Shown here piece by piece: positions 1-64,000 of a stretch of DNA of 64,000 nt. The stretch is taken from contig NZ_CABJFS010000001.1 in NCBI RefSeq assembly GCF_902364945.1, positions 62,001-126,000 on the forward strand. The letters are read 5' to 3'. This stretch comes from Collinsella aerofaciens. Lineage in GTDB: Bacteria; Actinomycetota; Coriobacteriia; Coriobacteriales; Coriobacteriaceae. Position numbers and translations under genes: made by a program. The first letter of the stretch is position 1; each line of letters begins with the position of its first letter. The notes beneath the pieces were generated by a model, which saw only the letters and a list, made by a program, of their open reading frames with translations, had not been told where the DNA came from and ran no database searches.

Positions 1-2831
1 TGCTGCACCTGCTGGGCGATGCGGTCCTGGTTGGCCAGGTAGAGCTTGCGTTGCTCGCCGGTAAGCTGTGCCATGACGGTGTCCTCGATCTTCTCGGGCA
101 GGTCGGCCACCACGTCTTCCTTAACACGGCGCAGCACAAACGGCGACACGAGCGCCTGCAGGCGAGCGGCGCTATCGCCCTCGGCATGCTCGACGGGGCT
201 CTCAAAGCGCTTGGCAAACGACTCGCGCGTCCCCAAAAGGCCCGGCATCAAAAAGTCGAAGATGCTCCAGAGCTCGGACAGGCGGTTTTCGATGGGCGTG
301 CCCGTCAGGGCAAAGCGCACGCCGGCAGGCAGGCGCTTGGCAGCGCGCGCCACCTGCGTGAGCGGATTTTTAATGTACTGTGCCTCATCGAGCACCACGC
401 GGGCAAAATCCTGCTCGACGTACTCATCGATATCGCGCCGCATAAGGTCATACGACGTTACGACCACGTTATGCTCGGCCACGCCGGCAATCTGTACACG
501 ACGTTGAGCCTTGGCGCCCACAATGGCGCACACATCGAGCGACGGGGCAAAGCGCTCCAGCTCGGCAGTCCAGTTGTACACGAGTGAGGCCGGGCATACC
601 ACGAGCGTGGGCTTGGTGTCCCCCGCCTCCACGCGCGCCAGGATATGCGCGATCATCTGGAGCGTTTTGCCCAGGCCCATGTCGTCGGCCAAGATGCCGC
701 CAAGGCCCAGGTGTTCGAGCGAGCCGAGCCACTGGTATCCGTCGACCTGGTAGCCGCGCATCGTTGCCTTGAGCGATGCCGGCACCGTAAAGTCCATCTT
801 GCCGAGCGTGTCCAGGCGCTCGACGGTGCGGCGGAACGCAGCGTCGCGATCGGCCTCGAGCGCCGGCGTGCGCGCGAGCATGCTATCGACAAAAAGGGTG
901 CTCGACGCGGGAAGCGACACGCCGTCGAGCAGGTCGACGGCATCGACACCCAGGTCCTCGGCGAGACCAAACGCGGCTCGGGCGCCCTCGTCCAGGCGAA
1001 TGATGTCGCCGGACGTAAGGCGCGCAAACGTTTGATGACGCTTGTACGAATCGAGATAGATGGCAAGGTCTGCCGCCGAAAGGCCGCTCGCGCCCAGTTC
1101 GACGTCGAGCAGGTTACTCTTGACGGTCGCACGCACCGAAAGCTTGGGCGCAGGGCGGACCGAGACCTGGCGCAGGCGGTCGCTGAGCATGACCTCGCCC
1201 AACTCGGACAGGGCAGACAGGCCCTCGGTCAGCAAGTGGAACAGGCTCTCGTCATCGCGTTCCTCAAACGCTAGGCCGCCCTCGTGGAAATCGAAGTACA
1301 GGGCCGCCGTGTCCATAACGCGAAACTCCGCCACCTCGTCGCGCGGCGGAACGCCCGGGCGCCGCTCTTCGAAGGGGCTGCCCGGAGCGCCCAGACTAAA
1401 GAGATCTGCCGACCAGTCGCCGTAGGTAACCGTAACTTTGCAGGTCACGAGCCCATCGTCGACGCCAATCGCCATGGCAAAGCTCGGCTCGGGCGCCACG
1501 GTATCGAGCGCAGCGGGCGCGGTAAGGTCGGTGTAGTCGCGCAAAATGGGCAGCACCATACGACAGAACTCCCCCACCTGCTCGGCGGCGATATGGACCG
1601 GCGTGCGACAGGGCAGCAAGCGCGATAGAAACGGCGCCGCATGCTGGGCAAACGCTACATCGGTACGGCGCGCACGGCGGGTGTCGACCAGATAGGCAAC
1701 GTCGCCCGAAGCAAAGCAGTATGCATCGGCCGGCAGGCGTAGATCGTAGCTGCCACCAGCCGCCGGCGCGATTTTGGCGGCAAGGAGCGGTGGGCGCTTA
1801 GACAGCGCCTCGTCCGCCCCTTCCGGAGGCATCTCAACCGCCACGTCATAGGTGCGATGCGTCGTCGTCCCCCGCGACCAGGCGGGCTCAAAAGAGATAG
1901 TCTTGCCGCGCAACAGGTCCAGCACATATACGATGCTATGCTCGGACAGCGGTAACTGACGCTCGGCGACAAAACCGCTGCGGGCAAAGTCGTACGACGC
2001 CGAACGCGAGCTTGTGATGTCATCGAGATAGGCAACTGTCGTCACGACAAGGTTGAGCAGCTTTGTCGACACGTCTTCGAAGGCTTCGGGCGTATGGACA
2101 AACGTGAGCTTCTTGCCGTACGAGAACGTACCGCCTCGGACATAGGCGTCGGCCATGCCGTCGATATCCTTGACCACGTAGGACACCGAACCGCAGCGAA
2201 TGCGGAACTCGAGCGCCCAGCTAAAGCGGTCAGCGAACAGCGGATTGTAGTACGGCACCAGCGAAGGCTCCAACGCCGCTTTGGGGGCGTCGGGATCAAC
2301 GGCACCGGCAAGCTTGCGGCGCATGCTCGCCAGCTCATCCATGCGCGCGTCCGAAAGATCGGAGAGCGCCGCCATGAGGCTGGGGCTCGTGGGGACGGGC
2401 GCCGGAAAGGGAAAGTTGGGGTTGACGGCCGGCGCTTTGGGCGCGGTGCGAACGGGCTGTTTCGGCTGCGCCGTAAACGTGCGGACCGGCGTGCGCAAAC
2501 CTTCGACGGGCTCGGCGCCGCTGGCATCCAAATACGCCAGAGCCGTGGCAATAGCGTGCTTGCACATACCGGGGTAACGATAGGCGGCGGGGCAATCGCA
2601 GTCGTAGTCAATCACCTCGTGCTCGTCCATGTCGAGCGCCACGTGCGTCTTGTACAGGTCGCCGCGCGAACCGCGCACCGAGCCCTCAACCGTCACGTTT
2701 TTGGAGAAGCGCGAGCCGCTGTCCTCAATCGACAGCACGGCGCCGTTGAGCATGAGCGAGCGGCCCTTCATAAAGGTGCCGCTCAGCGCCGCCTCTTTCC
2801 GGAGCGCCTGCACAAACGTCCCCTGTGCCAT
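1..2831 (-). CDS. SNF2-family helicase with N-terminal SWIM zinc finger (3' end outside window)
   Basis: The reading frame runs from ATG at 2831 off the left edge, so at least 943 residues are present and the C-terminal helicase lobe is missing. A SWIM-type zinc finger lies near residues 78-92 (C78, C80, C90, H92). A long middle region leads into the SNF2 ATPase, with the Walker A motif DDMGLGKT near residue 715-722 and the DEAQ box near residue 813, followed by TGTPIENR. Bacterial SWIM-SNF2 proteins are DNA-dependent ATPases thought to remodel or translocate on DNA; the substrate here is unknown. The gene is upstream-isolated from dnaE by an inverted repeat. Family assignment is secure, the exact role is not. 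Confidence 0.93.
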   Translation of the reverse strand, partial: MAQGTFVQALRKEAALSGTFMKGRSLMLNGAVLSIEDSGSRFSKNVTVEGSVRGSRGDLYKTHVALDMDEHEVIDYDCDCPAAYRYPGMCKHAIATALAYLDASGAEPVEGLRTPVRTFTAQPKQPVRTAPKAPAVNPNFPFPAPVPTSPSLMAALSDLSDARMDELASMRRKLAGAVDPDAPKAALEPSLVPYYNPLFADRFSWALEFRIRCGSVSYVVKDIDGMADAYVRGGTFSYGKKLTFVHTPEAFEDVSTKLLNLVVTTVAYLDDITSSRSASYDFARSGFVAERQLPLSEHSIVYVLDLLRGKTISFEPAWSRGTTTHRTYDVAVEMPPEGADEALSKRPPLLAAKIAPAAGGSYDLRLPADAYCFASGDVAYLVDTRRARRTDVAFAQHAAPFLSRLLPCRTPVHIAAEQVGEFCRMVLPILRDYTDLTAPAALDTVAPEPSFAMAIGVDDGLVTCKVTVTYGDWSADLFSLGAPGSPFEERRPGVPPRDEVAEFRVMDTAALYFDFHEGGLAFEERDDESLFHLLTEGLSALSELGEVMLSDRLRQVSVRPAPKLSVRATVKSNLLDVELGASGLSAADLAIYLDSYKRHQTFARLTSGDIIRLDEGARAAFGLAEDLGVDAVDLLDGVSLPASSTLFVDSMLARTPALEADRDAAFRRTVERLDTLGKMDFTVPASLKATMRGYQVDGYQWLGSLEHLGLGGILADDMGLGKTLQMIAHILARVEAGDTKPTLVVCPASLVYNWTAELERFAPSLDVCAIVGAKAQRRVQIAGVAEHNVVVTSYDLMRRDIDEYVEQDFARVVLDEAQYIKNPLTQVARAAKRLPAGVRFALTGTPIENRLSELWSIFDFLMPGLLGTRESFAKRFESPVEHAEGDSAARLQALVSPFVLRRVKEDVVADLPEKIEDTVMAQLTGEQRKLYLANQDRIAQQVQ

Positions 2832-2860
2832 CACTTCCTCCAATCCACACAGGGTAGCTA

Positions 2861-2978
2861 ATTTGGGACGGGGCTATTTTAGCTACCCCCATATGTCGGT
2901 TGAGATGTATTCCGACCCCGACTCATTCGCCGTCAGCCAAAGGGTAGCTAAAATAGCCCCGTCCCAAATTAGCTACCC
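2861..2978. repeat. Inverted pair of a dispersed GGGACGGGGCT element
   Basis: Two copies of a roughly 38-bp motif face each other: one at about 2861-2900 and its reverse complement at about 2940-2978. The shared core is TTTGGGACGGGGCTATTTT, flanked by GTAGCTA and TAGCTAC. Together they can form a long hairpin with a loop of about 40 nt between the SNF2 start and the dnaE stop. Related cores occur at 6886-6923, 12998-13031 and 29995-30027. Confidence 0.85.
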
Positions 2979-2991
2979 CGGCAAAATCATT

Positions 2992-5900
2992 TTAGATAAC
3001 CGTCACTCTGCCTTGGTTACCCACAATGGCCTTGGCCTCGGCCAGCAGCGGAATCGAACGCGCGTTGACCTTGGCAGGTACCTCGGCACGCAGCACGCGC
3101 CCGTCCACCTGCTCGATAAAGATCTCCACGCGGTCGCCGCCCGGGTTAGCGGCGAGCACCGTGGCCAGGCGCGCCATATTGCCCTGGCTAAAGCGGCTGT
3201 TAGGCACCATGACCTCAAACACCTTGGGCTTGTTGTTCTCCTCGTTGAGCTCGAGCGGCACGATCTCCTGCGCGATGATCTGGTCGCCGCGGTCCGAGCG
3301 CTCGAGCTTGCCCTTAATGCGCACAAAGGCATCGGACAGCTGCGCGCCGGTCTCGGGATCGACCTCGCCGTACAGGTACCCCTCGGCCTCTTTATAGGTC
3401 TTGGGGAACACGACGACGGTGGCCTCGCCTTCCATGTCCTCGAGCTGCACGATGCCCATGGGGTCACCGTTTTTGGTCACGCGCTTGGACACGCTCGAGA
3501 CCATGCCGGCCCACCACAGCGCCTTGCCCTCGGGAATCTCCTGGTTGATGGTGCCGCCCGTAGGATTCTGAACTTCGTAGCCGGTATCGATCTGCGAGAA
3601 CGAGAAGTCGCGCGCCTTGGCTAGTGCATACTCAAACGGGCGCAGCGGGTGGTCCGAGACATAGATGCCCAGAACCTCCTTCTCCTGGCTCAGCTTAAGG
3701 TGGCGGTCCCACTCCTGGCCGTCCGGATCGGGCACGCTCACCTCAAAGCCCGAGCCCTCAACGTCGCCAAACATGTCGAAGAACGAGGTCTGGCCGCTCG
3801 CGCGGTCCTTCTGGCGCTTTATCGCGGCGTCGATGATGTTCTCGGGGTTGTTCTTGTCCACAAAGTGCATCATCTGACGACGCGGATACCCCGTGGAGTC
3901 GAAGGCGCCTGCCTTGATCAGCGATTCGATTACGCGACGGTTGGCCTGGCTCGAGTCCACGCGCTCGACAAAGTCGTGCAGTGTCTTAAACGGACCGCCC
4001 GCCTCGCGCTCGGCGATAATCGCCTGCGCCACGCCGGTGCCCACGCCGCGGATGCCGGCCAGACCAAAGCGCACGCCCTCCTTGGTAGCCGTGAACTCGG
4101 TGCCGGACTCGTTGACATCTGGCGACAGCACGGGGATGCCGTCGTGACGGCACGCCGAGACGTAGTGCACGATCTTGTCGGTCTTGCCCGTATAGGACGT
4201 CAGAACGGCCGCCATGTACTCGTGCGGATAGTGCGCCTTGAGCCACGCCGTCTGCATAACCAGGATGGCGTAGCCGGCGGAGTGCGACTTGTTGAAGGCG
4301 TAGGATGCGAACTCGAGAACATCGTCCCAAATCTTCTGGGCGACCTCGCGCGTGTAGTTGTTCTTGATAGCGCCGTTCATCCAGTGGTCGTAGGTGGTCT
4401 CGTCCGAGCCATCCTCCCAGTGCAGCACCGTCGACGTGAGCAGCTTGATCTTCTTCTTAGCCACGGGCTTACGGATACGCGAGTCCGATTCGCCCTTGGA
4501 GAAGCCGCACATCTCGACGGAGATGAGCATAACCTGTTCCTGGTAGACCATGGTGCCGTAGGTTTCGCCCAGGATGTCGTCCAGGCGGTCGTCGTAGGAG
4601 ACGGCCGGCTCCTTGCCGTTCATACGGTTGATGTAGGACGAAACCATGCCGGCGCCCAGCGGGCCCGGGCGGTACAGGGCGATCAATGCCACGACGTGCT
4701 TGTACTCGGTGGGCTTCATGTTCTTGATCGTGGCCGTCATGCCGGCGGACTCGACCTGGAAGACGCCGGCGGTATGGCCGGAGCCCATGAGCTTAAAGAT
4801 CTCGGGGTCGTCAAAGGGGATCTCTTCCTCTTTGATGTCGATGCCGAAGTTCTTTTTGATGTTTGCCTTGGCCTTGGAGATAACCGTCAGCGTGCGCAGG
4901 CCCAAGAAGTCCATCTTGAGCAGGCCCATGTCGGCAACGGTATGACCTTCGTACTGGGTAATCTCGACGCCGCCCTTGGTGTCGAGCTTGGTGGGCACGT
5001 GCTCGTTGACGGGGTCGCGGCAGATCAGAACGGCGCACGCGTGCACACCCTCGCCACGGGTAAGGCCCTCGATCGAGAGCGCCGTGTCGATGATGCGGCG
5101 GGCGTCGTCGTCCTTTTTATAGGCCTCGGCAAAATCGGGGTTAAACAGATCCTCTTTGCCGGGTTGCTTTTCGAGCACCTGCTTGAGCTTGACCTTGGGG
5201 TCGCTCGAGACCATCTTGGACAGACGCTGGCCCATGTAGACCGGGTAGTCCAGGACGCGCGCAGCGTCGTTGATGGCCTGCTTGGCCTTAATGGTCGAGT
5301 AGGTGATGACGTGGGTGACCTTCTCGGGGCCGTAGAGCTGGCGAACGTGCTCCACGACCTCGAGGCGCCGCTCATCGTCGAAGTCCATATCGATATCGGG
5401 CATCTCGGTACGCTGCGGGGACAGGAACCTCTCGAACATCAGACCGTTCTCGAGCGGGTCGAACGCGGTGATGTTCATGGCGTAGGCGACGATAGCGCCG
5501 GCGGCCGAGCCACGGCCGGGGCCGACGCCGATGCCGTTGTCCTTGGCCCATTGCACGTACTCGGCAACGATCAAGAAGTAGGCGGCAAAGCCCTTGTCGC
5601 AGATGACTTTGTATTCGTACTCAAAGCGCTCTTTGATGTTGACGCCACCAATCTCGCGCGTGGCCCAGTCGTCGCCGTAGTGCTGGCGCAGGCCCTTCTC
5701 GCACTCGCGGCGGAACTGGCTCTCGTGCGTCTCGCCGGGATCGAGCAGCGGGAAGCGCGGCAGGATGATGGAGTCCCAGTCCAGCTCAACGTAGCACTTG
5801 TCGGCGATCTCGAGCGTGTTGTCGCAGGCCTCGGGGCAATACGGGAACATCGCCCGCATCTCCTCCTCGGTCTTCATGTAAAACTCCGAGCCAGTCATGC

Positions 5901-6795
5901 GCATGCGGTTAGGGTCGTCGACCTTGGCGTTCATACCGATGCACATGATGACGTCCTGCACGGGCGCGTCCTCGCGGCGCAGGTAGTGGAAGTCGTTGGT
6001 GGCGATGACCTTGACGCCCACCTGCTTGGCGATATCGATGAGCGTACGGTCCATCTGCTCGTCGGTCAGACCATTGTCGGTAGTGATGCCGTGTTCCTGG
6101 ATCTCGATGTAAAAGTCGCCGGGTTCGAAGGTATCGCGGAAGGTCTCGGCCCACTTGATGGCGCCCTCCATGTCACCGCGGTCGATGTATTTGGGGATGA
6201 TGCCCGCGATGCAGGCGCTCGTGCAGATCATGCCCTTGGCGTGGCGGCGCAGGTTGTCGAGCGTCACGCGCGGCTTATAGTAAAAGCCCTGCACGGCGGC
6301 CTCGGAGACCGTCTGCATCAGGTTGACGTATCCCTCCTGGTCCTTGGCCAGAAGGATCATGTGGTAGAGCTCGGGCTTATGGTCGCGGGCAAGCGTCTCG
6401 TCCGGCGTAAAGTAGACCTCGCAGCCAAAGATGGGCTTGATGACCAGAGGCGGCTTGAGCTCGTCGATGTTGCCCTTCTCGTCCCACATGGCCATGTCCT
6501 TCACATACTGGGCATGCTCGCGCGGGCTGGACTCGGGATCGGGCTCCACCAGCTCGTCGCGGCGGTCCTTTTCCAAGAAGGCCTTGTCGTGGCTCCAGGT
6601 TTTGTACTCGGGCGTGTTGTGGTTGACGGCGTCGCAGGCCAGCGCCAGGTCGGGTACGCCATACATGTAGCCGTGGTCGGTAATGGCCACGGCGGGCATG
6701 CCCAGCTCAACGGCACGATTGACCATATCCTGGATACGGGTTGCGCCGTCGAGCATGGAGAAAACAGTGTGATTGTGCAGATGGACGAATGCCAT
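2992..6795 (-). CDS. dnaE: DNA polymerase III subunit alpha
   Basis: This 1267-residue protein is the replicative polymerase catalytic subunit. The PHP domain starts at the N-terminus (HLHNHTVFSMLDG, residues 5-17, then TDHGYMYG). The polymerase catalytic aspartates are in PDIDMDFDDERR near residue 467. The helix-hairpin-helix region follows, then an OB fold (IVQLEDMEGEATVVVF) near the C-terminus. The length is within the usual range for DnaE (about 1150-1250) and the start is the natural MAFVHLHNHT opening. It appears monocistronic, with inverted repeats on both sides. A long open frame on the opposite strand is a composition artefact. Confidence 0.98.
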   Translation of the reverse strand: MAFVHLHNHTVFSMLDGATRIQDMVNRAVELGMPAVAITDHGYMYGVPDLALACDAVNHNTPEYKTWSHDKAFLEKDRRDELVEPDPESSPREHAQYVKDMAMWDEKGNIDELKPPLVIKPIFGCEVYFTPDETLARDHKPELYHMILLAKDQEGYVNLMQTVSEAAVQGFYYKPRVTLDNLRRHAKGMICTSACIAGIIPKYIDRGDMEGAIKWAETFRDTFEPGDFYIEIQEHGITTDNGLTDEQMDRTLIDIAKQVGVKVIATNDFHYLRREDAPVQDVIMCIGMNAKVDDPNRMRMTGSEFYMKTEEEMRAMFPYCPEACDNTLEIADKCYVELDWDSIILPRFPLLDPGETHESQFRRECEKGLRQHYGDDWATREIGGVNIKERFEYEYKVICDKGFAAYFLIVAEYVQWAKDNGIGVGPGRGSAAGAIVAYAMNITAFDPLENGLMFERFLSPQRTEMPDIDMDFDDERRLEVVEHVRQLYGPEKVTHVITYSTIKAKQAINDAARVLDYPVYMGQRLSKMVSSDPKVKLKQVLEKQPGKEDLFNPDFAEAYKKDDDARRIIDTALSIEGLTRGEGVHACAVLICRDPVNEHVPTKLDTKGGVEITQYEGHTVADMGLLKMDFLGLRTLTVISKAKANIKKNFGIDIKEEEIPFDDPEIFKLMGSGHTAGVFQVESAGMTATIKNMKPTEYKHVVALIALYRPGPLGAGMVSSYINRMNGKEPAVSYDDRLDDILGETYGTMVYQEQVMLISVEMCGFSKGESDSRIRKPVAKKKIKLLTSTVLHWEDGSDETTYDHWMNGAIKNNYTREVAQKIWDDVLEFASYAFNKSHSAGYAILVMQTAWLKAHYPHEYMAAVLTSYTGKTDKIVHYVSACRHDGIPVLSPDVNESGTEFTATKEGVRFGLAGIRGVGTGVAQAIIAEREAGGPFKTLHDFVERVDSSQANRRVIESLIKAGAFDSTGYPRRQMMHFVDKNNPENIIDAAIKRQKDRASGQTSFFDMFGDVEGSGFEVSVPDPDGQEWDRHLKLSQEKEVLGIYVSDHPLRPFEYALAKARDFSFSQIDTGYEVQNPTGGTINQEIPEGKALWWAGMVSSVSKRVTKNGDPMGIVQLEDMEGEATVVVFPKTYKEAEGYLYGEVDPETGAQLSDAFVRIKGKLERSDRGDQIIAQEIVPLELNEENNKPKVFEVMVPNSRFSQGNMARLATVLAANPGGDRVEIFIEQVDGRVLRAEVPAKVNARSIPLLAEAKAIVGNQGRVTVI

Positions 6796-6885
6796 GTGAT
6801 GAGCTCCGATGCGGGTTCGTGTTCTGACTGAACGATTTTACCCCACGGCGCGGACAGCGCCCGAACCTAGCCAAACCCACACGGG

Positions 6886-6923
6886 CAGTCTTTTTGGGAC
6901 GTGTCTTTTTTAGCTGCTTTGAC
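6886..6923. repeat. Diverged copy of the GGGACGGGGCT dispersed element
   Basis: The sequence CAGTCTTTTTGGGACGTGTC followed by TTTTTTAGCTGCTTT matches the reverse complement of 12998-13031 with a few changes. It lies between the dnaE start and the GH1 terminator. Confidence 0.65.
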
Positions 6924-6948
6924 CTGATTGCTTCATTCGTCGCAAAGG

Positions 6949-6985
6949 GGCCGGACCGCGACCCCATGTCGCGGTCCGGCCCCTG
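6949..6985 (-). terminator. Rho-independent terminator of the beta-glucoside operon
   Basis: A very GC-rich stem (GGGGCCGGACCGCGAC pairing with GTCGCGGTCCGGCCCC) with a five-base loop lies just downstream of the phospho-beta-glucosidase stop. Reading on the minus strand it is followed by a short T run. Confidence 0.8.
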
Positions 6986-6993
6986 AGGAAAGC

Positions 6994-8529
<1,536 letters not shown>

Positions 8530-8542
8530 CTAGATGCAGCGC

Positions 8543-9973
8543 TTAAGCCTCAAGGGCCTCCTCGGCTTCCTTCTCGCCCGATTCGCGATTGTCGAAGCCA
8601 AAGACCATGCAGAGGGCGAATGTCACCGCAAAGCCAATCGCGCAGCTGATGGCGCCCGGAATGATGTCCTGGCTGAACTTGATGACGTTCATCCACGGGA
8701 AGCCGACTCCCGAGAAGACGAAGATGCGCGCGTTGAGCAGACCGCATGCAAGGCCGCCGGCCGCGCCGCCGATCATCGACCAAGCGAGCGCCTTCTTATC
8801 GCGCAAGAGGATGCCGTAAATGATGGGCTCGGATACGCGGCCGAGCGCATAGGTAGCGAAGGTAGTCCAACCGAGCTGACGGTTAGCCTTGCCCTTTGCA
8901 CGGATGCCGTAGGCGAGCGCGACCGCAAGCGTCACGTAAACAACCACCGTCGTACCCGGAGTGCACACGGCGTCATAGCCCACCTCAAGCCAGCCGGGCA
9001 TCATAGCGGTGAGAATCGGCACATGCATGCCGGTAGCGATCACGAGGTTCCACGTCGCACCGACCACCAGACCGCACAGCGGACCGGCGTTCGCGCCGAG
9101 CCAGATGATGATATCGGCGATGATGCCCATAATGAAGGAGACGGCGGGGCCGAAGACGCAGAGTGCAAGCGGCAGCATGATGAGCATGGTCCCCACTGGA
9201 ATCACGAGGATGCGCAGCATGTCAGGGCAATGCTTCTTGATAAGCCCCTCTACGTAGGACTGAATCCACACGATAAGGATGATGGGAAGCACCGACTGTG
9301 TGTAATTCACCAGCGTCATGGGGATGCCGTAGACGTCGAACGGAGCGCCCTCCTCGACGATAGCGAGCATGCTCGGATGAATCATAATAGCAGCCGTCAT
9401 GAGCGCGAGCACAGGACTCGTCTGGAACTTCTTGGCCGCCGCATAGGCACCGAAGATCGGCAGGAAGTAATATGCCGCGTCTCCCACCAAGGTGAAGAGC
9501 CGGTACATGCTGCCCTCCGCGGCTAGAAGGCCCGCGCCTTCCGGACCAAGCAAAATGGTGAACATGCGGAAGATACCCGCGATGCAGAACACGGGCAGAA
9601 TGGGAGCGATAGAGCCGCTCACCGCATCGAGAATCAGATTGCCGATGCGCTTCGGAGCGAACCGCTCCTTCCAGGGAAGCCTCTCTGCTGCGTCCAGATC
9701 TTCATCAATCGCCGTCTGGACTTCAAAGCCGCCTTCCCTGCATACCGCGCCGTAGACCTTGTCGACGGTCGGCCCGATTACGAGCTGCACCTGGCCGCCA
9801 GCGTGCACCACGCTAATCACTTCGGGAATCGCATTGAGCTTGGCGTCATCTGCAAGCCCCTCGTCCTTAAGAACGAGGCGCAGACGCGTCATGCAATGCG
9901 TCGCGCTTGAAACATTCGCCTTGCCGCCCACCTCTTCGATGATTCTTTGGGCGAGTTTTTGATAGTTAGTCAT
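8543..9973 (-). CDS. Beta-glucoside PTS transporter subunit EIIBC
   Basis: This about 476-residue membrane protein phosphorylates and imports a beta-glucoside. The N-terminal EIIB domain carries the phospho-cysteine in ATHCMTRLRLVLKD (residue 27). A run of hydrophobic helices forms the EIIC channel, including GLVVGATWN and GMHVPILTAMMPG. No C-terminal EIIA domain is present, so a separate EIIA must serve it; the Crr-type EIIA at 43.9-44.4 kb is one candidate. Two ATGs are adjacent (9976 and 9973); AGGAGG is only 1 nt from the first and 4 nt from the second, so 9973 is preferred. It is followed by phospho-beta-glucosidase and preceded by a RAT-like site. Confidence 0.93.
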   Translation of the reverse strand: MTNYQKLAQRIIEEVGGKANVSSATHCMTRLRLVLKDEGLADDAKLNAIPEVISVVHAGGQVQLVIGPTVDKVYGAVCREGGFEVQTAIDEDLDAAERLPWKERFAPKRIGNLILDAVSGSIAPILPVFCIAGIFRMFTILLGPEGAGLLAAEGSMYRLFTLVGDAAYYFLPIFGAYAAAKKFQTSPVLALMTAAIMIHPSMLAIVEEGAPFDVYGIPMTLVNYTQSVLPIILIVWIQSYVEGLIKKHCPDMLRILVIPVGTMLIMLPLALCVFGPAVSFIMGIIADIIIWLGANAGPLCGLVVGATWNLVIATGMHVPILTAMMPGWLEVGYDAVCTPGTTVVVYVTLAVALAYGIRAKGKANRQLGWTTFATYALGRVSEPIIYGILLRDKKALAWSMIGGAAGGLACGLLNARIFVFSGVGFPWMNVIKFSQDIIPGAISCAIGFAVTFALCMVFGFDNRESGEKEAEEALEA

Positions 9974-10030
9974 CATTCCTCCTTTTACGCCACGAATCGT
10001 CGTGGCACGAGATGGTTCTCGTACTTTCGG

Positions 10031-10064
10031 AGGTCATGCCCTGCCCTAACACAGGTTACAATCC
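10031..10064 (-). promoter_or_regulatory. Candidate RAT antiterminator-binding site before the PTS gene
   Basis: On the minus strand this reads GGATTGTAACCTG, then a short loop, then GCAGGGCATGACCT. It resembles the ribonucleic antiterminator (GGATTGTTAC...GCAGGCAAAACCT) bound by LicT/BglG proteins. It sits between the antiterminator stop and the EIIBC start. Two small hairpins follow before the ribosome-binding site, but no T-run terminator was seen here. Confidence 0.65.
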
Positions 10065-10079
10065 TTCTGGCCTGGGTTG

Positions 10080-10934
10080 TCAGCGTCCGGCTGTGCCGGA
10101 TTCCGCCTTCGTACAGATACGGTTGACATGGAGCATGAAGTAAAGCTTCTCCTCGTCGGTGAGCTCCGTATGCCATTCCCGCTTCATATAGGTACAGATG
10201 TGGTCGATGCATTGCGCAAGCTCGGGAAACTCCTCGCGCGAATTCGCATAAAGCGGCAAATTGGCGCTGCTGAGGCTATCGTTACCCTTGATACGCTTGA
10301 ACAGATACTGCACGTGTGTCGCAAACCGTGAGAACTCAAAAGACTCCCGATCGATGATGGTACGGAAATCGTACTCGACGATATCAGTGACATCGTTGAG
10401 CAGGCGCTCAAACGATTGGGCGCGATCGCTTGCCACAGTAACCTCTGCCCCAGTCTTTGCATTGACCAGATTCATGGCGATGCTTGCCACCTCTTCGCGC
10501 GGCAGCTCGACGCCCAACTCCTGCCGCACGCGCGCGGTAATGTAGCGGCCGATTTTGTATTCCAGCGGATAAAGCTGCTGCACATCATAGGTAAGGGGCA
10601 TATCAAAACGAATGCCCTTCCTCTGCCGCGCAATCGCAAAGGCGATATGGTCGGCCATGATGAGCACGGCGTTGGGACTGAGTTCGTAAGGCAGCTCGTT
10701 CTCTACAATATCCATGATCTTTGCCGTAAACAGCACCACATCGGCAGGAAGATCCTGCATGATACGCTGCCCCTCGGCATCGATGCTATAGAACGTGCGC
10801 TCGATATGGTCCATCGCGAGCTCCCGGGGGAAGTCACCACCGAAGCCGACACCCTTGCCGAGCGCCACGACCTCGCGACCGCGACTATCTCGACAAATCA
10901 CGGCGTTATTGTTGAGCTTTCTGATCGCCAGCAT
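10080..10934 (-). CDS. licT: PRD-domain transcription antiterminator, LicT/BglG family
   Basis: This 284-residue RNA-binding regulator prevents termination of PTS operons when its sugar is present. The N-terminal CAT RNA-binding domain begins MLAIRKLNNNAVICRDSRGREVVALGKGVGF, and two PRD domains follow with conserved histidines (ADHIAFAIAR, HIDHICTYMKREW, LHVNRI). The ATG at 10934 was chosen because GAGGAGG lies 9 nt upstream; the earlier in-frame start lacks a site. It is first in the beta-glucoside operon and has a RAT/terminator leader just upstream, so it probably autoregulates. The gene symbol is by family resemblance. Confidence 0.93.
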   Translation of the reverse strand: MLAIRKLNNNAVICRDSRGREVVALGKGVGFGGDFPRELAMDHIERTFYSIDAEGQRIMQDLPADVVLFTAKIMDIVENELPYELSPNAVLIMADHIAFAIARQRKGIRFDMPLTYDVQQLYPLEYKIGRYITARVRQELGVELPREEVASIAMNLVNAKTGAEVTVASDRAQSFERLLNDVTDIVEYDFRTIIDRESFEFSRFATHVQYLFKRIKGNDSLSSANLPLYANSREEFPELAQCIDHICTYMKREWHTELTDEEKLYFMLHVNRICTKAESGTAGR

Positions 10935-10987
10935 ATCGATGCACCTCCTCTCTTGATGATAGGGCACTCATTCGGAGCTGAACAAAA

Positions 10988-11039
10988 AGGGCATGACCTC
11001 GGCAGAAAGCAGCACCCTACTTGCCTACGGTCATGCCCT
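10988..11039 (-). terminator. Leader terminator controlled by antitermination
   Basis: On the minus strand AGGGCATGACC pairs perfectly (11 bp) with GGTCATGCCCT and is followed by TTTTTG. It lies 54 nt upstream of the antiterminator ATG. Its 5' arm is shared with the candidate RAT at 11029-11051, the arrangement expected for LicT/BglG control. Confidence 0.85.
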
Positions 11040-11051
11040 AAAGTGACACCC
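11029..11051 (-). promoter_or_regulatory. Candidate RAT site overlapping the leader terminator
   Basis: On the minus strand it reads GGGTGTCACTTT followed by AGGGCATGACC. The GGGCATGACC block is shared with the RAT-like site at 10031-10064 and forms the 5' arm of the terminator, so folding as a RAT would exclude the terminator. Confidence 0.65.
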
Positions 11052-11167
11052 GAATATATGTGCAATTGAATAACGAACGGAATCCGGATGGCCATGCTCC
11101 CCAAAGGGATAACAACCCATCACATGTATTTATAGGCCCACCCGAGATGAACGTCAAGTGTAAATTT

Positions 11168-11216
11168 GCGTAATCCGCACCCTTGATTGGCAACTTCATC
11201 CGCGTAATCCGCACCC
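11168..11216. repeat. Two direct repeats GCGTAATCCGCACCC
   Basis: The 15-mer occurs at 11168-11182 and again at 11202-11216, a 34-bp period, in the non-coding stretch upstream of the beta-glucoside operon. The spacing suggests a protein-binding site or a remnant repeat. Confidence 0.7.
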
Positions 11217-11231
11217 CCGACTGATTCTGAG

Positions 11232-11294
11232 TTGCGGTGAAATAGTTCCTGCTGGAGCCAGCTGGGCCGTAAAACAGGAACTATTTCACCGCAA
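11232..11294. repeat. Perfect 20-bp inverted repeat
   Basis: TTGCGGTGAAATAGTTCCTG at 11232-11251 is exactly reverse-complemented at 11275-11294, with a 23-bp loop. It lies about 40 bp outside the addA 3' remnant, at the edge of the accessory patch. Confidence 0.9.
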
Positions 11295-11332
11295 GTTATG
11301 GGGAGACTGGGCGTGCGGACGGCCCTGGTGAG

Positions 11333-11464
11333 CTAGAGGTTGTAGGTGACCACCTGGGACTCGGCGGGGTTGGAGGGATCGGACTGCTCCACGCGGACGA
11401 ACTTGACCGTCACCGTCTTAAAGCCCGCCTTGTGCAGAACATCCGAATAGACGCGCGCCTGCAT
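11333..11464 (-). pseudogene. Duplicated 3' end of addA (fragment)
   Basis: About 130 bp here matches the last about 130 bp of addA at 13072-13202 with roughly 90% identity (13 differences by eye). In the addA frame it still reads QARVYSDVLHKAGF to VVTYNL and then a stop, but ends in TAG rather than TAA. There is no start codon or upstream addA sequence. The 3' end of the neighbouring MFS gene runs into it in a different frame. It looks like one boundary of an insertion that landed in, and replaced, the 3' end of addA. Confidence 0.9.
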
Positions 11465-12632
11465 TTAAAGAAACAACGGCGGTAATTGCTATCGCGATTG
11501 CGCCAATAACACCGAGCGCTATCTGAATGGGATATAACCCCAACACATATCCAAATATGGAGAAAAACATTGCAGAAAAGAGAGCCCTTACCAGAGACGC
11601 GACGGAAAGGATCGTCGCGCGGAGATCGTCCGCTATCGCGTCTTGGATTAAGTTTTCCGAAGTGATGTACACCACTTCTGGGAGAAAACAAAGCACCATG
11701 CTAAGGCCAAACAAACACAGCGGATTTGAAGCGAACCACGGAAGAATCATGAAAAGACCGGCCTCGATTAGCATCGAGCCGAGCATGGTATTTCTTTTCC
11801 CGAAACGCGATGAGAAGAAATCTGCTGCAATGTAGGCCGTCGCATTTACTGCATAGGATGCACCGAAAAAGATTCCTATTATGGAGACGGGAGCATCAAA
11901 TGCGTCGAATACCAACTGATTCAAGTTGTAATAACTCCCATAGAATCCATCGAGCATGCTTGTGCCGATTAGAAGAAGCAACACCGCAAAAGCGGATTCT
12001 CCAATGCTCCAGGTTTCGCGTCTGAAGATCTTGGCTACGTCAAACCTTTCCTCCCCAGAGTTTTTGGAATGGGCCGTTTCCATCCTCTCAATGGGATACA
12101 GAAGGAAAAGCTGCAGGAGATAGAAAACGGAAACGCATACGTAGAGGGCACTCCAAGATACTTGGGCAATGAATGATCCAAGTACGATTGCCACTCCCGT
12201 CGCGATTGATTGCGCGGCAAGCAGCCGAGCGTTGATGGTGAGGAAGCGCTCTCCTTGACCGGCATTTCGGGCAATTTCATATAAAAGTGCTTGTTCGGAT
12301 CCCGATTGAAGGGAGTAGGCGAGTGCCTCGACAAGGGAAAGCGCGACGAGAAAGGGGCCTGAGAGCAACAGCATGCCAGCCGTATGGAAGAAAAGAAGCA
12401 GAACGCCCACTTGAATCGAGAACTTCTTTCCAAAGAAATCGCCTACCAGCCCTGTTGGCAGCTCGAGGACGACCGTTGCAATGTTGTACAGGGCTTGATA
12501 AAGCGCGATTTCCGTGACAGACATTCCTTTATCCGCAAGGAAAAGTAGAAACACTCCCCGATTTAAAACAAATCCCGCGAGAACGAAAAAGGCGGAATAG
12601 ATGTGCAGTTGCGTAGCGGCATTCTTATTCAT
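11418..12632 (-). CDS. MFS transporter
   Basis: This 404-residue protein has about 12 hydrophobic segments and an MFS loop motif (LPTGLVGDFFGKKF, near residue 60). MFS carriers of this type export drugs or small molecules; the substrate is unknown. Base composition is visibly AT-richer than the flanking add genes, suggesting transfer. The last 14 or so residues (GARLFGCSAQGGL) are encoded by the duplicated addA fragment read out of frame, so the natural C-terminus has been replaced. The start is ATG at 12632 with a weak GGAAG about 8 nt upstream. Confidence 0.85.
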   Translation of the reverse strand: MNKNAATQLHIYSAFFVLAGFVLNRGVFLLFLADKGMSVTEIALYQALYNIATVVLELPTGLVGDFFGKKFSIQVGVLLLFFHTAGMLLLSGPFLVALSLVEALAYSLQSGSEQALLYEIARNAGQGERFLTINARLLAAQSIATGVAIVLGSFIAQVSWSALYVCVSVFYLLQLFLLYPIERMETAHSKNSGEERFDVAKIFRRETWSIGESAFAVLLLLIGTSMLDGFYGSYYNLNQLVFDAFDAPVSIIGIFFGASYAVNATAYIAADFFSSRFGKRNTMLGSMLIEAGLFMILPWFASNPLCLFGLSMVLCFLPEVVYITSENLIQDAIADDLRATILSVASLVRALFSAMFFSIFGYVLGLYPIQIALGVIGAIAIAITAVVSLNAGARLFGCSAQGGL

Positions 12633-12718
12633 TTGGCACTTCCAACAACATTTTTTGTCGGGCTGTTCGCTACTGACTCAAAACCCGAAGCGTTCACGGT
12701 TTCCGATGAAGAGTCACC

Positions 12719-12877
12719 TTACCTTTTGCGGTATGGGCGCTTCTCGTACTTATAGCCGTTGAGCTTGTTGCGGCTGGGACACTTGCCCGTGGCGTTCTCG
12801 ATATCCTGCATGATGGACCCCGCCAGAGCGTCAAAAAGCTCCTCCGGCGTCACCTCAAGCGTTTTGGTGAGCTGCAT
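12719..12877 (-). CDS. Short DUF3284-like protein, probably a truncated gene
   Basis: The frame from ATG 12877 encodes 52 residues (MQLTKTLEVTPEELFDALAG through KYEKRPYRKR) and ends with TAA. The N-terminus resembles DUF3284 proteins, which are typically around 150 residues and often sit beside beta-glucoside PTS genes; this copy stops after the first third. AAGGAG lies 7 nt before the ATG. It lies inside the patch between the two addA 3' ends, upstream of the MFS gene. It may be a decayed remnant rather than a working protein. Confidence 0.6.
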   Translation of the reverse strand: MQLTKTLEVTPEELFDALAGSIMQDIENATGKCPSRNKLNGYKYEKRPYRKR

Positions 12878-12997
12878 GATAGCTCCTTATTCGTTTGAAC
12901 CGTTCGGGCTATTGTACCGTCCCAGACTCTCCCATGCGTTGCGGTGCTATTTGGACGATTGAGGGCTTTATTCCGGGGCGGCCGTGTGGGTTTGCCC

Positions 12998-13031
12998 AAA
13001 GTAGCTAAAAGAGCCCCGTCCAAAAAGACTG
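12998..13031. repeat. Copy of the GGGACGGGGCT dispersed element
   Basis: AAAGTAGCTAAAAGAGCCCC followed by GTCCAAAAAGACTG is the reverse complement of the family seen at 2861-2978, 6886 and 29995. It abuts the addA terminator and supplies that terminator's T run. Confidence 0.75.
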
Positions 13032-13060
13032 CGGTGGAATCGATAGGGATTCCACCGCAG
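13029..13060 (-). terminator. addA transcription terminator
   Basis: CTGCGGTGGAATC pairs perfectly with GATTCCACCGCAG over a 6-nt loop, and the minus strand continues TCTTTTTGG. It lies 12 nt past the addA stop. Confidence 0.88.
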
Positions 13061-13071
13061 GTTGTTGAGGG

Positions 13072-16000
13072 TTAGAGGTTGTAGGTGACCACCTGGGGCT
13101 CGCAGGGGTTGGCGGGATCGGCCTGCTCCACGCGGACGAACTTGACGGTCACGGCCTCAAAGCCCGCCTTGTGCAGAACATCAGCGTAAACGCGCGCCTG
13201 CAGGGCGTGCTTCTCGAACAGCTGGTCGGGTGTCTCATCCGGCGTGCCACCCGTCTTGTAGTCGATGGCCAGTGCGCGTGACGGATCAGCCGGGTCGGTC
13301 GCCAGTGCATCGATGGCGCCCTCGGCATATGCACCGTAGCGGGCAATGTCCTTGTCCTCGCAGCCCAGCGAAAAGAACGGCACCTCGGCACGAACGCACG
13401 GCCACGCGAGCAGGTCGGCACGAACAGCCGACTTGAGCCAGCGGTCCAGGGCGACGTCGAAGCGTTCGCGCTGCTCCGGCGTCAGGCGCCACAGACGCGC
13501 TAGCGCATCGGCACGCTCAGCGGGCAGCTCATCGGCACCCATCTCGATCAGCCACTGGCAGGCGGCATGGAACGCCGAGCCCAGCGCCATGGGGTTGCCG
13601 GCAGGCTCAACGGCGGCCACGTCTGCATCCGTCATCTCCGAGCCATCCGACTCCGCATCATCGCCAGCCTCGTCCATGGGCACGCGCGTCTCGGCGGCAC
13701 GGTCCTCGGCCTCGGCATGCAGCGCCGCGGCGATTGACGAGTAGCTATACGAGTCACGCATCGGATACGGACAGATGCCCATGCGCACGCCCGCTGCCTG
13801 GGGATACACAAGCTCAAATGAATCGGCCTTGGGGTCGGCAGGACCGGGCACAGTTGAGCGCGAAGCATTATCAGCGACATCGACATCGCCGCGAACAAGC
13901 CTGCCCTCGGCATCCAGCGAAGCGTTAGCCTCAAACGCCTGCTCGCCAAACGTAAAGTCCGACAGCGAGATGAGCTCGTAGTCGCCCGGCTGGGAGTTGT
14001 CGAACACCAAACGGTCGCTATCGAGCTGCGGCATGTCCAGACTGTCGGTCGGCAGGATGCGGCGCAGCACGTCGTAGGTCAGATCCGTCTCGACATCGAA
14101 GGTCGGCGCCGTCACCTTGCCGCGGCTCACGCCGGCGTCCATCGCCAAAATGACCAACTCGCGCGCTCGCGTCATGGCGACGTAGAGCAAGCGGGCCCGC
14201 TCCTCGAGCGAGAGCCGCAGGTCATCGTTGCGCAGGCGAACGAATGCCTCGGCGGGAGAACCCGTCGCACAGACGTCCTCCATGAGCTCCGGCGGCAGCC
14301 ACAGCGACGTGCCCTTGCCCTTAAACGCATGCTCAAACTGCTTTTTGACGTCGTCGCCCTTCACAAAGGTTCCGTCGGCGAGCTTAACGCCGTCGAAGCG
14401 TGCCGGCAGCGCCACGACCTGCGCCCCGCCGTCGACGCGACCCATCTGTGCCGCACCGGACGATTTGCGCACGCCAAAACACTCGGCGACCGCCACGACC
14501 GGATATTCCAGACCCTTGGAGGCGTGCACCGTCATGATGCGTACCGCGCCGTCGCCCTCCTCGTTGAGGGCACCCGGGGCTTCCTTGCCCGCCAAAAAGC
14601 GGTCGAAGGCCAGCGCGATGGAACGCGGCGAGTTGCCGAACTCGGCCTCCGCCTCGGCCACGGCGTCGAGAGCCTTGAGCACGTTGGCGGCAATGGCCTT
14701 GCCCTCGGGACCGCGCTGCGCCAGGCGCACGAACCAGCCGGAGGCATTGACCGCGTCGCGCGCGACGGCGGCGAACGAATCGCGCCCCACGCGACGAAGT
14801 GCGTAGCGTAGCACCTCGCGGGCGCGCGTCACGAGTGGCAAGCCCTGCAAGCCCGGCACGTCGAAATCGCTCATGATGCCCGCGTCGATATTCCGGCGCG
14901 AGGTCTCACCCGTCTCGCTATCGAGCTTGGTCGCCAGCGCCAGGAACTCCTGAGCGCCGAGCGCAAACATCGGCGAGGCCAGCAGCGGCATAAGGCCCTG
15001 CGCCGTATCGGCCGGATTGGCAAGCGCGCACACCAGGGCGCGCACCGTCTGCACCTCGGCTGCTTGGGCAAAGACCGAGCCGCCCGCGATGACGCAGTCG
15101 AGCCCCTGGTCGCGGAAGGCCTGCGCATAGACATCGGCGTTGGTCATGCGACCCAGCAGCAGGACCATGCTGCCCTGGGGCTGTTCTTTATCGGCAAGCG
15201 CGCGGAAACGCTCGGCAATCGCACGAGCTTTCGCCTGCGTTCGCTCCTGCGTGCTGCCACCGGCAACGAAGACCGCCTGGCGGCGCGAAGCCTTTGCCTT
15301 GAGCTTGTCCTCGCGATCGTCACTCGGCTCAAGATCCAAGAACCCCTGCATCAAACCACCAGTATCGCCGTCAAAGACGCGCGCCACATAGCGCAGCACC
15401 TCATCGTGGCTGCGGAAGTTGCGCACGAGCTTGACGAGCTCGCCGGCGGGGGCATCGGAGACGGCAGCCGTCTCGGGCGCAGCAGAGGAGCCCACCTTGC
15501 GCTCCTGGCGACGGAATACCTCGACCTCGGCGCCACGGAAGCGGTAGATCGACTGCTGCGCATCGCCCACGGTGCACAGCGCGCGCTCCCCCGCGCCCGT
15601 CAGATAGCGAATCAGATCGACCTGCATCTGGTCGGTATCTTGGAACTCGTCAATCATGACCATCTTAAAGCGGCCCTCGTAGGCGGCTCGGATGGCGGGA
15701 TAATCGCGCAGCGCCTCGTATGCCATGCGCAACAGATCGTTATTGTCGAGTGCGGACTGGTCAGCCTTGAGCGCACGGTACTCCGTCTCTACGGCACGGG
15801 CAAGCCCCGTCAGCGCATCAAGTGCCGGGTCACCGCAAGCCAGCACAATATTGACGAACGTGTCGGCAGCCTCTGCCTTGAGAAGCTCGACATTCTCCTT
15901 TGGGAACATCTTACTCGCCCGAGGCATGCTGCATGACATCATGAGCCGCGCCACATCCGCCATGGTCTTGCCGCTCGCCTCGAACGCGTCGATGGCCTCG

Positions 16001-16689
16001 AGCGCCACCTGCGCTTTCTCGGTCGTGGCCTTGCTTGCGCCCAGCGCCGCACGATAGGCATCGGCAAGCGCCGAGGTGTCGGCCTGGCCACGCGCCACGC
16101 ACACATCGTCCATCCCGCCCGGCAGCTGGCTCGAGAGCTCCAGCAGGTCGCGCACCAGGCCTTTGATGGTGGTACCGGCGCCAAACTGCCCGCCCTCGCC
16201 CGCCATGGGATACCAAGCGTAGAGGGCCTTGAGCGAAGCGGCGAGCTCGGACGCGGCATCGGGCGCCGTCGCGCGCCCCAGCACATGCTCAACAGCCTGA
16301 TCCATAAGCTCATCGGTATCGGTAAGCACCGTGAACTCGGGGTCGATGCCCAGCTCCAGCGCATGCGCGCGCAGGATGCGCGAGCACATGCCGTGAATGG
16401 TCGAAATCCAAGCGTCGTCGACCGTCAGGGCCTCCTCGTCCATCCCCTCGTCGATAAGCGCACGGCGCACGCGGTCGCGAATCTCGGCCGCAGCGTCTTT
16501 GGTAAAGGTAATGGCGAGCACTTGGTCCAGATGCTCGACAAACGGACCGGATTCGGGCGAGAGCGCGTAGACGATGCGGCGCGTAAGGGTAAAGGTCTTG
16601 CCCGAACCGGCGCCCGCCGAGACAAACAGCGGGCGGTCGAGCGTTTTGACGACTTGCAGCTGTTGCGGCATCAAAGTCGAAAGATCCAT
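13072..16689 (-). CDS. addA: AddA-type helicase/nuclease subunit
   Basis: This 1205-residue UvrD/RecB-family protein is the helicase-nuclease subunit of the AddAB enzyme that resects double-strand breaks for RecA. Walker A is SAGAGSGKT at residues 24-32; Walker B is MIDEFQDTD near residue 346; UvrD motifs include TVGDAQQSIYRFRGA and TVHASKGLEYPVV. A RecB-like PD-(D/E)XK nuclease closes the protein (ALAIDYKTGG near residue 1143). The start lies 3 nt after the addB stop, so the two are translationally linked. The last about 130 bp are duplicated at 11333-11464. Confidence 0.95.
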   Translation of the reverse strand: MDLSTLMPQQLQVVKTLDRPLFVSAGAGSGKTFTLTRRIVYALSPESGPFVEHLDQVLAITFTKDAAAEIRDRVRRALIDEGMDEEALTVDDAWISTIHGMCSRILRAHALELGIDPEFTVLTDTDELMDQAVEHVLGRATAPDAASELAASLKALYAWYPMAGEGGQFGAGTTIKGLVRDLLELSSQLPGGMDDVCVARGQADTSALADAYRAALGASKATTEKAQVALEAIDAFEASGKTMADVARLMMSCSMPRASKMFPKENVELLKAEAADTFVNIVLACGDPALDALTGLARAVETEYRALKADQSALDNNDLLRMAYEALRDYPAIRAAYEGRFKMVMIDEFQDTDQMQVDLIRYLTGAGERALCTVGDAQQSIYRFRGAEVEVFRRQERKVGSSAAPETAAVSDAPAGELVKLVRNFRSHDEVLRYVARVFDGDTGGLMQGFLDLEPSDDREDKLKAKASRRQAVFVAGGSTQERTQAKARAIAERFRALADKEQPQGSMVLLLGRMTNADVYAQAFRDQGLDCVIAGGSVFAQAAEVQTVRALVCALANPADTAQGLMPLLASPMFALGAQEFLALATKLDSETGETSRRNIDAGIMSDFDVPGLQGLPLVTRAREVLRYALRRVGRDSFAAVARDAVNASGWFVRLAQRGPEGKAIAANVLKALDAVAEAEAEFGNSPRSIALAFDRFLAGKEAPGALNEEGDGAVRIMTVHASKGLEYPVVAVAECFGVRKSSGAAQMGRVDGGAQVVALPARFDGVKLADGTFVKGDDVKKQFEHAFKGKGTSLWLPPELMEDVCATGSPAEAFVRLRNDDLRLSLEERARLLYVAMTRARELVILAMDAGVSRGKVTAPTFDVETDLTYDVLRRILPTDSLDMPQLDSDRLVFDNSQPGDYELISLSDFTFGEQAFEANASLDAEGRLVRGDVDVADNASRSTVPGPADPKADSFELVYPQAAGVRMGICPYPMRDSYSYSSIAAALHAEAEDRAAETRVPMDEAGDDAESDGSEMTDADVAAVEPAGNPMALGSAFHAACQWLIEMGADELPAERADALARLWRLTPEQRERFDVALDRWLKSAVRADLLAWPCVRAEVPFFSLGCEDKDIARYGAYAEGAIDALATDPADPSRALAIDYKTGGTPDETPDQLFEKHALQARVYADVLHKAGFEAVTVKFVRVEQADPANPCEPQVVTYNL

Positions 16690-16692
16690 GGT

Positions 16693-19600
16693 CTACACGT
16701 CCCTCCTTACAAACGTTCCTTCGTGGTTATACGAGCAGCGCGCATGCGCGGCCTGCGCCGACGTCGGATCGACAGCGGCGACGTCGCCCGCCTCGAGTTC
16801 GCGCAAGCGCTCGGCGATGCCGGCCTCCACGCGGTCGAGCAGCGCATCGAAGTCCATGTTGCCGCCCTCGCCCGGAAAGCCCTTCTTAAGGCCCGGAATG
16901 CGGCCGTCACCGCGCTCTTCCTCGAGCAGCTCGGCGCTCGCGGCACCGCGCAACGCCGGCTTGCCGCCCTTGGTCGAAAAGTAGAGCGCCGCGCGGGTGT
17001 CCAAATCCAGCGCCCGGCGCATGGCCTGCGCGTAGATGAGTGTCTGGGTATGGGGCGGTAGCCAGCGCGGATCATCGATGGGGGCCTCACCCGACTCCTC
17101 GTCGCGAACCGTGGGGTCGGCGAGCTTAAACTCCTCGACACCCGAACGATGCTTGTAGTCGATTACCACGGCGCGATTCTCGGCATCCACATCCACGCGG
17201 TCGATGCGCCCGCCGAGCGGCCAGCCGGCATACTCAACTTTAAGATCGTTAAAGGCAAACTCCAGATAGCGCGGAGCAAAGGGGGCAAGCGCCTCGGACT
17301 CGTAGGCAAGCACGCCCTCCAGCTGCGGCAAAATCTCGGCCACCTGCCGCTCCTCCACCGGGGAGAGCGGCACAAGCGGGCCCTCCGTGCCTCGCTTGCC
17401 GGCGTGCTCGGCCAGGGTCTCGGTAAAGACCTCGTACAGCAGCTCCTGTGCACGCGGCAGATTCATGGGCGTCACGCGCTCCATGTCCTCTTGGGGCAGA
17501 CGGGCGTGCAGGTGCTCCAGCACGTCGTGGACAAAGTTGCCCTTCTCCATATTGCCAAAGTCGGCGTCGATGGACTGGGGCTTCACGCGGTACGAGACGA
17601 ACCAGCATAGCGGACAAGTCGAATAGGCCTCGATCTGCGAGGCAGACGTCAGGCGCGGTACCAGCGGTGCATCCTCGCCCTCGCCATCGCGACGGCGCAG
17701 GACCAGATATGGAACGGCCTCGGCGCTCAGATGCTGAGGGGCTTCACAGGTCACGCGCTCGCACTTGAGACCTTCGCCTGCTGCGGGATCGAAGTCCCTT
17801 ACGATATCGCCCTCGCCCACGCAATTCACCTTGTCGGCGCCTGCGGCCTTGTCGTCGTCAGTGGCCTTAGCGTCGTCAGCTGCCTTGTCGGCGTCTGCGG
17901 CCTTAGCAGCTTCAGCGGCCTCGGCATGCGCCCGCAACTCGGTCCACGCGGCAGCCGGATAGCACTCACGCGCCTGGCGATCGTGCGTCACGCGCGCAAG
18001 CGCAACCGGGCCGCGTGCCGCCTGCATCGCGTGGCCAAAGCGCACGCGCAGCAAGGCCGCGGGCTCAAGCGTCACGCCCTCGCGACCAAGGCTCGCCGTC
18101 AGCGTGGCCAGCGGACCCTCCTCATGTGAGAGCGGATAGCTGTCCAGATCGACATCGGCAAACAGCACGGCATCGTAGGTGCCGGGGCGCAGAGCCGCCG
18201 CATCGGCAAGCGAAGCAAAACGAACCTGAGCACGCGGCGCGCGGTCAACCTCGTAGGTCTCGTAATCGTAGGCGGTGCTACGCTTGTCCACCTTGGTGCG
18301 AACGCCATCGAGCACGGGCACGGTCGCGGCCTGCGACACGTCGAGCGCGCGGGCGCCATTCATAAGGATGTCGATGACATGGCGCAGCAGGGCCACCTCC
18401 GCCTGGCGACGGGCCTGACCGTCGAGACCGCCAAGTGCGCGATCGGGCAGTGCCTCGGCAACGGCAAGCATGGCCTTGAGCGCCGTCACGGGTTTGTCGC
18501 GCCACAGCGCCTGGAACACGTCCGAGATCACGCACGGCACGTTCTTAAACCAGTTCTCGTCGCTCGCCGCTTTACGCGCGCCCCTCACCTGGCCCTGCAC
18601 GCTCTGCAGCAGGCTCTTGACGCCCGCAGTGGTCTTGCTGCGCGACAGTCGCATATTCCTGTCGAACGTGCGCGCGCTGGCGGCGTCGGCACCCGAAAGC
18701 GGGCTGTAAATCCAGTCGGTAAGCTCCGGAGCGGGCCACCACTCAGTCTTAGAAGCTGCCCCTTCGTCGGCGGCCTTCATACGCTCGATCAGGTTGGCGA
18801 GCGCCGTGAACTGCCTGCCCGCAATGGATTGGGAAAACGCCGTGAACTCGGCCGTCTCGGCAGCAACGTGGCGCGCCGCCAAACGAGCGGCAAGCTCGCC
18901 GAACAGCTGGGGTGCCCGGGCAGAAACAACGAGCACGCGTACGGGGTCGGCGGGTGTTGCAGCAACTTTATCGTCCTTGGACTCCTTGTGCGCTTTCACC
19001 AACTTATCGATGACGTCCGCATAAGCATGGGCACGGGCATGGGGGCCGGCGACCTCAATAAAGGCAGGCTGAGCAGCGGACTTGGAGGCAGTCTGGGGCG
19101 CGGCGGCGCCCTCCCCCAGCGGCGCGATCTCAAACAGCACACCGCGGACATCAAATGCCGCGGCAAGATCCTCGCGCATCGCCGCTTGCTCGCGGGCAAG
19201 CAGCACGACAACCTCTCCCCCGTTGTTTGCCACGGCGGACAGCAGCTCGAGCAGGCTATACGTAAATGACGTGACGCCGCGCACGCAAACGGCGCGGGCG
19301 CACCCCGGCAGGTTGTCGGCCAAAGCGCCGGCCATAATGTCAGCCGCCTCGCAGGGCTCGACCATATCTCGACGGTCCAAACCGCGCGCATAGGCGCACA
19401 AAAGTTCAAACACGCGAGCCTCGGCGTCGCTTTTGGGCTTGGGCTTGCAAACGTTGTCGCAGCAACGCTCGGTGCCTGTCCCTGCCACACCCGGCAGCAC
19501 ATCGCGAGCCATACGCGCGAGCATACGCACCGTGCCCTGGCTGCGCGAAAGCGGCTGCAGGTCGGCGTCGTCGAGGCGGTCGATCATGTCCGAGAACAGC

Positions 19601-19863
19601 ATCTGGCGCTGAAGGTTATCCACAAAGCTGCGGCCATCGCCCATAAGCTCCCACAGCGAGCGGAGCCACGATGTGGGCGTCTTGTAGTCGATGCCCAGCG
19701 AAGCCCCGGCTTCTGCCGCATCATGGCGGCACAGGTCGAGCTCGGCAAATGTTGGCGCCAACAGAACAGCGCGCCCGTGGCGGGCAACCAGGTCGGCCAG
19801 CAGCGCCGCCTCGGCATCGCTCAAATCCGTGCCGGCATTAGTGGTATAGATTCGAACAGGCAT
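16693..19863 (-). CDS. addB: AddB-type PD-(D/E)XK nuclease subunit
   Basis: This 1056-residue protein precedes addA and is the expected partner. The N-terminus resembles an inactivated helicase fold. The C-terminal RecB-family nuclease has RAVVIDYKHRSGVEEF near residue 901. Cysteines in AYSTCPLCWFVSYRVKP and HARCSYNHEG flank the nuclease and are placed like the iron-sulphur cysteines of AddB. A low-complexity Ala/Asp/Lys-rich insert (about AKAADADKAADDAKATDDDK) near residue 655 is likely a flexible linker. No upstream operon partner was seen; the next gene is separated by a terminator. Confidence 0.9.
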   Translation of the reverse strand: MPVRIYTTNAGTDLSDAEAALLADLVARHGRAVLLAPTFAELDLCRHDAAEAGASLGIDYKTPTSWLRSLWELMGDGRSFVDNLQRQMLFSDMIDRLDDADLQPLSRSQGTVRMLARMARDVLPGVAGTGTERCCDNVCKPKPKSDAEARVFELLCAYARGLDRRDMVEPCEAADIMAGALADNLPGCARAVCVRGVTSFTYSLLELLSAVANNGGEVVVLLAREQAAMREDLAAAFDVRGVLFEIAPLGEGAAAPQTASKSAAQPAFIEVAGPHARAHAYADVIDKLVKAHKESKDDKVAATPADPVRVLVVSARAPQLFGELAARLAARHVAAETAEFTAFSQSIAGRQFTALANLIERMKAADEGAASKTEWWPAPELTDWIYSPLSGADAASARTFDRNMRLSRSKTTAGVKSLLQSVQGQVRGARKAASDENWFKNVPCVISDVFQALWRDKPVTALKAMLAVAEALPDRALGGLDGQARRQAEVALLRHVIDILMNGARALDVSQAATVPVLDGVRTKVDKRSTAYDYETYEVDRAPRAQVRFASLADAAALRPGTYDAVLFADVDLDSYPLSHEEGPLATLTASLGREGVTLEPAALLRVRFGHAMQAARGPVALARVTHDRQARECYPAAAWTELRAHAEAAEAAKAADADKAADDAKATDDDKAAGADKVNCVGEGDIVRDFDPAAGEGLKCERVTCEAPQHLSAEAVPYLVLRRRDGEGEDAPLVPRLTSASQIEAYSTCPLCWFVSYRVKPQSIDADFGNMEKGNFVHDVLEHLHARLPQEDMERVTPMNLPRAQELLYEVFTETLAEHAGKRGTEGPLVPLSPVEERQVAEILPQLEGVLAYESEALAPFAPRYLEFAFNDLKVEYAGWPLGGRIDRVDVDAENRAVVIDYKHRSGVEEFKLADPTVRDEESGEAPIDDPRWLPPHTQTLIYAQAMRRALDLDTRAALYFSTKGGKPALRGAASAELLEEERGDGRIPGLKKGFPGEGGNMDFDALLDRVEAGIAERLRELEAGDVAAVDPTSAQAAHARCSYNHEGTFVRRDV

Positions 19864-19953
19864 GGTCCTCCACTCAAACTGTTCGCAATATTCAACACAT
19901 CTATCCTACCCGCCCGCACGGACAACCTGCCCCCAATGCACCAGATCCCCTCG

Positions 19954-19976
19954 ATGATCCGTTTTCCTCCGTCCCC
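19954..19976 (-). repeat. 23-bp repeat also found at 33558-33580
   Basis: The reverse complement starts GGGGACGGAGGAAAACGGAT and is an exact match, including the next three bases, to 33558-33580. Both copies are intergenic. Confidence 0.9.
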
Positions 19977-19997
19977 AAGGGATCAATTTCGACACAT

Positions 19998-20024
19998 AAA
20001 AACCGCCCCCGAAGGGGCGGCTCC
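19998..20024 (-). terminator. Terminator after the YerC-like gene
   Basis: On the minus strand GGAGCCGCCCC-TTC-GGGGGCGG is followed by TTTTTATG, 26 nt beyond the stop of the YerC/TrpR-like gene. Confidence 0.88.
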
Positions 20025-20049
20025 GGCTGATTCGTTTGTTGCCGTTGGC

Positions 20050-20349
20050 CTACTCGCCATCCTCCAGCTTGATGAGGATCTTACGATAGCCACCGTACTC
20101 GCCGTTGAGTGCCTTTGAAACGCGGCTCACCGTAGTGGACGAAGCGCCGGTGCGGGCCTGAACCTCAACATAAGGCTCGCCCTCATCCAGATAACGCGCA
20201 ACCTGCAGACGTTGCGAAAGATCGCAGATCTCGCGCGGCGTGCAGATATCGGTCAAAAACGCCTGGATATCCTTCTCGTCATCCAAAAGACTAAATGCGT
20301 GGACCAGCTGCTTGACATCAGGCTTGTCAAACATGTTCTCGATATTCAT
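20050..20349 (-). CDS. YerC/YecD family TrpR-related regulator
   Basis: This 99-residue protein matches the YerC/YecD family of TrpR-like DNA-binding proteins. The helix-turn-helix is in the second half (ICDLSQRLQVARYL, then VEVQARTGASSTTVSRVSKAL). The length is typical for the family. Family members are predicted repressors with poorly known targets. It is transcribed alone, with its own terminator. Confidence 0.9.
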   Translation of the reverse strand: MNIENMFDKPDVKQLVHAFSLLDDEKDIQAFLTDICTPREICDLSQRLQVARYLDEGEPYVEVQARTGASSTTVSRVSKALNGEYGGYRKILIKLEDGE

Positions 20350-20673
20350 CGATCACCGCCAAACCCGCCATAAGGCATCGAAGTTGATACTGACATCGGG
20401 CATCGTTCGCCCGTTCTATGCAATAGGGCAACGCCTGTGGCTTTTGCCCGTAGCAGTGTAGCACACCACCAAACTAAAGCGACAAGACTCTCTGCCAGCG
20501 GCGCGTTTTTCAGGACGAACGCCGTTTTGAAACCGAATGCGCACGTAAGCTCCACGAATATCTGAGACAATGGGCGGCCGAACAAGGCGGCACACCCGAG
20601 CGGCCGTCCAAGCTGCCGCAGCAAACCGCTTCACGCGACACCGACGCACCCTGCGCAAGAAAGGATTCACACC
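20350..20673. other. Divergent intergenic region, 324 bp
   Basis: This stretch separates the minus-strand YerC-like gene from the plus-strand YvlD-type gene and must hold both promoters. I see no credible gene and no strong palindrome in it. Confidence 0.5.
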
Positions 20674-21039
20674 ATGCGCTTTATGCTTAACTGGCTCTTT
20701 ACCTCGATCGCCATCGCGATTGCCACGTTCCTCGTCCCCGGCATCCAGCCCTTCGGTTTTGCCGAGGCCTGGGTCTGTTTCGCCTTCGTGGGACTGTTCC
20801 TGAACATCGTCGATTCGCTCGTCAAGCCGTTCCTGACGGTTATCTCGCTGCCGCTCACGATCATTACGCTGGGTATTTTTCAGCTCGTAGTCAACAGCTT
20901 TATGCTCGAGCTGGCCAGCTATCTGTCGGTCAATCTGCTGGGCGCGGGTATCTCCATCGCCAGCTTTGGATCGGCCTTCATGGGCAGCATCCTGGTGTCC
21001 ATGATGCGCAGCATCCTCGACAGCATCGCCGAGGGCTAA
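20674..21039 (+). CDS. YvlD-type small membrane protein (phage holin family annotation)
   Basis: This 121-residue protein consists almost entirely of four hydrophobic segments and matches the Mycobacterial_4TM/YvlD family, often labelled 'phage holin family' although it is not phage-linked here. Characteristic stretches are NIVDSLVKPFLTVISLPLTI and LGIFQLVVNSFML. In other bacteria the family is linked to envelope stress. The ATG follows AGGATTCACACC. The gene ends in a strong terminator. Confidence 0.88.
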   Translation: MRFMLNWLFTSIAIAIATFLVPGIQPFGFAEAWVCFAFVGLFLNIVDSLVKPFLTVISLPLTIITLGIFQLVVNSFMLELASYLSVNLLGAGISIASFGSAFMGSILVSMMRSILDSIAEG

Positions 21040-21079
21040 AACGGCCATTCCGGCCGCGCCCGTCTCAACAGCCCAAAAC

Positions 21080-21117
21080 GAAGGCCGCCCATCACAAAAA
21101 TGGGCGGCCTTCTTATT
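21080..21117 (+). terminator. Terminator after the YvlD-type gene
   Basis: GAAGGCCGCCCAT-CACAAAA-ATGGGCGGCCTTC followed by TTATTT on the plus strand. Confidence 0.9.
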
Positions 21118-21142
21118 TGCCAAGTCTCAAAGGGCGAGAGAA

Positions 21143-21173
21143 TCTGCCATTTCCACCCCGTCCCCAAATGGCA
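21143..21173. repeat. Hairpin with a GGGGACGGGG loop after the Rrf2 gene
   Basis: CTGCCATTT pairs with AAATGGCAG; the loop contains CCCCGTCCCC. It lies 7 nt past the Rrf2-family stop and may end that transcript, and its loop carries the same core as the dispersed repeats. Confidence 0.6.
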
Positions 21174-21179
21174 GGTGGG

Positions 21180-21608
21180 CTAGATCACGTAGTCGTAGCC
21201 TTCGTTGGGAGCGACAAGTTGATCAAGCGTCACACCGTCGAGGTAGTCGTTGATGAGCTTGTCCAGGTTCTTCCACACGTCGAGCGTGGGGCACTCGTCA
21301 GAGCGCGAACAACCCTTGCAGTCGCCATCCAGGCAGGCGACCGGCGCCAGGCTGCCCTCGGTCAGGCGCAAGATCTCGCCCACCGTGTACTGCTCGGGCG
21401 GGCGCGTGAGCACATAGCCGCCGCCCTTGCCGCGCATGCCCGAGAGCATGTTGGCGCGCACGAGCGTAGCCAGAATATTCTCGAGGTACTTCTCCGAAAT
21501 CCCCTGGCGCGCCGCGATCTCTTTGAGCGGGATGCGACCGGCCGCCTGATGCTCGGCCAGGTCGACCATAACGCGCAGGGCATATCTGCCCTTTGTGGAA
21601 ACCAACAT
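21180..21608 (-). CDS. Rrf2-family transcriptional regulator (IscR/CymR-like)
   Basis: This 142-residue regulator has the Rrf2 winged helix (STKGRYALRVMVDLAEH, then GISEKYLENILATLVRANM). Cysteines C92, C97, C100 and C106 (VACLDGDCKGCSRSDEC) are the set that binds an iron-sulphur cluster in IscR-type proteins. It is divergent from cysK across 253 bp, the context expected for a CymR-like repressor of cysteine synthesis or an IscR-like Fe-S sensor. The sequence cannot decide between the two. Confidence 0.92.
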   Translation of the reverse strand: MLVSTKGRYALRVMVDLAEHQAAGRIPLKEIAARQGISEKYLENILATLVRANMLSGMRGKGGGYVLTRPPEQYTVGEILRLTEGSLAPVACLDGDCKGCSRSDECPTLDVWKNLDKLINDYLDGVTLDQLVAPNEGYDYVI

Positions 21609-21725
21609 ATATAGTGCTGCCTTTCGGTCTTTTAGTCCGTTGAAATTCTAGCCGAAAAATTGGCTTTGAAAATACCCGTTCCGGTCAAGATGGTTAATCA
21701 ACTTGCAATAATCTCCTATTTCCTA

Positions 21726-21754
21726 TTGCATTACTAGGCTTTGGTGTCTACTAT
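21726..21754 (+). promoter_or_regulatory. cysK promoter
   Basis: TTGCAT (21726-21731), a 17-nt spacer and TACTAT (21749-21754) give a good sigma-70-type promoter, with a start near 21761. The AT-rich sequence just upstream is the likely binding zone for the divergent Rrf2 regulator. An inverted repeat CAGCTAAAC/GTTTAGCTG at about 21764-21804 falls in the leader. Confidence 0.7.
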
Positions 21755-21861
21755 GCTTCCCAACAGCTAAACGAACAACCTATAAGGTTTATGGGTTTAG
21801 CTGCTAGACACACCGTAAAACCACACGGTATCCAGTCATTTGAACACTTTGGAGGTTCATC

Positions 21862-22800
21862 ATGAGCAAGGTTTACACGTCCATCGATCAGCTTATCGGC
21901 CACACCCCGCTCCTGGAGCTCACCCACTTTGAGGCCGATGAGGACCTCAAGGCCCGCGTGCTCGTCAAGCTGGAATACTTCAACCCCGCCGGATCCGTTA
22001 AAGACCGCGTCGCCAAGAACATGATTGACGAGGCCGAGAAGGCAGGCAAGCTCGTGCGTGGCGGCGACTACACCATCATCGAGCCCACGAGCGGCAACAC
22101 CGGCGTCGGCATCGCCTCGGTGGCGGCCGCCCGCGGCTACAAGGTGATCATCACCATGCCCGAGACCATGTCCGTCGAGCGCCGCAAGCTGATGCAGGCA
22201 TACGGTGCGCAGCTCGTGCTCACCGACGGCTCCAAAGGCATGAAGGGCGCTATCGCCAAGGCCGAAGAGTTGCAGAAGGAGACCCCCAACAGCATCATCG
22301 CCGGCCAGTTTGTGAACCCCGCGAACCCGGCCATTCACAAGGCCACGACCGGCCCCGAGATCTGGGACGACACCGACGGCAAGGTCGACATCTTCGTCGC
22401 CGGCGTCGGCACCGGCGGCACCGTGACCGGCGTGGGCGAGTTCCTCAAGGAGCAAAACCCCGAGATTCAGGTCGTCGCCGTCGAGCCCGCCACCTCCCCG
22501 GTGCTCTCTAAGGGCCAGGCCGGCCCGCACAAGATCCAGGGTATCGGTGCCGGCTTTGTGCCCGACGTCCTCGACACCCAGGTCTACGACGAGATCATCC
22601 CCGTCGAGAACGACGACGCCTTTGCCACCGGCCGCGCCGTAGGCCACAAGGAGGGCGTGCTCGTGGGCATTTCGTCCGGCGCCGCCGTGTGGGCCGCGCT
22701 GCAGCTGGCCAAGCGCCCCGAGAACGAGGGTAAGACCATCGTGGCCCTGCTTGCCGACACCGGCGAGCGCTACCTGTCCACGGCACTGTTCCAGGACTAA
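21862..22800 (+). CDS. cysK: Cysteine synthase A (O-acetylserine sulfhydrylase)
   Basis: This 312-residue PLP enzyme makes cysteine from O-acetylserine and sulphide. The PLP lysine is in NPAGSVKDR (K47), the substrate loop is [12 protein letters not shown], and the phosphate-binding glycine stretch is [16 protein letters not shown]. Length and motifs fit CysK rather than CysM. GGAGG lies 7 nt before the ATG. It faces an Rrf2-family regulator and has a well-placed promoter. Confidence 0.97.
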
Positions 22801-22981
22801 GGGCCCGTCACTTGTCGATAGACCCAAGGCACGCCGGTCTGCCCTCTCTTCTGGCTGCCTGAGCCCATCCCAACAGGGTGTCCCACACGACGCCCGAACT
22901 TGCTACAATGTCTGCGGCGCGGAACCAGCCTCCCGCGCCGCTTTTCTTTTTTGGCCACATGCCACCAAGGAGAACCTCCCC

Positions 22982-24082
22982 ATGCACAATAAGCGCGTGC
23001 TCGTCGCCATGAGCGGCGGCGTCGATTCCAGCGTGACCGCGTATCTGCTCAAGCGCCAGGGCTACGAATGCATCGGCGCCACCATGCGTCTCACCTGCCC
23101 CGCGCCCGACCCCGCCACGGGTATGAGCAAAGTCGACTGCGACATCGCCGATGCAAAGGCCGTCGCCGAGCGCCTGAGGATACCCCACCATGTGCTCGAC
23201 TTGCAGCAGACCTTCGACCGCAACGTGATCGAGTGCTTTGTGAACGCCCACCAGGAAGGACTGACGCCCAACCCGTGCATCATCTGCAACCGCCACATTA
23301 AGTTTGGCGCGCTGCTGGATGCGGCGCTGGATATGGGCTGCGACTACATCGCAACGGGACATTACGCCAAAACAAGCCAGGCGGCAGACGGCACCTGGCA
23401 GCTACATCGCGGCGAAGATCCCAAAAAGGACCAGAGCTACTTTTTGTATTCGCTTACGCAGGAACGCCTGGCACACACGATCTTTCCGCTGGCAGGCCTA
23501 GACAAAGAGCGCGACGTGCGCCGCATAGCCGCCGAGCAGGGCTTTACCAACGCCCAGAAGGCCGAAAGCGAGGACATCTGCTTTATTCCAGACGGTGACT
23601 ACGCGGGCTATATCGAGCGCCGCTGCGGACATCCCGCTGCACCGGGCGACATTGTGTGGCGCGACGGCAGCGTGGTCGGGCGCCACAACGGCGCGCTGCG
23701 CTACACCATCGGCCAGCGCAAGGGCCTGGGCGTTGCGATGGCGCATCCCGTGTACGTAACGGGCGTCGACGCCGCCAACAACACCGTGCATCTGGGCGAG
23801 GCCGAGGACCTGGCGGCCACAGCGCTCACGGCCAACGACTGGATCTGGAGCGCCCCCGCCGACCACATGGAGGCGGAGCTCGACGCCGGCGGCATCCGCG
23901 TGGGCGCCAAGTACCGCTACCGTCAGAAAGACCAGGCAGCAACCCTTACACGTGGCGCCGGCGGACAAATGCTGCTAACTTTTGACGAGCCGCAACGAGC
24001 CATCGCCCCCGGCCAGGCCGTTGTAGTCTATCGCGGCGACATCGTCCTGGGCGGCGGTACCGTGACCGGCGCACTTAAGTAG
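22982..24082 (+). CDS. mnmA: tRNA-specific 2-thiouridylase MnmA
   Basis: This 366-residue enzyme thiolates U34 of tRNA Lys, Glu and Gln. The N-terminal PP-loop is AMSGGVDSSV (residues 9-18). Catalytic cysteines fall in NPCIICNRHIKF and in SEDICFIPDGDY. The C-terminal beta-barrel domain is complete. ATG 22982 was chosen because AAGGAG lies about 10 nt upstream and family alignment begins here; the longer frame upstream is non-coding. It follows cysK by 181 bp, consistent with sulphur supply. Confidence 0.97.
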   Translation: MHNKRVLVAMSGGVDSSVTAYLLKRQGYECIGATMRLTCPAPDPATGMSKVDCDIADAKAVAERLRIPHHVLDLQQTFDRNVIECFVNAHQEGLTPNPCIICNRHIKFGALLDAALDMGCDYIATGHYAKTSQAADGTWQLHRGEDPKKDQSYFLYSLTQERLAHTIFPLAGLDKERDVRRIAAEQGFTNAQKAESEDICFIPDGDYAGYIERRCGHPAAPGDIVWRDGSVVGRHNGALRYTIGQRKGLGVAMAHPVYVTGVDAANNTVHLGEAEDLAATALTANDWIWSAPADHMEAELDAGGIRVGAKYRYRQKDQAATLTRGAGGQMLLTFDEPQRAIAPGQAVVVYRGDIVLGGGTVTGALK

Positions 24083-24090
24083 CCGTGGGT

Positions 24091-25464
24091 TTATCGCTGC
24101 ACGTGTCGAAGTACCTCAACAGCGGCACCAACCTCGATTACGCGACGCTCGAGGCCGCGGCAAATGGCCTCGAGTCGACCCTCCGCCGTCGCCCATTCGC
24201 TCTGCGAAAGAATCTCGATCGCCTCATCAACAAATCCGTTGAGCCGCGATGAATCGAACCAATCGAGCGAGTCCGCAAGCGCCAGCTGAGCGGAAGGGTC
24301 GGGCCCAAACGGCTTAGCGGAAAACCCAAACTCCCCAGCCGCGAGCAAGACAGTTGGCACGTTATACCACAGACAGTTGCCGCTATCGAACAGCGGTGCA
24401 GGTTTTATCTCCAGGGTGTCGACATTACGGATGATGCCGAAGTTTCGCCAATGGCGGTCGCTGTTGGCCAAAAGGGCATCGCAGACAATCATCTGCGACA
24501 TAGACCTTCTCACAGCGACCTCATCGGCACCATGCTTGCCAAGGTAGCGACAGTATCGATCGTATGTCGAGTCTCCCCGCTGGCTACCAAGTGCGCCCTT
24601 AACGTAAACAGCCGGAACGTATTCCTCGCGGCCGTCAAGAAAGTCGTCGCACAGACACACAGGGCCATCGAACATCCGCTCAACCGTATAAGGAACAAAC
24701 TCGCCCTCCGACAGCAAGCGACGATGCAGAGCCGTTGCAACCGCCTCGTTAAAGGGACGCTGATCGTCCATGCCGCGTCCTTTAGCCAAAATGCGAATGC
24801 CGTTTCGGATCATCCACGATTTAGGAAGCTCGCCCTCGGACGTGTTATCCGGATTTTTAAGACCGATGCCTTCCAGCCAACCCGAACGCTCTTCGGGCGC
24901 CGATCGCTCAAATTCGTTCTCAAAATAATTGATGTTTTGCCATTTGAGTTCGGCGCAATCGGCCGGCCGCAGCCAATAGCAATCCGAAAGCGAGAGACCC
25001 AGGCACTGAACCGGCACCTCAATGCCACTGGCAATTCCCAGCTCGCGGTAGCGCGAGATAAGCCCAGGACGAACATCGGGCACCGACCGATGCCCCCACC
25101 ACGCGTTGAGCTCCCGCTTATTCACCGTTGGAGAAGAGCTCGAGCATGTGCCAAACGGCATTCGTTGCGCATCGAGGACCTCGGCGATTTCGAAGGGAAA
25201 CTCACGCGTCGGATCAAATGAGACATGCGCGACCTCATGGTCGGCCGACATCAGCGTAAACTTGCGTCCCACATCGGCCGCAGGACGGCGTCCTCGCTTG
25301 CGGACCTTTTGATAGGCGAGCGCAGAATTGTACTCGACCAACTTCCGGCCGCCCACAATATCGCACACAAGCGTTCCCGATGCGGCAAGTTGAGATATGC
25401 GGGCTTTCGTAACGCCCAACAGGCGGGCAGCATCACCCATAGACAAGTACTCAGACGTGTCCAT
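24091..25464 (-). CDS. HipA-like kinase-fold protein with N-terminal HTH
   Basis: This 457-residue protein starts with a helix-turn-helix of the excisionase/MerR type (EYLSMGDAARLLGVTKARISQLAASGTL). The C-terminal half resembles HipA-family Ser/Thr kinases: NSDRHWRNFGIIR near residue 335 is the catalytic loop and PAPLFDSGNCLW near residue 359 matches the metal-binding DxD/DFD segment. No separate HipB antitoxin lies next to it. ATG 25464 is used because GAGGTG lies 9 nt upstream. Direct repeats before the gene suggest the HTH binds its own promoter. Whether it acts as a toxin is an inference. Confidence 0.75.
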   Translation of the reverse strand: MDTSEYLSMGDAARLLGVTKARISQLAASGTLVCDIVGGRKLVEYNSALAYQKVRKRGRRPAADVGRKFTLMSADHEVAHVSFDPTREFPFEIAEVLDAQRMPFGTCSSSSPTVNKRELNAWWGHRSVPDVRPGLISRYRELGIASGIEVPVQCLGLSLSDCYWLRPADCAELKWQNINYFENEFERSAPEERSGWLEGIGLKNPDNTSEGELPKSWMIRNGIRILAKGRGMDDQRPFNEAVATALHRRLLSEGEFVPYTVERMFDGPVCLCDDFLDGREEYVPAVYVKGALGSQRGDSTYDRYCRYLGKHGADEVAVRRSMSQMIVCDALLANSDRHWRNFGIIRNVDTLEIKPAPLFDSGNCLWYNVPTVLLAAGEFGFSAKPFGPDPSAQLALADSLDWFDSSRLNGFVDEAIEILSQSEWATAEGRLEAICRGLERRVIEVGAAVEVLRHVQR

Positions 25465-25480
25465 ACACCGCATCACCTCG

Positions 25481-25513
25481 TTAAGTAATTTACACGTTTA
25501 GTTAATAGATTAC
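25481..25513. promoter_or_regulatory. Direct repeats upstream of the HipA-like gene
   Basis: TTAAGTAATTTAC (25481-25493) is followed 21 bp later by TTAATAGATTAC (25502-25513). The two-turn spacing and position, 17-50 bp upstream of the start, suit an autoregulatory operator for the fused HTH. Confidence 0.5.
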
Positions 25514-25548
25514 AGACATCATAATACTAAACAACCCAAAGTGAAAAA

Positions 25549-25572
25549 AGGCCCGAGAAATCGGGCCTTAGC
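25549..25572 (-). terminator. Terminator after the M42 peptidase
   Basis: On the minus strand AAGGCCCGA-TTTC-TCGGGCCTT is followed by TTTTCAC. It closes the peptidase transcript before the HipA-like gene. Confidence 0.88.
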
Positions 25573-25602
25573 GATTGGTCAGCCGAGTCGCAAGCTGCTC
25601 CC

Positions 25603-26634
25603 CTAGCGCTGAACGTAGGCGCGAACCAGCTCGTAGGTATTGCGCACGCCGTCGATGTGGCTGCGCTCGTAGTTGTGGCTCGCGTACACGCCGGGGCCGA
25701 TCAGACCATGGCGAATGTCGTAGCCGGCCGAGAGCGTGGCCTCGACGTCGGAACCGTAATGCGGGTACACATCGATGGCGTAATCGAGCTTAAGCTCGCG
25801 CGCGATATTGGACAGCGTGGTCACCAGATCGTAGTTGTAGGGGCCACCCGAATCCTTGGCGCAAATCGAAACCATGCGCTCGGTGCAGCCCAGGTCGTCG
25901 CCCACGCAGCCCATGTCCACGCTGATCATCTCGCGCGTGTCGGCCGGCACAAAGGCACCGCCGTGACCGACCTCCTCGTACACGGTAAAGAGCAGCGACA
26001 CCTTGCGCGAGAGCGTCACCTCGCCAGCGGCGACGGCACGCGCCAAGCCCAGCAGAATCGACGCCGACAGCTTGTCGTCAAGGAAGCGACTCTTAATGTA
26101 GCCGCTCTCCGTCACCATGGTGCGCGGATCCATAGCGATGATGTCGCCAGTCTGAATACCCAGCTCGAGCACATCGTCCTTGCTGTCAACGTTCTCGTCG
26201 AGCAGGATCTCCATGTTCTTCTCGATGGCCTTGACCGGCTCATCGGCCACATGCGCCGAAGGCTCGGTATTGAGGACCACGCCTGTGTAGACCTTGCCGC
26301 CACGCGTGTAGACGGTGCAGTTCTCGCCATCGGCCGTGGACCACTGGTGCCCACCGAGCGTCGTCGGACGCAGGCGGCCATTGTCCTTAATGGATCGCAC
26401 CATGGCGCCAAGCGTGTCGACATGGCTCGCCAACACGAGCGGCTCACCCTCGCCGCCGAGCTCAACCAGCACATTGCCCTTATTGGAGCGCTCGGGCTCA
26501 AAGCCCATATCGCGCAGGGTTTCCATCAGATAATCAGTCGCCGCACGAGTAAAGCCCGTAGGCGAGGCAATAGAAGTCAGCGCCTTAAGCTGGTCAGTAA
26601 TAAAACCAAGCGTAGAATCCATTTGGGACACCAT
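25603..26634 (-). CDS. M42 family metallopeptidase
   Basis: This 343-residue aminopeptidase/glucanase-type protein has the M42 metal ligands and catalytic residues: ASHVDTLGAM, SRFLDDKLSAS, VYEEVGHGGA with the catalytic and metal glutamates, SVDMGC and ASHNYERSH. These enzymes are cytoplasmic, form tetrahedral dodecamers and trim peptides. ATG 26634 was chosen because GGAG lies 7 nt upstream; the longer frame has no site. It is monocistronic between a terminator and a giant inverted repeat. Confidence 0.93.
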   Translation of the reverse strand: MVSQMDSTLGFITDQLKALTSIASPTGFTRAATDYLMETLRDMGFEPERSNKGNVLVELGGEGEPLVLASHVDTLGAMVRSIKDNGRLRPTTLGGHQWSTADGENCTVYTRGGKVYTGVVLNTEPSAHVADEPVKAIEKNMEILLDENVDSKDDVLELGIQTGDIIAMDPRTMVTESGYIKSRFLDDKLSASILLGLARAVAAGEVTLSRKVSLLFTVYEEVGHGGAFVPADTREMISVDMGCVGDDLGCTERMVSICAKDSGGPYNYDLVTTLSNIARELKLDYAIDVYPHYGSDVEATLSAGYDIRHGLIGPGVYASHNYERSHIDGVRNTYELVRAYVQR

Positions 26635-26762
26635 CCACAACTCCAAAGTCAACATCCCGTAATCAGTAAAAGCCCCAACAACGATACCATCACGCACAAA
26701 TATTTACCCAGCGAGATGACCCATCGAGCTCTTCCGAACAGCGCCCGCCACGACAACGAGCC

Positions 26763-26888
26763 GGCGGGCCCCGCCCGTTAGCCCCAGAATCTTTCCGCAG
26801 GACAGAAGGAGGCCCCGCCGCACGTAGTGCGCAGCGGGGCCTCCGACATGTCCGAGGACGATTCTGGGGCTAACGGGCGGGGCCCGCC
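26763..26888. repeat. 29-bp perfect inverted repeat with a nested hairpin
   Basis: The left arm 26763-26791 (starting GGCGGGCCCCGCCCGTTAGC) is exactly reverse-complemented at 26860-26888. Inside, GGAGGCCCCGC (26808-26818) pairs with GCGGGGCCTCC (26834-26844). The structure starts 8 nt past the alcohol dehydrogenase stop and can terminate that transcript or protect its 3' end, but it is far larger than a normal terminator. Confidence 0.93.
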
Positions 26889-26896
26889 GAACCAGG

Positions 26897-28062
26897 TTAG
26901 GCAGCCGGGCAGATCTTCTTGAAGAGCTCGATGACGTCGTCGAGCGTCGCCTCGCGCGGGTTGCCCGGGAAGCAGGCGTCAGCCATGGCGTCCTTGGCCA
27001 GGACCTCGATCTCGTCGGCCTTCATGGCCTCGCAGACATGCGGGATGTTCACGTCGGCGGAGAGCTGCTTGACGGCGGCGATAGCGGCGTCGGCAGCCTC
27101 GTCGGTGCTCATGCCCGTGGTGTCAACACCCATGGCAACGGCAACCTTGGCCAGGCGCTCAGCGCAAACCGGCTTGTTGAACTCCATGGCAATCGGCAGC
27201 AGCATGGCGCAAGCGACGCCGTGCGGGGTGTCGTAGTGAGCGGACAGGGTGTGAGCCATGGCATGGTCGATGCCCAGGCCAACGTTGGAGAAGCCCATGC
27301 CGGCGACATACTGGCCAAGGGCCATGCCCTCGCGGCCGGAGCCGGGCTGGCCGGACTTGGCCTCGGCGACGGAGTCACGCAGGTTCTCGCTGATCAGCTT
27401 AATAGCCTCAAAGTGGAACATGTCGGAGAGCTCCCAAGCGCCCTTGGTGGTGTAGCCCTCGATGGCGTGGGTCAGAGCGTCCATGCCGGTAGAGGCGGTC
27501 AGGCCGGCGGGCATGGAAGCCATCATATCGGGGTCGACGACGGCGACCTCGGGGGCGTCGTTGGTGTCGACGCACACGAACTTGCGGACCTTCTCGGGGT
27601 CGGTGATGACGTAGTTGATGGTCACCTCGGCGGCGGTACCGGCGGTCGTCGGCACAGCGATGGTGAACACGGCGTGGTTCTTAGTGGGAGCAACACCCTC
27701 GAGGCTGCGGACATCGGCGAACTCGGGGTTGTTGATGATGATGCCGATGGCCTTGGCGGTATCCATGGAGGAGCCGCCACCGATGGTCACGATAGCGTCA
27801 GCCTCGGCGGCCTTGAAAGCCTCGACGCCGTCCTTGACGTTCTGGATAGTGGGTTGGGCTTGATCTCGGAGTAGAGGCTCCAAGCAATACCGGCGGCGTC
27901 GAGCTCGTCGGTCACCTTAGCGGTAACGCCAAACTTGACCAGATCGGGGTCGGAGCAGACGAAGATCTTCTTGTAGCCGCGACGCTGGAGCTCGCCGGGG
28001 ATCTCCTTGATGGCGCCGGAACCATGATAAGAAATGGTGTTGAGAACGAAACGATTAGCCAT
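26897..28062 (-). pseudogene. Iron-containing alcohol dehydrogenase with a one-base frameshift
   Basis: Two frames together encode a complete group III alcohol dehydrogenase of about 382 residues, FucO/lactaldehyde-reductase-like. The first (from ATG 28062) reads MANRFVLNTISYHGSGAIKE to YSEIKPNP; the second continues TIQNVKDGVEAFKAAEADAI to the stop at 26897. The break is at about 27852-27854, where a run of three C (minus strand) would need four. Key parts are present: GGGSSMDTAK, DALTHAIEGY, GIDHAMAHTLSAHYDTPHG. A GGGAGG site precedes the ATG. Either the gene is recently broken or the base is a homopolymer sequencing error. Confidence 0.85.
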
Positions 28063-28473
28063 TGATAGCCTCCCATCGTGTGCGGGGCACCCATTACGCC
28101 CCGCGCTGCAAGTTCCATCCTAACGCTTTTGAAACAAAAAACGCGTGAGAACGTCAAAAGTGTTAAAGCGTTTCAACATAATAACGGAGCCCCAGTCCTT
28201 CCCTCCCGACAGCAGCGAAGGCTAGATTATAGGAGCAATCGCCCAAAGAATACGACCAACTCAGTCTATAAATTGTTTCTGTTTTAGCAATATATGTTTG
28301 ACAATACGTTTATAAAAGGATACTTTATAGTAAATAAAATGCATGCAGCAAATAGCGCATTCATTTTGTTAGAAATTGCCCATGCGGTTATTGCAGCTGC
28401 ATGTACCGCAACGTACAGCGCAATTCTCCGCACGAAGTAGAAGACGGTTCCAATTCGATCGAGGCGATGACGC
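28063..28473. other. AT-rich divergent intergenic region, 411 bp
   Basis: This region holds the promoters of the alcohol dehydrogenase (minus) and of the LURP-one-like gene (plus). A near match to a catabolite (cre) site reads TTGAAACGCTTTAAC on the minus strand near 28162-28177. The stretch 28220-28360 is markedly AT-rich compared with its surroundings. No gene was recognised. Confidence 0.45.
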
Positions 28474-29013
28474 GTGATGGCTACTGGTCCTAAATCGAGC
28501 AAGACGGCTACAAACGAATATCGAATCTCAATTGAAGGTAATCCTTATCCGCATACTCTGGCTCTCATCAACCCAGCGGGAGACAACCTCAACATCAAAA
28601 GACATGGGTTCACGGGTCCACTAGGACAGCTATCGAGTCTTAAATATACCGTTTATGACGATGCGAATGAAAAACTCTTCACTGTCGTCGACGGTGGCTT
28701 TAGCAACATGCCCAGGGTTGCGCTCATCATCGAACACAAGGAAGTTGCGGTGTTCGATTATGGTCTAAACAGACTTGAGATGAAGTGCGTAACGAACATA
28801 CCGAATTACGCAATAAAAGGTAACTTCCTATTTGGAGATTACGATATATTCAGCCAACAGGAAGTGAAGCTATCTTCAGTTATCGTCCTTCAATGTGATA
28901 AACAATCGTGCTTTAGCATACAGGTTTTGGATAAAGCCGAATTAGCCGCCGCAATTGGAATACCTACAGCCATTGCCCTTCTTAGGGCTCGGATTGAAGA
29001 GCATCTCGAATAA
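28474..29013 (+). CDS. LURP-one-related / tubby-C-like protein (tentative)
   Basis: This 179-residue protein is not confidently recognised. The stretch LSSLKYTVYDDANEKLFTVV, followed by a run of alternating hydrophobic residues (VALIIEHKEVAVFDY, NYAIKGNFLFGDYDIF), resembles the beta-barrel of LURP-one/tubby-C-like proteins. No membrane span or signal peptide is seen. The gene is AT-richer than its neighbours, suggesting recent acquisition. The frame opens with GTG 28474 (GAGG 9 nt upstream) or ATG 28477. A long perfect hairpin follows the stop. Confidence 0.6.
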   Translation: MMATGPKSSKTATNEYRISIEGNPYPHTLALINPAGDNLNIKRHGFTGPLGQLSSLKYTVYDDANEKLFTVVDGGFSNMPRVALIIEHKEVAVFDYGLNRLEMKCVTNIPNYAIKGNFLFGDYDIFSQQEVKLSSVIVLQCDKQSCFSIQVLDKAELAAAIGIPTAIALLRARIEEHLE

Positions 29014-29026
29014 ATCGCAAAAAGCA

Positions 29027-29085
29027 GTTCGTAACAACATTCAGGAGCTAGATAGTTTTTCTGGCTCCTGAATGTTGTTACGAAC
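29027..29085. repeat. Perfect 22-bp inverted repeat between convergent genes
   Basis: The arm at 29027-29048 (beginning GTTCGTAACAACATTCAGGA) is exactly reverse-complemented at 29064-29085, with a 15-nt loop containing TTTTT. It lies between the LURP-one-like gene and the convergent YoaK gene and probably terminates both. Confidence 0.92.
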
Positions 29086-29092
29086 ATGCACC

Positions 29093-29812
29093 TTAGCGCT
29101 TAAGACTCGTGGTCTGCCAGTCAGCTACGATGCGGGCCCATTTCCTGTGCAAGTCGCGTTCGCGATCGATAAACATGATGGCAAACGCGATAAACAGCAG
29201 CATGCTCGCCACCGCAATGGCGTGCAGCCCCATACGCTCGATGCACCAGTTGCCCAGCACGGCGCCAAACACAAAGGTGAAGATCACGCCAAAGTACAGC
29301 AGGCCGTTTTCCAAAAAGCCGCGCTTGTGGGTGATGATGTAATCGTCCACGTTTTGCAGGGCGTTGCGCAAGTTGCCGATGCACATGGTCGTAGCGATGC
29401 CGTGACCGTGGATCTTGCGGAAGCTCTCGACCTGCATGCCGCAGGCAAACGAGGTGAGGCAGTTGGCGAGCAGGTTGAAATTGCCGCCCGGGATAAAGCT
29501 CACGCCCAGCAAGATGACGGCTTCAAAGAACACCGTCACTTGGCGCCAGTGAATCACGCTGCCAAACCGTTCGTGTACCAGGTCGGCAAGCATAATGCCC
29601 ACGGCAAACGACACCACAGGGAAGAAGTAGCGCCCCGCAAGTGCCCAATTGCCCTCCGAGATGCTCACGCCCACAAGCAGGATGTTGCCCGTCTGCGCGT
29701 TTGCGAAAACATGGTCGCGCCCAATGTACGAATACACATCCATAAAGCCGCCGGCGAGCGCCAGGATAATGCCCAGTTCGATGGACTCCGATATCTGTTT
29801 GGCACGCTGCAT
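29093..29812 (-). CDS. YoaK family (DUF1275) membrane protein
   Basis: This 239-residue protein has about six to seven hydrophobic segments and the DUF1275 signature GGFMDVYSYIGRDHVFANAQTGNILLVG split over the first helix and loop. Family function is unknown. ATG 29812 was chosen because AAGGAGG lies 10 nt upstream and the family begins near here; the longer frame upstream is non-coding. It is transcribed alone, divergent from the YgiQ-family gene. Confidence 0.88.
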   Translation of the reverse strand: MQRAKQISESIELGIILALAGGFMDVYSYIGRDHVFANAQTGNILLVGVSISEGNWALAGRYFFPVVSFAVGIMLADLVHERFGSVIHWRQVTVFFEAVILLGVSFIPGGNFNLLANCLTSFACGMQVESFRKIHGHGIATTMCIGNLRNALQNVDDYIITHKRGFLENGLLYFGVIFTFVFGAVLGNWCIERMGLHAIAVASMLLFIAFAIMFIDRERDLHRKWARIVADWQTTSLKR

Positions 29813-29994
29813 CGTCGTGCATCCTCCTTGTTGACGACCCTCTCGTGCGTTGGCGGAAACATAGCCGCCGTTCATACTGTAACCCATTGACAACATGGCG
29901 TGCGCGCGAGACGGCTCCTTCGACACGGGGATACACAGTCTGGAAACAAACGGCACCCGCATCGACGCGCCGATCCGCCAGCTCATGTACTCCA

Positions 29995-30027
29995 CCAGTC
30001 TTTTTAGCCCCGTCCCAAAAAGACTGG
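29995..30027. repeat. Compact hairpin copy of the GGGACGGGGCT element
   Basis: CCAGTCTTTTT, an 11-nt loop AGCCCCGTCCC and AAAAAGACTGG form a perfect 11-bp hairpin between the divergent YoaK and YgiQ genes. TACAAT at 30029-30034 directly beside it could be a -10 box for the YgiQ gene. Confidence 0.8.
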
Positions 30028-30065
30028 TTACAATTACGTGCAGCATACTAACAACGGGAGGAATC

Positions 30066-32204
30066 GTGGCAAAAAAGCCCCAGGACGCTCAGCACAACCA
30101 GCACGGCAAGCATGCCCAGCGCGGCCAGCAGCAAAAGCGTGGCGGCAAGGCCCAGGGTGGCCACGCCACTCATGCCCAGGCAGCGCCCTCACGCCCCTGG
30201 CGTCCGGGCCGCGACAAGTTCCTCCCCGTCAGCCGCGCCGACATGGATGCGCGCGGCTGGGACCAGTGCGACTTTGTCTACATTTGCGGCGACGCCTACG
30301 TGGACCACCCTAGCTTTGGTATGGCCATCGTCAGCCGCGTACTCGACGCGCACGGCTACAAAGTGGGCATCATCTGCCAGCCCGACTGGACCGACCCCGC
30401 CAGCATCACGGTGCTCGGCGAGCCGCGCCTGGGCTTTCTCGTCAGTGCCGGCAACATGGACTCCATGGTCAACCACTATTCGGTGACCAAGCACCGCCGC
30501 CACACCGACGCCTATACCCCCGGTGGCGAGGAGGGGCACCGCCCCAATCGTGCCGTCACGGTCTACGGCAACCTCATCCGCCAGACGTTCAAGGACGCCC
30601 CCATCATCATCGGCGGCATCGAGGCGAGTCTGCGCCGCCTGGCCCACTACGACTACTGGCAGGATAAGCTCAAGCGCTCGGTGCTGCTCGATTCGGGCGC
30701 CGACATCCTCATCTACGGCATGGGCGAGCACGCGATCGTCGAGATCGCCGATGCGCTCGACGCGGGCCTGCCCATCGATCAGATCACCTATATCAACGGC
30801 ACCGTCTACCGCACCAGCTCGCTCGACGAGGTCTACGACTACGACCTGCTGCCCAGCTGGGACGACCTTGCCGCCGATAAGCTCAACTACGCGCGCAGCT
30901 TTAACGTGCAGCAGCAGAACATGGACCCCATCACCGGGCATCGCCTGGTAGAACCCTACCCCAACAGCGTCTATGTGGTGCAGAACCCGCCGTCCGCGAC
31001 GCTTACCACCGACGAGATGGACGAGGTGGCCGAACTCCCCTACGCACGCGATTGGCATCCCGATTACGACGCAGCGGGCGGCGTGCCGGCTTTTGCCGAG
31101 ATCAAGTTTTCAATCAGCTCCAACCGCGGGTGCTTTGGTGAGTGCTCGTTTTGCGCGCTGACCTTCCACCAGGGCCGCGTACTGCAGATGCGCAGCCACG
31201 ACTCGATCATGCGCGAGGCCGAGCTGCTCACGCGCGATCCCGAGTTTAAGGGCTACATCAACGACGTGGGCGGACCGACGGCTAACTTTAGCCGCCCGGC
31301 CTGTGACAAGCAGCTCAAGCACGGCGTGTGCAAGAACAAGCGCTGCCTATGGCCGAGCGTGTGTAAGAACATGGTGGTCGACGAGAGCGGCTACACGCAG
31401 CTGCTGCGCGACCTGCGCCAGCTGCCGGGCGTCAAGAAGGTCTTCGTCCGCAGCGGCATCCGTTTTGACTACACCATGGCCGATGCCTCGGACGAGTTTT
31501 TGCGCGAGCTGCTGGAGCACCATGTCTCGGGCCAGCTACGCGTGGCGCCCGAGCATGTGAGCGACGCGGTGCTCTCCGTGATGGGCAAGCCGAGCCGCGC
31601 CGTCTACGACGCGTTCTGTCGCAAATTTGAGCGCTTGAACCGTGAATACGGACTCAAGCAGTACGTGGTTCCGTACCTGATCTCGAGCCACCCCGGCTCG
31701 ACGATGAAGGAAGCGGTGGAGCTTGCCGAGGCTGTGCGCGACATGGGCTACATGCCCGAGCAGGTGCAGGACTTCTACCCCACCCCGTCCACCATGTCGA
31801 CCTGCATGTACTACACCGGCGTGGACCCGCGCACCATGGAGCCGATCTATGTAGCGCGCGACCCGCACGAGAAGGCCATGCAGCGCGCGCTCATCCAGTA
31901 TCGCAAGCCCGAGAACTACAAGCTCGTGCGCGAGGCGCTGGAAAAAGCCGGGCGTCGTGACCTGATCGGCTACACCAAGCATTGCCTGATCCGTCCCGTA
32001 CCGCCGCGCCCGGGCGAGACGTCTGCTGGCGGTGGGCATGGCACCGGCAAGAAGGGCGGCAAGCCGCACGGTGACGCCGGCGCTGGCAAGGGGCCTAAGG
32101 GCAGCAAGGGTCACGGCGGCATGTCGCGCGCGCAGAACACCGCAGGCCGCAACCGCGCAGCTCAGGGGCGTCAGGGTGCCAACGGAGGCGGTCGCCGCAA
32201 CTAG
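30066..32204 (+). CDS. YgiQ family radical SAM protein
   Basis: This 712-residue protein belongs to the YgiQ/UPF0313 family, which has an N-terminal B12-binding-like region (CDFVYICGDAYVDHPSFGMA) and a radical SAM core with CxxxCxxC at C356, C360 and C363 (GCFGECSFC). The substrate is unknown. The N-terminal 40 residues and the C-terminal 60 (rich in Gly, Lys, Ala and Arg) are low-complexity basic tails. The start is GTG 30066 with GGGAGGA 4-5 nt upstream. Its TAG overlaps the stop of the convergent CPBP gene through a shared CTAG. Confidence 0.93.
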   Translation: MAKKPQDAQHNQHGKHAQRGQQQKRGGKAQGGHATHAQAAPSRPWRPGRDKFLPVSRADMDARGWDQCDFVYICGDAYVDHPSFGMAIVSRVLDAHGYKVGIICQPDWTDPASITVLGEPRLGFLVSAGNMDSMVNHYSVTKHRRHTDAYTPGGEEGHRPNRAVTVYGNLIRQTFKDAPIIIGGIEASLRRLAHYDYWQDKLKRSVLLDSGADILIYGMGEHAIVEIADALDAGLPIDQITYINGTVYRTSSLDEVYDYDLLPSWDDLAADKLNYARSFNVQQQNMDPITGHRLVEPYPNSVYVVQNPPSATLTTDEMDEVAELPYARDWHPDYDAAGGVPAFAEIKFSISSNRGCFGECSFCALTFHQGRVLQMRSHDSIMREAELLTRDPEFKGYINDVGGPTANFSRPACDKQLKHGVCKNKRCLWPSVCKNMVVDESGYTQLLRDLRQLPGVKKVFVRSGIRFDYTMADASDEFLRELLEHHVSGQLRVAPEHVSDAVLSVMGKPSRAVYDAFCRKFERLNREYGLKQYVVPYLISSHPGSTMKEAVELAEAVRDMGYMPEQVQDFYPTPSTMSTCMYYTGVDPRTMEPIYVARDPHEKAMQRALIQYRKPENYKLVREALEKAGRRDLIGYTKHCLIRPVPPRPGETSAGGGHGTGKKGGKPHGDAGAGKGPKGSKGHGGMSRAQNTAGRNRAAQGRQGANGGGRRN

Positions 32205-33112
32205 CGAAGTGGTGCACTCGCTGCGTCCATCCCACACGCTTGGCGCAGCGAGCGCATTGCCTCCACCAGGATCACGCCGGCGATCGCGACCGTGATTATC
32301 ACGTCGAGCGGCGTGTTCACAAACCACAGCAGGCCCATGAGGTACGACCCGGCGTTAAAGGCAAAGTGCAGCAGAATCGTGTAGCGGAGCTTTCCGGTGG
32401 TCACGAGCACCCAGCCAAAGACCAGACCGGCGGCGCCGGCGTAGCAGCCCTGCACCCAGTTCATATGCATAAAGCCAAAGACCGCCGCCTGCAGCACAAT
32501 CGCCGCGGCGATGCCTCGCTTGTCCGGCGCCGCCCAGGGCACCATGGCGCCGTCTTGCGCGTTCGCGCGGCGCCGGCGTTTCCAGAGCGGACGGCACTGC
32601 GGGTTAAACGCTCGGAGCGAAAACTCAAAAATGATACCGCGCACCAGCAGTTCCTCGCAAAACGGAGCGCCGAGCACCGTGGTCAGGACGGCCAGATAGC
32701 TCGTGTCGCCCATGCCCGTCTCCTCGACAAGCTCGCTGTAATCGGCCGCCGCCTCGGGCAACAGCGACAGCACGGCGTCGGTCACGTAGCCAACGACCAC
32801 CTGCAGGGCAAGGCCGATCACGATAACGCAGGCGATGCGCCTCCATGCTTTGCCTGCTCCCCCGCCAAGCGGGCGCTCGCCCTGCCAGCGCACCATAAAC
32901 GAGCGCGGCCACAGATAACGCCACCACAGCAGCGCCATCAAAAACGATACCGTCTGCGCGACGGCCTGAAGCAATTGAATGTCGAGGTCATCGATTGAAA
33001 AACCCATGAACACCGATGCGACGCCAAGGGCGGAGAACAAAACGACGCTCAGGGCTATATCGGCAGCGACGACGCCAAAACAGGCAAGCGCCCAAATCAT
33101 CGCATTGAGCAT
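32201..33112 (-). CDS. CPBP family intramembrane glutamic protease
   Basis: This 303-residue multi-span membrane protein carries the CPBP (Abi/CAAX protease) motifs: FCEELLVRGIIF near residue 154, FGFMHMN near residue 215 and LLHFAFNAG near the end. Homologues process peptides or act in bacteriocin self-immunity. ATG 33112 was chosen because AGGAGG lies 5 nt upstream. It converges on the YgiQ gene with a 4-bp overlap. A dispersed 14-bp-stem palindrome lies immediately upstream. Confidence 0.92.
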   Translation of the reverse strand: MLNAMIWALACFGVVAADIALSVVLFSALGVASVFMGFSIDDLDIQLLQAVAQTVSFLMALLWWRYLWPRSFMVRWQGERPLGGGAGKAWRRIACVIVIGLALQVVVGYVTDAVLSLLPEAAADYSELVEETGMGDTSYLAVLTTVLGAPFCEELLVRGIIFEFSLRAFNPQCRPLWKRRRRANAQDGAMVPWAAPDKRGIAAAIVLQAAVFGFMHMNWVQGCYAGAAGLVFGWVLVTTGKLRYTILLHFAFNAGSYLMGLLWFVNTPLDVIITVAIAGVILVEAMRSLRQACGMDAASAPLR

Positions 33113-33141
33113 GCCAACCTCCTCTCGACGGGTAGTCATAT

Positions 33142-33195
33142 AAGAACGTCCCCAACGACTAGTCATTGGGGACGTTCTTCAACGACTAGTTGTTG
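33142..33195. repeat. GACTAGT/TTGGGGAC dispersed palindrome
   Basis: AAGAACGTCCCCAA (33142-33155) pairs perfectly with TTGGGGACGTTCTT (33166-33179) around ACTAGT, and a second half-copy CAACGACTAGTTGTTG follows at 33180-33195. A related copy is at 56823-56862. The element encodes the last residues and stop of the DinJ-like antitoxin. Confidence 0.88.
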
Positions 33196-33384
33196 GGGAC
33201 AGTCTTTGCCGAAGGCCCCGTTGGGCGAGATGTCGAACGGAAAGGTGCCGCAACGATTGAACGCGGCGATAAACATGCGGATGGCGTTGGACGGCGTGGT
33301 GCCCACGAGCTGGGTTGCCGCCGCGAAGGCTGCCTTCTCCTCGGGCAAGACCTTCGCGACAACCGGGGTCATGTGTTCTGCCAT
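33163..33384 (-). CDS. RelB/DinJ family antitoxin, orphan
   Basis: This 73-residue protein has the ribbon-helix-helix pattern of DinJ/RelB antitoxins (VVAKVLPEEKAAFAAATQLV, then GTTPSNAIRMFIAAFNRCGTFPFD). No YafQ/RelE toxin gene is adjacent on either side. The C-terminal residues (about CPQQLVVEERPQ) are encoded by a dispersed palindromic repeat, so the original tail, which usually wraps the toxin, appears to have been lost. ATG 33384 has AAGGAAG 5 nt upstream. It may now act only as a DNA-binding protein. Confidence 0.8.
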   Translation of the reverse strand: MAEHMTPVVAKVLPEEKAAFAAATQLVGTTPSNAIRMFIAAFNRCGTFPFDISPNGAFGKDCPQQLVVEERPQ

Positions 33385-33498
33385 GGCGCTTCCTTTTTGA
33401 AACGACGGTGGTGCGGATAGATGCGGGCCACGCGGCTGGGCGACGGGCTGTGAAGGCAACCCGATTGGCCCGCATCCGGAGTTTGTTTCTGCGGCGTT

Positions 33499-33530
33499 GG
33501 TATTACTTGGTATTCCTAAGTATTACCCCG
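33499..33530. promoter_or_regulatory. Three 10-bp direct repeats, candidate antitoxin operator
   Basis: TATTACTTGG, TATTCCTAAG and TATTACCCCG run head to tail at 33501-33530 with an exact 10-bp period, 117-146 bp upstream of the DinJ-like start. One-turn spacing on the same face suits a ribbon-helix-helix repressor. Confidence 0.5.
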
Positions 33531-33557
33531 CAGATAGAATACCACACCCGACCCCAT

Positions 33558-33580
33558 GGGGACGGAGGAAAACGGATCAT
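33558..33580 (+). repeat. 23-bp repeat also found at 19954-19976
   Basis: GGGGACGGAGGAAAACGGAT plus three more bases is identical to the reverse complement of 19954-19976. It lies 20 bp from the stop of the fused ABC gene. Confidence 0.9.
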
Positions 33581-33599
33581 TTTGTTGCTGAGTTAGTAT

Positions 33600-34967
33600 T
33601 TAGAGCGTGATGATGTCCGAGATATCGAGGGCCTGAGCGTCGGAGGCGTCGTGTGTGGCGAACAGGAGTGTGCGGCCATCGAGGAGGTCGAGCACGACCT
33701 CGGCCGTCGCATCGCGCGCGGCGACATCCAGGCCGGTAAAGGGCTCGTCCAGAATCACCGCACCGCCCGGGCACAGCAGGGCGCGAGCGATTTCGACGCG
33801 TCGGCGCTGGCCACCCGAAAGCTCGGCCGTACAAGCATGCACGTCGATTCCCGGCACCAGCAGGCGCAACAGGGCTGCGGCACTCGAGGCATCCACGCGT
33901 GCATCGGCGCACACGAGCACGTTATCCAAGGCAGAAGCGTCCTCGACCAGACGCGCATCCTGGAACATCATGGAGCACGGTGCGCATTCCCCCGCCGCCA
34001 GGGCAAGCAGCGTTGTTTTGCCAGCACCCGAGGCGCCCATCACGCAAGCGCGCCCGCCCGCGGGCACGTTGAGCACCAGACCATCCAGCGCCGGCGCCCA
34101 GGGCGCGCGATCGCCCACGGCAAGCGCAAGCTCCGCCACGTCGGCAGCGCCCGCACGACCGTGCAAGCCGCGTCCATGCGACCGTACCGCCGCACGCCAT
34201 GCCACGGGCCCCGAAGCCCGCAGCAGCCACACCAGCACACGCTCGCATGTCCACGATGCCGCCACGACCAACACGGTCCAAGCCAACAGGTCAGCTGTCT
34301 CGATGAGCAGCTTTGCCTGATAGATGCACTCGCCTACAGTACCCACCGCCATGCCGATCAGCTCCGCGGCCACGCCGGCCTTCCAGCTCATGCCAATCAC
34401 TGCCTGCGCGCACGAAAGCACAAACGGTAGAACTTCGCGCCAGGTATGGGCGCAAAACAGGCGCCAACCCCGTACGCCATGCAGGCGAAACATCTGCTCC
34501 AGCGGTTTGTTCACTTGCGCCAAGCCCTCGACCAGCGAGAAATACACGCCCGGCAGCGCCATCAAAAAAACAGCGGCGATGCTCACGCGCGCCGATCCCA
34601 GCCAAATGAGCAGCAGGACTACCACGCAGGCGACCGGTGTCGCCTTTACAAACGACAGCGCCGGAGCCACCAGGCGCGCAAACGCCCGCGACCGTGACGA
34701 AATCCCGGCAAGCACGCCACCACACACCGCGGCAAGCGCCAGCCCGCCCAGTATCCGCGCGCCCGAGCCCGCCAAAATCGCCCAGGTACCGCCATCGCAC
34801 ACCAGGCGCAGCAGCGCCAAGGCAACCGCGCCCGGCCCCGGTAAAATCAACGGCTGCGCCACCAGCGCCGCCGCAAAGATCCACACGGCAAGCCAAAAGG
34901 CGGCGACGGCACCCACTGCCGCCACCGCCTTCGCACGCTCAGTCATTTGTCGAGCAAACGCACGCAC
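33600..34967 (-). CDS. ABC transporter permease-ATPase fusion (nitrate/sulfonate/taurine type)
   Basis: This 455-residue protein joins a SsuC/TauC-like permease (residues 1 to about 260, hydrophobic helices, with VSIAAVFLMALPGVYFSLVEG and ELIGMAVGTVGECIYQA) to an ATPase domain. The ATPase has Walker A GASGAGKTT near 312, signature LSGGQRRRVEIARAL near 383, Walker B AVILDEPFTGLD near 407 and H-loop FATHD. At about 180 residues the nucleotide-binding domain is short. Such permeases and ATPases are usually separate proteins. It starts (GTG 34967) 3 nt after the substrate-binding gene. The substrate is unknown. Confidence 0.9.
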   Translation of the reverse strand: MRAFARQMTERAKAVAAVGAVAAFWLAVWIFAAALVAQPLILPGPGAVALALLRLVCDGGTWAILAGSGARILGGLALAAVCGGVLAGISSRSRAFARLVAPALSFVKATPVACVVVLLLIWLGSARVSIAAVFLMALPGVYFSLVEGLAQVNKPLEQMFRLHGVRGWRLFCAHTWREVLPFVLSCAQAVIGMSWKAGVAAELIGMAVGTVGECIYQAKLLIETADLLAWTVLVVAASWTCERVLVWLLRASGPVAWRAAVRSHGRGLHGRAGAADVAELALAVGDRAPWAPALDGLVLNVPAGGRACVMGASGAGKTTLLALAAGECAPCSMMFQDARLVEDASALDNVLVCADARVDASSAAALLRLLVPGIDVHACTAELSGGQRRRVEIARALLCPGGAVILDEPFTGLDVAARDATAEVVLDLLDGRTLLFATHDASDAQALDISDIITL

Positions 34968-34970
34968 GGG

Positions 34971-36029
34971 CTACTCCATGTAGTAGAAATCGTCAGCCGG
35001 GAGCTTACCGCCCACGGCGCTCGCGTCCGCATCGGCCAGCACCTGTAGGTACCCACCGAGCGCCGCCTTCATATCTTTCCCCGTCTGACACACGAGCATG
35101 CACCCGGGAATCGCCTTTTCGGCAATCGTGGCATTATCCACGATGCCCGCATCGACCACGGCCTGAGCCCAGTCCGCCGGCGCCGCATTTACGGCCTCAA
35201 CGCTCGCCGCATGGCAGCTCAAGAACTCCGCCACGGCCTCGGGATGCTCCTCGGCAAATGCACGGCGCACCACGGTCACGCCCGTCAGCAAACGGGAGCC
35301 CGTGTCACCCGCGAGCTCGTCCCACGCGTCGGTCAGGCTCACCGGTACCGACAGACTGCCCTCGCTCTTGGCGATGGCAGCGGTCTTGAATGGCTCCGGC
35401 AGCACGCCCACGGCGGACGGGTCGGCAAGCAGGGCCGACAGCACCTCGGTGGGCTCGCTCTTAAACTCGAGCGTCACTTGACCGGTCAGGCCCGCGCGCT
35501 CCAGCAGGTAGTTCATGACGTACTCCGGCGTGGTGCCCTTGCCCGTCATGTAGACGGTACGACCCGCCAGATCGCCAAACGAGGCCACGCCTGCGTCGCC
35601 CGTCACAACGTTCAGCACGCCCAGCGTGTTGATGTCGATGACCTGCACCGCACCCTCGGTCTTGTTGTAGAGCACGCTCGCCAAGTTGGCCGGCACCAGG
35701 GCAATGTCGATATCGCCCTGAATGACCTTGGGCACAATCTCGTCGGCCGCGGCGCTGATCGCAAAGTCGAACTCATTGTCCGTCTCGCCATCGGCAGCCT
35801 GGTCCATAAACTGCACCAGACCGATCGACGTCGGTCCCTTGAGCGAGGCAACGCGCACCTCGACCGACTCAGCGGCAGCGCCACTCGCCGCAGACCCAGC
35901 AGCCGAACCCGCAGAAGACCTCGCCCCCGCAGCTCCGCCGCCACAGCCAACCAGCGCAAGCGACAACGCGCCCGCGGCAAGCGCCGAGGCAAATCCCCGG
36001 CGCGACATTTCAAAATCAAACGCGCGCAT
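34971..36029 (-). CDS. ABC transporter substrate-binding lipoprotein (NMT1/SsuA-like)
   Basis: This about 352-residue protein opens with a signal peptide carrying a twin-arginine-like SRRGFA and a lipobox LVGC (C29), so it is a membrane-anchored lipoprotein. The mature part resembles NMT1/SsuA/TauA binding proteins (IDIALVPANLASVLYNK, GDLAGRTVYMTGKGTTPEYVMNYLL). An Ala/Ser/Gly-rich linker follows the lipid cysteine. It sits between the hydrogenase and the fused ABC protein, so these two form one importer. ATG 36029 is used; an in-frame GTG at 36038 overlaps the hydrogenase stop. Confidence 0.9.
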   Translation of the reverse strand: MRAFDFEMSRRGFASALAAGALSLALVGCGGGAAGARSSAGSAAGSAASGAAAESVEVRVASLKGPTSIGLVQFMDQAADGETDNEFDFAISAAADEIVPKVIQGDIDIALVPANLASVLYNKTEGAVQVIDINTLGVLNVVTGDAGVASFGDLAGRTVYMTGKGTTPEYVMNYLLERAGLTGQVTLEFKSEPTEVLSALLADPSAVGVLPEPFKTAAIAKSEGSLSVPVSLTDAWDELAGDTGSRLLTGVTVVRRAFAEEHPEAVAEFLSCHAASVEAVNAAPADWAQAVVDAGIVDNATIAEKAIPGCMLVCQTGKDMKAALGGYLQVLADADASAVGGKLPADDFYYME

Positions 36030-36031
36030 CG

Positions 36032-37843
36032 CTAGCACGTCCCCTCGTTAGGCATCGTCCATGCGTGATGGTCGGTATGCAGCAATCCCTCGGCCAGCGG
36101 CGACAGCGGCGCACCCAAGAACTCGCGATAGCACGCCTGGACATCGGGATTCTCGTGCGAGAAGCGAATCTTGGCGTTCGCATCGAGGCCCCACAGTACC
36201 TGGCCGCGCTCGGCTGCCAGCTCACAGCCGTCATGGATGGGCTGACCGCCGCCACCGACGCAGCCGCCCGGGCACGCCATGACCTCAACGAAGTCATAGC
36301 TCACGCGACCGTCGCGAATCGCGTCGAGCAGACGGGCGGCGTTGCCCAGCCCGTGCGCCACGGCGACGCGCACCTTGGTGCCATCGATATCGGCCACGGC
36401 TTCCTTCCAGCCGTCCAGGCCGCGCACGTCGGTAAAGAAGTCGGCGTCGGGGTTCTTGCCCGTCACCAGGTAATAGGCCGAGCGCACGGCGGCCTCCATC
36501 ACGCCGCCCGTGGCGCCAAAGATCACACCCGCGCCCGTGCCAAAGCCCAGCGGCGTATCGAGCGGCTCCTCAACCAGCGTGTCCACGCTCACGTGGCTCG
36601 CGCGGATCATGCGCACCATCTCGCGCACCGTCAGCGCAACGTCCACATCGGGCGCGCCGCCCTCGCCCATCATGCTCGGCAGCGCGCACTCGGCCTTCTT
36701 GGCCGTGCACGGCATAACGGACACCACGAACAGACGCTCGGGCTCCACGCCCAGCACCTTGGCGTAGTAGATCTTGGCGATGGCGCCGAACATCTGCTGC
36801 GGCGACTTGGACGTGGACAGGCTGTCGACAAACTCCGGATAACGCGCCTTCACAAAGCGAACCCAACCCGGGCAGCAGCTCGTAAACATGGGCCAGCCGC
36901 GGCTGTCACCTTCGCCCTTGGCGGCGGCGCCCAGGCGCCCGAGCAGCTCGGAGCCCTCCTCCATAATGGTGAGGTCGGCCGAGAAATCGGTATCGAACAC
37001 GTATTCAAAGCCCGCGCGACGAAGCACGCAAGCCAGGCGCTCGACGGTAGCCTCCTCGCGCGGAATGCCGAGTTCCTCGCCCCAAGCGCTACGCACGGCC
37101 GGCGCGATCTGCACCACCACGATCTTGTCGGGATCGGCGAGCGCGTCAAACACGGTCTCGGTATCGTCGCGCTCGCGCAGTGCGCCCGTCGGGCAATGCG
37201 TAATGCACTGGCCGCACGCGACGCAATCGGTCTTGCCGATCGGCGCGCGCCCACGGGTACCCACGGCGGTATGCGTGGCGCGGTTGGTCAGGTCCCAAAT
37301 CCCCAGGCCCTGCACGCTCTCGCACACCTTGATGCAGCGCATGCATTTAATGCACTTATCGTTTTCCCGGATGATGGGGAAATCGAAGTCCCAGCCCTCG
37401 CGTGCCAGGTGCTGCTCGTACGGCAGGTAGAAGATGCCCAGGTCGTTGGCGATGGTCTGTAGGTTGCAGTTGCCGCTGCGCACGCAGCTCGTGCACTGCG
37501 AATCGTGCTGGGACAGCAGCAGCTGCACGTTGGTGCGACGGGCCTCGCGGGCCTTGGGGCTGTTGGTGTGGACCACCATGCCGTCGAGCACGTAGTTGTT
37601 GCAGGCGGCAACCAGCTGGTCGCAGCCCTCAACCTCGACCACGCACACGCGGCAGCCGCCGATCTCGTTCAGATCGCGCAGATAGCACAGGGTGGGAATC
37701 TGAATGCCGACGGACTTGGCCGCATCCAGGATCGTGGTGTGCTCAGGAACCACGACCTCGCAATTATCGATCGTGAGCTTGACCATATTGTGCGCTCCGT
37801 TTTCGGTGTTGTCGCCGACAGTGGTGTTGTTGGGCTCTACCAT
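36032..37843 (-). CDS. [FeFe] hydrogenase, group A catalytic subunit
   Basis: This 603-residue enzyme makes or oxidises H2. An N-terminal [2Fe-2S] domain (CYLRDLNEIGGCRVCVVE and C further on), a His-Cys3 cluster (HDSQCTSCVRSGNCNLQ) and a two-cluster ferredoxin domain (CIKCMRCIKVCE; CVACGQCITHCP) feed the H-cluster. H-cluster motifs are TSCCPGW near 323, MPCTAKKAE near 380 and ACPGGCVGGGGQP near 525, followed by the small-subunit domain. The ATG (37843) overlaps the stop of the upstream flavoprotein, with GGGAGGAA before it. The arrangement suggests an NAD(P)H-linked, possibly electron-bifurcating, complex. Confidence 0.96.
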   Translation of the reverse strand: MVEPNNTTVGDNTENGAHNMVKLTIDNCEVVVPEHTTILDAAKSVGIQIPTLCYLRDLNEIGGCRVCVVEVEGCDQLVAACNNYVLDGMVVHTNSPKAREARRTNVQLLLSQHDSQCTSCVRSGNCNLQTIANDLGIFYLPYEQHLAREGWDFDFPIIRENDKCIKCMRCIKVCESVQGLGIWDLTNRATHTAVGTRGRAPIGKTDCVACGQCITHCPTGALRERDDTETVFDALADPDKIVVVQIAPAVRSAWGEELGIPREEATVERLACVLRRAGFEYVFDTDFSADLTIMEEGSELLGRLGAAAKGEGDSRGWPMFTSCCPGWVRFVKARYPEFVDSLSTSKSPQQMFGAIAKIYYAKVLGVEPERLFVVSVMPCTAKKAECALPSMMGEGGAPDVDVALTVREMVRMIRASHVSVDTLVEEPLDTPLGFGTGAGVIFGATGGVMEAAVRSAYYLVTGKNPDADFFTDVRGLDGWKEAVADIDGTKVRVAVAHGLGNAARLLDAIRDGRVSYDFVEVMACPGGCVGGGGQPIHDGCELAAERGQVLWGLDANAKIRFSHENPDVQACYREFLGAPLSPLAEGLLHTDHHAWTMPNEGTC

Positions 37844-39669
37844 TCCAGGTTCCTCCCTCCGCGGAACGCGCCAAAGCCAAAGTGATCGCAGCGCAGGCAG
37901 CGGCCCGCCTCCTGGCGCGCCTCCTGCTCGGTGAGACCCTGCTCGACCAGATTCCAATCGTGAATACGCTCGCCGGCCTCGCGCTCGCCTAGCTCGCAGC
38001 GGCCGCACTCATGCTTACCCTTAAACTGGACGGTCGGCAGCTCGACCTCGAGCTTGATCTTGTGGTCGAAGCCTAGGTAGTGGTCGATGTTTGCCGACGC
38101 CACGCGGCCGGCATTGATAGCGCGGATGACGGTGGCGGGGCCGGTCTGGCAGTCGCCGCCGCTAAAGAGGCCATCGAAGTTGGGCACGGCGCCGTCCGAA
38201 TCGGTGACGACGCAGCCCCACTTGCAGGCAATGCCCATCTCCTCAAACGGCTTGGAATCGATGTCCTGGCCAATGGCGACGAACACGCGCTCGCAGGGGA
38301 TGACGCGCTCGGGCGTGGCAGCGGCACGCGGAGCCGGACGACCGCGGCGGGGCTCACCGATAATCTGCGGCTGCACGCGCAGGCCGCTCACGCGACCGTC
38401 CTCGCCCGTCTCGATGGCGAGCGGGGCCGTCAGCTCCAGCACCTCACAGCCCTCGGCCTGGGCACCGGCGATCTCGGCGTCCTGGGCCGTCATATCGCAG
38501 ATGCGACGGCGGTAGACGATGCTTACCTTTTCGGCACCGCAGCGCACAGCAGAGCGAGCCACGTCCATGGCAACGTTGCCGCCGCCGATGACGCACACGC
38601 GTTGGCCGCTCAGGTCGGGCAGCTCGTCGTCACCGATGGCGCGCAGCATCTTGACGGCCGACTCAACGCCGGGCGCCTCCTCGCCCGGAAGGCCGAGCTT
38701 CTTATCGCTGTGGGCGCCAATAGCCAGGTAGACGGCATCGAACTCGTCGCGCAGGCGGGCAAGTTCCTCGCCGTTGACGGAGTGGTCGAGTTCTACGTCG
38801 ATGCCGGCGCTCAAGATCCAGTCGATCTCGGCCTGCAGGCGCTCGCGCGGCAGACGGTAGCTGGGAATGCCGTAGCGCAGCATGCCGCCCAGGTGGTGGC
38901 GCTGCTCAAAGATGGTCACCTTATGGCCCATCACGGCCAGGTAGTAGGCACAGGAAAGGCCGGCCGGGCCGCCGCCGATCACGGCGACGCGCTTGCCGGT
39001 GTTGTCCACTACATGGGGCTTGTGGTCGTTGAGGTCGCTGTGCTCAACGGCAAAACGCTTGAGGGCGAGGATGTTCATGGGATCGTCGACCATGCCGCGA
39101 CGGCAGTGCATCTCGCAGGGATGCTCGCACACCAGGCCGCAAACGAGCGGCAGCGGGTTGTTCTTGCGGATAACCTTGACGGCGTCGGCATAGCGGCCGG
39201 CCTCGACGAGCGAAATGTAACCGGGAATGTCGACGTGCGCCGGGCAGCCCGAGACGCACGGGACGCGGGCCTCGCGGTCAAAGCCACAGGAGTGCTCGCG
39301 GATATGATGCTCAAAGTCGTCGCGGAAACCGCGGATAGCCGTAAGCGCCATGGCGCCGGCCTCGTAACCGATGGCGCAGTCGCTCGAAAGGTAGATGGTG
39401 CGGGCCGTGCGCTCAATCAGGTTGAGCGTGGACTCATCGGCGCGCCCTTCGAGCACATCGGCGAGCAGGTCGCTCAGCGCACTCAGGCCCACGCGGCAGG
39501 GCGTGCACTTGCCGCAGCTCTGGGTGGAGCACAGGTTAACGAGCGCTGCCGTAAACTCAACGGGACACGGGGCGAGCGAACTCACCGCCAGACGGCGTCC
39601 GAGTGCATCGTGCAGGTCATCCATGACGGCCTGAGCGTGGCTGCGTTCCATTACGTGCAGTCTAGCCAT
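37837..39669 (-). CDS. Flavoprotein: NuoF-like Fe-S domain fused to a GltD-like NAD(P) oxidoreductase
   Basis: This 610-residue protein begins with the C-terminal 4Fe-4S domain of NuoF-type subunits (C52, C55, C58 in SCGKCTPCR, and C98). It continues as a GltD-like oxidoreductase: a Cys-rich Fe-S segment (CVSGCPAHVDIPGY, CGLVCEHPCEMHCRRG), an FAD site VIGGGPAGLSCAYYL near 228 and an NAD(P) site VIGGGNVAMDVARSA near 360. A final CGRCELGEREAG and CLRCDHFGFG add cysteines. It overlaps hydA by 7 nt and is the likely electron partner of the hydrogenase, so true glutamate synthase activity is unlikely; gltD is separate at 56.9 kb. Confidence 0.9.
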   Translation of the reverse strand: MARLHVMERSHAQAVMDDLHDALGRRLAVSSLAPCPVEFTAALVNLCSTQSCGKCTPCRVGLSALSDLLADVLEGRADESTLNLIERTARTIYLSSDCAIGYEAGAMALTAIRGFRDDFEHHIREHSCGFDREARVPCVSGCPAHVDIPGYISLVEAGRYADAVKVIRKNNPLPLVCGLVCEHPCEMHCRRGMVDDPMNILALKRFAVEHSDLNDHKPHVVDNTGKRVAVIGGGPAGLSCAYYLAVMGHKVTIFEQRHHLGGMLRYGIPSYRLPRERLQAEIDWILSAGIDVELDHSVNGEELARLRDEFDAVYLAIGAHSDKKLGLPGEEAPGVESAVKMLRAIGDDELPDLSGQRVCVIGGGNVAMDVARSAVRCGAEKVSIVYRRRICDMTAQDAEIAGAQAEGCEVLELTAPLAIETGEDGRVSGLRVQPQIIGEPRRGRPAPRAAATPERVIPCERVFVAIGQDIDSKPFEEMGIACKWGCVVTDSDGAVPNFDGLFSGGDCQTGPATVIRAINAGRVASANIDHYLGFDHKIKLEVELPTVQFKGKHECGRCELGEREAGERIHDWNLVEQGLTEQEARQEAGRCLRCDHFGFGAFRGGRNLEW

Positions 39670-39829
39670 AAGATCCCCTCTCACATGGCAGCCCGGAGGC
39701 GAGGCCGGGCGAAGTTGCTACACGCACAACACTGGCCTATAAAGTTGTTTGGCAGCGACACGGTTCGGCAGGCGGTATGAAATGTCACCCTCGGCGGTGA
39801 AATAGAACATTACCGCAGATAAATGCCAT

Positions 39830-39853
39830 ATTTGGTAAAACGCGTTACCAAAT
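39830..39853. promoter_or_regulatory. Palindrome, candidate operator of the hydrogenase operon
   Basis: ATTTGGTAA (39830-39838) and TTACCAAAT (39845-39853) form a perfect 9-bp inverted repeat with a 6-bp centre, about 160 bp upstream of the flavoprotein start. The size and symmetry suit a dimeric repressor or activator. No regulator is encoded nearby. Confidence 0.5.
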
Positions 39854-39855
39854 GA

Positions 39856-39893
39856 CAATGCCCCGCCCACGCAATCACGTGGACGGGGCATTG
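39856..39893 (-). terminator. Terminator of the alpha-glucoside operon
   Basis: CAATGCCCCGcCCACG pairs with CGTGGaCGGGGCATTG over a 6-nt loop, 33 nt beyond the GH4 stop. Confidence 0.85.
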
Positions 39894-39925
39894 CTCCAGG
39901 TATGCGGCCAGCGACCCTGTTGCTT

Positions 39926-41308
39926 TTACTTAAGCTCGGGCCAGTAACCCTTGTTGGCCTCGATCATGTCGTCGAGAACTTCCTTGGCAACCTTCATCGA
40001 AGGCACGGTCTTGTTGAGCGTAAAGGCCTTGAGCGCCTTCTCGTAAGAACCCTCGATCGTAGCCTCGACCACGAGCTTCTCGGAGTTCAGCTGCTGCATC
40101 ATGAGGCCCTGCTGGAACAGAGGAATGTTGTCGCGGCTGATGACCTCGGGGCCATTCTTGCCAATGTAGGCAGGCAGCTCGACCATAGCGTCGTAGGGCA
40201 TGTTGGGGATAGCGCCCTTGTTCTCGCAAATGACCAGGAAGCGCTGCTTGGTGTCGTTCTTCAGAGCGATAGCCAAATCGGCAATCCAGTCGCCGTGGCT
40301 GCCCGCATAGAACGTGCTCTCGTCGATCTCGCCCGTCTTCTCGTAGTGGTCGATGCCGTCGAAGAGGTTCTTCTCACGCGTCTCCTCAACCTCGTTAGCA
40401 CGGGTGCGCTCGGGGTTGGAATGCTCGACGAACTCCTTCTGCTGCAGGTAGTAGTTCAGATACGTGTTGGGCAGGTACTCCGGGAAGCACTCCATGATCT
40501 CGTACTCGCCCTTCCAGACGTAGTACCAGCTGCCCTTGGTGTGGCGGTTCTGCTCGGGGTGCTCGTCAGTGGCCTCCTCGGGCTTCTTTGCCATGAGCGA
40601 GCCCATGCCCTTGAGGTAGGAGTCGGGCAGCAGAATCTCATGCTCCTTGATGTACTCGCGCAGCTGCGGGAGCACCTCCTCGCCCTTGTGGCGGATCGAG
40701 GTGAACCAACCAAAGTGGTTGAGGCCAAAGTAATCGTACTCGACATCCTTCTTGTCGATATCGAGTGCGGCGCAAACCACGTCGATGATCGCGATCGGCA
40801 TGTCGCAGATGTTGATGATGCGAGCGTTGGGGCGCAGGACGCGGCAGCCCTCGGAGACGATGGCGGCAGGGTTGGAGTAGTTAAGAATCCAGTAGTCCTT
40901 CTTGGCGTACTTCTCAACGTCATCGATCAGCTCGACCATGGGGAAGATGGTGCGCATGCCGTAGGCAAGGCCGCCGCAGCCGCAAGTCTCCTGGCCCACG
41001 CAGCCGTGACGCAGCGGAATCTTCTCGTCCTGCTCGCGCATGGCATAGCCGCCCACGCGCATCTGGGCAAACACGAAGCTCGCGTCCGTAAAGGCAGTCT
41101 CCTTGTCGGTGGTCACCGTGAGCTTGATGTCCAGGCCAAGGTCCTCGTGCAAAATCCAGTCCACGAGCACGCCGATCTTGCGCTGGCGCTCCTCGTTGAT
41201 GTCGTACAGACGAATCTCGTCAACGTCGAGCTCGTCCTTGCGCAGAGCGATGGACTTGACGATGCCGGGGGTAAAGGTGGATCCGCCACCACACAGAGTA
41301 ATGATCAT
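39926..41308 (-). CDS. 6-phospho-alpha-glucosidase, glycoside hydrolase family 4
   Basis: This 460-residue enzyme would hydrolyse maltose-6-phosphate and related phospho-alpha-glucosides. GH4 enzymes use NAD+ and Mn2+; the nucleotide fold is at the N-terminus (MIITLCGGGSTFTPGIVKS). The motif CDMP (ICDMPIAI, near residue 171) is the form reported for phospho-alpha-glucosidases such as GlvA/MalH, against CNVP-type motifs in beta-specific members. GLNHFGWF carries the metal-binding histidine. It follows the PTS gene by 3 nt, so the operon imports and cleaves one sugar. Confidence 0.93.
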   Translation of the reverse strand: MIITLCGGGSTFTPGIVKSIALRKDELDVDEIRLYDINEERQRKIGVLVDWILHEDLGLDIKLTVTTDKETAFTDASFVFAQMRVGGYAMREQDEKIPLRHGCVGQETCGCGGLAYGMRTIFPMVELIDDVEKYAKKDYWILNYSNPAAIVSEGCRVLRPNARIINICDMPIAIIDVVCAALDIDKKDVEYDYFGLNHFGWFTSIRHKGEEVLPQLREYIKEHEILLPDSYLKGMGSLMAKKPEEATDEHPEQNRHTKGSWYYVWKGEYEIMECFPEYLPNTYLNYYLQQKEFVEHSNPERTRANEVEETREKNLFDGIDHYEKTGEIDESTFYAGSHGDWIADLAIALKNDTKQRFLVICENKGAIPNMPYDAMVELPAYIGKNGPEVISRDNIPLFQQGLMMQQLNSEKLVVEATIEGSYEKALKAFTLNKTVPSMKVAKEVLDDMIEANKGYWPELK

Positions 41309-41311
41309 TGT

Positions 41312-42928
41312 TTACTGCTCCTTCTCAATTGCGTTTTCGACCTTGTCGCGCATCTCGGCGACCTTCATGCCAAAGATGATCTGGATATTGTTGCCGTTGC
41401 GGTTGATGCCGCTGTTGGGCACGTGGTTAATGAGGTTCTCATTGATGAGGTCCGGGTTCTTAACGTTCACGCGGAGACGCGTAAAGCAGTTCTCGAGCTC
41501 CTCGATGTTGTCCTTGCCGCCAAGACCTGCGACCAGGTCGGCAATACCTGCATCGACGCCCTCTGCGGGAGCCGCGGCAACAGCGCCCTGCTTCACCGCG
41601 ACAGACGCGGCGGCCTCGCCCTCGGCAACGGACTCGGCGAGCTCGGACTCCTCCTCGCGACCAGGCGTGTGGAGGTTGAGCTTCTTAATAAGGAAGGTGA
41701 AGAGGAAGAAGTACAGCGCAGCGTTGACGATTCCAAGCACCAGCATAACCGGCCAGTTGGTCTTATCGACACCGAGGACCAGGTTGGAGACCACGATGTT
41801 GATGATGCCGCCTGCAGTCGAAGCGGGCACGGAGAGGACCTTGAGCAGAACCAGGAAGATGCCGGAAAGAACCGAGTGAACGACAAAGAGCACGGGAGCG
41901 GCAAAGACAAAGAGGAAGTCCATGGGCTCGGTGACACAGGAGAGCACGGCGGTGATGATCAGCGGGATGATAACGGCCTTGGTCTTGTCCTTGTTCTGCT
42001 TGTAGGCGGTGAAGATAAAGGCGAGACCGATACCGATGTAGGGCCACAGGTTGTTGAAGGTGTAGCTGTTGAAGTAGGTGCTATCGGAGAAGGGCTGGCC
42101 CGTCATTGCCATCTCGGCGACACGGATGGGATAGGCGCCGGCGATAACCTGATCACCCAGCGTCAGGGTGCCACCCACATCGGAGAACTGGAACGGGGTG
42201 TAGATGAGGTGGTGCAGACCGGTGGGAACGAGCAGCTTGTTGAGCATGCCGTAGATAAAGAGGCCGATGTTGCCCGACTCCTTAATGATGCCGGCAACGG
42301 AGGAGATGGCACCCTGAACCGGAGGCCAAACGATGCAGAAGCCAGCGCCCATGATCCAGGAGATGATGATCATGATCAGGAACGGAAAGCGAACGCCCGA
42401 GAACATCGAAAGGGCAATGGGGAACTGCTTGTTCGAGTACTTGTTGAACACGGCACCGGTGATGCAACCAAGAATGATGCCGCCAAACACGCCGGTATCG
42501 AGCACCTGAATGCCCATAACGGTGCTCTGGCCGGTTCCGGTAAGGCCGAGCATGCCGCTCGCCTCGGCAAGAGAACCAGTGGCGTTGAGCACGATGTTAT
42601 TGGCCTGCAGGAACAGGAAGAACGACATCAGGGCGATCAGCGAGGCATGGCCCTTGTTCTTCTTTGCCATGGCGCCGGCGATGCCCACGCAGAACAGAAT
42701 CGAGAGGTTGTTGATGATAAACATCAGCGACTGATAGACAACGGCGCCCACAAGCTGGAACGGACCGGAGCCCAGCACAGGGATCACGGCGCAGATGGTC
42801 TTGTTGGTCAGAATGATGCCCACGATGAGCAGGATGCCGGCAACCGAGAGATACATCATCGGCTGAACGATCGACTTCGCGAACACCTCCAACGGCGCTT
42901 TGAAATTGAACTTCTTTTTTGCGGTCAT
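41312..42928 (-). CDS. PTS alpha-glucoside transporter subunit EIICB
   Basis: This 538-residue membrane protein has an EIIC channel first (MTAKKKFNFKAPLEVFAKSI, then about ten hydrophobic segments, including GLHHLIYTPF) and an EIIB domain last, with the phospho-cysteine in ELENCFTRLRVNVKNPD near residue 480. That order is typical of glucose and alpha-glucoside transporters. It needs a separate EIIA, supplied by the Crr-type gene two positions upstream. ATG 42928 was chosen for the GGAAGGGGAG site about 8 nt before it. The next gene is the GH4 enzyme that fits the imported sugar phosphate. Confidence 0.93.
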   Translation of the reverse strand: MTAKKKFNFKAPLEVFAKSIVQPMMYLSVAGILLIVGIILTNKTICAVIPVLGSGPFQLVGAVVYQSLMFIINNLSILFCVGIAGAMAKKNKGHASLIALMSFFLFLQANNIVLNATGSLAEASGMLGLTGTGQSTVMGIQVLDTGVFGGIILGCITGAVFNKYSNKQFPIALSMFSGVRFPFLIMIIISWIMGAGFCIVWPPVQGAISSVAGIIKESGNIGLFIYGMLNKLLVPTGLHHLIYTPFQFSDVGGTLTLGDQVIAGAYPIRVAEMAMTGQPFSDSTYFNSYTFNNLWPYIGIGLAFIFTAYKQNKDKTKAVIIPLIITAVLSCVTEPMDFLFVFAAPVLFVVHSVLSGIFLVLLKVLSVPASTAGGIINIVVSNLVLGVDKTNWPVMLVLGIVNAALYFFLFTFLIKKLNLHTPGREEESELAESVAEGEAAASVAVKQGAVAAAPAEGVDAGIADLVAGLGGKDNIEELENCFTRLRVNVKNPDLINENLINHVPNSGINRNGNNIQIIFGMKVAEMRDKVENAIEKEQ

Positions 42929-43027
42929 AGCGGTACTCCCCTTCCTTTTCCGCAAATTAAGACAGGTGTGCCCTGGACAAGACCGTGAGCCTTGCCTTAT
43001 ATCAATCGATGTGTGGGCACGTTATGC

Positions 43028-43882
43028 CTAGAGACCAGGTTCTCCAAGCAGGTTAACAATGTGATATGCGAGATAACTCTTCTCGGCATCGGTAACGACA
43101 ATGTTATAGGTAGACGCCAAGTGGTCGGCAATTGACTCCGCGCACGAGAACGCCCTCGGATACGCCGTTTCATCGATACGGAACAGCGCGTCGCCATTGA
43201 CCTGCCCCGCCGCGGGATCGAGCGCTCGCTGCGCAAAAAACTGCAGATGGCGAACGAAACGCTCGTACGGCAACGAGGTGACGTCAAGGGTCGTGGCATA
43301 GTGCTCGGAAACAATCGCGAGCACGTCGCGAACAAGCTGGACCGAAACAATCAGACGGTCAGAGCGCTGCGGCATGGTGGCGTTGACGATATGCAGCGTA
43401 ATGAAACCCTGCTCTTCTTCGCTCATCTGGATGCCCATATACTCCTTGATAATCTGCAGCGCACGGCCCGCAAGCGCATACTCCTTGCGATAGAACTGCT
43501 GGATCTCGAGCAGCAACGGATTCTCGCAGGGGACGCCCTTACGCTCGCGCTCCAAAGCAAGACTGATATGGTCTGCGAGAGCAATGAGAATCTTGTCGTT
43601 GATATCAACATTGAGCTCTCGACGGAGCATCTGAACAATGTCCTCGGAAATCACGAGGTTGACGGTGGGGATGGACTCCAAAAGATGTGCCAAGCGATCA
43701 ATCGTACGCGAATCCTGAGAAGTGCCCTCCTGCAGCGCATAGGTCTTTTCGACCGATGCATCATCGATAGCGTCGCCGGCATGACGGCCAAAGCAGAGGC
43801 CTCGACCGATGACGATGAGCTCGGAGCCATCGTCCGAAGTGACCATTGCGACGTTATTGTTGAAAACTCACTTGATAACCAC
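43028..43882 (-). pseudogene. PRD antiterminator (BglG/LicT family) with an in-frame TGA at codon 5
   Basis: From GTG 43882 the frame reads V-V-I-K, then TGA at 43868-43870, then VFNNNVAMVTSDDGSELIVI. Codons 1-4 and the sequence after the stop fit the usual LicT opening (MxIxKVxNNNV). The rest, 272 residues from ATG 43846, is intact with two PRD domains (ALADHISLALERER, FITLHIVNA, YLAYHIVNLL). The ATG at 43846 has no ribosome-binding site and would drop the RNA-contacting NNN motif. A single C-to-T or A-to-T change (CGA or AGA to TGA) would explain it. Readthrough or a sequencing error is possible. Confidence 0.75.
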
Positions 43883-43900
43883 GGCACCCACCACAAGAAT

Positions 43901-44413
43901 TTACTCGGAAAGCCAGACGACAGGCTCTTTAACAGCAACAGGGCCGGAAGCATGCTCACGAAGAGTCGACTTCTCCGAGCGCTCGCACACGATAACGAAG
44001 ACCGTAGGATCGAAGCCGGCGGCGCGGACCGCGTCGAAATCGACCTCGACGAGGGGCTGGCCCGCGTCAACATGGTCACCCTGGGCAACAAGCGCATGGA
44101 AGCCCTTGCCCTCAAGTTTAACAGTGTCGATTCCGATATGCAGCATCACCTGAGCAGAGCTGTCGTCGGACATGATGCCCAGCGCGTGCTCAGTCGGAAA
44201 CAGTGCCGCGACGGTACCGGAGACAGGAGCGCACACCGTTCCCTCTTGGGGAACCACGGCAACGCCATCGCCCACGGCACGGCTGCTAAAAGCGGGATCA
44301 TTGGTATTTTCTAGATGAACAAGCTCGCCGGAAACAGGAGCGAGGATTTCGAACTCGGAAGTTGCAGTCTTCTGCTCATCCGAACCGCCCATCAGGCGAG
44401 AAAAGAAACCCAT
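43901..44413 (-). CDS. crr: PTS glucose-type EIIA (Crr-like)
   Basis: This 170-residue cytoplasmic phosphocarrier passes phosphate from HPr to EIIB domains. The active-site histidines fit H75 and H90 of EIIA-Glc (FPTEHALGI, MLHIGIDTVKLEG), followed by the DHVDAGQPL loop. ATG 44413 (MGFFSRLMGG) was chosen because AAGGGA lies about 9 nt upstream and the longer frame upstream is not family-like. It heads the alpha-glucoside operon, whose EIICB lacks an EIIA domain, and may also serve the beta-glucoside EIIBC at 8.5-10 kb. Confidence 0.95.
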   Translation of the reverse strand: MGFFSRLMGGSDEQKTATSEFEILAPVSGELVHLENTNDPAFSSRAVGDGVAVVPQEGTVCAPVSGTVAALFPTEHALGIMSDDSSAQVMLHIGIDTVKLEGKGFHALVAQGDHVDAGQPLVEVDFDAVRAAGFDPTVFVIVCERSEKSTLREHASGPVAVKEPVVWLSE

Positions 44414-44693
44414 GGTGGCATGTCCCTTCATAAATATAGCCCAACCAAAATCAAGCGAATGCATCCACAGAGACACACCCGTTCAAAGACTTTGGTTAGG
44501 CCCACGTCCGAGGGACTCGGTAACCTTCCGCATTTCTTTTTACGGGAGCTATTGTAGACAAGCCCAAAGCCAGAACAATCATTATGACCGGTGAGCGGTA
44601 TTTTTTCTTCGATAAACGGTATTTAGGCGGCACTTAGGGACGTTCCTTTCCCGCCGGCACCCAGGGACACTCCTTGCAGCAATTTCGCATGCG

Positions 44694-45455
44694 TTAGATG
44701 AAGAGCTCGCATTCCTTCCGCACGACGCAAGCCTTGCTCAGCATCTGGGAAACAGCGGATAGCTTGTTGGGATCAAGCTTGCGAGCGCCTCGCGGGCATA
44801 CGGCGATGCAGCGCATGCAGGAGATGCACGCCTCGTCAGCTGCTCGCTTGGGGTCGCCCTTGTCGATAGCACAAACGGGACACGCCGCGGCGCATGCACC
44901 GCAGGAGACGCATTCCTCTGTTGCCTCGGGTGCCATACGGCGACCTCCAGCTTGTTTATAAGGGCGATTGCCGGGGATAGAGGGCTCGGACGCATCCTCA
45001 GCCAACAGCTTTTGCTGAATTTGTTGCGCAAACTCTGCGAGCTGCGCCGCATCCTGCGCATCCGGTCGCCCAGCAGCAAACTGACGAGCAACGGAATGCT
45101 CAGCAATAGCAGAAACAGCTGCAACCACCCTAAATCCGGCGCGCTTCGCAACGTCCTCCAGCTCTACGAGCGTGTCCTCAAACGCGCGGTTTCCGTATAC
45201 ACAAACCAAAACAGCCCGAGCCCCGTTGCCGCGCACCATGCCCAACCGGTCAGCCACCACAGCCGGGATTCTACCGGCATACGCCGGCACAGAGATTACG
45301 GCCACGTCGTCCTCAGTCATCGAGACAGCGCTGAGATCTAGCCCGCTATCGGTCAGATCGACGGTAACGGTATTATTGTCCAGCGCCCCGGCCACAAGGC
45401 CAGACACCTTCCGCGTTCCACCCGTCGGACTAAACACAATTTCGAATACGCTCAT
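44694..45455 (-). CDS. EFR1 family flavodoxin-ferredoxin fusion
   Basis: This 253-residue protein joins an N-terminal flavodoxin-like fold (FSPTGGTRKVSGLVAG, VPAYAGRIPAVVADRL, VYGNRAFEDTLVELEDV) to a C-terminal two-cluster ferredoxin (CVSCGACAAACPVCAID near residue 180 and CISCMRCIAVCPRGA near 206). EFR1 proteins are cytoplasmic electron carriers common in gut anaerobes; partners are usually unknown. It is monocistronic. The nearest redox genes are the hydrogenase operon 5 kb away. Confidence 0.92.
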   Translation of the reverse strand: MSVFEIVFSPTGGTRKVSGLVAGALDNNTVTVDLTDSGLDLSAVSMTEDDVAVISVPAYAGRIPAVVADRLGMVRGNGARAVLVCVYGNRAFEDTLVELEDVAKRAGFRVVAAVSAIAEHSVARQFAAGRPDAQDAAQLAEFAQQIQQKLLAEDASEPSIPGNRPYKQAGGRRMAPEATEECVSCGACAAACPVCAIDKGDPKRAADEACISCMRCIAVCPRGARKLDPNKLSAVSQMLSKACVVRKECELFI

Positions 45456-46016
45456 CGAGGCACCCTCTCCCTACGCCTAGCAACGCGTCAAGCCGTTTTC
45501 ACATTCAGACAGAGTATACGGCGCATGGGGGGAGCTCCCCGTTTTGGTGCGCCAGGCACCCCAATGCACCCACCCTACGCTGTCTGCCTCTTCGTTTTGC
45601 ATAAATTACGGTACAGATTGTATATATTTACGGGATATCGCCGCGTTCTCCTGAGGTACCCCATCCTGGCCCGTGCAAAAAACGGAGTATTCTGCAACGT
45701 GACCGCGCCAGCACCGCCGCGGGTGGGCAAAACTGTAGGGCGCCGTATCGTTCTAAGTCCCGACATGGCGAGAATGACGCGCCCCTGCTCCGGAAAACGG
45801 CGAAATCTGACTCGGAACGCTCGCTAGGGATATCCGAAGGCCACCGTTGGCGACGTCGAATCATATGCAGACAACTCGAACTGCAGAATACTCCAAAAAA
45901 TGCACGGCGCACCCCATAGGACCCATTGCTGCATGGCGGAAAATAGGTCCTCAGCATCCCCCAGATGCATTCCCGAGAAAATCACGTTTGAATTAGCGAT
46001 GGACACGGCAAACAAA
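45456..46016. other. Non-coding 560-bp region with a split inverted repeat
   Basis: No credible gene was found here; the open frames lack family features and ribosome-binding sites. A plus-strand promoter-like TTGCAT-18 nt-TATATA occurs at about 45597-45626. Related inverted segments lie at 45673-45696 and 45882-45905: both contain TGCAGAATACTCC and TGCAC, but the A/T run between them is inverted (18 of 24 positions match). A non-coding RNA is possible but unproven. Confidence 0.45.
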
Positions 46017-46048
46017 AGGGCCCGAGCGTTGTTTGCTCGGGCCCTTAG
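46017..46048 (-). terminator. Terminator of the DEAD-box helicase gene
   Basis: On the minus strand TAAGGGCCCGAGC-AAACAAC-GCTCGGGCCC is followed by TTTTGTTTG, 31 nt past the helicase stop. Confidence 0.88.
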
Positions 46049-46078
46049 CTTGTCTCACGCTAGCGCGCGATGCGCATC

Positions 46079-48349
<2,271 letters not shown>

Positions 48350-48611
48350 ATGTTGTTGTTCCTTATCTGCACGCGCAATGAGCACGGCATGCGGCCGCGC
48401 GGGCGTGCTTGGTAGTGCGCTAATACATACAAAAACAGGTGCGCACAGAGAGGACGTTGCTCAGCACGCTGGCGATCGCTTTGGCAGCCCTATCACGCGC
48501 CGTCCAGACGCAGCAGCTCTAAGCGATGGAGCAGATTCGCCGCGGGTTAGTATACCCGTGCTTCGCATGCCCCCACGTAAACCACAGATGACGGGGCGGT
48601 CGGGGCCGATT

Positions 48612-48748
48612 GTCTCAATCTGTAACAGTTACGAGACAAAACCGGGTCTACACATTACAGATTGAGACGAACTCAAACATCGCAAAACATAATCTCGATC
48701 TGAAACAGTTAGAGGTCATTTTCCCCGCTAGATGTTACAGATCGAGAT
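48612..48748. repeat. Palindromic array 1: two 57-bp units
   Basis: Units lie at 48612-48668 and 48692-48748, both exactly 57 bp, with a 23-bp spacer. Each starts with a GTCTCRATCTGTAACA-like arm and ends with its reverse complement. In unit 1 the arms read GTCTCAATC/GATTGAGAC and in unit 2 ATCTCGATC/GATCGAGAT, so both partners changed together. The array lies between the divergent DEAD-box and copA genes, 74 bp before the copA promoter. Confidence 0.93.
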
Positions 48749-48821
48749 GTTTGACATGAGCTGCCAACGATTGAGCAGCCACCCGCATCTGTAGCGAAAT
48801 GTCATACATTCTCACCTCCAC

Positions 48822-48850
48822 TGGACACCCCCTGGGGGTATGGGTGTATA
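48822..48850 (+). promoter_or_regulatory. copA promoter with CsoR-type operator in its spacer
   Basis: TGGACA (48822-48827), a 17-nt spacer and TGTATA (48845-48850) form the promoter. ACCCCCTGGGGGT (48827-48839) is a perfect palindrome of the kind bound by copper-sensing CsoR, lying between the two boxes where a bound repressor would block polymerase. csoR is third in this operon. Confidence 0.78.
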
Positions 48851-48899
48851 GTATCGGCAGGTTAACAATTCCAACACCGAACCACGGAAAGGAGAAGCC

Positions 48900-51242
48900 A
48901 TGGCTCAAGATAAGTTCGACGTGGGCGGCATGACATGCGCCGCCTGCCAGGCGCACGTGGACCGCGCCGTAAGCAAACTCGACGGCGTCCAAAGCGTCGC
49001 GGTCAACCTACTCGCTGGTTCCATGATGGTCGACTATGACCCCGCGCAGGTCACCTCCGACGATATCTGCACCGCCGTCGACCGTGCGGGCTACTCGGCC
49101 TCACCCGTCGATGCGGGCACCGGTGCCGCCGGCTCAAGCGGCAACACGCAGGTCAGGTCCGGCGCCGCCCACATGGAGTCGCCCACCAAAAAATTGGAGG
49201 CCGCCGCCTCTGCCATGCGCGCCCGCCTCATCGTCTCGATCGCCTTCCTCATCCCGCTGTTCTACATAGGCATGGGGCACATGCTCGGTTGGCCACTGCC
49301 CGGCATCTGCACGGACCACATCCACAGCATGACGCTCGCCCTCACCGAGCTTGTCCTGCTCATCCCCATCGTCTACGTCAACGACGCATACTTTATCAAC
49401 GGCTTCAAATCACTCGTGCACGGCGCGCCCACCATGGACGCTCTCATCGCCGTCGGCGGCACCGCCTCCATCGCTTGGTCGCTCTATGCCATGTTTATCA
49501 TGGCCGACCAGCTGGCCACAGGTCAGGTGCACGAGGCCATGATGACGGGCATGGACAACCTGTATTTTGAGAGTGCGGGCACGATCCTGTCGCTCGTCAC
49601 CGTGGGCAAATACCTCGAGACGCGCAGCAAGTCCAAAACCGGCGGCGCCATCGAGGCGCTGATCGACCTGGCGCCCAAGACCGCGACCGTCGTTGCCGAC
49701 GACGGTACCGAAACCACCGTCGACGTCGACAGCATCCTTCCCGGCCAGGTCCTGCGCGTGCGCCCCGGAGAGTCCATCCCCGTCGATGGCGTGGTGCTCG
49801 AAGGCAGCTCGGCCGTGGACGAGAGTGCGCTCACCGGCGAGTCCATCCCCGTGGAAAAGACCGCCGGCGACACCGTCAACGCCGCCACCGTCAACCGCAC
49901 CGGTTCGTTTACCTTCCGCGCCACGCGGGTGGGTGCCGAGACATCGCTCGCCAAGATCATCCAGCTCGTCGAGGACGCCAACGCCACCAAGGCGCCCATC
50001 GCCCGCATGGCCGACAAGGTCGCCGGCGTGTTCGTGCCCGTGGTGTTCGTGATCTCGGCCGTGACCTTTGCGGTGTGGATGGCACTGACCGGCAGCATAA
50101 ACGAGGCGCTCACCTCCGCCGTGGCCGTGCTGGTGATCAGCTGTCCGTGCGCACTGGGTCTGGCCACGCCCGTCGCCATTATGGTGGGCACCGGCAAGGG
50201 CGCCGAAATGGGCATTCTGTTTAAGAGCGCCGAGGCGCTAGAGAACCTGCGCAGCGTGGGCACCGTCGTGCTCGACAAGACGGGCACCGTCACCCGCGGC
50301 AAGCCGGCCGTGACCGATATCGTGGTTGCCGCACGCGCCGACGGCTCGCCCGCCATGAGCGAAAAGGCGCTGCTCAAGCTGGCCGCCGCGCTGGAGCGCT
50401 CGAGCGAGCACCCGCTGGCCGAGGCGATTATGGCCGAGTGCGAGTCGCGCGGAATCGTCGCGCGCATGGTCGAGGACTTTGCCGCCGTGCCCGGGCGAGG
50501 CGTTACGGCACGCGAGGGGCAGAATGTCATCGCAGCCGGCAACGTGCGCCTGATGAACGAGCTGGGCGCGGAGGTGCCCGCCGGTCTTGCCGAGAAGTTC
50601 GCTGCCGAGGGCAAGACGCCGCTGTTCTTTGCCAAGAACGGCGAGCTTGCCGGCACCATTGCCGTGGCTGACGAGGTCAAAGAAACGAGCGCCGAGGCCA
50701 TCGCCGCGCTCCGCAAGCTCGGCGTCGACGTGCGCATGCTCACCGGCGACAACCGCGTGACGGCCGAGGCCATCGCCCGCCGCGTGGGACTCACCAGCGA
50801 ACAGGTTATCGCCGACGTCCTCCCCGCCGACAAGGAACGCCACGTGCGCGAACTGCAGGATGCGGGCGGCAAGGTCGCCATGGTGGGCGACGGCATCAAT
50901 GACTCCCCCGCCCTGGCGCGCGCCGACGTGGGCCTTGCCATTGGCACCGGCGCCGACATCGCCAAGGAGGGCGCCGACGTGGTGCTCATGCGCAGCGACC
51001 TCATGGACGTCGCCCGCGCCATCGAGCTGTCGCGCGCCACGATCCGCAACATCAAGCAGGACCTGTTCTGGGCACTGTTCTACAACGGTATCGGCATTCC
51101 GCTCGCCGCGGGCGTGTTCTTCCCGCTCACCGGATGGCAGCTCTCGCCGATGTTTGGAGCTGCGGCCATGAGCCTGTCGAGCGTGTGCGTCGTAAGCAAT
51201 GCGCTGCGCCTGCGAACCTTTAAGCCCAAAGTGGCAAAATAG
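48900..51242 (+). CDS. copA: Copper-translocating P1B-type ATPase
   Basis: This 780-residue membrane pump exports Cu+. One N-terminal HMA domain binds copper through GGMTCAACQ (C13, C16). Transmembrane helices follow, with the intramembrane CPC motif at 415-417, the phosphorylated aspartate in DKTGTVTRG (D459), the nucleotide-site [10 protein letters not shown] and the hinge [12 protein letters not shown]. The ATG has AAAGGAGAAGCC before it. It leads a copA-copZ-csoR operon with a CsoR-like operator in its promoter. Confidence 0.97.
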
Positions 51243-51274
51243 GTTCACCCTTAAGTCCATTTAGAACGGGTTTT

Positions 51275-51360
51275 CCAGGTGCCCGAGATTGACCTGAAAG
51301 AGGAGCGACGCGTACTTTGGTACGCGAGCGACGGCTTGAAGGCCAAGGTCGGGTGCCTGG
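51275..51360 (+). repeat. Hairpin between copA and copZ
   Basis: CCAGGTGCCCGA (51275-51286) can pair with TCGGGTGCCTGG (51349-51360) using two G-U-type pairs, and inside it GCGTAC (51310) pairs with GTACGC (51320). There is no T run, so it probably tunes relative copA and copZ expression by mRNA processing or stability. Confidence 0.6.
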
Positions 51361-51389
51361 GAAAGCCGACACAACAGAGAGGAATACCG

Positions 51390-51611
51390 ATGCGATACAC
51401 AATCAAGACTTCCGGCCTCATGTGCGGCCACTGCGACGCCACCGTCGAGACGGCGTTGCTCAACGTTGCCGGCGTGACCGACGCCGACGCCGATCACGAG
51501 ACCCAGACCGTCCAGGTTGAGTGCGCCGACACCGTGACCGCCGAGCAGCTCGCTGCCGCCGTCGAGGGCGCCGGCGAGAAGTTCCACGCCCTGTCCGTGA
51601 CCGCCGCGTAG
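51390..51611 (+). CDS. copZ: Copper chaperone CopZ
   Basis: This 73-residue heavy-metal-associated domain protein binds Cu+ through LMCGHC (C12, C15) and hands it to CopA or CsoR. The length and fold are typical. ATG 51390 was chosen for GAGAGGAA 6-8 nt upstream. It lies between copA and csoR. Confidence 0.95.
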   Translation: MRYTIKTSGLMCGHCDATVETALLNVAGVTDADADHETQTVQVECADTVTAEQLAAAVEGAGEKFHALSVTAA

Positions 51612-51659
51612 CAGCTACCAGAAGCATTCGACCCCATCGACCAGAAACGAGGACCCGCC

Positions 51660-51932
51660 ATGATGGCAGACCACAAATCGGTGACCCGCATGCTCAAGAC
51701 GGCACGCGGCCAGATCGACGGCATCTTGCGGATGGTCGATGAGGACCGCTACTGCGTCGATATTTCCACGCAGCTCATGGCAACGCAGGCGCTCATTGCG
51801 CGCATCAACGCCGACGTGCTCAAGGCGCATATCGAGGGCTGCGTGACTTCGGCAATCGAATCGGGCGACGAAGACCTCAAGGCCGCCAAGCTCGCCGAGA
51901 TCGAACGCGTCGTCGACAAGCTCTCCAAGTAA
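51660..51932 (+). CDS. csoR: Copper-sensing repressor CsoR
   Basis: This 90-residue all-helical CsoR/RcnR-family regulator has the Cu+ ligands C32, H57 and C61 (DRYCVDI, KAHIEGC). It would release its operator when copper binds. Its gene ends the cop operon, and a matching palindrome lies in the copA promoter. GAGG is about 7 nt before the ATG; a second ATG follows directly. Confidence 0.94.
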   Translation: MMADHKSVTRMLKTARGQIDGILRMVDEDRYCVDISTQLMATQALIARINADVLKAHIEGCVTSAIESGDEDLKAAKLAEIERVVDKLSK

Positions 51933-51937
51933 TTGGG

Positions 51938-52025
51938 GCATTGGGGACGGACTGCTTTGCACCTTCTTGGTGCATCGGGGACAGGTATGTTTGCACCACC
52001 TTGGTGCAGATTGACCTGTCCCCCT
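51938..52025. repeat. Dispersed GGGGAC palindrome after csoR
   Basis: GGGGACAGGT (near 51979) pairs with ACCTGTCCCC (near 52014) around a smaller TGCACC-ACCT-TGGTGCA-type hairpin. An additional TTGGGGAC and TTGCACC...GGTGCA lie just before. It shares the GGGGAC core with the other dispersed repeats. Confidence 0.7.
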
Positions 52026-52078
52026 TGCTCTAAATCGGGTATAAAGGCGTGCAGCATATCGAACGAAAGGCAATTTGC

Positions 52079-52552
52079 ATGAATGACTTTATGAAGGGCC
52101 GCAATGGCGCCGATGAGCTCACCATCGTTATGGGCTTTGTCGGCATCGTCATCGCGATGATCGGATCGATAGCCCATATCCAGTGGCTCAGCTGGATTGC
52201 CATCGCCGTAATCGTGATTGGCGTGCTGCGCGGCCTGTCCAAAAATATCGATGCACGTCGCAAGGAAAACGCGGCCTTTGTCGCCGCGACCGCTAACGTC
52301 CCCGGCCTGGGCAAGTTCGTAGCGAGCTTGGGTAGCGGCACCGCGGCTGCCAACGCCTCGCGCACGGCCGGTACCAGCAAGGAAGACTTTGAGCGTGCCA
52401 AGCGCACGGCCAAGAAGATGTGGAAGGGTCGCAAGACCACAGCATACCTCAAGTGCCCCAACTGCGGCCAGATGCTCTCCGTCCCCAAGGGCAAAGGCAA
52501 GATCCGCGTCACCTGCCCCAAGTGCCACGCCAAGATGGAAACCCGCTCCTAG
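52079..52552 (+). CDS. Small membrane protein with C-terminal zinc ribbon
   Basis: This 157-residue protein is not assigned to a family. Residues about 15-55 form two adjacent hydrophobic segments (ELTIVMGFVGIVIAMIG, LSWIAIAVIVIGVLRG). A basic middle region follows, and the C-terminus has a zinc-ribbon pair (LKCPNCGQML, then VTCPKCHAKM). Such a layout suggests a membrane-anchored protein with a cytoplasmic metal-binding tail. GAAAGG lies about 8 nt before the ATG. It is followed by a bidirectional terminator. Confidence 0.75.
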   Translation: MNDFMKGRNGADELTIVMGFVGIVIAMIGSIAHIQWLSWIAIAVIVIGVLRGLSKNIDARRKENAAFVAATANVPGLGKFVASLGSGTAAANASRTAGTSKEDFERAKRTAKKMWKGRKTTAYLKCPNCGQMLSVPKGKGKIRVTCPKCHAKMETRS

Positions 52553-52615
52553 CGCCCGCACGCGGGACAAATTAATCAGGTTTGTTTGTCCCAAATCTTA
52601 AGTATTTGTTCGATA

Positions 52616-52652
52616 AAAAAGCCGAGGCCTCGTGTTGAGACCTCGGCTTTTT
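52616..52652. terminator. Bidirectional terminator
   Basis: AAAAAGCCGAGGCCTC, a short loop and GAGACCTCGGCTTTTT serve both the plus-strand zinc-ribbon gene and the convergent amidohydrolase. Confidence 0.9.
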
Positions 52653-52685
52653 GCATGCGGCAACGGAGCTGCCCCTTTGTCACAT

Positions 52686-54056
52686 CTACGCCACACCGTC
52701 GCGGGCGAGCTCCTCAGCCAGCGCTTCGGCAGGCATGGCCATAATCGCGTCGAGCTCGGCGTCCACCTCGGGAATACGCTTCACCTTGAGTTTGCGCACC
52801 AGATCACCACGGCACATCACGTACGTCGGCTCACGCAGTGCGCACAGATCATCGAGCGGGTTCTTGCGCGTTACCAAGATATCGGCAGCCTTGCCGCACT
52901 CGATCGTACCGGTCTCGCCGCCCAGCCCCAGCAGCTCGGCATTGATCTGCGTAGCCGTATGCAGCGCAAAGGCGTTGCTCACGCCCACGTACTTGGCAAA
53001 AAAGGCAACCTCACGCCACATGTCGTACTGCGTCACAAACGGGCAGCTCGAGTCCGTGCCCAGGCCCACCTTAACGCCAGCTTCCAGTGCGGCACGGGCG
53101 CTCTCGATGATGCCCGAACACACAATGTCGCCGTTCTTCTTTTGCGTGTCGGTCGAATGGGTCTTCTCCGGATCGAGCAGCACAAACGGCAGCGCGGGGC
53201 TGATAGTGCAGGTAACGCTGGGCGCACGCCCCTCAAGCTGCGTGCCCGCGGCGCCGCGGTACAGTTCCAAGATCTCGGGAGTCATCGGGGCACCGTGCTC
53301 GATCGTATCGACGCCGGCCTCAAGCGCGGCCTTCACGCCCTCGGTGCTCTCGACATGAGCCATAACCGGCAGGCCCACCTCGTGCGCAGCCTTGCACGCC
53401 GCCGCGGCAACCTCGACCGGCATGCGCAGCACGCCCGGCTCACCTACTTCGGTCGCGTCGAACACGCCGCCCGTCACGAACAGCTTGATGACGTCGGCAC
53501 CGCGCGCATACAAGTCACGCACTTGTTCGGCCGCCTCATCGGGGGTATCGGCGACCTGCGCGAACAGCCCCGCACCGTGACCGCCCGGCACCGTGACACC
53601 CGTTCCCGGCGCCACCAGACGCGGACCCTGATACTTGCCGGCGTCGATAGCGTTGCGCACGGCAATATCGGCAAACAGCGGGTCACCCGCACCGCGCACC
53701 GTGGTCACGCCGCTTGCCAACTGCTGCTGGGCGCTGCCCTTAAGAATATGGCGCACGATGGCGCGCCCCACGGGATTATCGAGCTTCTTCATCAGCGCGC
53801 CCGCATCGCCGGCCGAGACAGGCTTGCCCGAGCCGCACAGGTGCACATGCATATTGATGAGGCCGGGCATGAGGTACGCGCCGGCCAGGTCGATGACCTC
53901 GGCACCTGCAGGCGCCTGCGCCACAGCACTCGGCCCCACCCACGTGATGACACCGCGCTCAACGGCCACGGCCATATCGGGTTGCGGCTCCATATGCTCC
54001 GAGCCATCCAGGACGGTCGCATTGATAAACAACGTGGAACGATCGGCAGACGCCAT
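52686..54056 (-). CDS. Amidohydrolase family protein (imidazolonepropionase/prolidase-like)
   Basis: This 456-residue metal-dependent hydrolase has the family HxH (NMHVHLCG, H70 and H72), a middle metal-ligand histidine set (PVMAHVESTEG, DTIEHGAP) and the catalytic aspartate in GLGTDSSCP. The opening LFINATVLDGSE and closing GKAADILVTRKNPLDDL are typical. Related enzymes cleave cyclic imides, prolyl dipeptides or chlorohydrolase substrates; the substrate here is not known. ATG 54056 was chosen for GGGAGGAG 7 nt upstream. Array 2 lies upstream of it. Confidence 0.9.
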   Translation of the reverse strand: MASADRSTLFINATVLDGSEHMEPQPDMAVAVERGVITWVGPSAVAQAPAGAEVIDLAGAYLMPGLINMHVHLCGSGKPVSAGDAGALMKKLDNPVGRAIVRHILKGSAQQQLASGVTTVRGAGDPLFADIAVRNAIDAGKYQGPRLVAPGTGVTVPGGHGAGLFAQVADTPDEAAEQVRDLYARGADVIKLFVTGGVFDATEVGEPGVLRMPVEVAAAACKAAHEVGLPVMAHVESTEGVKAALEAGVDTIEHGAPMTPEILELYRGAAGTQLEGRAPSVTCTISPALPFVLLDPEKTHSTDTQKKNGDIVCSGIIESARAALEAGVKVGLGTDSSCPFVTQYDMWREVAFFAKYVGVSNAFALHTATQINAELLGLGGETGTIECGKAADILVTRKNPLDDLCALREPTYVMCRGDLVRKLKVKRIPEVDAELDAIMAMPAEALAEELARDGVA

Positions 54057-54205
54057 ATCGAGCTCCTCCCTCACGAGCAACTTGAACATTTGTCCATTAT
54101 CACCCAGTGCGGCAGGGTTGCTGCGGACATATCGGTTAACGGAGAAAGGATGAGACACGGAGAACGGAATGCATTGCAGTCCCATCCCAGCGACATCCGG
54201 GAAAT

Positions 54206-54423
54206 GTCTAGATCTGTAACAGGTAGACCGGGTTTTAGCAGCCAGATGTTACAGATCGAGATCTTTCGGCACCGCGTCCAACCTTTGTCTCAATCTGTAA
54301 CAAGTAGACAGGTTTTCGGCCTCTAGATGTTACAGATCGAGATATTTTAGCGGCAGCCAACCTTCTGTCTCGATCTGTAACAGTTGCGAGGCCAAACGGC
54401 CCCTTGTTGTTACAGATCGAGAC
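54206..54423. repeat. Palindromic array 2: three 57-bp units
   Basis: Units lie at 54206-54262, 54287-54343 and 54367-54423, all 57 bp, with spacers of 24 and 23 bp. Each unit has the arms GTCTCGATCTGTAACA and the complement of that, with unique 25-bp interiors. It lies between the amidohydrolase start and the DUF559-like stop, both on the minus strand, so it is likely transcribed within one RNA. Confidence 0.95.
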
Positions 54424-54464
54424 AAACTCGGCAGAAACAACCACATTCGCGTCAGTTGCACCCC

Positions 54465-55535
54465 TTAGCACCCATACCACTGACGCTTCCATCCCTCAGC
54501 CAAATCGGCCCGCTGCGAAATACCCGCCAGCCTCATCTTTTCAGCCAGCTTCCCTGGGTTCTTGAGCTCATCAAACGTAAACCGAAGCACCTTATGCCCG
54601 AGCATTGTCAGATGAGATTCCCGCTGACGCTCTGCCACGAATGGGTCAACCGACTCCCGACCCTCGCCGCTCTGCAAGGTGTACTTCCCCTTTCCGTCGA
54701 GCTCGCCGATGACACACGTCCCGTCCTCGAGCCGCCAAAAATAGTCGACGCGAAACACCTGGCTCGGATCGAGCGGGTCGCGAAACTCCACCTGCAGCTC
54801 CGGAACCGGAAAGCCGTACGCAATAAAGAATGCTCGGAACCGAGACTCACCGCCGTTTTCAGACAGCCCGTCCGCATACGACGCAATCACCTGTGCCCTG
54901 CGATACCCTCGCCTGCCCTCGCAATCGGCGCGGAGGCGCTCGCACAAATCCCCACGTGATACGCCTTTCGCCCGCAGTGCAGAATCGGCAATCGCCAACC
55001 CGTAGGAGAACGGCGCACGCAGTAGGCAATCCTCCACCGTGCGCCAAAACGACGTCACCCGCACGCCGTCGACTTGCTCAAGCGCACCCGCCGCCTGCGG
55101 ACGCAACAGCCGGCATCCTGCACTCAACGTCACCGAACAACCCGTCTTAACAAGAAAACGCGACCCAAGCAGATCATTCGGCACCTCCAGACCCCACAAA
55201 AGCGCCGCGTCATAGCCCCAAAACGCCCAATCGGGATGAAACTCTGCAAGCCCTTTGATGGTACGCAGCGTTCGCTCCGCCGGCGTCAGTACACCCCAAT
55301 CATGTTGAAAGCAGAACAAATACGGCTCGGGTTCCGCGATATCGTCGGTTCCAACATGACGCCGCAGCCACATGAGCTCGGCATTGTCATGCGTTGCGAG
55401 CAGCGCACCTTGCTCGGTCGCCTCCGTGAGTCGCGCGAGCATCCTATTCCGCGCCAACGTGTTGCGAGTCGTATGCTTGTGCTTGAAAACGGTATTAGAC
55501 ACTTCCATCACCACCACATCGGACAAATGGACCAT
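54465..55535 (-). CDS. DUF559/AbiEi-like protein flanked by palindromic arrays
   Basis: This about 356-residue protein is only partly recognised. The middle part resembles AbiEi-type antitoxin/regulator proteins of actinobacteria (FHPDWAFWGYDAALLWGLEVP). The C-terminal third resembles the Vsr/DUF559 endonuclease fold: VDYFWRLEDGTCVIGELDG near residue 265, with D and E in the order of a PD-(D/E)XK-like core, then RQRESHLTMLGHKVLRFTFDEL. ATG 55535 has GGAGG 11 nt upstream; GTG 55541 has it 5 nt upstream and may be the true start. Palindromic arrays 2 and 3 lie immediately on both sides. Nuclease activity is an inference. Confidence 0.6.
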   Translation of the reverse strand: MVHLSDVVVMEVSNTVFKHKHTTRNTLARNRMLARLTEATEQGALLATHDNAELMWLRRHVGTDDIAEPEPYLFCFQHDWGVLTPAERTLRTIKGLAEFHPDWAFWGYDAALLWGLEVPNDLLGSRFLVKTGCSVTLSAGCRLLRPQAAGALEQVDGVRVTSFWRTVEDCLLRAPFSYGLAIADSALRAKGVSRGDLCERLRADCEGRRGYRRAQVIASYADGLSENGGESRFRAFFIAYGFPVPELQVEFRDPLDPSQVFRVDYFWRLEDGTCVIGELDGKGKYTLQSGEGRESVDPFVAERQRESHLTMLGHKVLRFTFDELKNPGKLAEKMRLAGISQRADLAEGWKRQWYGC

Positions 55536-55561
55536 CGTCACCGTTGCCTCCGCCGACAAAC

Positions 55562-55779
55562 GTTTCGACCTGTAACAGGAAGACCGATTTTTGGACTGTA
55601 GATGTTACAGATTGAGACATTCCCCCCAGCCAGGTGCCAAACGTCTCGATCTGTAACAGTAAGACGTTCTCCAGGCCCCCTAAGCGTTACAGATTTAGAC
55701 AAACCAGCGGTGCCCAAGCGTTCGTCTCGATCTGTAACAGATAGACTGGTTTTTGTCCCCAAACGTTACAGATCGAGAC
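55562..55779. repeat. Palindromic array 3: three units of 57, 58 and 56 bp
   Basis: Units lie at 55562-55618, 55643-55700 and 55724-55779, with spacers of 24 and 23 bp, keeping the about 80-bp period. The first unit begins about 20-27 bp upstream of the DUF559-like start. There is no room for a promoter between array and gene, so the array is probably in its 5' untranslated RNA. Confidence 0.95.
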
Positions 55780-55819
55780 AAAAAGGCAAAAGGCAAGGCA
55801 GGCGACAACCACCCATCCC

Positions 55820-56527
55820 CTACTCCCACTCTTGCTCGTAGATATTGAGCGACTTTACGTACCGCCCCTGGGCGCCCATGATGTCGCGGACCAGACGCAA
55901 GAAGAAGCTGATGCACGAGGTGTCAAAGCCGTCCTGCAGATCCTCGGGATGCACCGCACCCGGCCCGTCGACCGCCGTGTCGTTCAGGCGCGCGATGTCA
56001 TATAAGTAGAGCTGTCCCGCTGTAAGCCAGACATCGTCGACACAGGCGAGGCGCACCGCAATCGCGCCGTCGTTCCAATGCTCCTTTTGCACGATATGCG
56101 GGTCGTAGACATCAAAGCGACGATCGGTGCGTGTGTCCTTCAGCGCGACCATGCCGGACGCAGGATCCTTGTCCAAAATGCCAAAGCGAGAGAAGTACTG
56201 CGTGCCGCGCACCTGCTTAAGTCGCCCAAGCGAGGCAGGAGAAATTGACGCTGGCGGCTCATCCACATATAGCTCGAGCAGCGTCTTGCCATGGCGATAG
56301 GGGCGCTCAAACAGCAGCCAATCGGTAAACGCCATGTTGTAGGCCATGATTTCGTTTTGAGAAGGTTCCTCGCAATAGCTGAGCCACGGATCGACGATAA
56401 TCTCGAACTGCTCGCGCGCCGGCTCCAGAAACTGAAACTTCCGCAGCATCCAAAAATGGGCCATGTCGGCAATATCGTTGCCGACGGCTTCAGCCAGCTC
56501 TGCTCGGTCAAAAACTTGGTCAGTCAT
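55820..56527 (-). CDS. Uncharacterised 235-residue protein
   Basis: I do not recognise this protein. It is soluble-looking, with no signal peptide or membrane span. It is rich in aromatic and acidic residues (AHFWMLRKFQFLEP, DPWLSYCEEPSQNEI, FTDWLLFERPY) and has a second half of beta character (GMVALKDTRTDRRFDVYDPH). The ATG has GAGGAGG 5 nt upstream, so it is a real gene. It lies upstream of array 3 and the DUF559-like gene on the same strand and may be co-transcribed with them. Confidence 0.75.
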   Translation of the reverse strand: MTDQVFDRAELAEAVGNDIADMAHFWMLRKFQFLEPAREQFEIIVDPWLSYCEEPSQNEIMAYNMAFTDWLLFERPYRHGKTLLELYVDEPPASISPASLGRLKQVRGTQYFSRFGILDKDPASGMVALKDTRTDRRFDVYDPHIVQKEHWNDGAIAVRLACVDDVWLTAGQLYLYDIARLNDTAVDGPGAVHPEDLQDGFDTSCISFFLRLVRDIMGAQGRYVKSLNIYEQEWE

Positions 56528-56822
56528 GGCATCCTCCTCAAACTGATGGACCTCAATTTGAGCTTACGAGGAGGGTGGGCAGCCACTGTCAGCGCAGGCA
56601 AAATAGGCCTTTTGTTGCAAACCAGATGCTGACCAAACACTTGACGAAAAGCTTGACCGAATGAGCGCACCGCAAAGAAACCGCAGGTAGACATAGACAG
56701 CCAACACGACCTTTTGAGCCAGATGCCCGCAGCCACCACAGAAACAACAGGTGACCACAGCCAAAGAAGTCGACAAATGAACACCCATACGTCGACAAAC
56801 GAGCAAATCGCTCGCAAAGAGT
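56528..56822. other. Intergenic region upstream of the uncharacterised gene
   Basis: About 295 bp without a credible gene. It must hold the promoter of the 55820-56527 gene. Several CGACAAA/TTGACGAAAAG-like words recur but no clear palindrome was seen until the dispersed repeat at 56823. Confidence 0.4.
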
Positions 56823-56862
56823 GTCCCCAACGACTAGACAAAAATGACCAGTCATTGGGGAC
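56823..56862. repeat. GACTAGT/TTGGGGAC dispersed palindrome, second copy
   Basis: GTCCCCAACGACTAGAC faces GACCAGTCATTGGGGAC, an imperfect hairpin closely related to 33142-33179. It lies 18 nt past the gltD stop and may act as its terminator. Confidence 0.8.
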
Positions 56863-56879
56863 GTTCTTAAATGACTACT

Positions 56880-58361
<1,482 letters not shown>

Positions 58362-58366
58362 GGCAC

Positions 58367-61300
58367 TTACGCCTCCTTCTTGGTCGAAGCAACAGAGCTG
58401 GTAGCGGCCACGGGCGCAGCACCCGCAGCACCGCCCGCAACATCAAAGCGGGCAACATCAGCAGCGTCGGCGCGACCGGTCACGATGTCAAACGCCAACT
58501 CCTCGCCCTGCGCATACGTCTTGCCCACGGCCTCGGCAGCAGCGACAATCGCCAGCACGCGCTCGTACTCGGTCGGAATGACCTTCACAAAGTGCTTGCC
58601 CATCGAGTCGAAGCTGTAGAGCAGCTTAATGCCGCGCGGGCTCTGCGTCGCGTCCACGTGCTCCTGGATGAGCGCGCGAATCTGCGCCAGCTCGCCGGCC
58701 GTCGGGGCCTTGAGCTCAACGCTCTCGTGGTTCACGCGGGCATCGAGCGTGCCGTACTGGTCAAAGACATAGGCCACGCCGCCCGTCATACCGGCGGCGA
58801 AGTTCTGCCCGACCTCACCCAGGATAAGCGCCAGACCGCCCGTCATGTACTCGCAGCCGTGGTTGCCGCAACCCTCGACCACCACGGTGGCACCGGAGTT
58901 GCGTACGCCAAAGCGCTGGCCGGCCAGGCCGTTGATGAAGCCACGGCCGCTCGTGGCGCCAAAGAACGCAACGTTGCCCACGATGATGTTTTCGTCGAAC
59001 TTATAGGTCGCATGCGGGTTGGGGCGCACCGACACCTCGCCGCCCGAAAGGCCCTTGCCAAAGTAGTCGTTGGCGTCGCCGCACACGTTGAGCGTAATGC
59101 CGCGCGGCAGGAAGGCGCCAAAGCTCTGACCGGCCGATCCATCGCAATCGATGGTGATGGAGCCGGCGGGCAGGCCCTCGGGATGTGCCTTGGTCACCGC
59201 GTTACCCAGGATGGTGCCCACGCAACGGTTGACGTTGGCGATGTCGGCATGGAAGCGAATCGGACGCAGGTGCGCACGGGCATCGGCCGTATAGGGCACG
59301 AACAACGTGGAGTCGAGCGTCTTGTCGAGCTCGCTGTCGGCAGCCATCTGCGGCAGGAAGTGGCGACCGTCGGCACCCGGGATATGGGCACCGAACTCGC
59401 AGGTCGCGCTCGCCAGCACGGGCGACAGATCGAGCAGGTTGGCCTTGCGGTTGCCCGGGACCTCGATCTGGCGCAAGCACTCGGGGTGGCCGACCATCTC
59501 GTCGACGGTGCGGAAGCCCAGGCTCGCCATGACCTCGCGCAGCTGCTCGGCAACAAAGAGCATAAAGTGCTCAACGTGTTCGGGCTTGCCGCGAAAGCCA
59601 TGACGCAGTCGGCAGTTTTGCGTGGCGATGCCGGCCGGGCAGGTATCCTGCTGACAGTCGCGCTGCATGAGGCAGCCCATGGAGATGAGCGGCATGGTCG
59701 CGAAGCCAAACTCCTCGGCACCCAGCAGGCAGGCGACGGCAACATCGGTGCCGTCCATGAGCTTGCCGTCGGCCTCGAGCACCACGCGTGAGCGCAGGCC
59801 GTTTTGCAGCAGCGTCTGCTGGGCCTCGGCAAGGCCAAGTTCCAGCGGCAGGCCGGCGTGCCAGATAGAGTCGCGCGCCGCGGCACCCGAGCCGCCATTG
59901 TGACCGCTGATCAAGATCTTGTCGGCAGCACCCTTGGCCACACCGGTGGCGATGGTGCCGACGCCGGCCTCGCTGACCAGCTTGACCGACACGCGTGCGC
60001 CGGGGTTGGCGTTCTTAAGATCGAAGATCAGCTCTGCCAGATCCTCGATAGAGTAAATGTCGTGGTGAGGCGGAGGCGAGATCAGGCCGATGCCGGGTGT
60101 GGACTGACGGACCTCGGCGATCCAGGGGTAGACCTTCTTGCCGGGCAGGTGGCCACCCTCGCCAGGTTTGGCGCCCTGAGCCATCTTGATCTGAATCTCG
60201 AAGGCGCTGCAAAGATAGCGGCTCGTCACGCCAAAGCGCGCGCTTGCCACCTGTTTGATGGCGGAGTTCTTGGAGTCGCCGTTGGCTAGCGGGGTCTCGC
60301 GACGCGGGTCCTCGCCGCCCTCGCCGGAGTTGGAACGGCCGTGCAGGCGGTTCATGGCGATGGCCATGCACTCGTGTGCCTCTTTGCTGATGGAACCGTA
60401 CGACATGGCGCCGGTGTTAAAGCGACGGACGATGTTGAGCGCGGGCTCCACCTCGTCGAGCGAAACCGGCGTGCGGCCGCTGGCATTAAAGTCGAGCAAG
60501 TCGCGCAGGCGCACGGCACGGCCGGTGCGGTGCAGGCGAGCGCTGTACTCCTTAAAGGTGTCGTAGCTGTCCTCACGGCAGGCGGTCTGCAGCAGGTAGA
60601 CGGTCTGGGGGTCGATGAGGTGTTCCTCGCCGCCGAGCGGGCGCCACTTGGTCAGACCCAGCGTGGGCAGCTGATCGGGAGCCGGGCTCTTAAGGATAGC
60701 AAGCGCAGCGTCGTAGCGCTCATTCTGCTCGCGCTCGACGTCCTCGACGCCCATACCGCCCACACGGCTCACCGTGCCGGCGAAGTACGCGTTGACGAAC
60801 TCCGGCGTAAAGCCCACGGCCTCGAAGATCTGCGCCGAATGGTAGCTCTGCACCGTGGAGATGCCCATCTTGGACATGATGGAGACGATGCCCGCCGTCG
60901 CGGCCTTGTTGTAGTTGGCGATGCCCTGCTCGGCCGTCACGTCCAGGTCGCCGTGTGCCGCCAGATCGCGGATGCACGCATGTGCGTTGTACGGATAGAT
61001 GCCGCTCGCGGAGTAGCCCACCAGTGCCGCAAAGTCGTGCGGAGACACGGCGTCTCCGCTCTCCACCACGATGTCGGCAAAGGTACGCACGCCGGCGCGG
61101 ATCAGGTGGTTATGCACGCAGCCCACAGCGAGCAGCGACGGCACGGGCACCTCGCCCGCAGCGGCACGATCGCTCAACACCACGATGTTCACGCCATCGC
61201 GGACCGCAGCCTCAACGTCCTCGGCAAGCTGCTTGAGCGCAGCCTGCAGCGCGCCCTCGCCTGCATCGCGGCGGTAGACGGCACGGAAACGGCGGGTCTT

Positions 61301-63067
61301 AAAGCCCACGCGGTCGATGGCGCAGATGCGGTCAAACTCTTCCTCGCTCAGCAGCGGACGCTCCAAGCGCACCAGCTGGCAGGCTGTACGGGAGTCCTCG
61401 AGCAGGTTGCCGTGGTTGCCCAGGTAGAGCGTGGTCGAAGTGACCATATGCTCGCGAAGGGCGTCGATGGGCGGATTCGTGACCTGAGCGAACAGCTGAT
61501 AGAAGTAGTCAAAGAACGAACGCGTCTTCTTGGACAGGCAGGCCAGCGGTGCGTCGATGCCCATCGAGGCGAGCGGGGCCTTGCCCTGCTGGGCCATGGG
61601 ACGCACGACCTCGTCGACGTCATCCCAGTGGTAGCCGAGCTTGGCCATGCGCACAGCGGCGGGCACCTCGGCATCCTCGGCGGACGCGGGCGCGGCGGGC
61701 TCATCGAGCGCGTCGACGGTCAGCGTCTCCTCGGCAATCCAATCACGGTAGGGCTTTTCCTTGGCATAGCGGGCGCGCAGCTCGTCGTTGTAGATCACGC
61801 GGCCGCGGGCAAAATCGACCTCGAGCATCTGGCCCGGTCCCAGGCAACCGCTCGTCAGGATGTTCTCGGGGCGTACCTCGATGGTGCCCACTTCGCTTGC
61901 CAGCATAAAGCGACCATCGCGCGTCACGTAGTAGCGGGCGGGGCGCAAGCCGTTGCGGTCGAGGGCGGCGCCCAGCGTGCGACCGTCGGTAAAGGCGATG
62001 GCCGCCGGGCCGTCCCAGGGCTCCATGAGCATGGACTGGTAAGCGTCGTAGGCGCGGCGCTCCTCACTCAGGCTATCGTTGTGGTCCCACGGCTCGGGCA
62101 GCAACATGGACGCGGCACGCGTGAGCGGGCGACCGTTCATGACCAAGAATTCGAGCACGTTGTCCAGAATCGCGGAGTCGGAACCCTCGCGGTTGATGAT
62201 GGGCATCACGCGCTCAAGATCGTGCTGCAGCACGGGGCTGTACAGGTTGGGTTCGCGGGCGCGGATCCAGTTGACGTTGCCCTTGAGGGTGTTGATCTCG
62301 CCGTTATGGATGATAAAGCGGTTGGGGTGCGCGCGCTCCCAACTGGGCGTGGTGTTGGTGGAGTAGCGCGAGTGGACGAGCGCTACGGCCGTCTTGACGG
62401 CGGCGTCGTTGAGGTCGATGAAGAAGCGGCGCATCTGCGTGGCGACCAGCATGCCCTTGTACACGATGGTACGCGAGCTCATGGAGCACACGTAGAAGAT
62501 CTTGTCGCGCAGGGCAAACTCGGCATCGGCCTTCTTTTCGATGGTGCGGCGGCACACGTACAGGCGACGCTCAAAGGCATCGCCGGCGGGCGTGTCGTCC
62601 GGACGGCCCAGGAAGGCCTGCAGGATAGTGGGCATGCAGGCGCGGGCCGTCTCGCCCAGGTCATGCGGGTCGACCGGCACCTCGCGCCAAAAGAGCAGCG
62701 GCACGCCGGCCTCGGCGCAGCCCTCCTCAAACACGCGACGGGCATCCTCTACGCCCTTGTCGTCCTGCGGGAAGAACAGCATGGCCACGCCATAGTCGCC
62801 CTCTGCCGGCAGAATCTGGCCGCACTTTTGGGCCTCTTTACGGAAAAAGTGATGCGGAACCTGGAACAAGATGCCAGCGCCGTCGCCGGTGTTCTTCTCG
62901 AGTCCCGTGCCGCCGCGGTGCTCCAAGTTGACCAGAATGGACAGCGCATCGTCCAGAATCTGGTGATGGCGCTCGCCGTTGATATCGGCAAGCGCGCCGA
63001 TGCCACATGCATCGTGGTCGAATTCGGGGCGATAAAGGCCCTGCTGCTGAGCGGAATCTGCCTGCAT
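58367..63067 (-). CDS. gltB: Glutamate synthase large subunit
   Basis: This 1566-residue enzyme makes two glutamates from glutamine and 2-oxoglutarate. The class II amidotransferase cysteine is C21 in FDHDACGIGALAD, exposed after removal of a 20-residue propeptide. The FMN/synthase domain includes KPGEGGHLPGKKVYPWIAEV and the 3Fe-4S cysteines in MGCLMQRDCQQDTCPAGIATQ. The C-terminal beta-helix is Gly-rich. The start has GGGGAGG 5 nt upstream. It heads a gltB-gltD operon. Confidence 0.98.
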   Translation of the reverse strand: MQADSAQQQGLYRPEFDHDACGIGALADINGERHHQILDDALSILVNLEHRGGTGLEKNTGDGAGILFQVPHHFFRKEAQKCGQILPAEGDYGVAMLFFPQDDKGVEDARRVFEEGCAEAGVPLLFWREVPVDPHDLGETARACMPTILQAFLGRPDDTPAGDAFERRLYVCRRTIEKKADAEFALRDKIFYVCSMSSRTIVYKGMLVATQMRRFFIDLNDAAVKTAVALVHSRYSTNTTPSWERAHPNRFIIHNGEINTLKGNVNWIRAREPNLYSPVLQHDLERVMPIINREGSDSAILDNVLEFLVMNGRPLTRAASMLLPEPWDHNDSLSEERRAYDAYQSMLMEPWDGPAAIAFTDGRTLGAALDRNGLRPARYYVTRDGRFMLASEVGTIEVRPENILTSGCLGPGQMLEVDFARGRVIYNDELRARYAKEKPYRDWIAEETLTVDALDEPAAPASAEDAEVPAAVRMAKLGYHWDDVDEVVRPMAQQGKAPLASMGIDAPLACLSKKTRSFFDYFYQLFAQVTNPPIDALREHMVTSTTLYLGNHGNLLEDSRTACQLVRLERPLLSEEEFDRICAIDRVGFKTRRFRAVYRRDAGEGALQAALKQLAEDVEAAVRDGVNIVVLSDRAAAGEVPVPSLLAVGCVHNHLIRAGVRTFADIVVESGDAVSPHDFAALVGYSASGIYPYNAHACIRDLAAHGDLDVTAEQGIANYNKAATAGIVSIMSKMGISTVQSYHSAQIFEAVGFTPEFVNAYFAGTVSRVGGMGVEDVEREQNERYDAALAILKSPAPDQLPTLGLTKWRPLGGEEHLIDPQTVYLLQTACREDSYDTFKEYSARLHRTGRAVRLRDLLDFNASGRTPVSLDEVEPALNIVRRFNTGAMSYGSISKEAHECMAIAMNRLHGRSNSGEGGEDPRRETPLANGDSKNSAIKQVASARFGVTSRYLCSAFEIQIKMAQGAKPGEGGHLPGKKVYPWIAEVRQSTPGIGLISPPPHHDIYSIEDLAELIFDLKNANPGARVSVKLVSEAGVGTIATGVAKGAADKILISGHNGGSGAAARDSIWHAGLPLELGLAEAQQTLLQNGLRSRVVLEADGKLMDGTDVAVACLLGAEEFGFATMPLISMGCLMQRDCQQDTCPAGIATQNCRLRHGFRGKPEHVEHFMLFVAEQLREVMASLGFRTVDEMVGHPECLRQIEVPGNRKANLLDLSPVLASATCEFGAHIPGADGRHFLPQMAADSELDKTLDSTLFVPYTADARAHLRPIRFHADIANVNRCVGTILGNAVTKAHPEGLPAGSITIDCDGSAGQSFGAFLPRGITLNVCGDANDYFGKGLSGGEVSVRPNPHATYKFDENIIVGNVAFFGATSGRGFINGLAGQRFGVRNSGATVVVEGCGNHGCEYMTGGLALILGEVGQNFAAGMTGGVAYVFDQYGTLDARVNHESVELKAPTAGELAQIRALIQEHVDATQSPRGIKLLYSFDSMGKHFVKVIPTEYERVLAIVAAAEAVGKTYAQGEELAFDIVTGRADAADVARFDVAGGAAGAAPVAATSSVASTKKEA

Positions 63068-63201
63068 CGCGATCCTCCCCTAGATATTTAGACAGTCAGT
63101 TGAATAGGCATACTAGGAGCATCGCCGGCCCGTTGTGTTTCCCGCCCGTTTCGAAACAATCGCGTAACGCACACCGACCATCAACGTCTTGCTATCAAAC
63201 A

Positions 63202-63256
63202 TGTACGTCAGCCCCCAAACATGTCGAAATTTGACATCTTTGGAGGCTGACGTACA
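63202..63256. repeat. 24-nt near-perfect inverted repeat upstream of gltB
   Basis: TGTACGTCAGCC at 63202 begins an arm that matches, at 22 of 24 positions, the reverse complement of 63233-63256, with a 7-nt loop GAAATTT. It is 135 bp upstream of gltB in the divergent region and could be a regulator site or a small-RNA hairpin. Confidence 0.85.
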
Positions 63257-63417
63257 CGTTTTAGTGCAGGGACAGCCGGCACATATGCATCTGGCCCCTT
63301 TGAATCATTCTGGAAACAAGGGCCATGCGGACTTTTGCATGATGGGGCTCGACACAGCAGGCCTCAAGGGCGGCAACAAGACGCCCAAGTTCGGCCTGTA
63401 AGCTCACCGCTTCAAAC

Positions 63418-63634
63418 ATCTCAATCTGTAACAGGAAGAGCGGATTTTGGCGCCTAGATGTTACAGATTGAGATTTTCTGCGGAGCGGTTTTGGTTTGTC
63501 TCGATCTGTAACACGAAGGGCCGGTTTTGGCGGCCAGCTGTTACAAATCGAGATTTTCCATAGGACCATTTCTTCCTGTCTCGATCTGTAACACCTAGGC
63601 CCAATTTCCATCCCTAGTTGTTACAGATCGAGAC
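63418..63634. repeat. Palindromic array 4: three 57-bp units
   Basis: Units lie at 63418-63474, 63498-63554 and 63578-63634, all 57 bp, with two 23-bp spacers: an exact 80-bp period. Unit 1 arms read ATCTCAATC/GATTGAGAT, both changed relative to the consensus and still paired. The array lies between divergent gltB and gpmA, 58 bp before the gpmA promoter. Confidence 0.95.
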
Positions 63635-63691
63635 ATTTCGGCAGCCCCCCTTCACCATCCCATTCAAATAGAACAATTTTGTTAGGCTTGG

Positions 63692-63720
63692 TTAACTTTT
63701 AAGCTTAAAACGGGTATCCT
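63692..63720 (+). promoter_or_regulatory. Candidate gpmA promoter
   Basis: TTAACT (63692-63697), a 17-nt spacer and TATCCT (63715-63720), 52 bp upstream of the gpmA ATG. Boxes are modest matches but spacing is ideal. Confidence 0.5.
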
Positions 63721-63772
63721 TTGCGGCGTCAAGCAAACGGCACGCACACCGTGCCAGATCAAGGAGGCCCCT

Positions 63773-64000
63773 ATGGCGCACCGAGCAGACCGACAGACAA
63801 TGCAACTTGTCCTTATCCGTCACGGAGAATCCGAGTGGAACAAACTCAACCTGTTCACCGGCTGGACCGATGTCGAGCTCACCGACACGGGCCGCGAAGA
63901 AGCCGCAGCAGGCGGTCGCGCCCTCAAAGAAGCCGGTTTCGACTTTGACGTCTGCTACACCTCGCGTCTCAAGCGCGCAATTCACACCCTCGATATCGTG
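63773..64000 (+). CDS. gpmA: 2,3-bisphosphoglycerate-dependent phosphoglycerate mutase (5' part only)
   Basis: The first 76 codons are present before the window ends. The sequence [20 protein letters not shown] carries the phospho-histidine in RHGE, and [14 protein letters not shown] continues the family signature. It interconverts 3- and 2-phosphoglycerate in glycolysis. AAGGAGG lies 5 nt before the ATG. Nine extra residues precede the usual family start. Confidence 0.95.

Follow-up and report, generated by a model that had tools for sequence, protein, structure and literature searches.

Phased, alternating 16-bp arms in intergenic arrays of gut Collinsella as possible docking sites for a DNA-bending protein

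Four intergenic regions in a stretch of Collinsella aerofaciens DNA (64,000 nucleotides, hereafter the window) carry short inverted arms at almost fixed intervals, while the sequences between the arms differ from one unit to the next, which raises the question of what such an arrangement is for. We recovered all eleven units, in four arrays, that the original prediction had located in the window. In each of them, a 16-bp arm, RTCTCRATCTGTAACA, occurs as an inverted pair flanking a loop of ~25 bp, and successive units are separated by 23–24 bp. The expected unit length of 56–58 bp was confirmed (57 bp in 9 of 11), as was the spacer length of 23–24 bp in all seven window spacers. Searching with the 16-nt arm and up to 3 mismatches retrieved 22 arms in the window, compared to a chance mean of 0.34 and a maximum of 3 in 100 dinucleotide shuffles.

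Array 1 (48612–48748; units 48612–48668 and 48692–48748, one spacer of 23 bp) lies in a divergent gap between genes for a DEAD-box helicase (−) and a copA-like ATPase (+). Array 2 (54206–54423; units 54206–54262, 54287–54343 and 54367–54423, spacers of 24 and 23 bp) is flanked by an amidohydrolase gene (−) and by an uncharacterised 350-aa gene (54465–55517, −) that sits between arrays 2 and 3. Array 3 (55562–55779) has units at 55562–55618, 55643–55700 and 55724–55779 (57, 58 and 56 bp) with spacers of 24 and 23 bp, and is followed by a gene (−) with an end at 55820. Array 4 (63418–63634; units 63418–63474, 63498–63554 and 63578–63634, both spacers 23 bp) occupies another divergent gap, between a gene (−) whose sequence looks gltB-like and, on its other side, a histidine-phosphatase (gpm-like) gene (+). 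The unit at 54367–54423 illustrates the intact architecture, with an arm at 54367–54382 (+), a 25-bp loop at 54383–54407 with an A/T centre, and an arm at 54408–54423 (−), both arms matching the consensus exactly. A half-site is exemplified by 54203–54226 (+), which comprises an A/T triplet outside the arm, the arm itself (here with A, not C, as its fifth base), two free bases and WRG.

The spacing extended well beyond the window. Among neighbouring arms up to 300 bp apart in 149 partly redundant sequences (~0.99 Mb), the start-to-start step from a forward to a reverse arm was 41 bp in 475/490 cases, and that from a reverse to a forward arm was 39–40 bp in 312/318. After removal of identical units, the 41-bp step was retained in 361/371 cases and a spacer of 23 or 24 bp in 213/218 distinct spacers, within a detectable range of 39–43 bp for steps and 16–34 bp for spacers. 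The predicted flip in arm orientation about every 40 bp, and with it the 80-bp period, was therefore kept in related genomes, where its loss would have spoken against a distinct family. Scanning 14 stretches around the arrays of G059, a genome in a single contig, with a weight matrix yielded 20 arm groups, 16 of which were runs of whole palindromes (one with an additional weak match); the exceptions were one lone arm, one forward–reverse–forward group, and two groups containing the two parts of a unit interrupted by an insertion. This insertion (L226:2100–3465, corresponding to G059:C1 ~1,828,700–1,830,060) has terminal inverted repeats GGCTTATAGGACAAAATGTGTGTCC and an 8-bp duplication, GCAGCTAG.

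The repeat family is clade-specific, with dozens of intergenic units per genome in a single group of gut Collinsella. Among the 43 genomes of the genus that were examined, 22 had 26–67 units, three had a single unit and 18 had none, and a reversed control pattern gave 0 matches in the same 43 genomes. When 296 genomes were sampled from the class, 22 matched, all within the 37 Collinsella genomes of the sample, and the 259 genomes from outside the genus gave no match to the family. All 101 stretches found in a contig search were likewise titled Collinsella, 54 of them C. aerofaciens by hand count. Given that 18 of the 43 Collinsella genomes are array-free, any role of the arrays must be dispensable in the genus. 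Two of the three single units (G028 and G030) share one common locus, beside a gene whose start is presumably clpB-like, and the third (G013) lies close to a contig end; all three may represent transfers. In the 400 kb of G028 that were searched (~16%), there were no analogous arrays with another arm, and arms of at least 16 bits occurred only in its one unit. The loci fetched around copA from nine genomes with 0 or 1 unit contained no arm of at least 12 bits; inspection by eye near copA covered the upstream side only for L177, L178, L180 and L183. Three of these loci (L178, L180 and L183) have other long palindromes upstream of copA, the one in L178 beginning GACAAGATGGTGCCAGGTACAAACTTGTCG. 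The arrays do not appear to be a catalogued repeat, an outcome that would have undercut the original prediction: the window had 0 Rfam matches at the gathering threshold, we found no published description of this repeat in the open-licence literature searched, and the word Collinsella is absent from the main text of PMC3733652, PMC12306157, PMC2817692 and PMC2267715.

Beyond the arms, the unit profile contains W-R-G two bases inward of each arm and an A/T triplet both at the centre and just outside the arms. Given that the outer triplet also occurs beyond array ends, where the A/T share was 98% at position −3, 87% at −2 and 74% at −1 (102 distinct of 370 flanks), we infer a 24-bp half-site, WWW-RTCTCRATCTGTAACA-NN-WRG. 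Orthologous arrays (171 pairs, drawn from 101 of the 193 arrays) differed at substitution rates of 0.033 in arms, 0.099 in loops, 0.103 in spacers and 0.101 in flanks. Changes between the A/T and G/C classes had a rate of 0.086 in flanks, compared to 0.013–0.015 at loop positions 28–29, 0.020 at the third spacer base and 0.038 at the W of W-R-G. The A/T class was kept, while A and T interchanged, in the triplet at the loop centre and at the third base beyond each arm, and swaps between A and T reached 0.079 at the second spacer base and 0.052 at the third, versus 0.009 in flanks. Elsewhere class change stayed near the flank rate, as at the first (0.116) and second (0.064) spacer bases, at the R (0.144) and G (0.101) of W-R-G, and at the G/C-rich loop positions 23–26 (0.073–0.104). 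Since loops and spacers diverged at the flank rate and class rates were low only at set points, bases seem to drift freely while their class is held at those points.

Loop and spacer lengths were almost constant. Alignment gaps per kb were about as common in spacers (13.9) as in flanks (13.3) and fewer in loops (5.3), with none in arms, although spacer length was equal in 203/207 orthologous spacers, and unit length in 394/394 orthologous pairs, the latter a biased figure owing to an ungapped-identity pre-filter on pairs. The non-arm A/T profile had a best cosine period of 10.1–10.2 bp around the dyad, with 1 of 2,000 permutations as high; when arm positions were included, the best period became 14.7 and was not significant (297 of 2,000 permutations as high). 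All of these comparisons among arrays are correlated by descent. To our knowledge, spacing held within ~1 bp together with A/T-versus-G/C class conservation at set positions is unusual among bacterial intergenic repeats.

Arrays change in size mostly by whole units. In 826 redundant ortholog comparisons with both flanks abutting, 437 were equal in size within 1 bp, and 353 of the 389 that differed did so by one to five whole units (79–82, 159–161, 240–242, 321 or 402 bp). Among the other 36, 28 had a 32-bp difference, alone or on top of whole units, as an indel in the flank would produce. At locus L055 the single unit is a hybrid: its left half-loop corresponds to that of unit 1 in other strains and its right half-loop to that of unit 3.

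Could these inverted arms act as RNA, as terminators, processing signals or mRNA stabilisers? Arms did pair in 93.8% of cells over 89 distinct units, but shuffled partners paired as often (94.0%), and whole-stem covariation was 0.087 versus 0.090 shuffled, with 362 of 500 shuffles as high. The claim that compensatory arm changes demonstrate maintained pairing is thus not upheld: CAATC with GATTG and A...T ends do exist in single units, but there was no excess of such changes over the 89 units, and pairing did not exceed independent variation except at column pair 6–52. When units were reduced to 78 loop clusters, excess pairing appeared at 6–52 (z 2.5), 7–51 (z 3.9), 11–47 (z 5.7) and 16–42 (z 2.0), but the last three were due to one or two sequences, unlike that of 6–52; the most variable column pair, 1–57, paired below expectation (0.46 versus 0.55), and 5–53 about as expected (0.60 versus 0.63). 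Loop self-pairing, at 48.7% versus 54.4% shuffled, fell under all 500 shuffles, as if a full 57-bp palindrome were disfavoured. Furthermore, 11 of 35 distinct arrays lay in divergent gaps, arrays had no preference for gene 3′ ends, and the window was without the Rfam match noted above. On the pair counts over 89 distinct units we rejected the RNA-hairpin reading, processing hairpins included, and consider it highly improbable. Among 96 neighbour pairs, column pair 6–52 matched above expectation within the unit (z 3.1) and tended to mismatch across the spacer (0.33 versus 0.51, z −3.6), as did 57–1 across the spacer (0.30 versus 0.51, z −4.1). In other words, bases 1 and 6 tend not to be the same in the two arms that face each other over a spacer, while base 6 tends to agree within a unit. 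This pattern may reflect selection against equal arms facing over a spacer. Operators of a transcription factor acting on adjacent genes would explain why half-sites are inverted and why window arrays 1 and 4 occupy divergent gaps. However, 9 of the 35 distinct arrays were in convergent gaps, and the scanned neighbour genes had no common function, so that we regard this reading as improbable. Orientations of the 35 (15 tandem, 11 divergent and 9 convergent gaps, next to 110, 86 and 60 among background gaps of at least 250 bp) refer to those of 187 arrays with both neighbours called, locus-end arrays and near-duplicates being left out, and to a home-made, approximate gene caller that missed the gene at 54465–55517 and seemingly placed some genes in the wrong frame. 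A Pfam search of 30 proteins near or between arrays, a subset of all neighbours, returned diverse housekeeping, transport, regulatory and carbohydrate functions (for example EF-Tu-like, phosphorylase, SIS/GATase, GH1 and Clp-like). Mixed neighbour orientation and diverse neighbour functions fit neither terminators nor the operators of one regulator.

Arrays might descend from REPIN- or MITE-like non-autonomous elements that were mobilised in trans by a transposase and later multiplied in place, with a spacing that reflects what the transposase could cut. Like REPINs, as described in PMC3116915, they are intergenic, multicopy and built of inverted arms at a set distance; lone units occur in three otherwise array-free genomes; and Y1_Tnp proteins were present in 37/43 genomes (22/22 array-rich, 15/21 others). 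However, the 15 Y1-transposase neighbourhoods examined (4.5–5 kb each, from 12 array-rich genomes and 15 of 85 Y1 hits) had 0 arms of at least 9 bits, whereas RAYT genes are always accompanied by two flanking REPs according to PMC2817692. A RAYT link was accordingly rejected for these neighbourhoods. The same places hold orthologous arrays in different strains, the sole array-free allele examined (L143) gave no clean empty site, and loops within an array were unrelated rather than near-identical copies. We consider this origin unlikely, though conceivable. Loops and spacers as captured sequences in a CRISPR-like store, suggested by even spacing and unique intervals, are scarcely credible. Within the DNA of this analysis, 42 of 449 loops shared a 14-mer with non-array DNA, against 25 reversed controls, but spacers did so in 31 versus 34 of 294, and we did not find captured spacers convincing. 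Both intervals have a set composition pattern and drift like flanks at orthologous places, and a viral collection matched the half-site once, as a solitary match without a partner arm.

Arrays could alternatively serve as portals at which homologous or dedicated site-specific recombination adds and removes gene blocks, making gene order modular. Adjacency was broken in 298/829 comparisons across array gaps, 65/432 across long array-free gaps and 53/957 across short gaps, and separation of the same partners was seen 151, 4 and 21 times, respectively. Per independent locus, separation affected 10/20 array loci versus 2/22 long-gap loci (Fisher p 0.0055), although array loci were picked because they have arrays and had about twice as many comparisons each. 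Genome G014 has one unit at a site where G059 has array–gene–array, blocks in L242 versus L222 start and stop at arrays, and the fused half-loops of the L055 unit speak for recombination. Conversely, only 41 of the 151 separations had arms near both block ends, 90 had them close to one end, and 20 had none close to either; two inserts were transposase-like genes; recombination between repeats is possibly a by-product; and this reading leaves the A/T class constraint unexplained. As the reason for the arrays, we therefore regard it as rather doubtful.

The variation among units points to probable docking of a putative DNA-bending protein rather than to RNA hairpins. More specifically, we propose, with a probability of roughly 0.5, that the arrays are phased, alternating docking sites for such a protein and have an architectural role. 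The protein would read the half-site pattern in duplex DNA, because an A/T class kept without base identity is the expected trace of minor-groove or shape readout. It would probably also bend or wrap the DNA, because the non-arm A/T blocks recur about every 10 bp around the dyad. The period of 80.4 bp does not divide evenly into turns of 10.5 bp, which counts against this reading. Neighbouring genes have no shared orientation and no obvious function in common, so the role might be architectural and not gene-specific: the protein would organise intergenic DNA into regular nucleoprotein blocks, a role already proposed for BIME arrays. Among the three roles that the original prediction had offered, a binding array for a putative chromosome-organising protein fits best; RNA hairpins are not supported, and the REP/MITE-like label applies in style (BIME-like alternation), but the tagged palindromic core is absent and no arms were found at the 15 Y1 loci. 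In a more elaborate and improbable version, arrays would be a nucleosome-like positioning track, on which a dedicated bender wraps DNA via A/T minor-groove contacts, each 40-bp site accounting for a half-turn and each 80-bp unit for a complete superhelical turn, and whose blocks double as exchange boundaries for gene modules.

A link of arrays to the origin was tried and dropped: array positions were weakly biased to the dnaA half (Rayleigh p 0.02–0.03), and this bias was gone once neighbouring arrays were merged (p 0.10–0.22). Unit polarity was alike between neighbours in 46/80 cases, with no replichore effect in G059 or G014.

REP/BIME elements are palindromes of 20–40 bp with a GTAG (or CGTC) tag, and BIME-2 is bound by DNA gyrase. 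The Collinsella arm of 16 bp, or half-site of ~24 bp, is in contrast not itself palindromic, and the arrays have no fixed GTAG tag (the base before W-R-G was G in only 20%, with GTAG in some units), hold their spacing within ~1 bp and also occur in divergent gaps. Arrays that are intergenic, regularly spaced and alternating in orientation are common to both, and because such arrays are known as BIMEs in PMC2817692, which reports protein binding and suggests a chromosome-organising role, we suppose that the Collinsella arrays work like a BIME. REPINs also consist of two inverted conserved 16-mers at a constant distance in intergenic DNA, and ordered tandem clusters are described for them; the repeats in those clusters are near-identical including their flanks (PMC3116915), whereas Collinsella units differ in loop and spacer, and their arms are missing at the 15 Y1-transposase loci where a REPIN/RAYT system would be sought. 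GTAG/CGTC-tagged repeats are palindromic and form dimers and groups as well, but with stems of 5–13 bp and loops of 2–20 bp in PMC3733652, compared to 16-bp arms, 25-bp loops and no fixed tag here. Even spacing and variable intervals recall CRISPR, in which, unlike in Collinsella, the repeat does not alternate in orientation; both Collinsella intervals follow a composition pattern and are passed on at the same location. Without a tagged palindrome, and with arms in 0/15 Y1 neighbourhoods, the family was not filed as REP/BIME or REPIN.

The arrays offer a ready bait, with built-in controls (arm, triplet and spacing), for finding a new chromosome-binding protein, in a family whose records come mostly from a common human gut species. 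They also provide loci of variable number in whole-unit steps and might drive the turnover of gene blocks. As a candidate agent of the arrays, the 350-aa gene that separates arrays 2 and 3 was rejected, given that no close orthologue was detected in G014 (42 units), G010 (40 units) or G009 (53 units). In G014, one unit links the outer flanks of arrays 2 and 3 directly. Its protein had no match in Pfam, PADLOC or NCBIfam, and homologues were present in 39/43 Collinsella genomes, array-free genomes included; the end of the protein may be nuclease-like. Blocks beside a GH1 glycosidase gene, one of them edged by a LacI-type regulator, are not equally numerous in G014 and G059 and have arrays as bounds in L242 and L222, where some blocks are ~70% alike, i.e., paralogous.

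Other elements were observed close to arrays. A transposase-like gene, identified by eye and with an N-masked middle, adjoins arrays at L060:4800–6250 and L141:1640–2950 (Collinsella sp. 4_8_47FAA). The window has a further long palindrome at 63200–63258, TGTACGTCAGCC ... GGCTGACGTACA, which lies on the upstream side of the gltB-like gene at a distance of ~160 bp from array 4 and whose 12-base end occurred in no other fetched locus. A second palindromic repeat, AACCACCACAAAGG...CCTTTGTGGTGGTT, was present at L225:1920–1965, L227:2224–2260, L216:1962 and other places; its 12-base end had 61 matches, 45 of which fell within 200 bp of arrays, a zone that holds only 36,040 of 172,724 intergenic bases.
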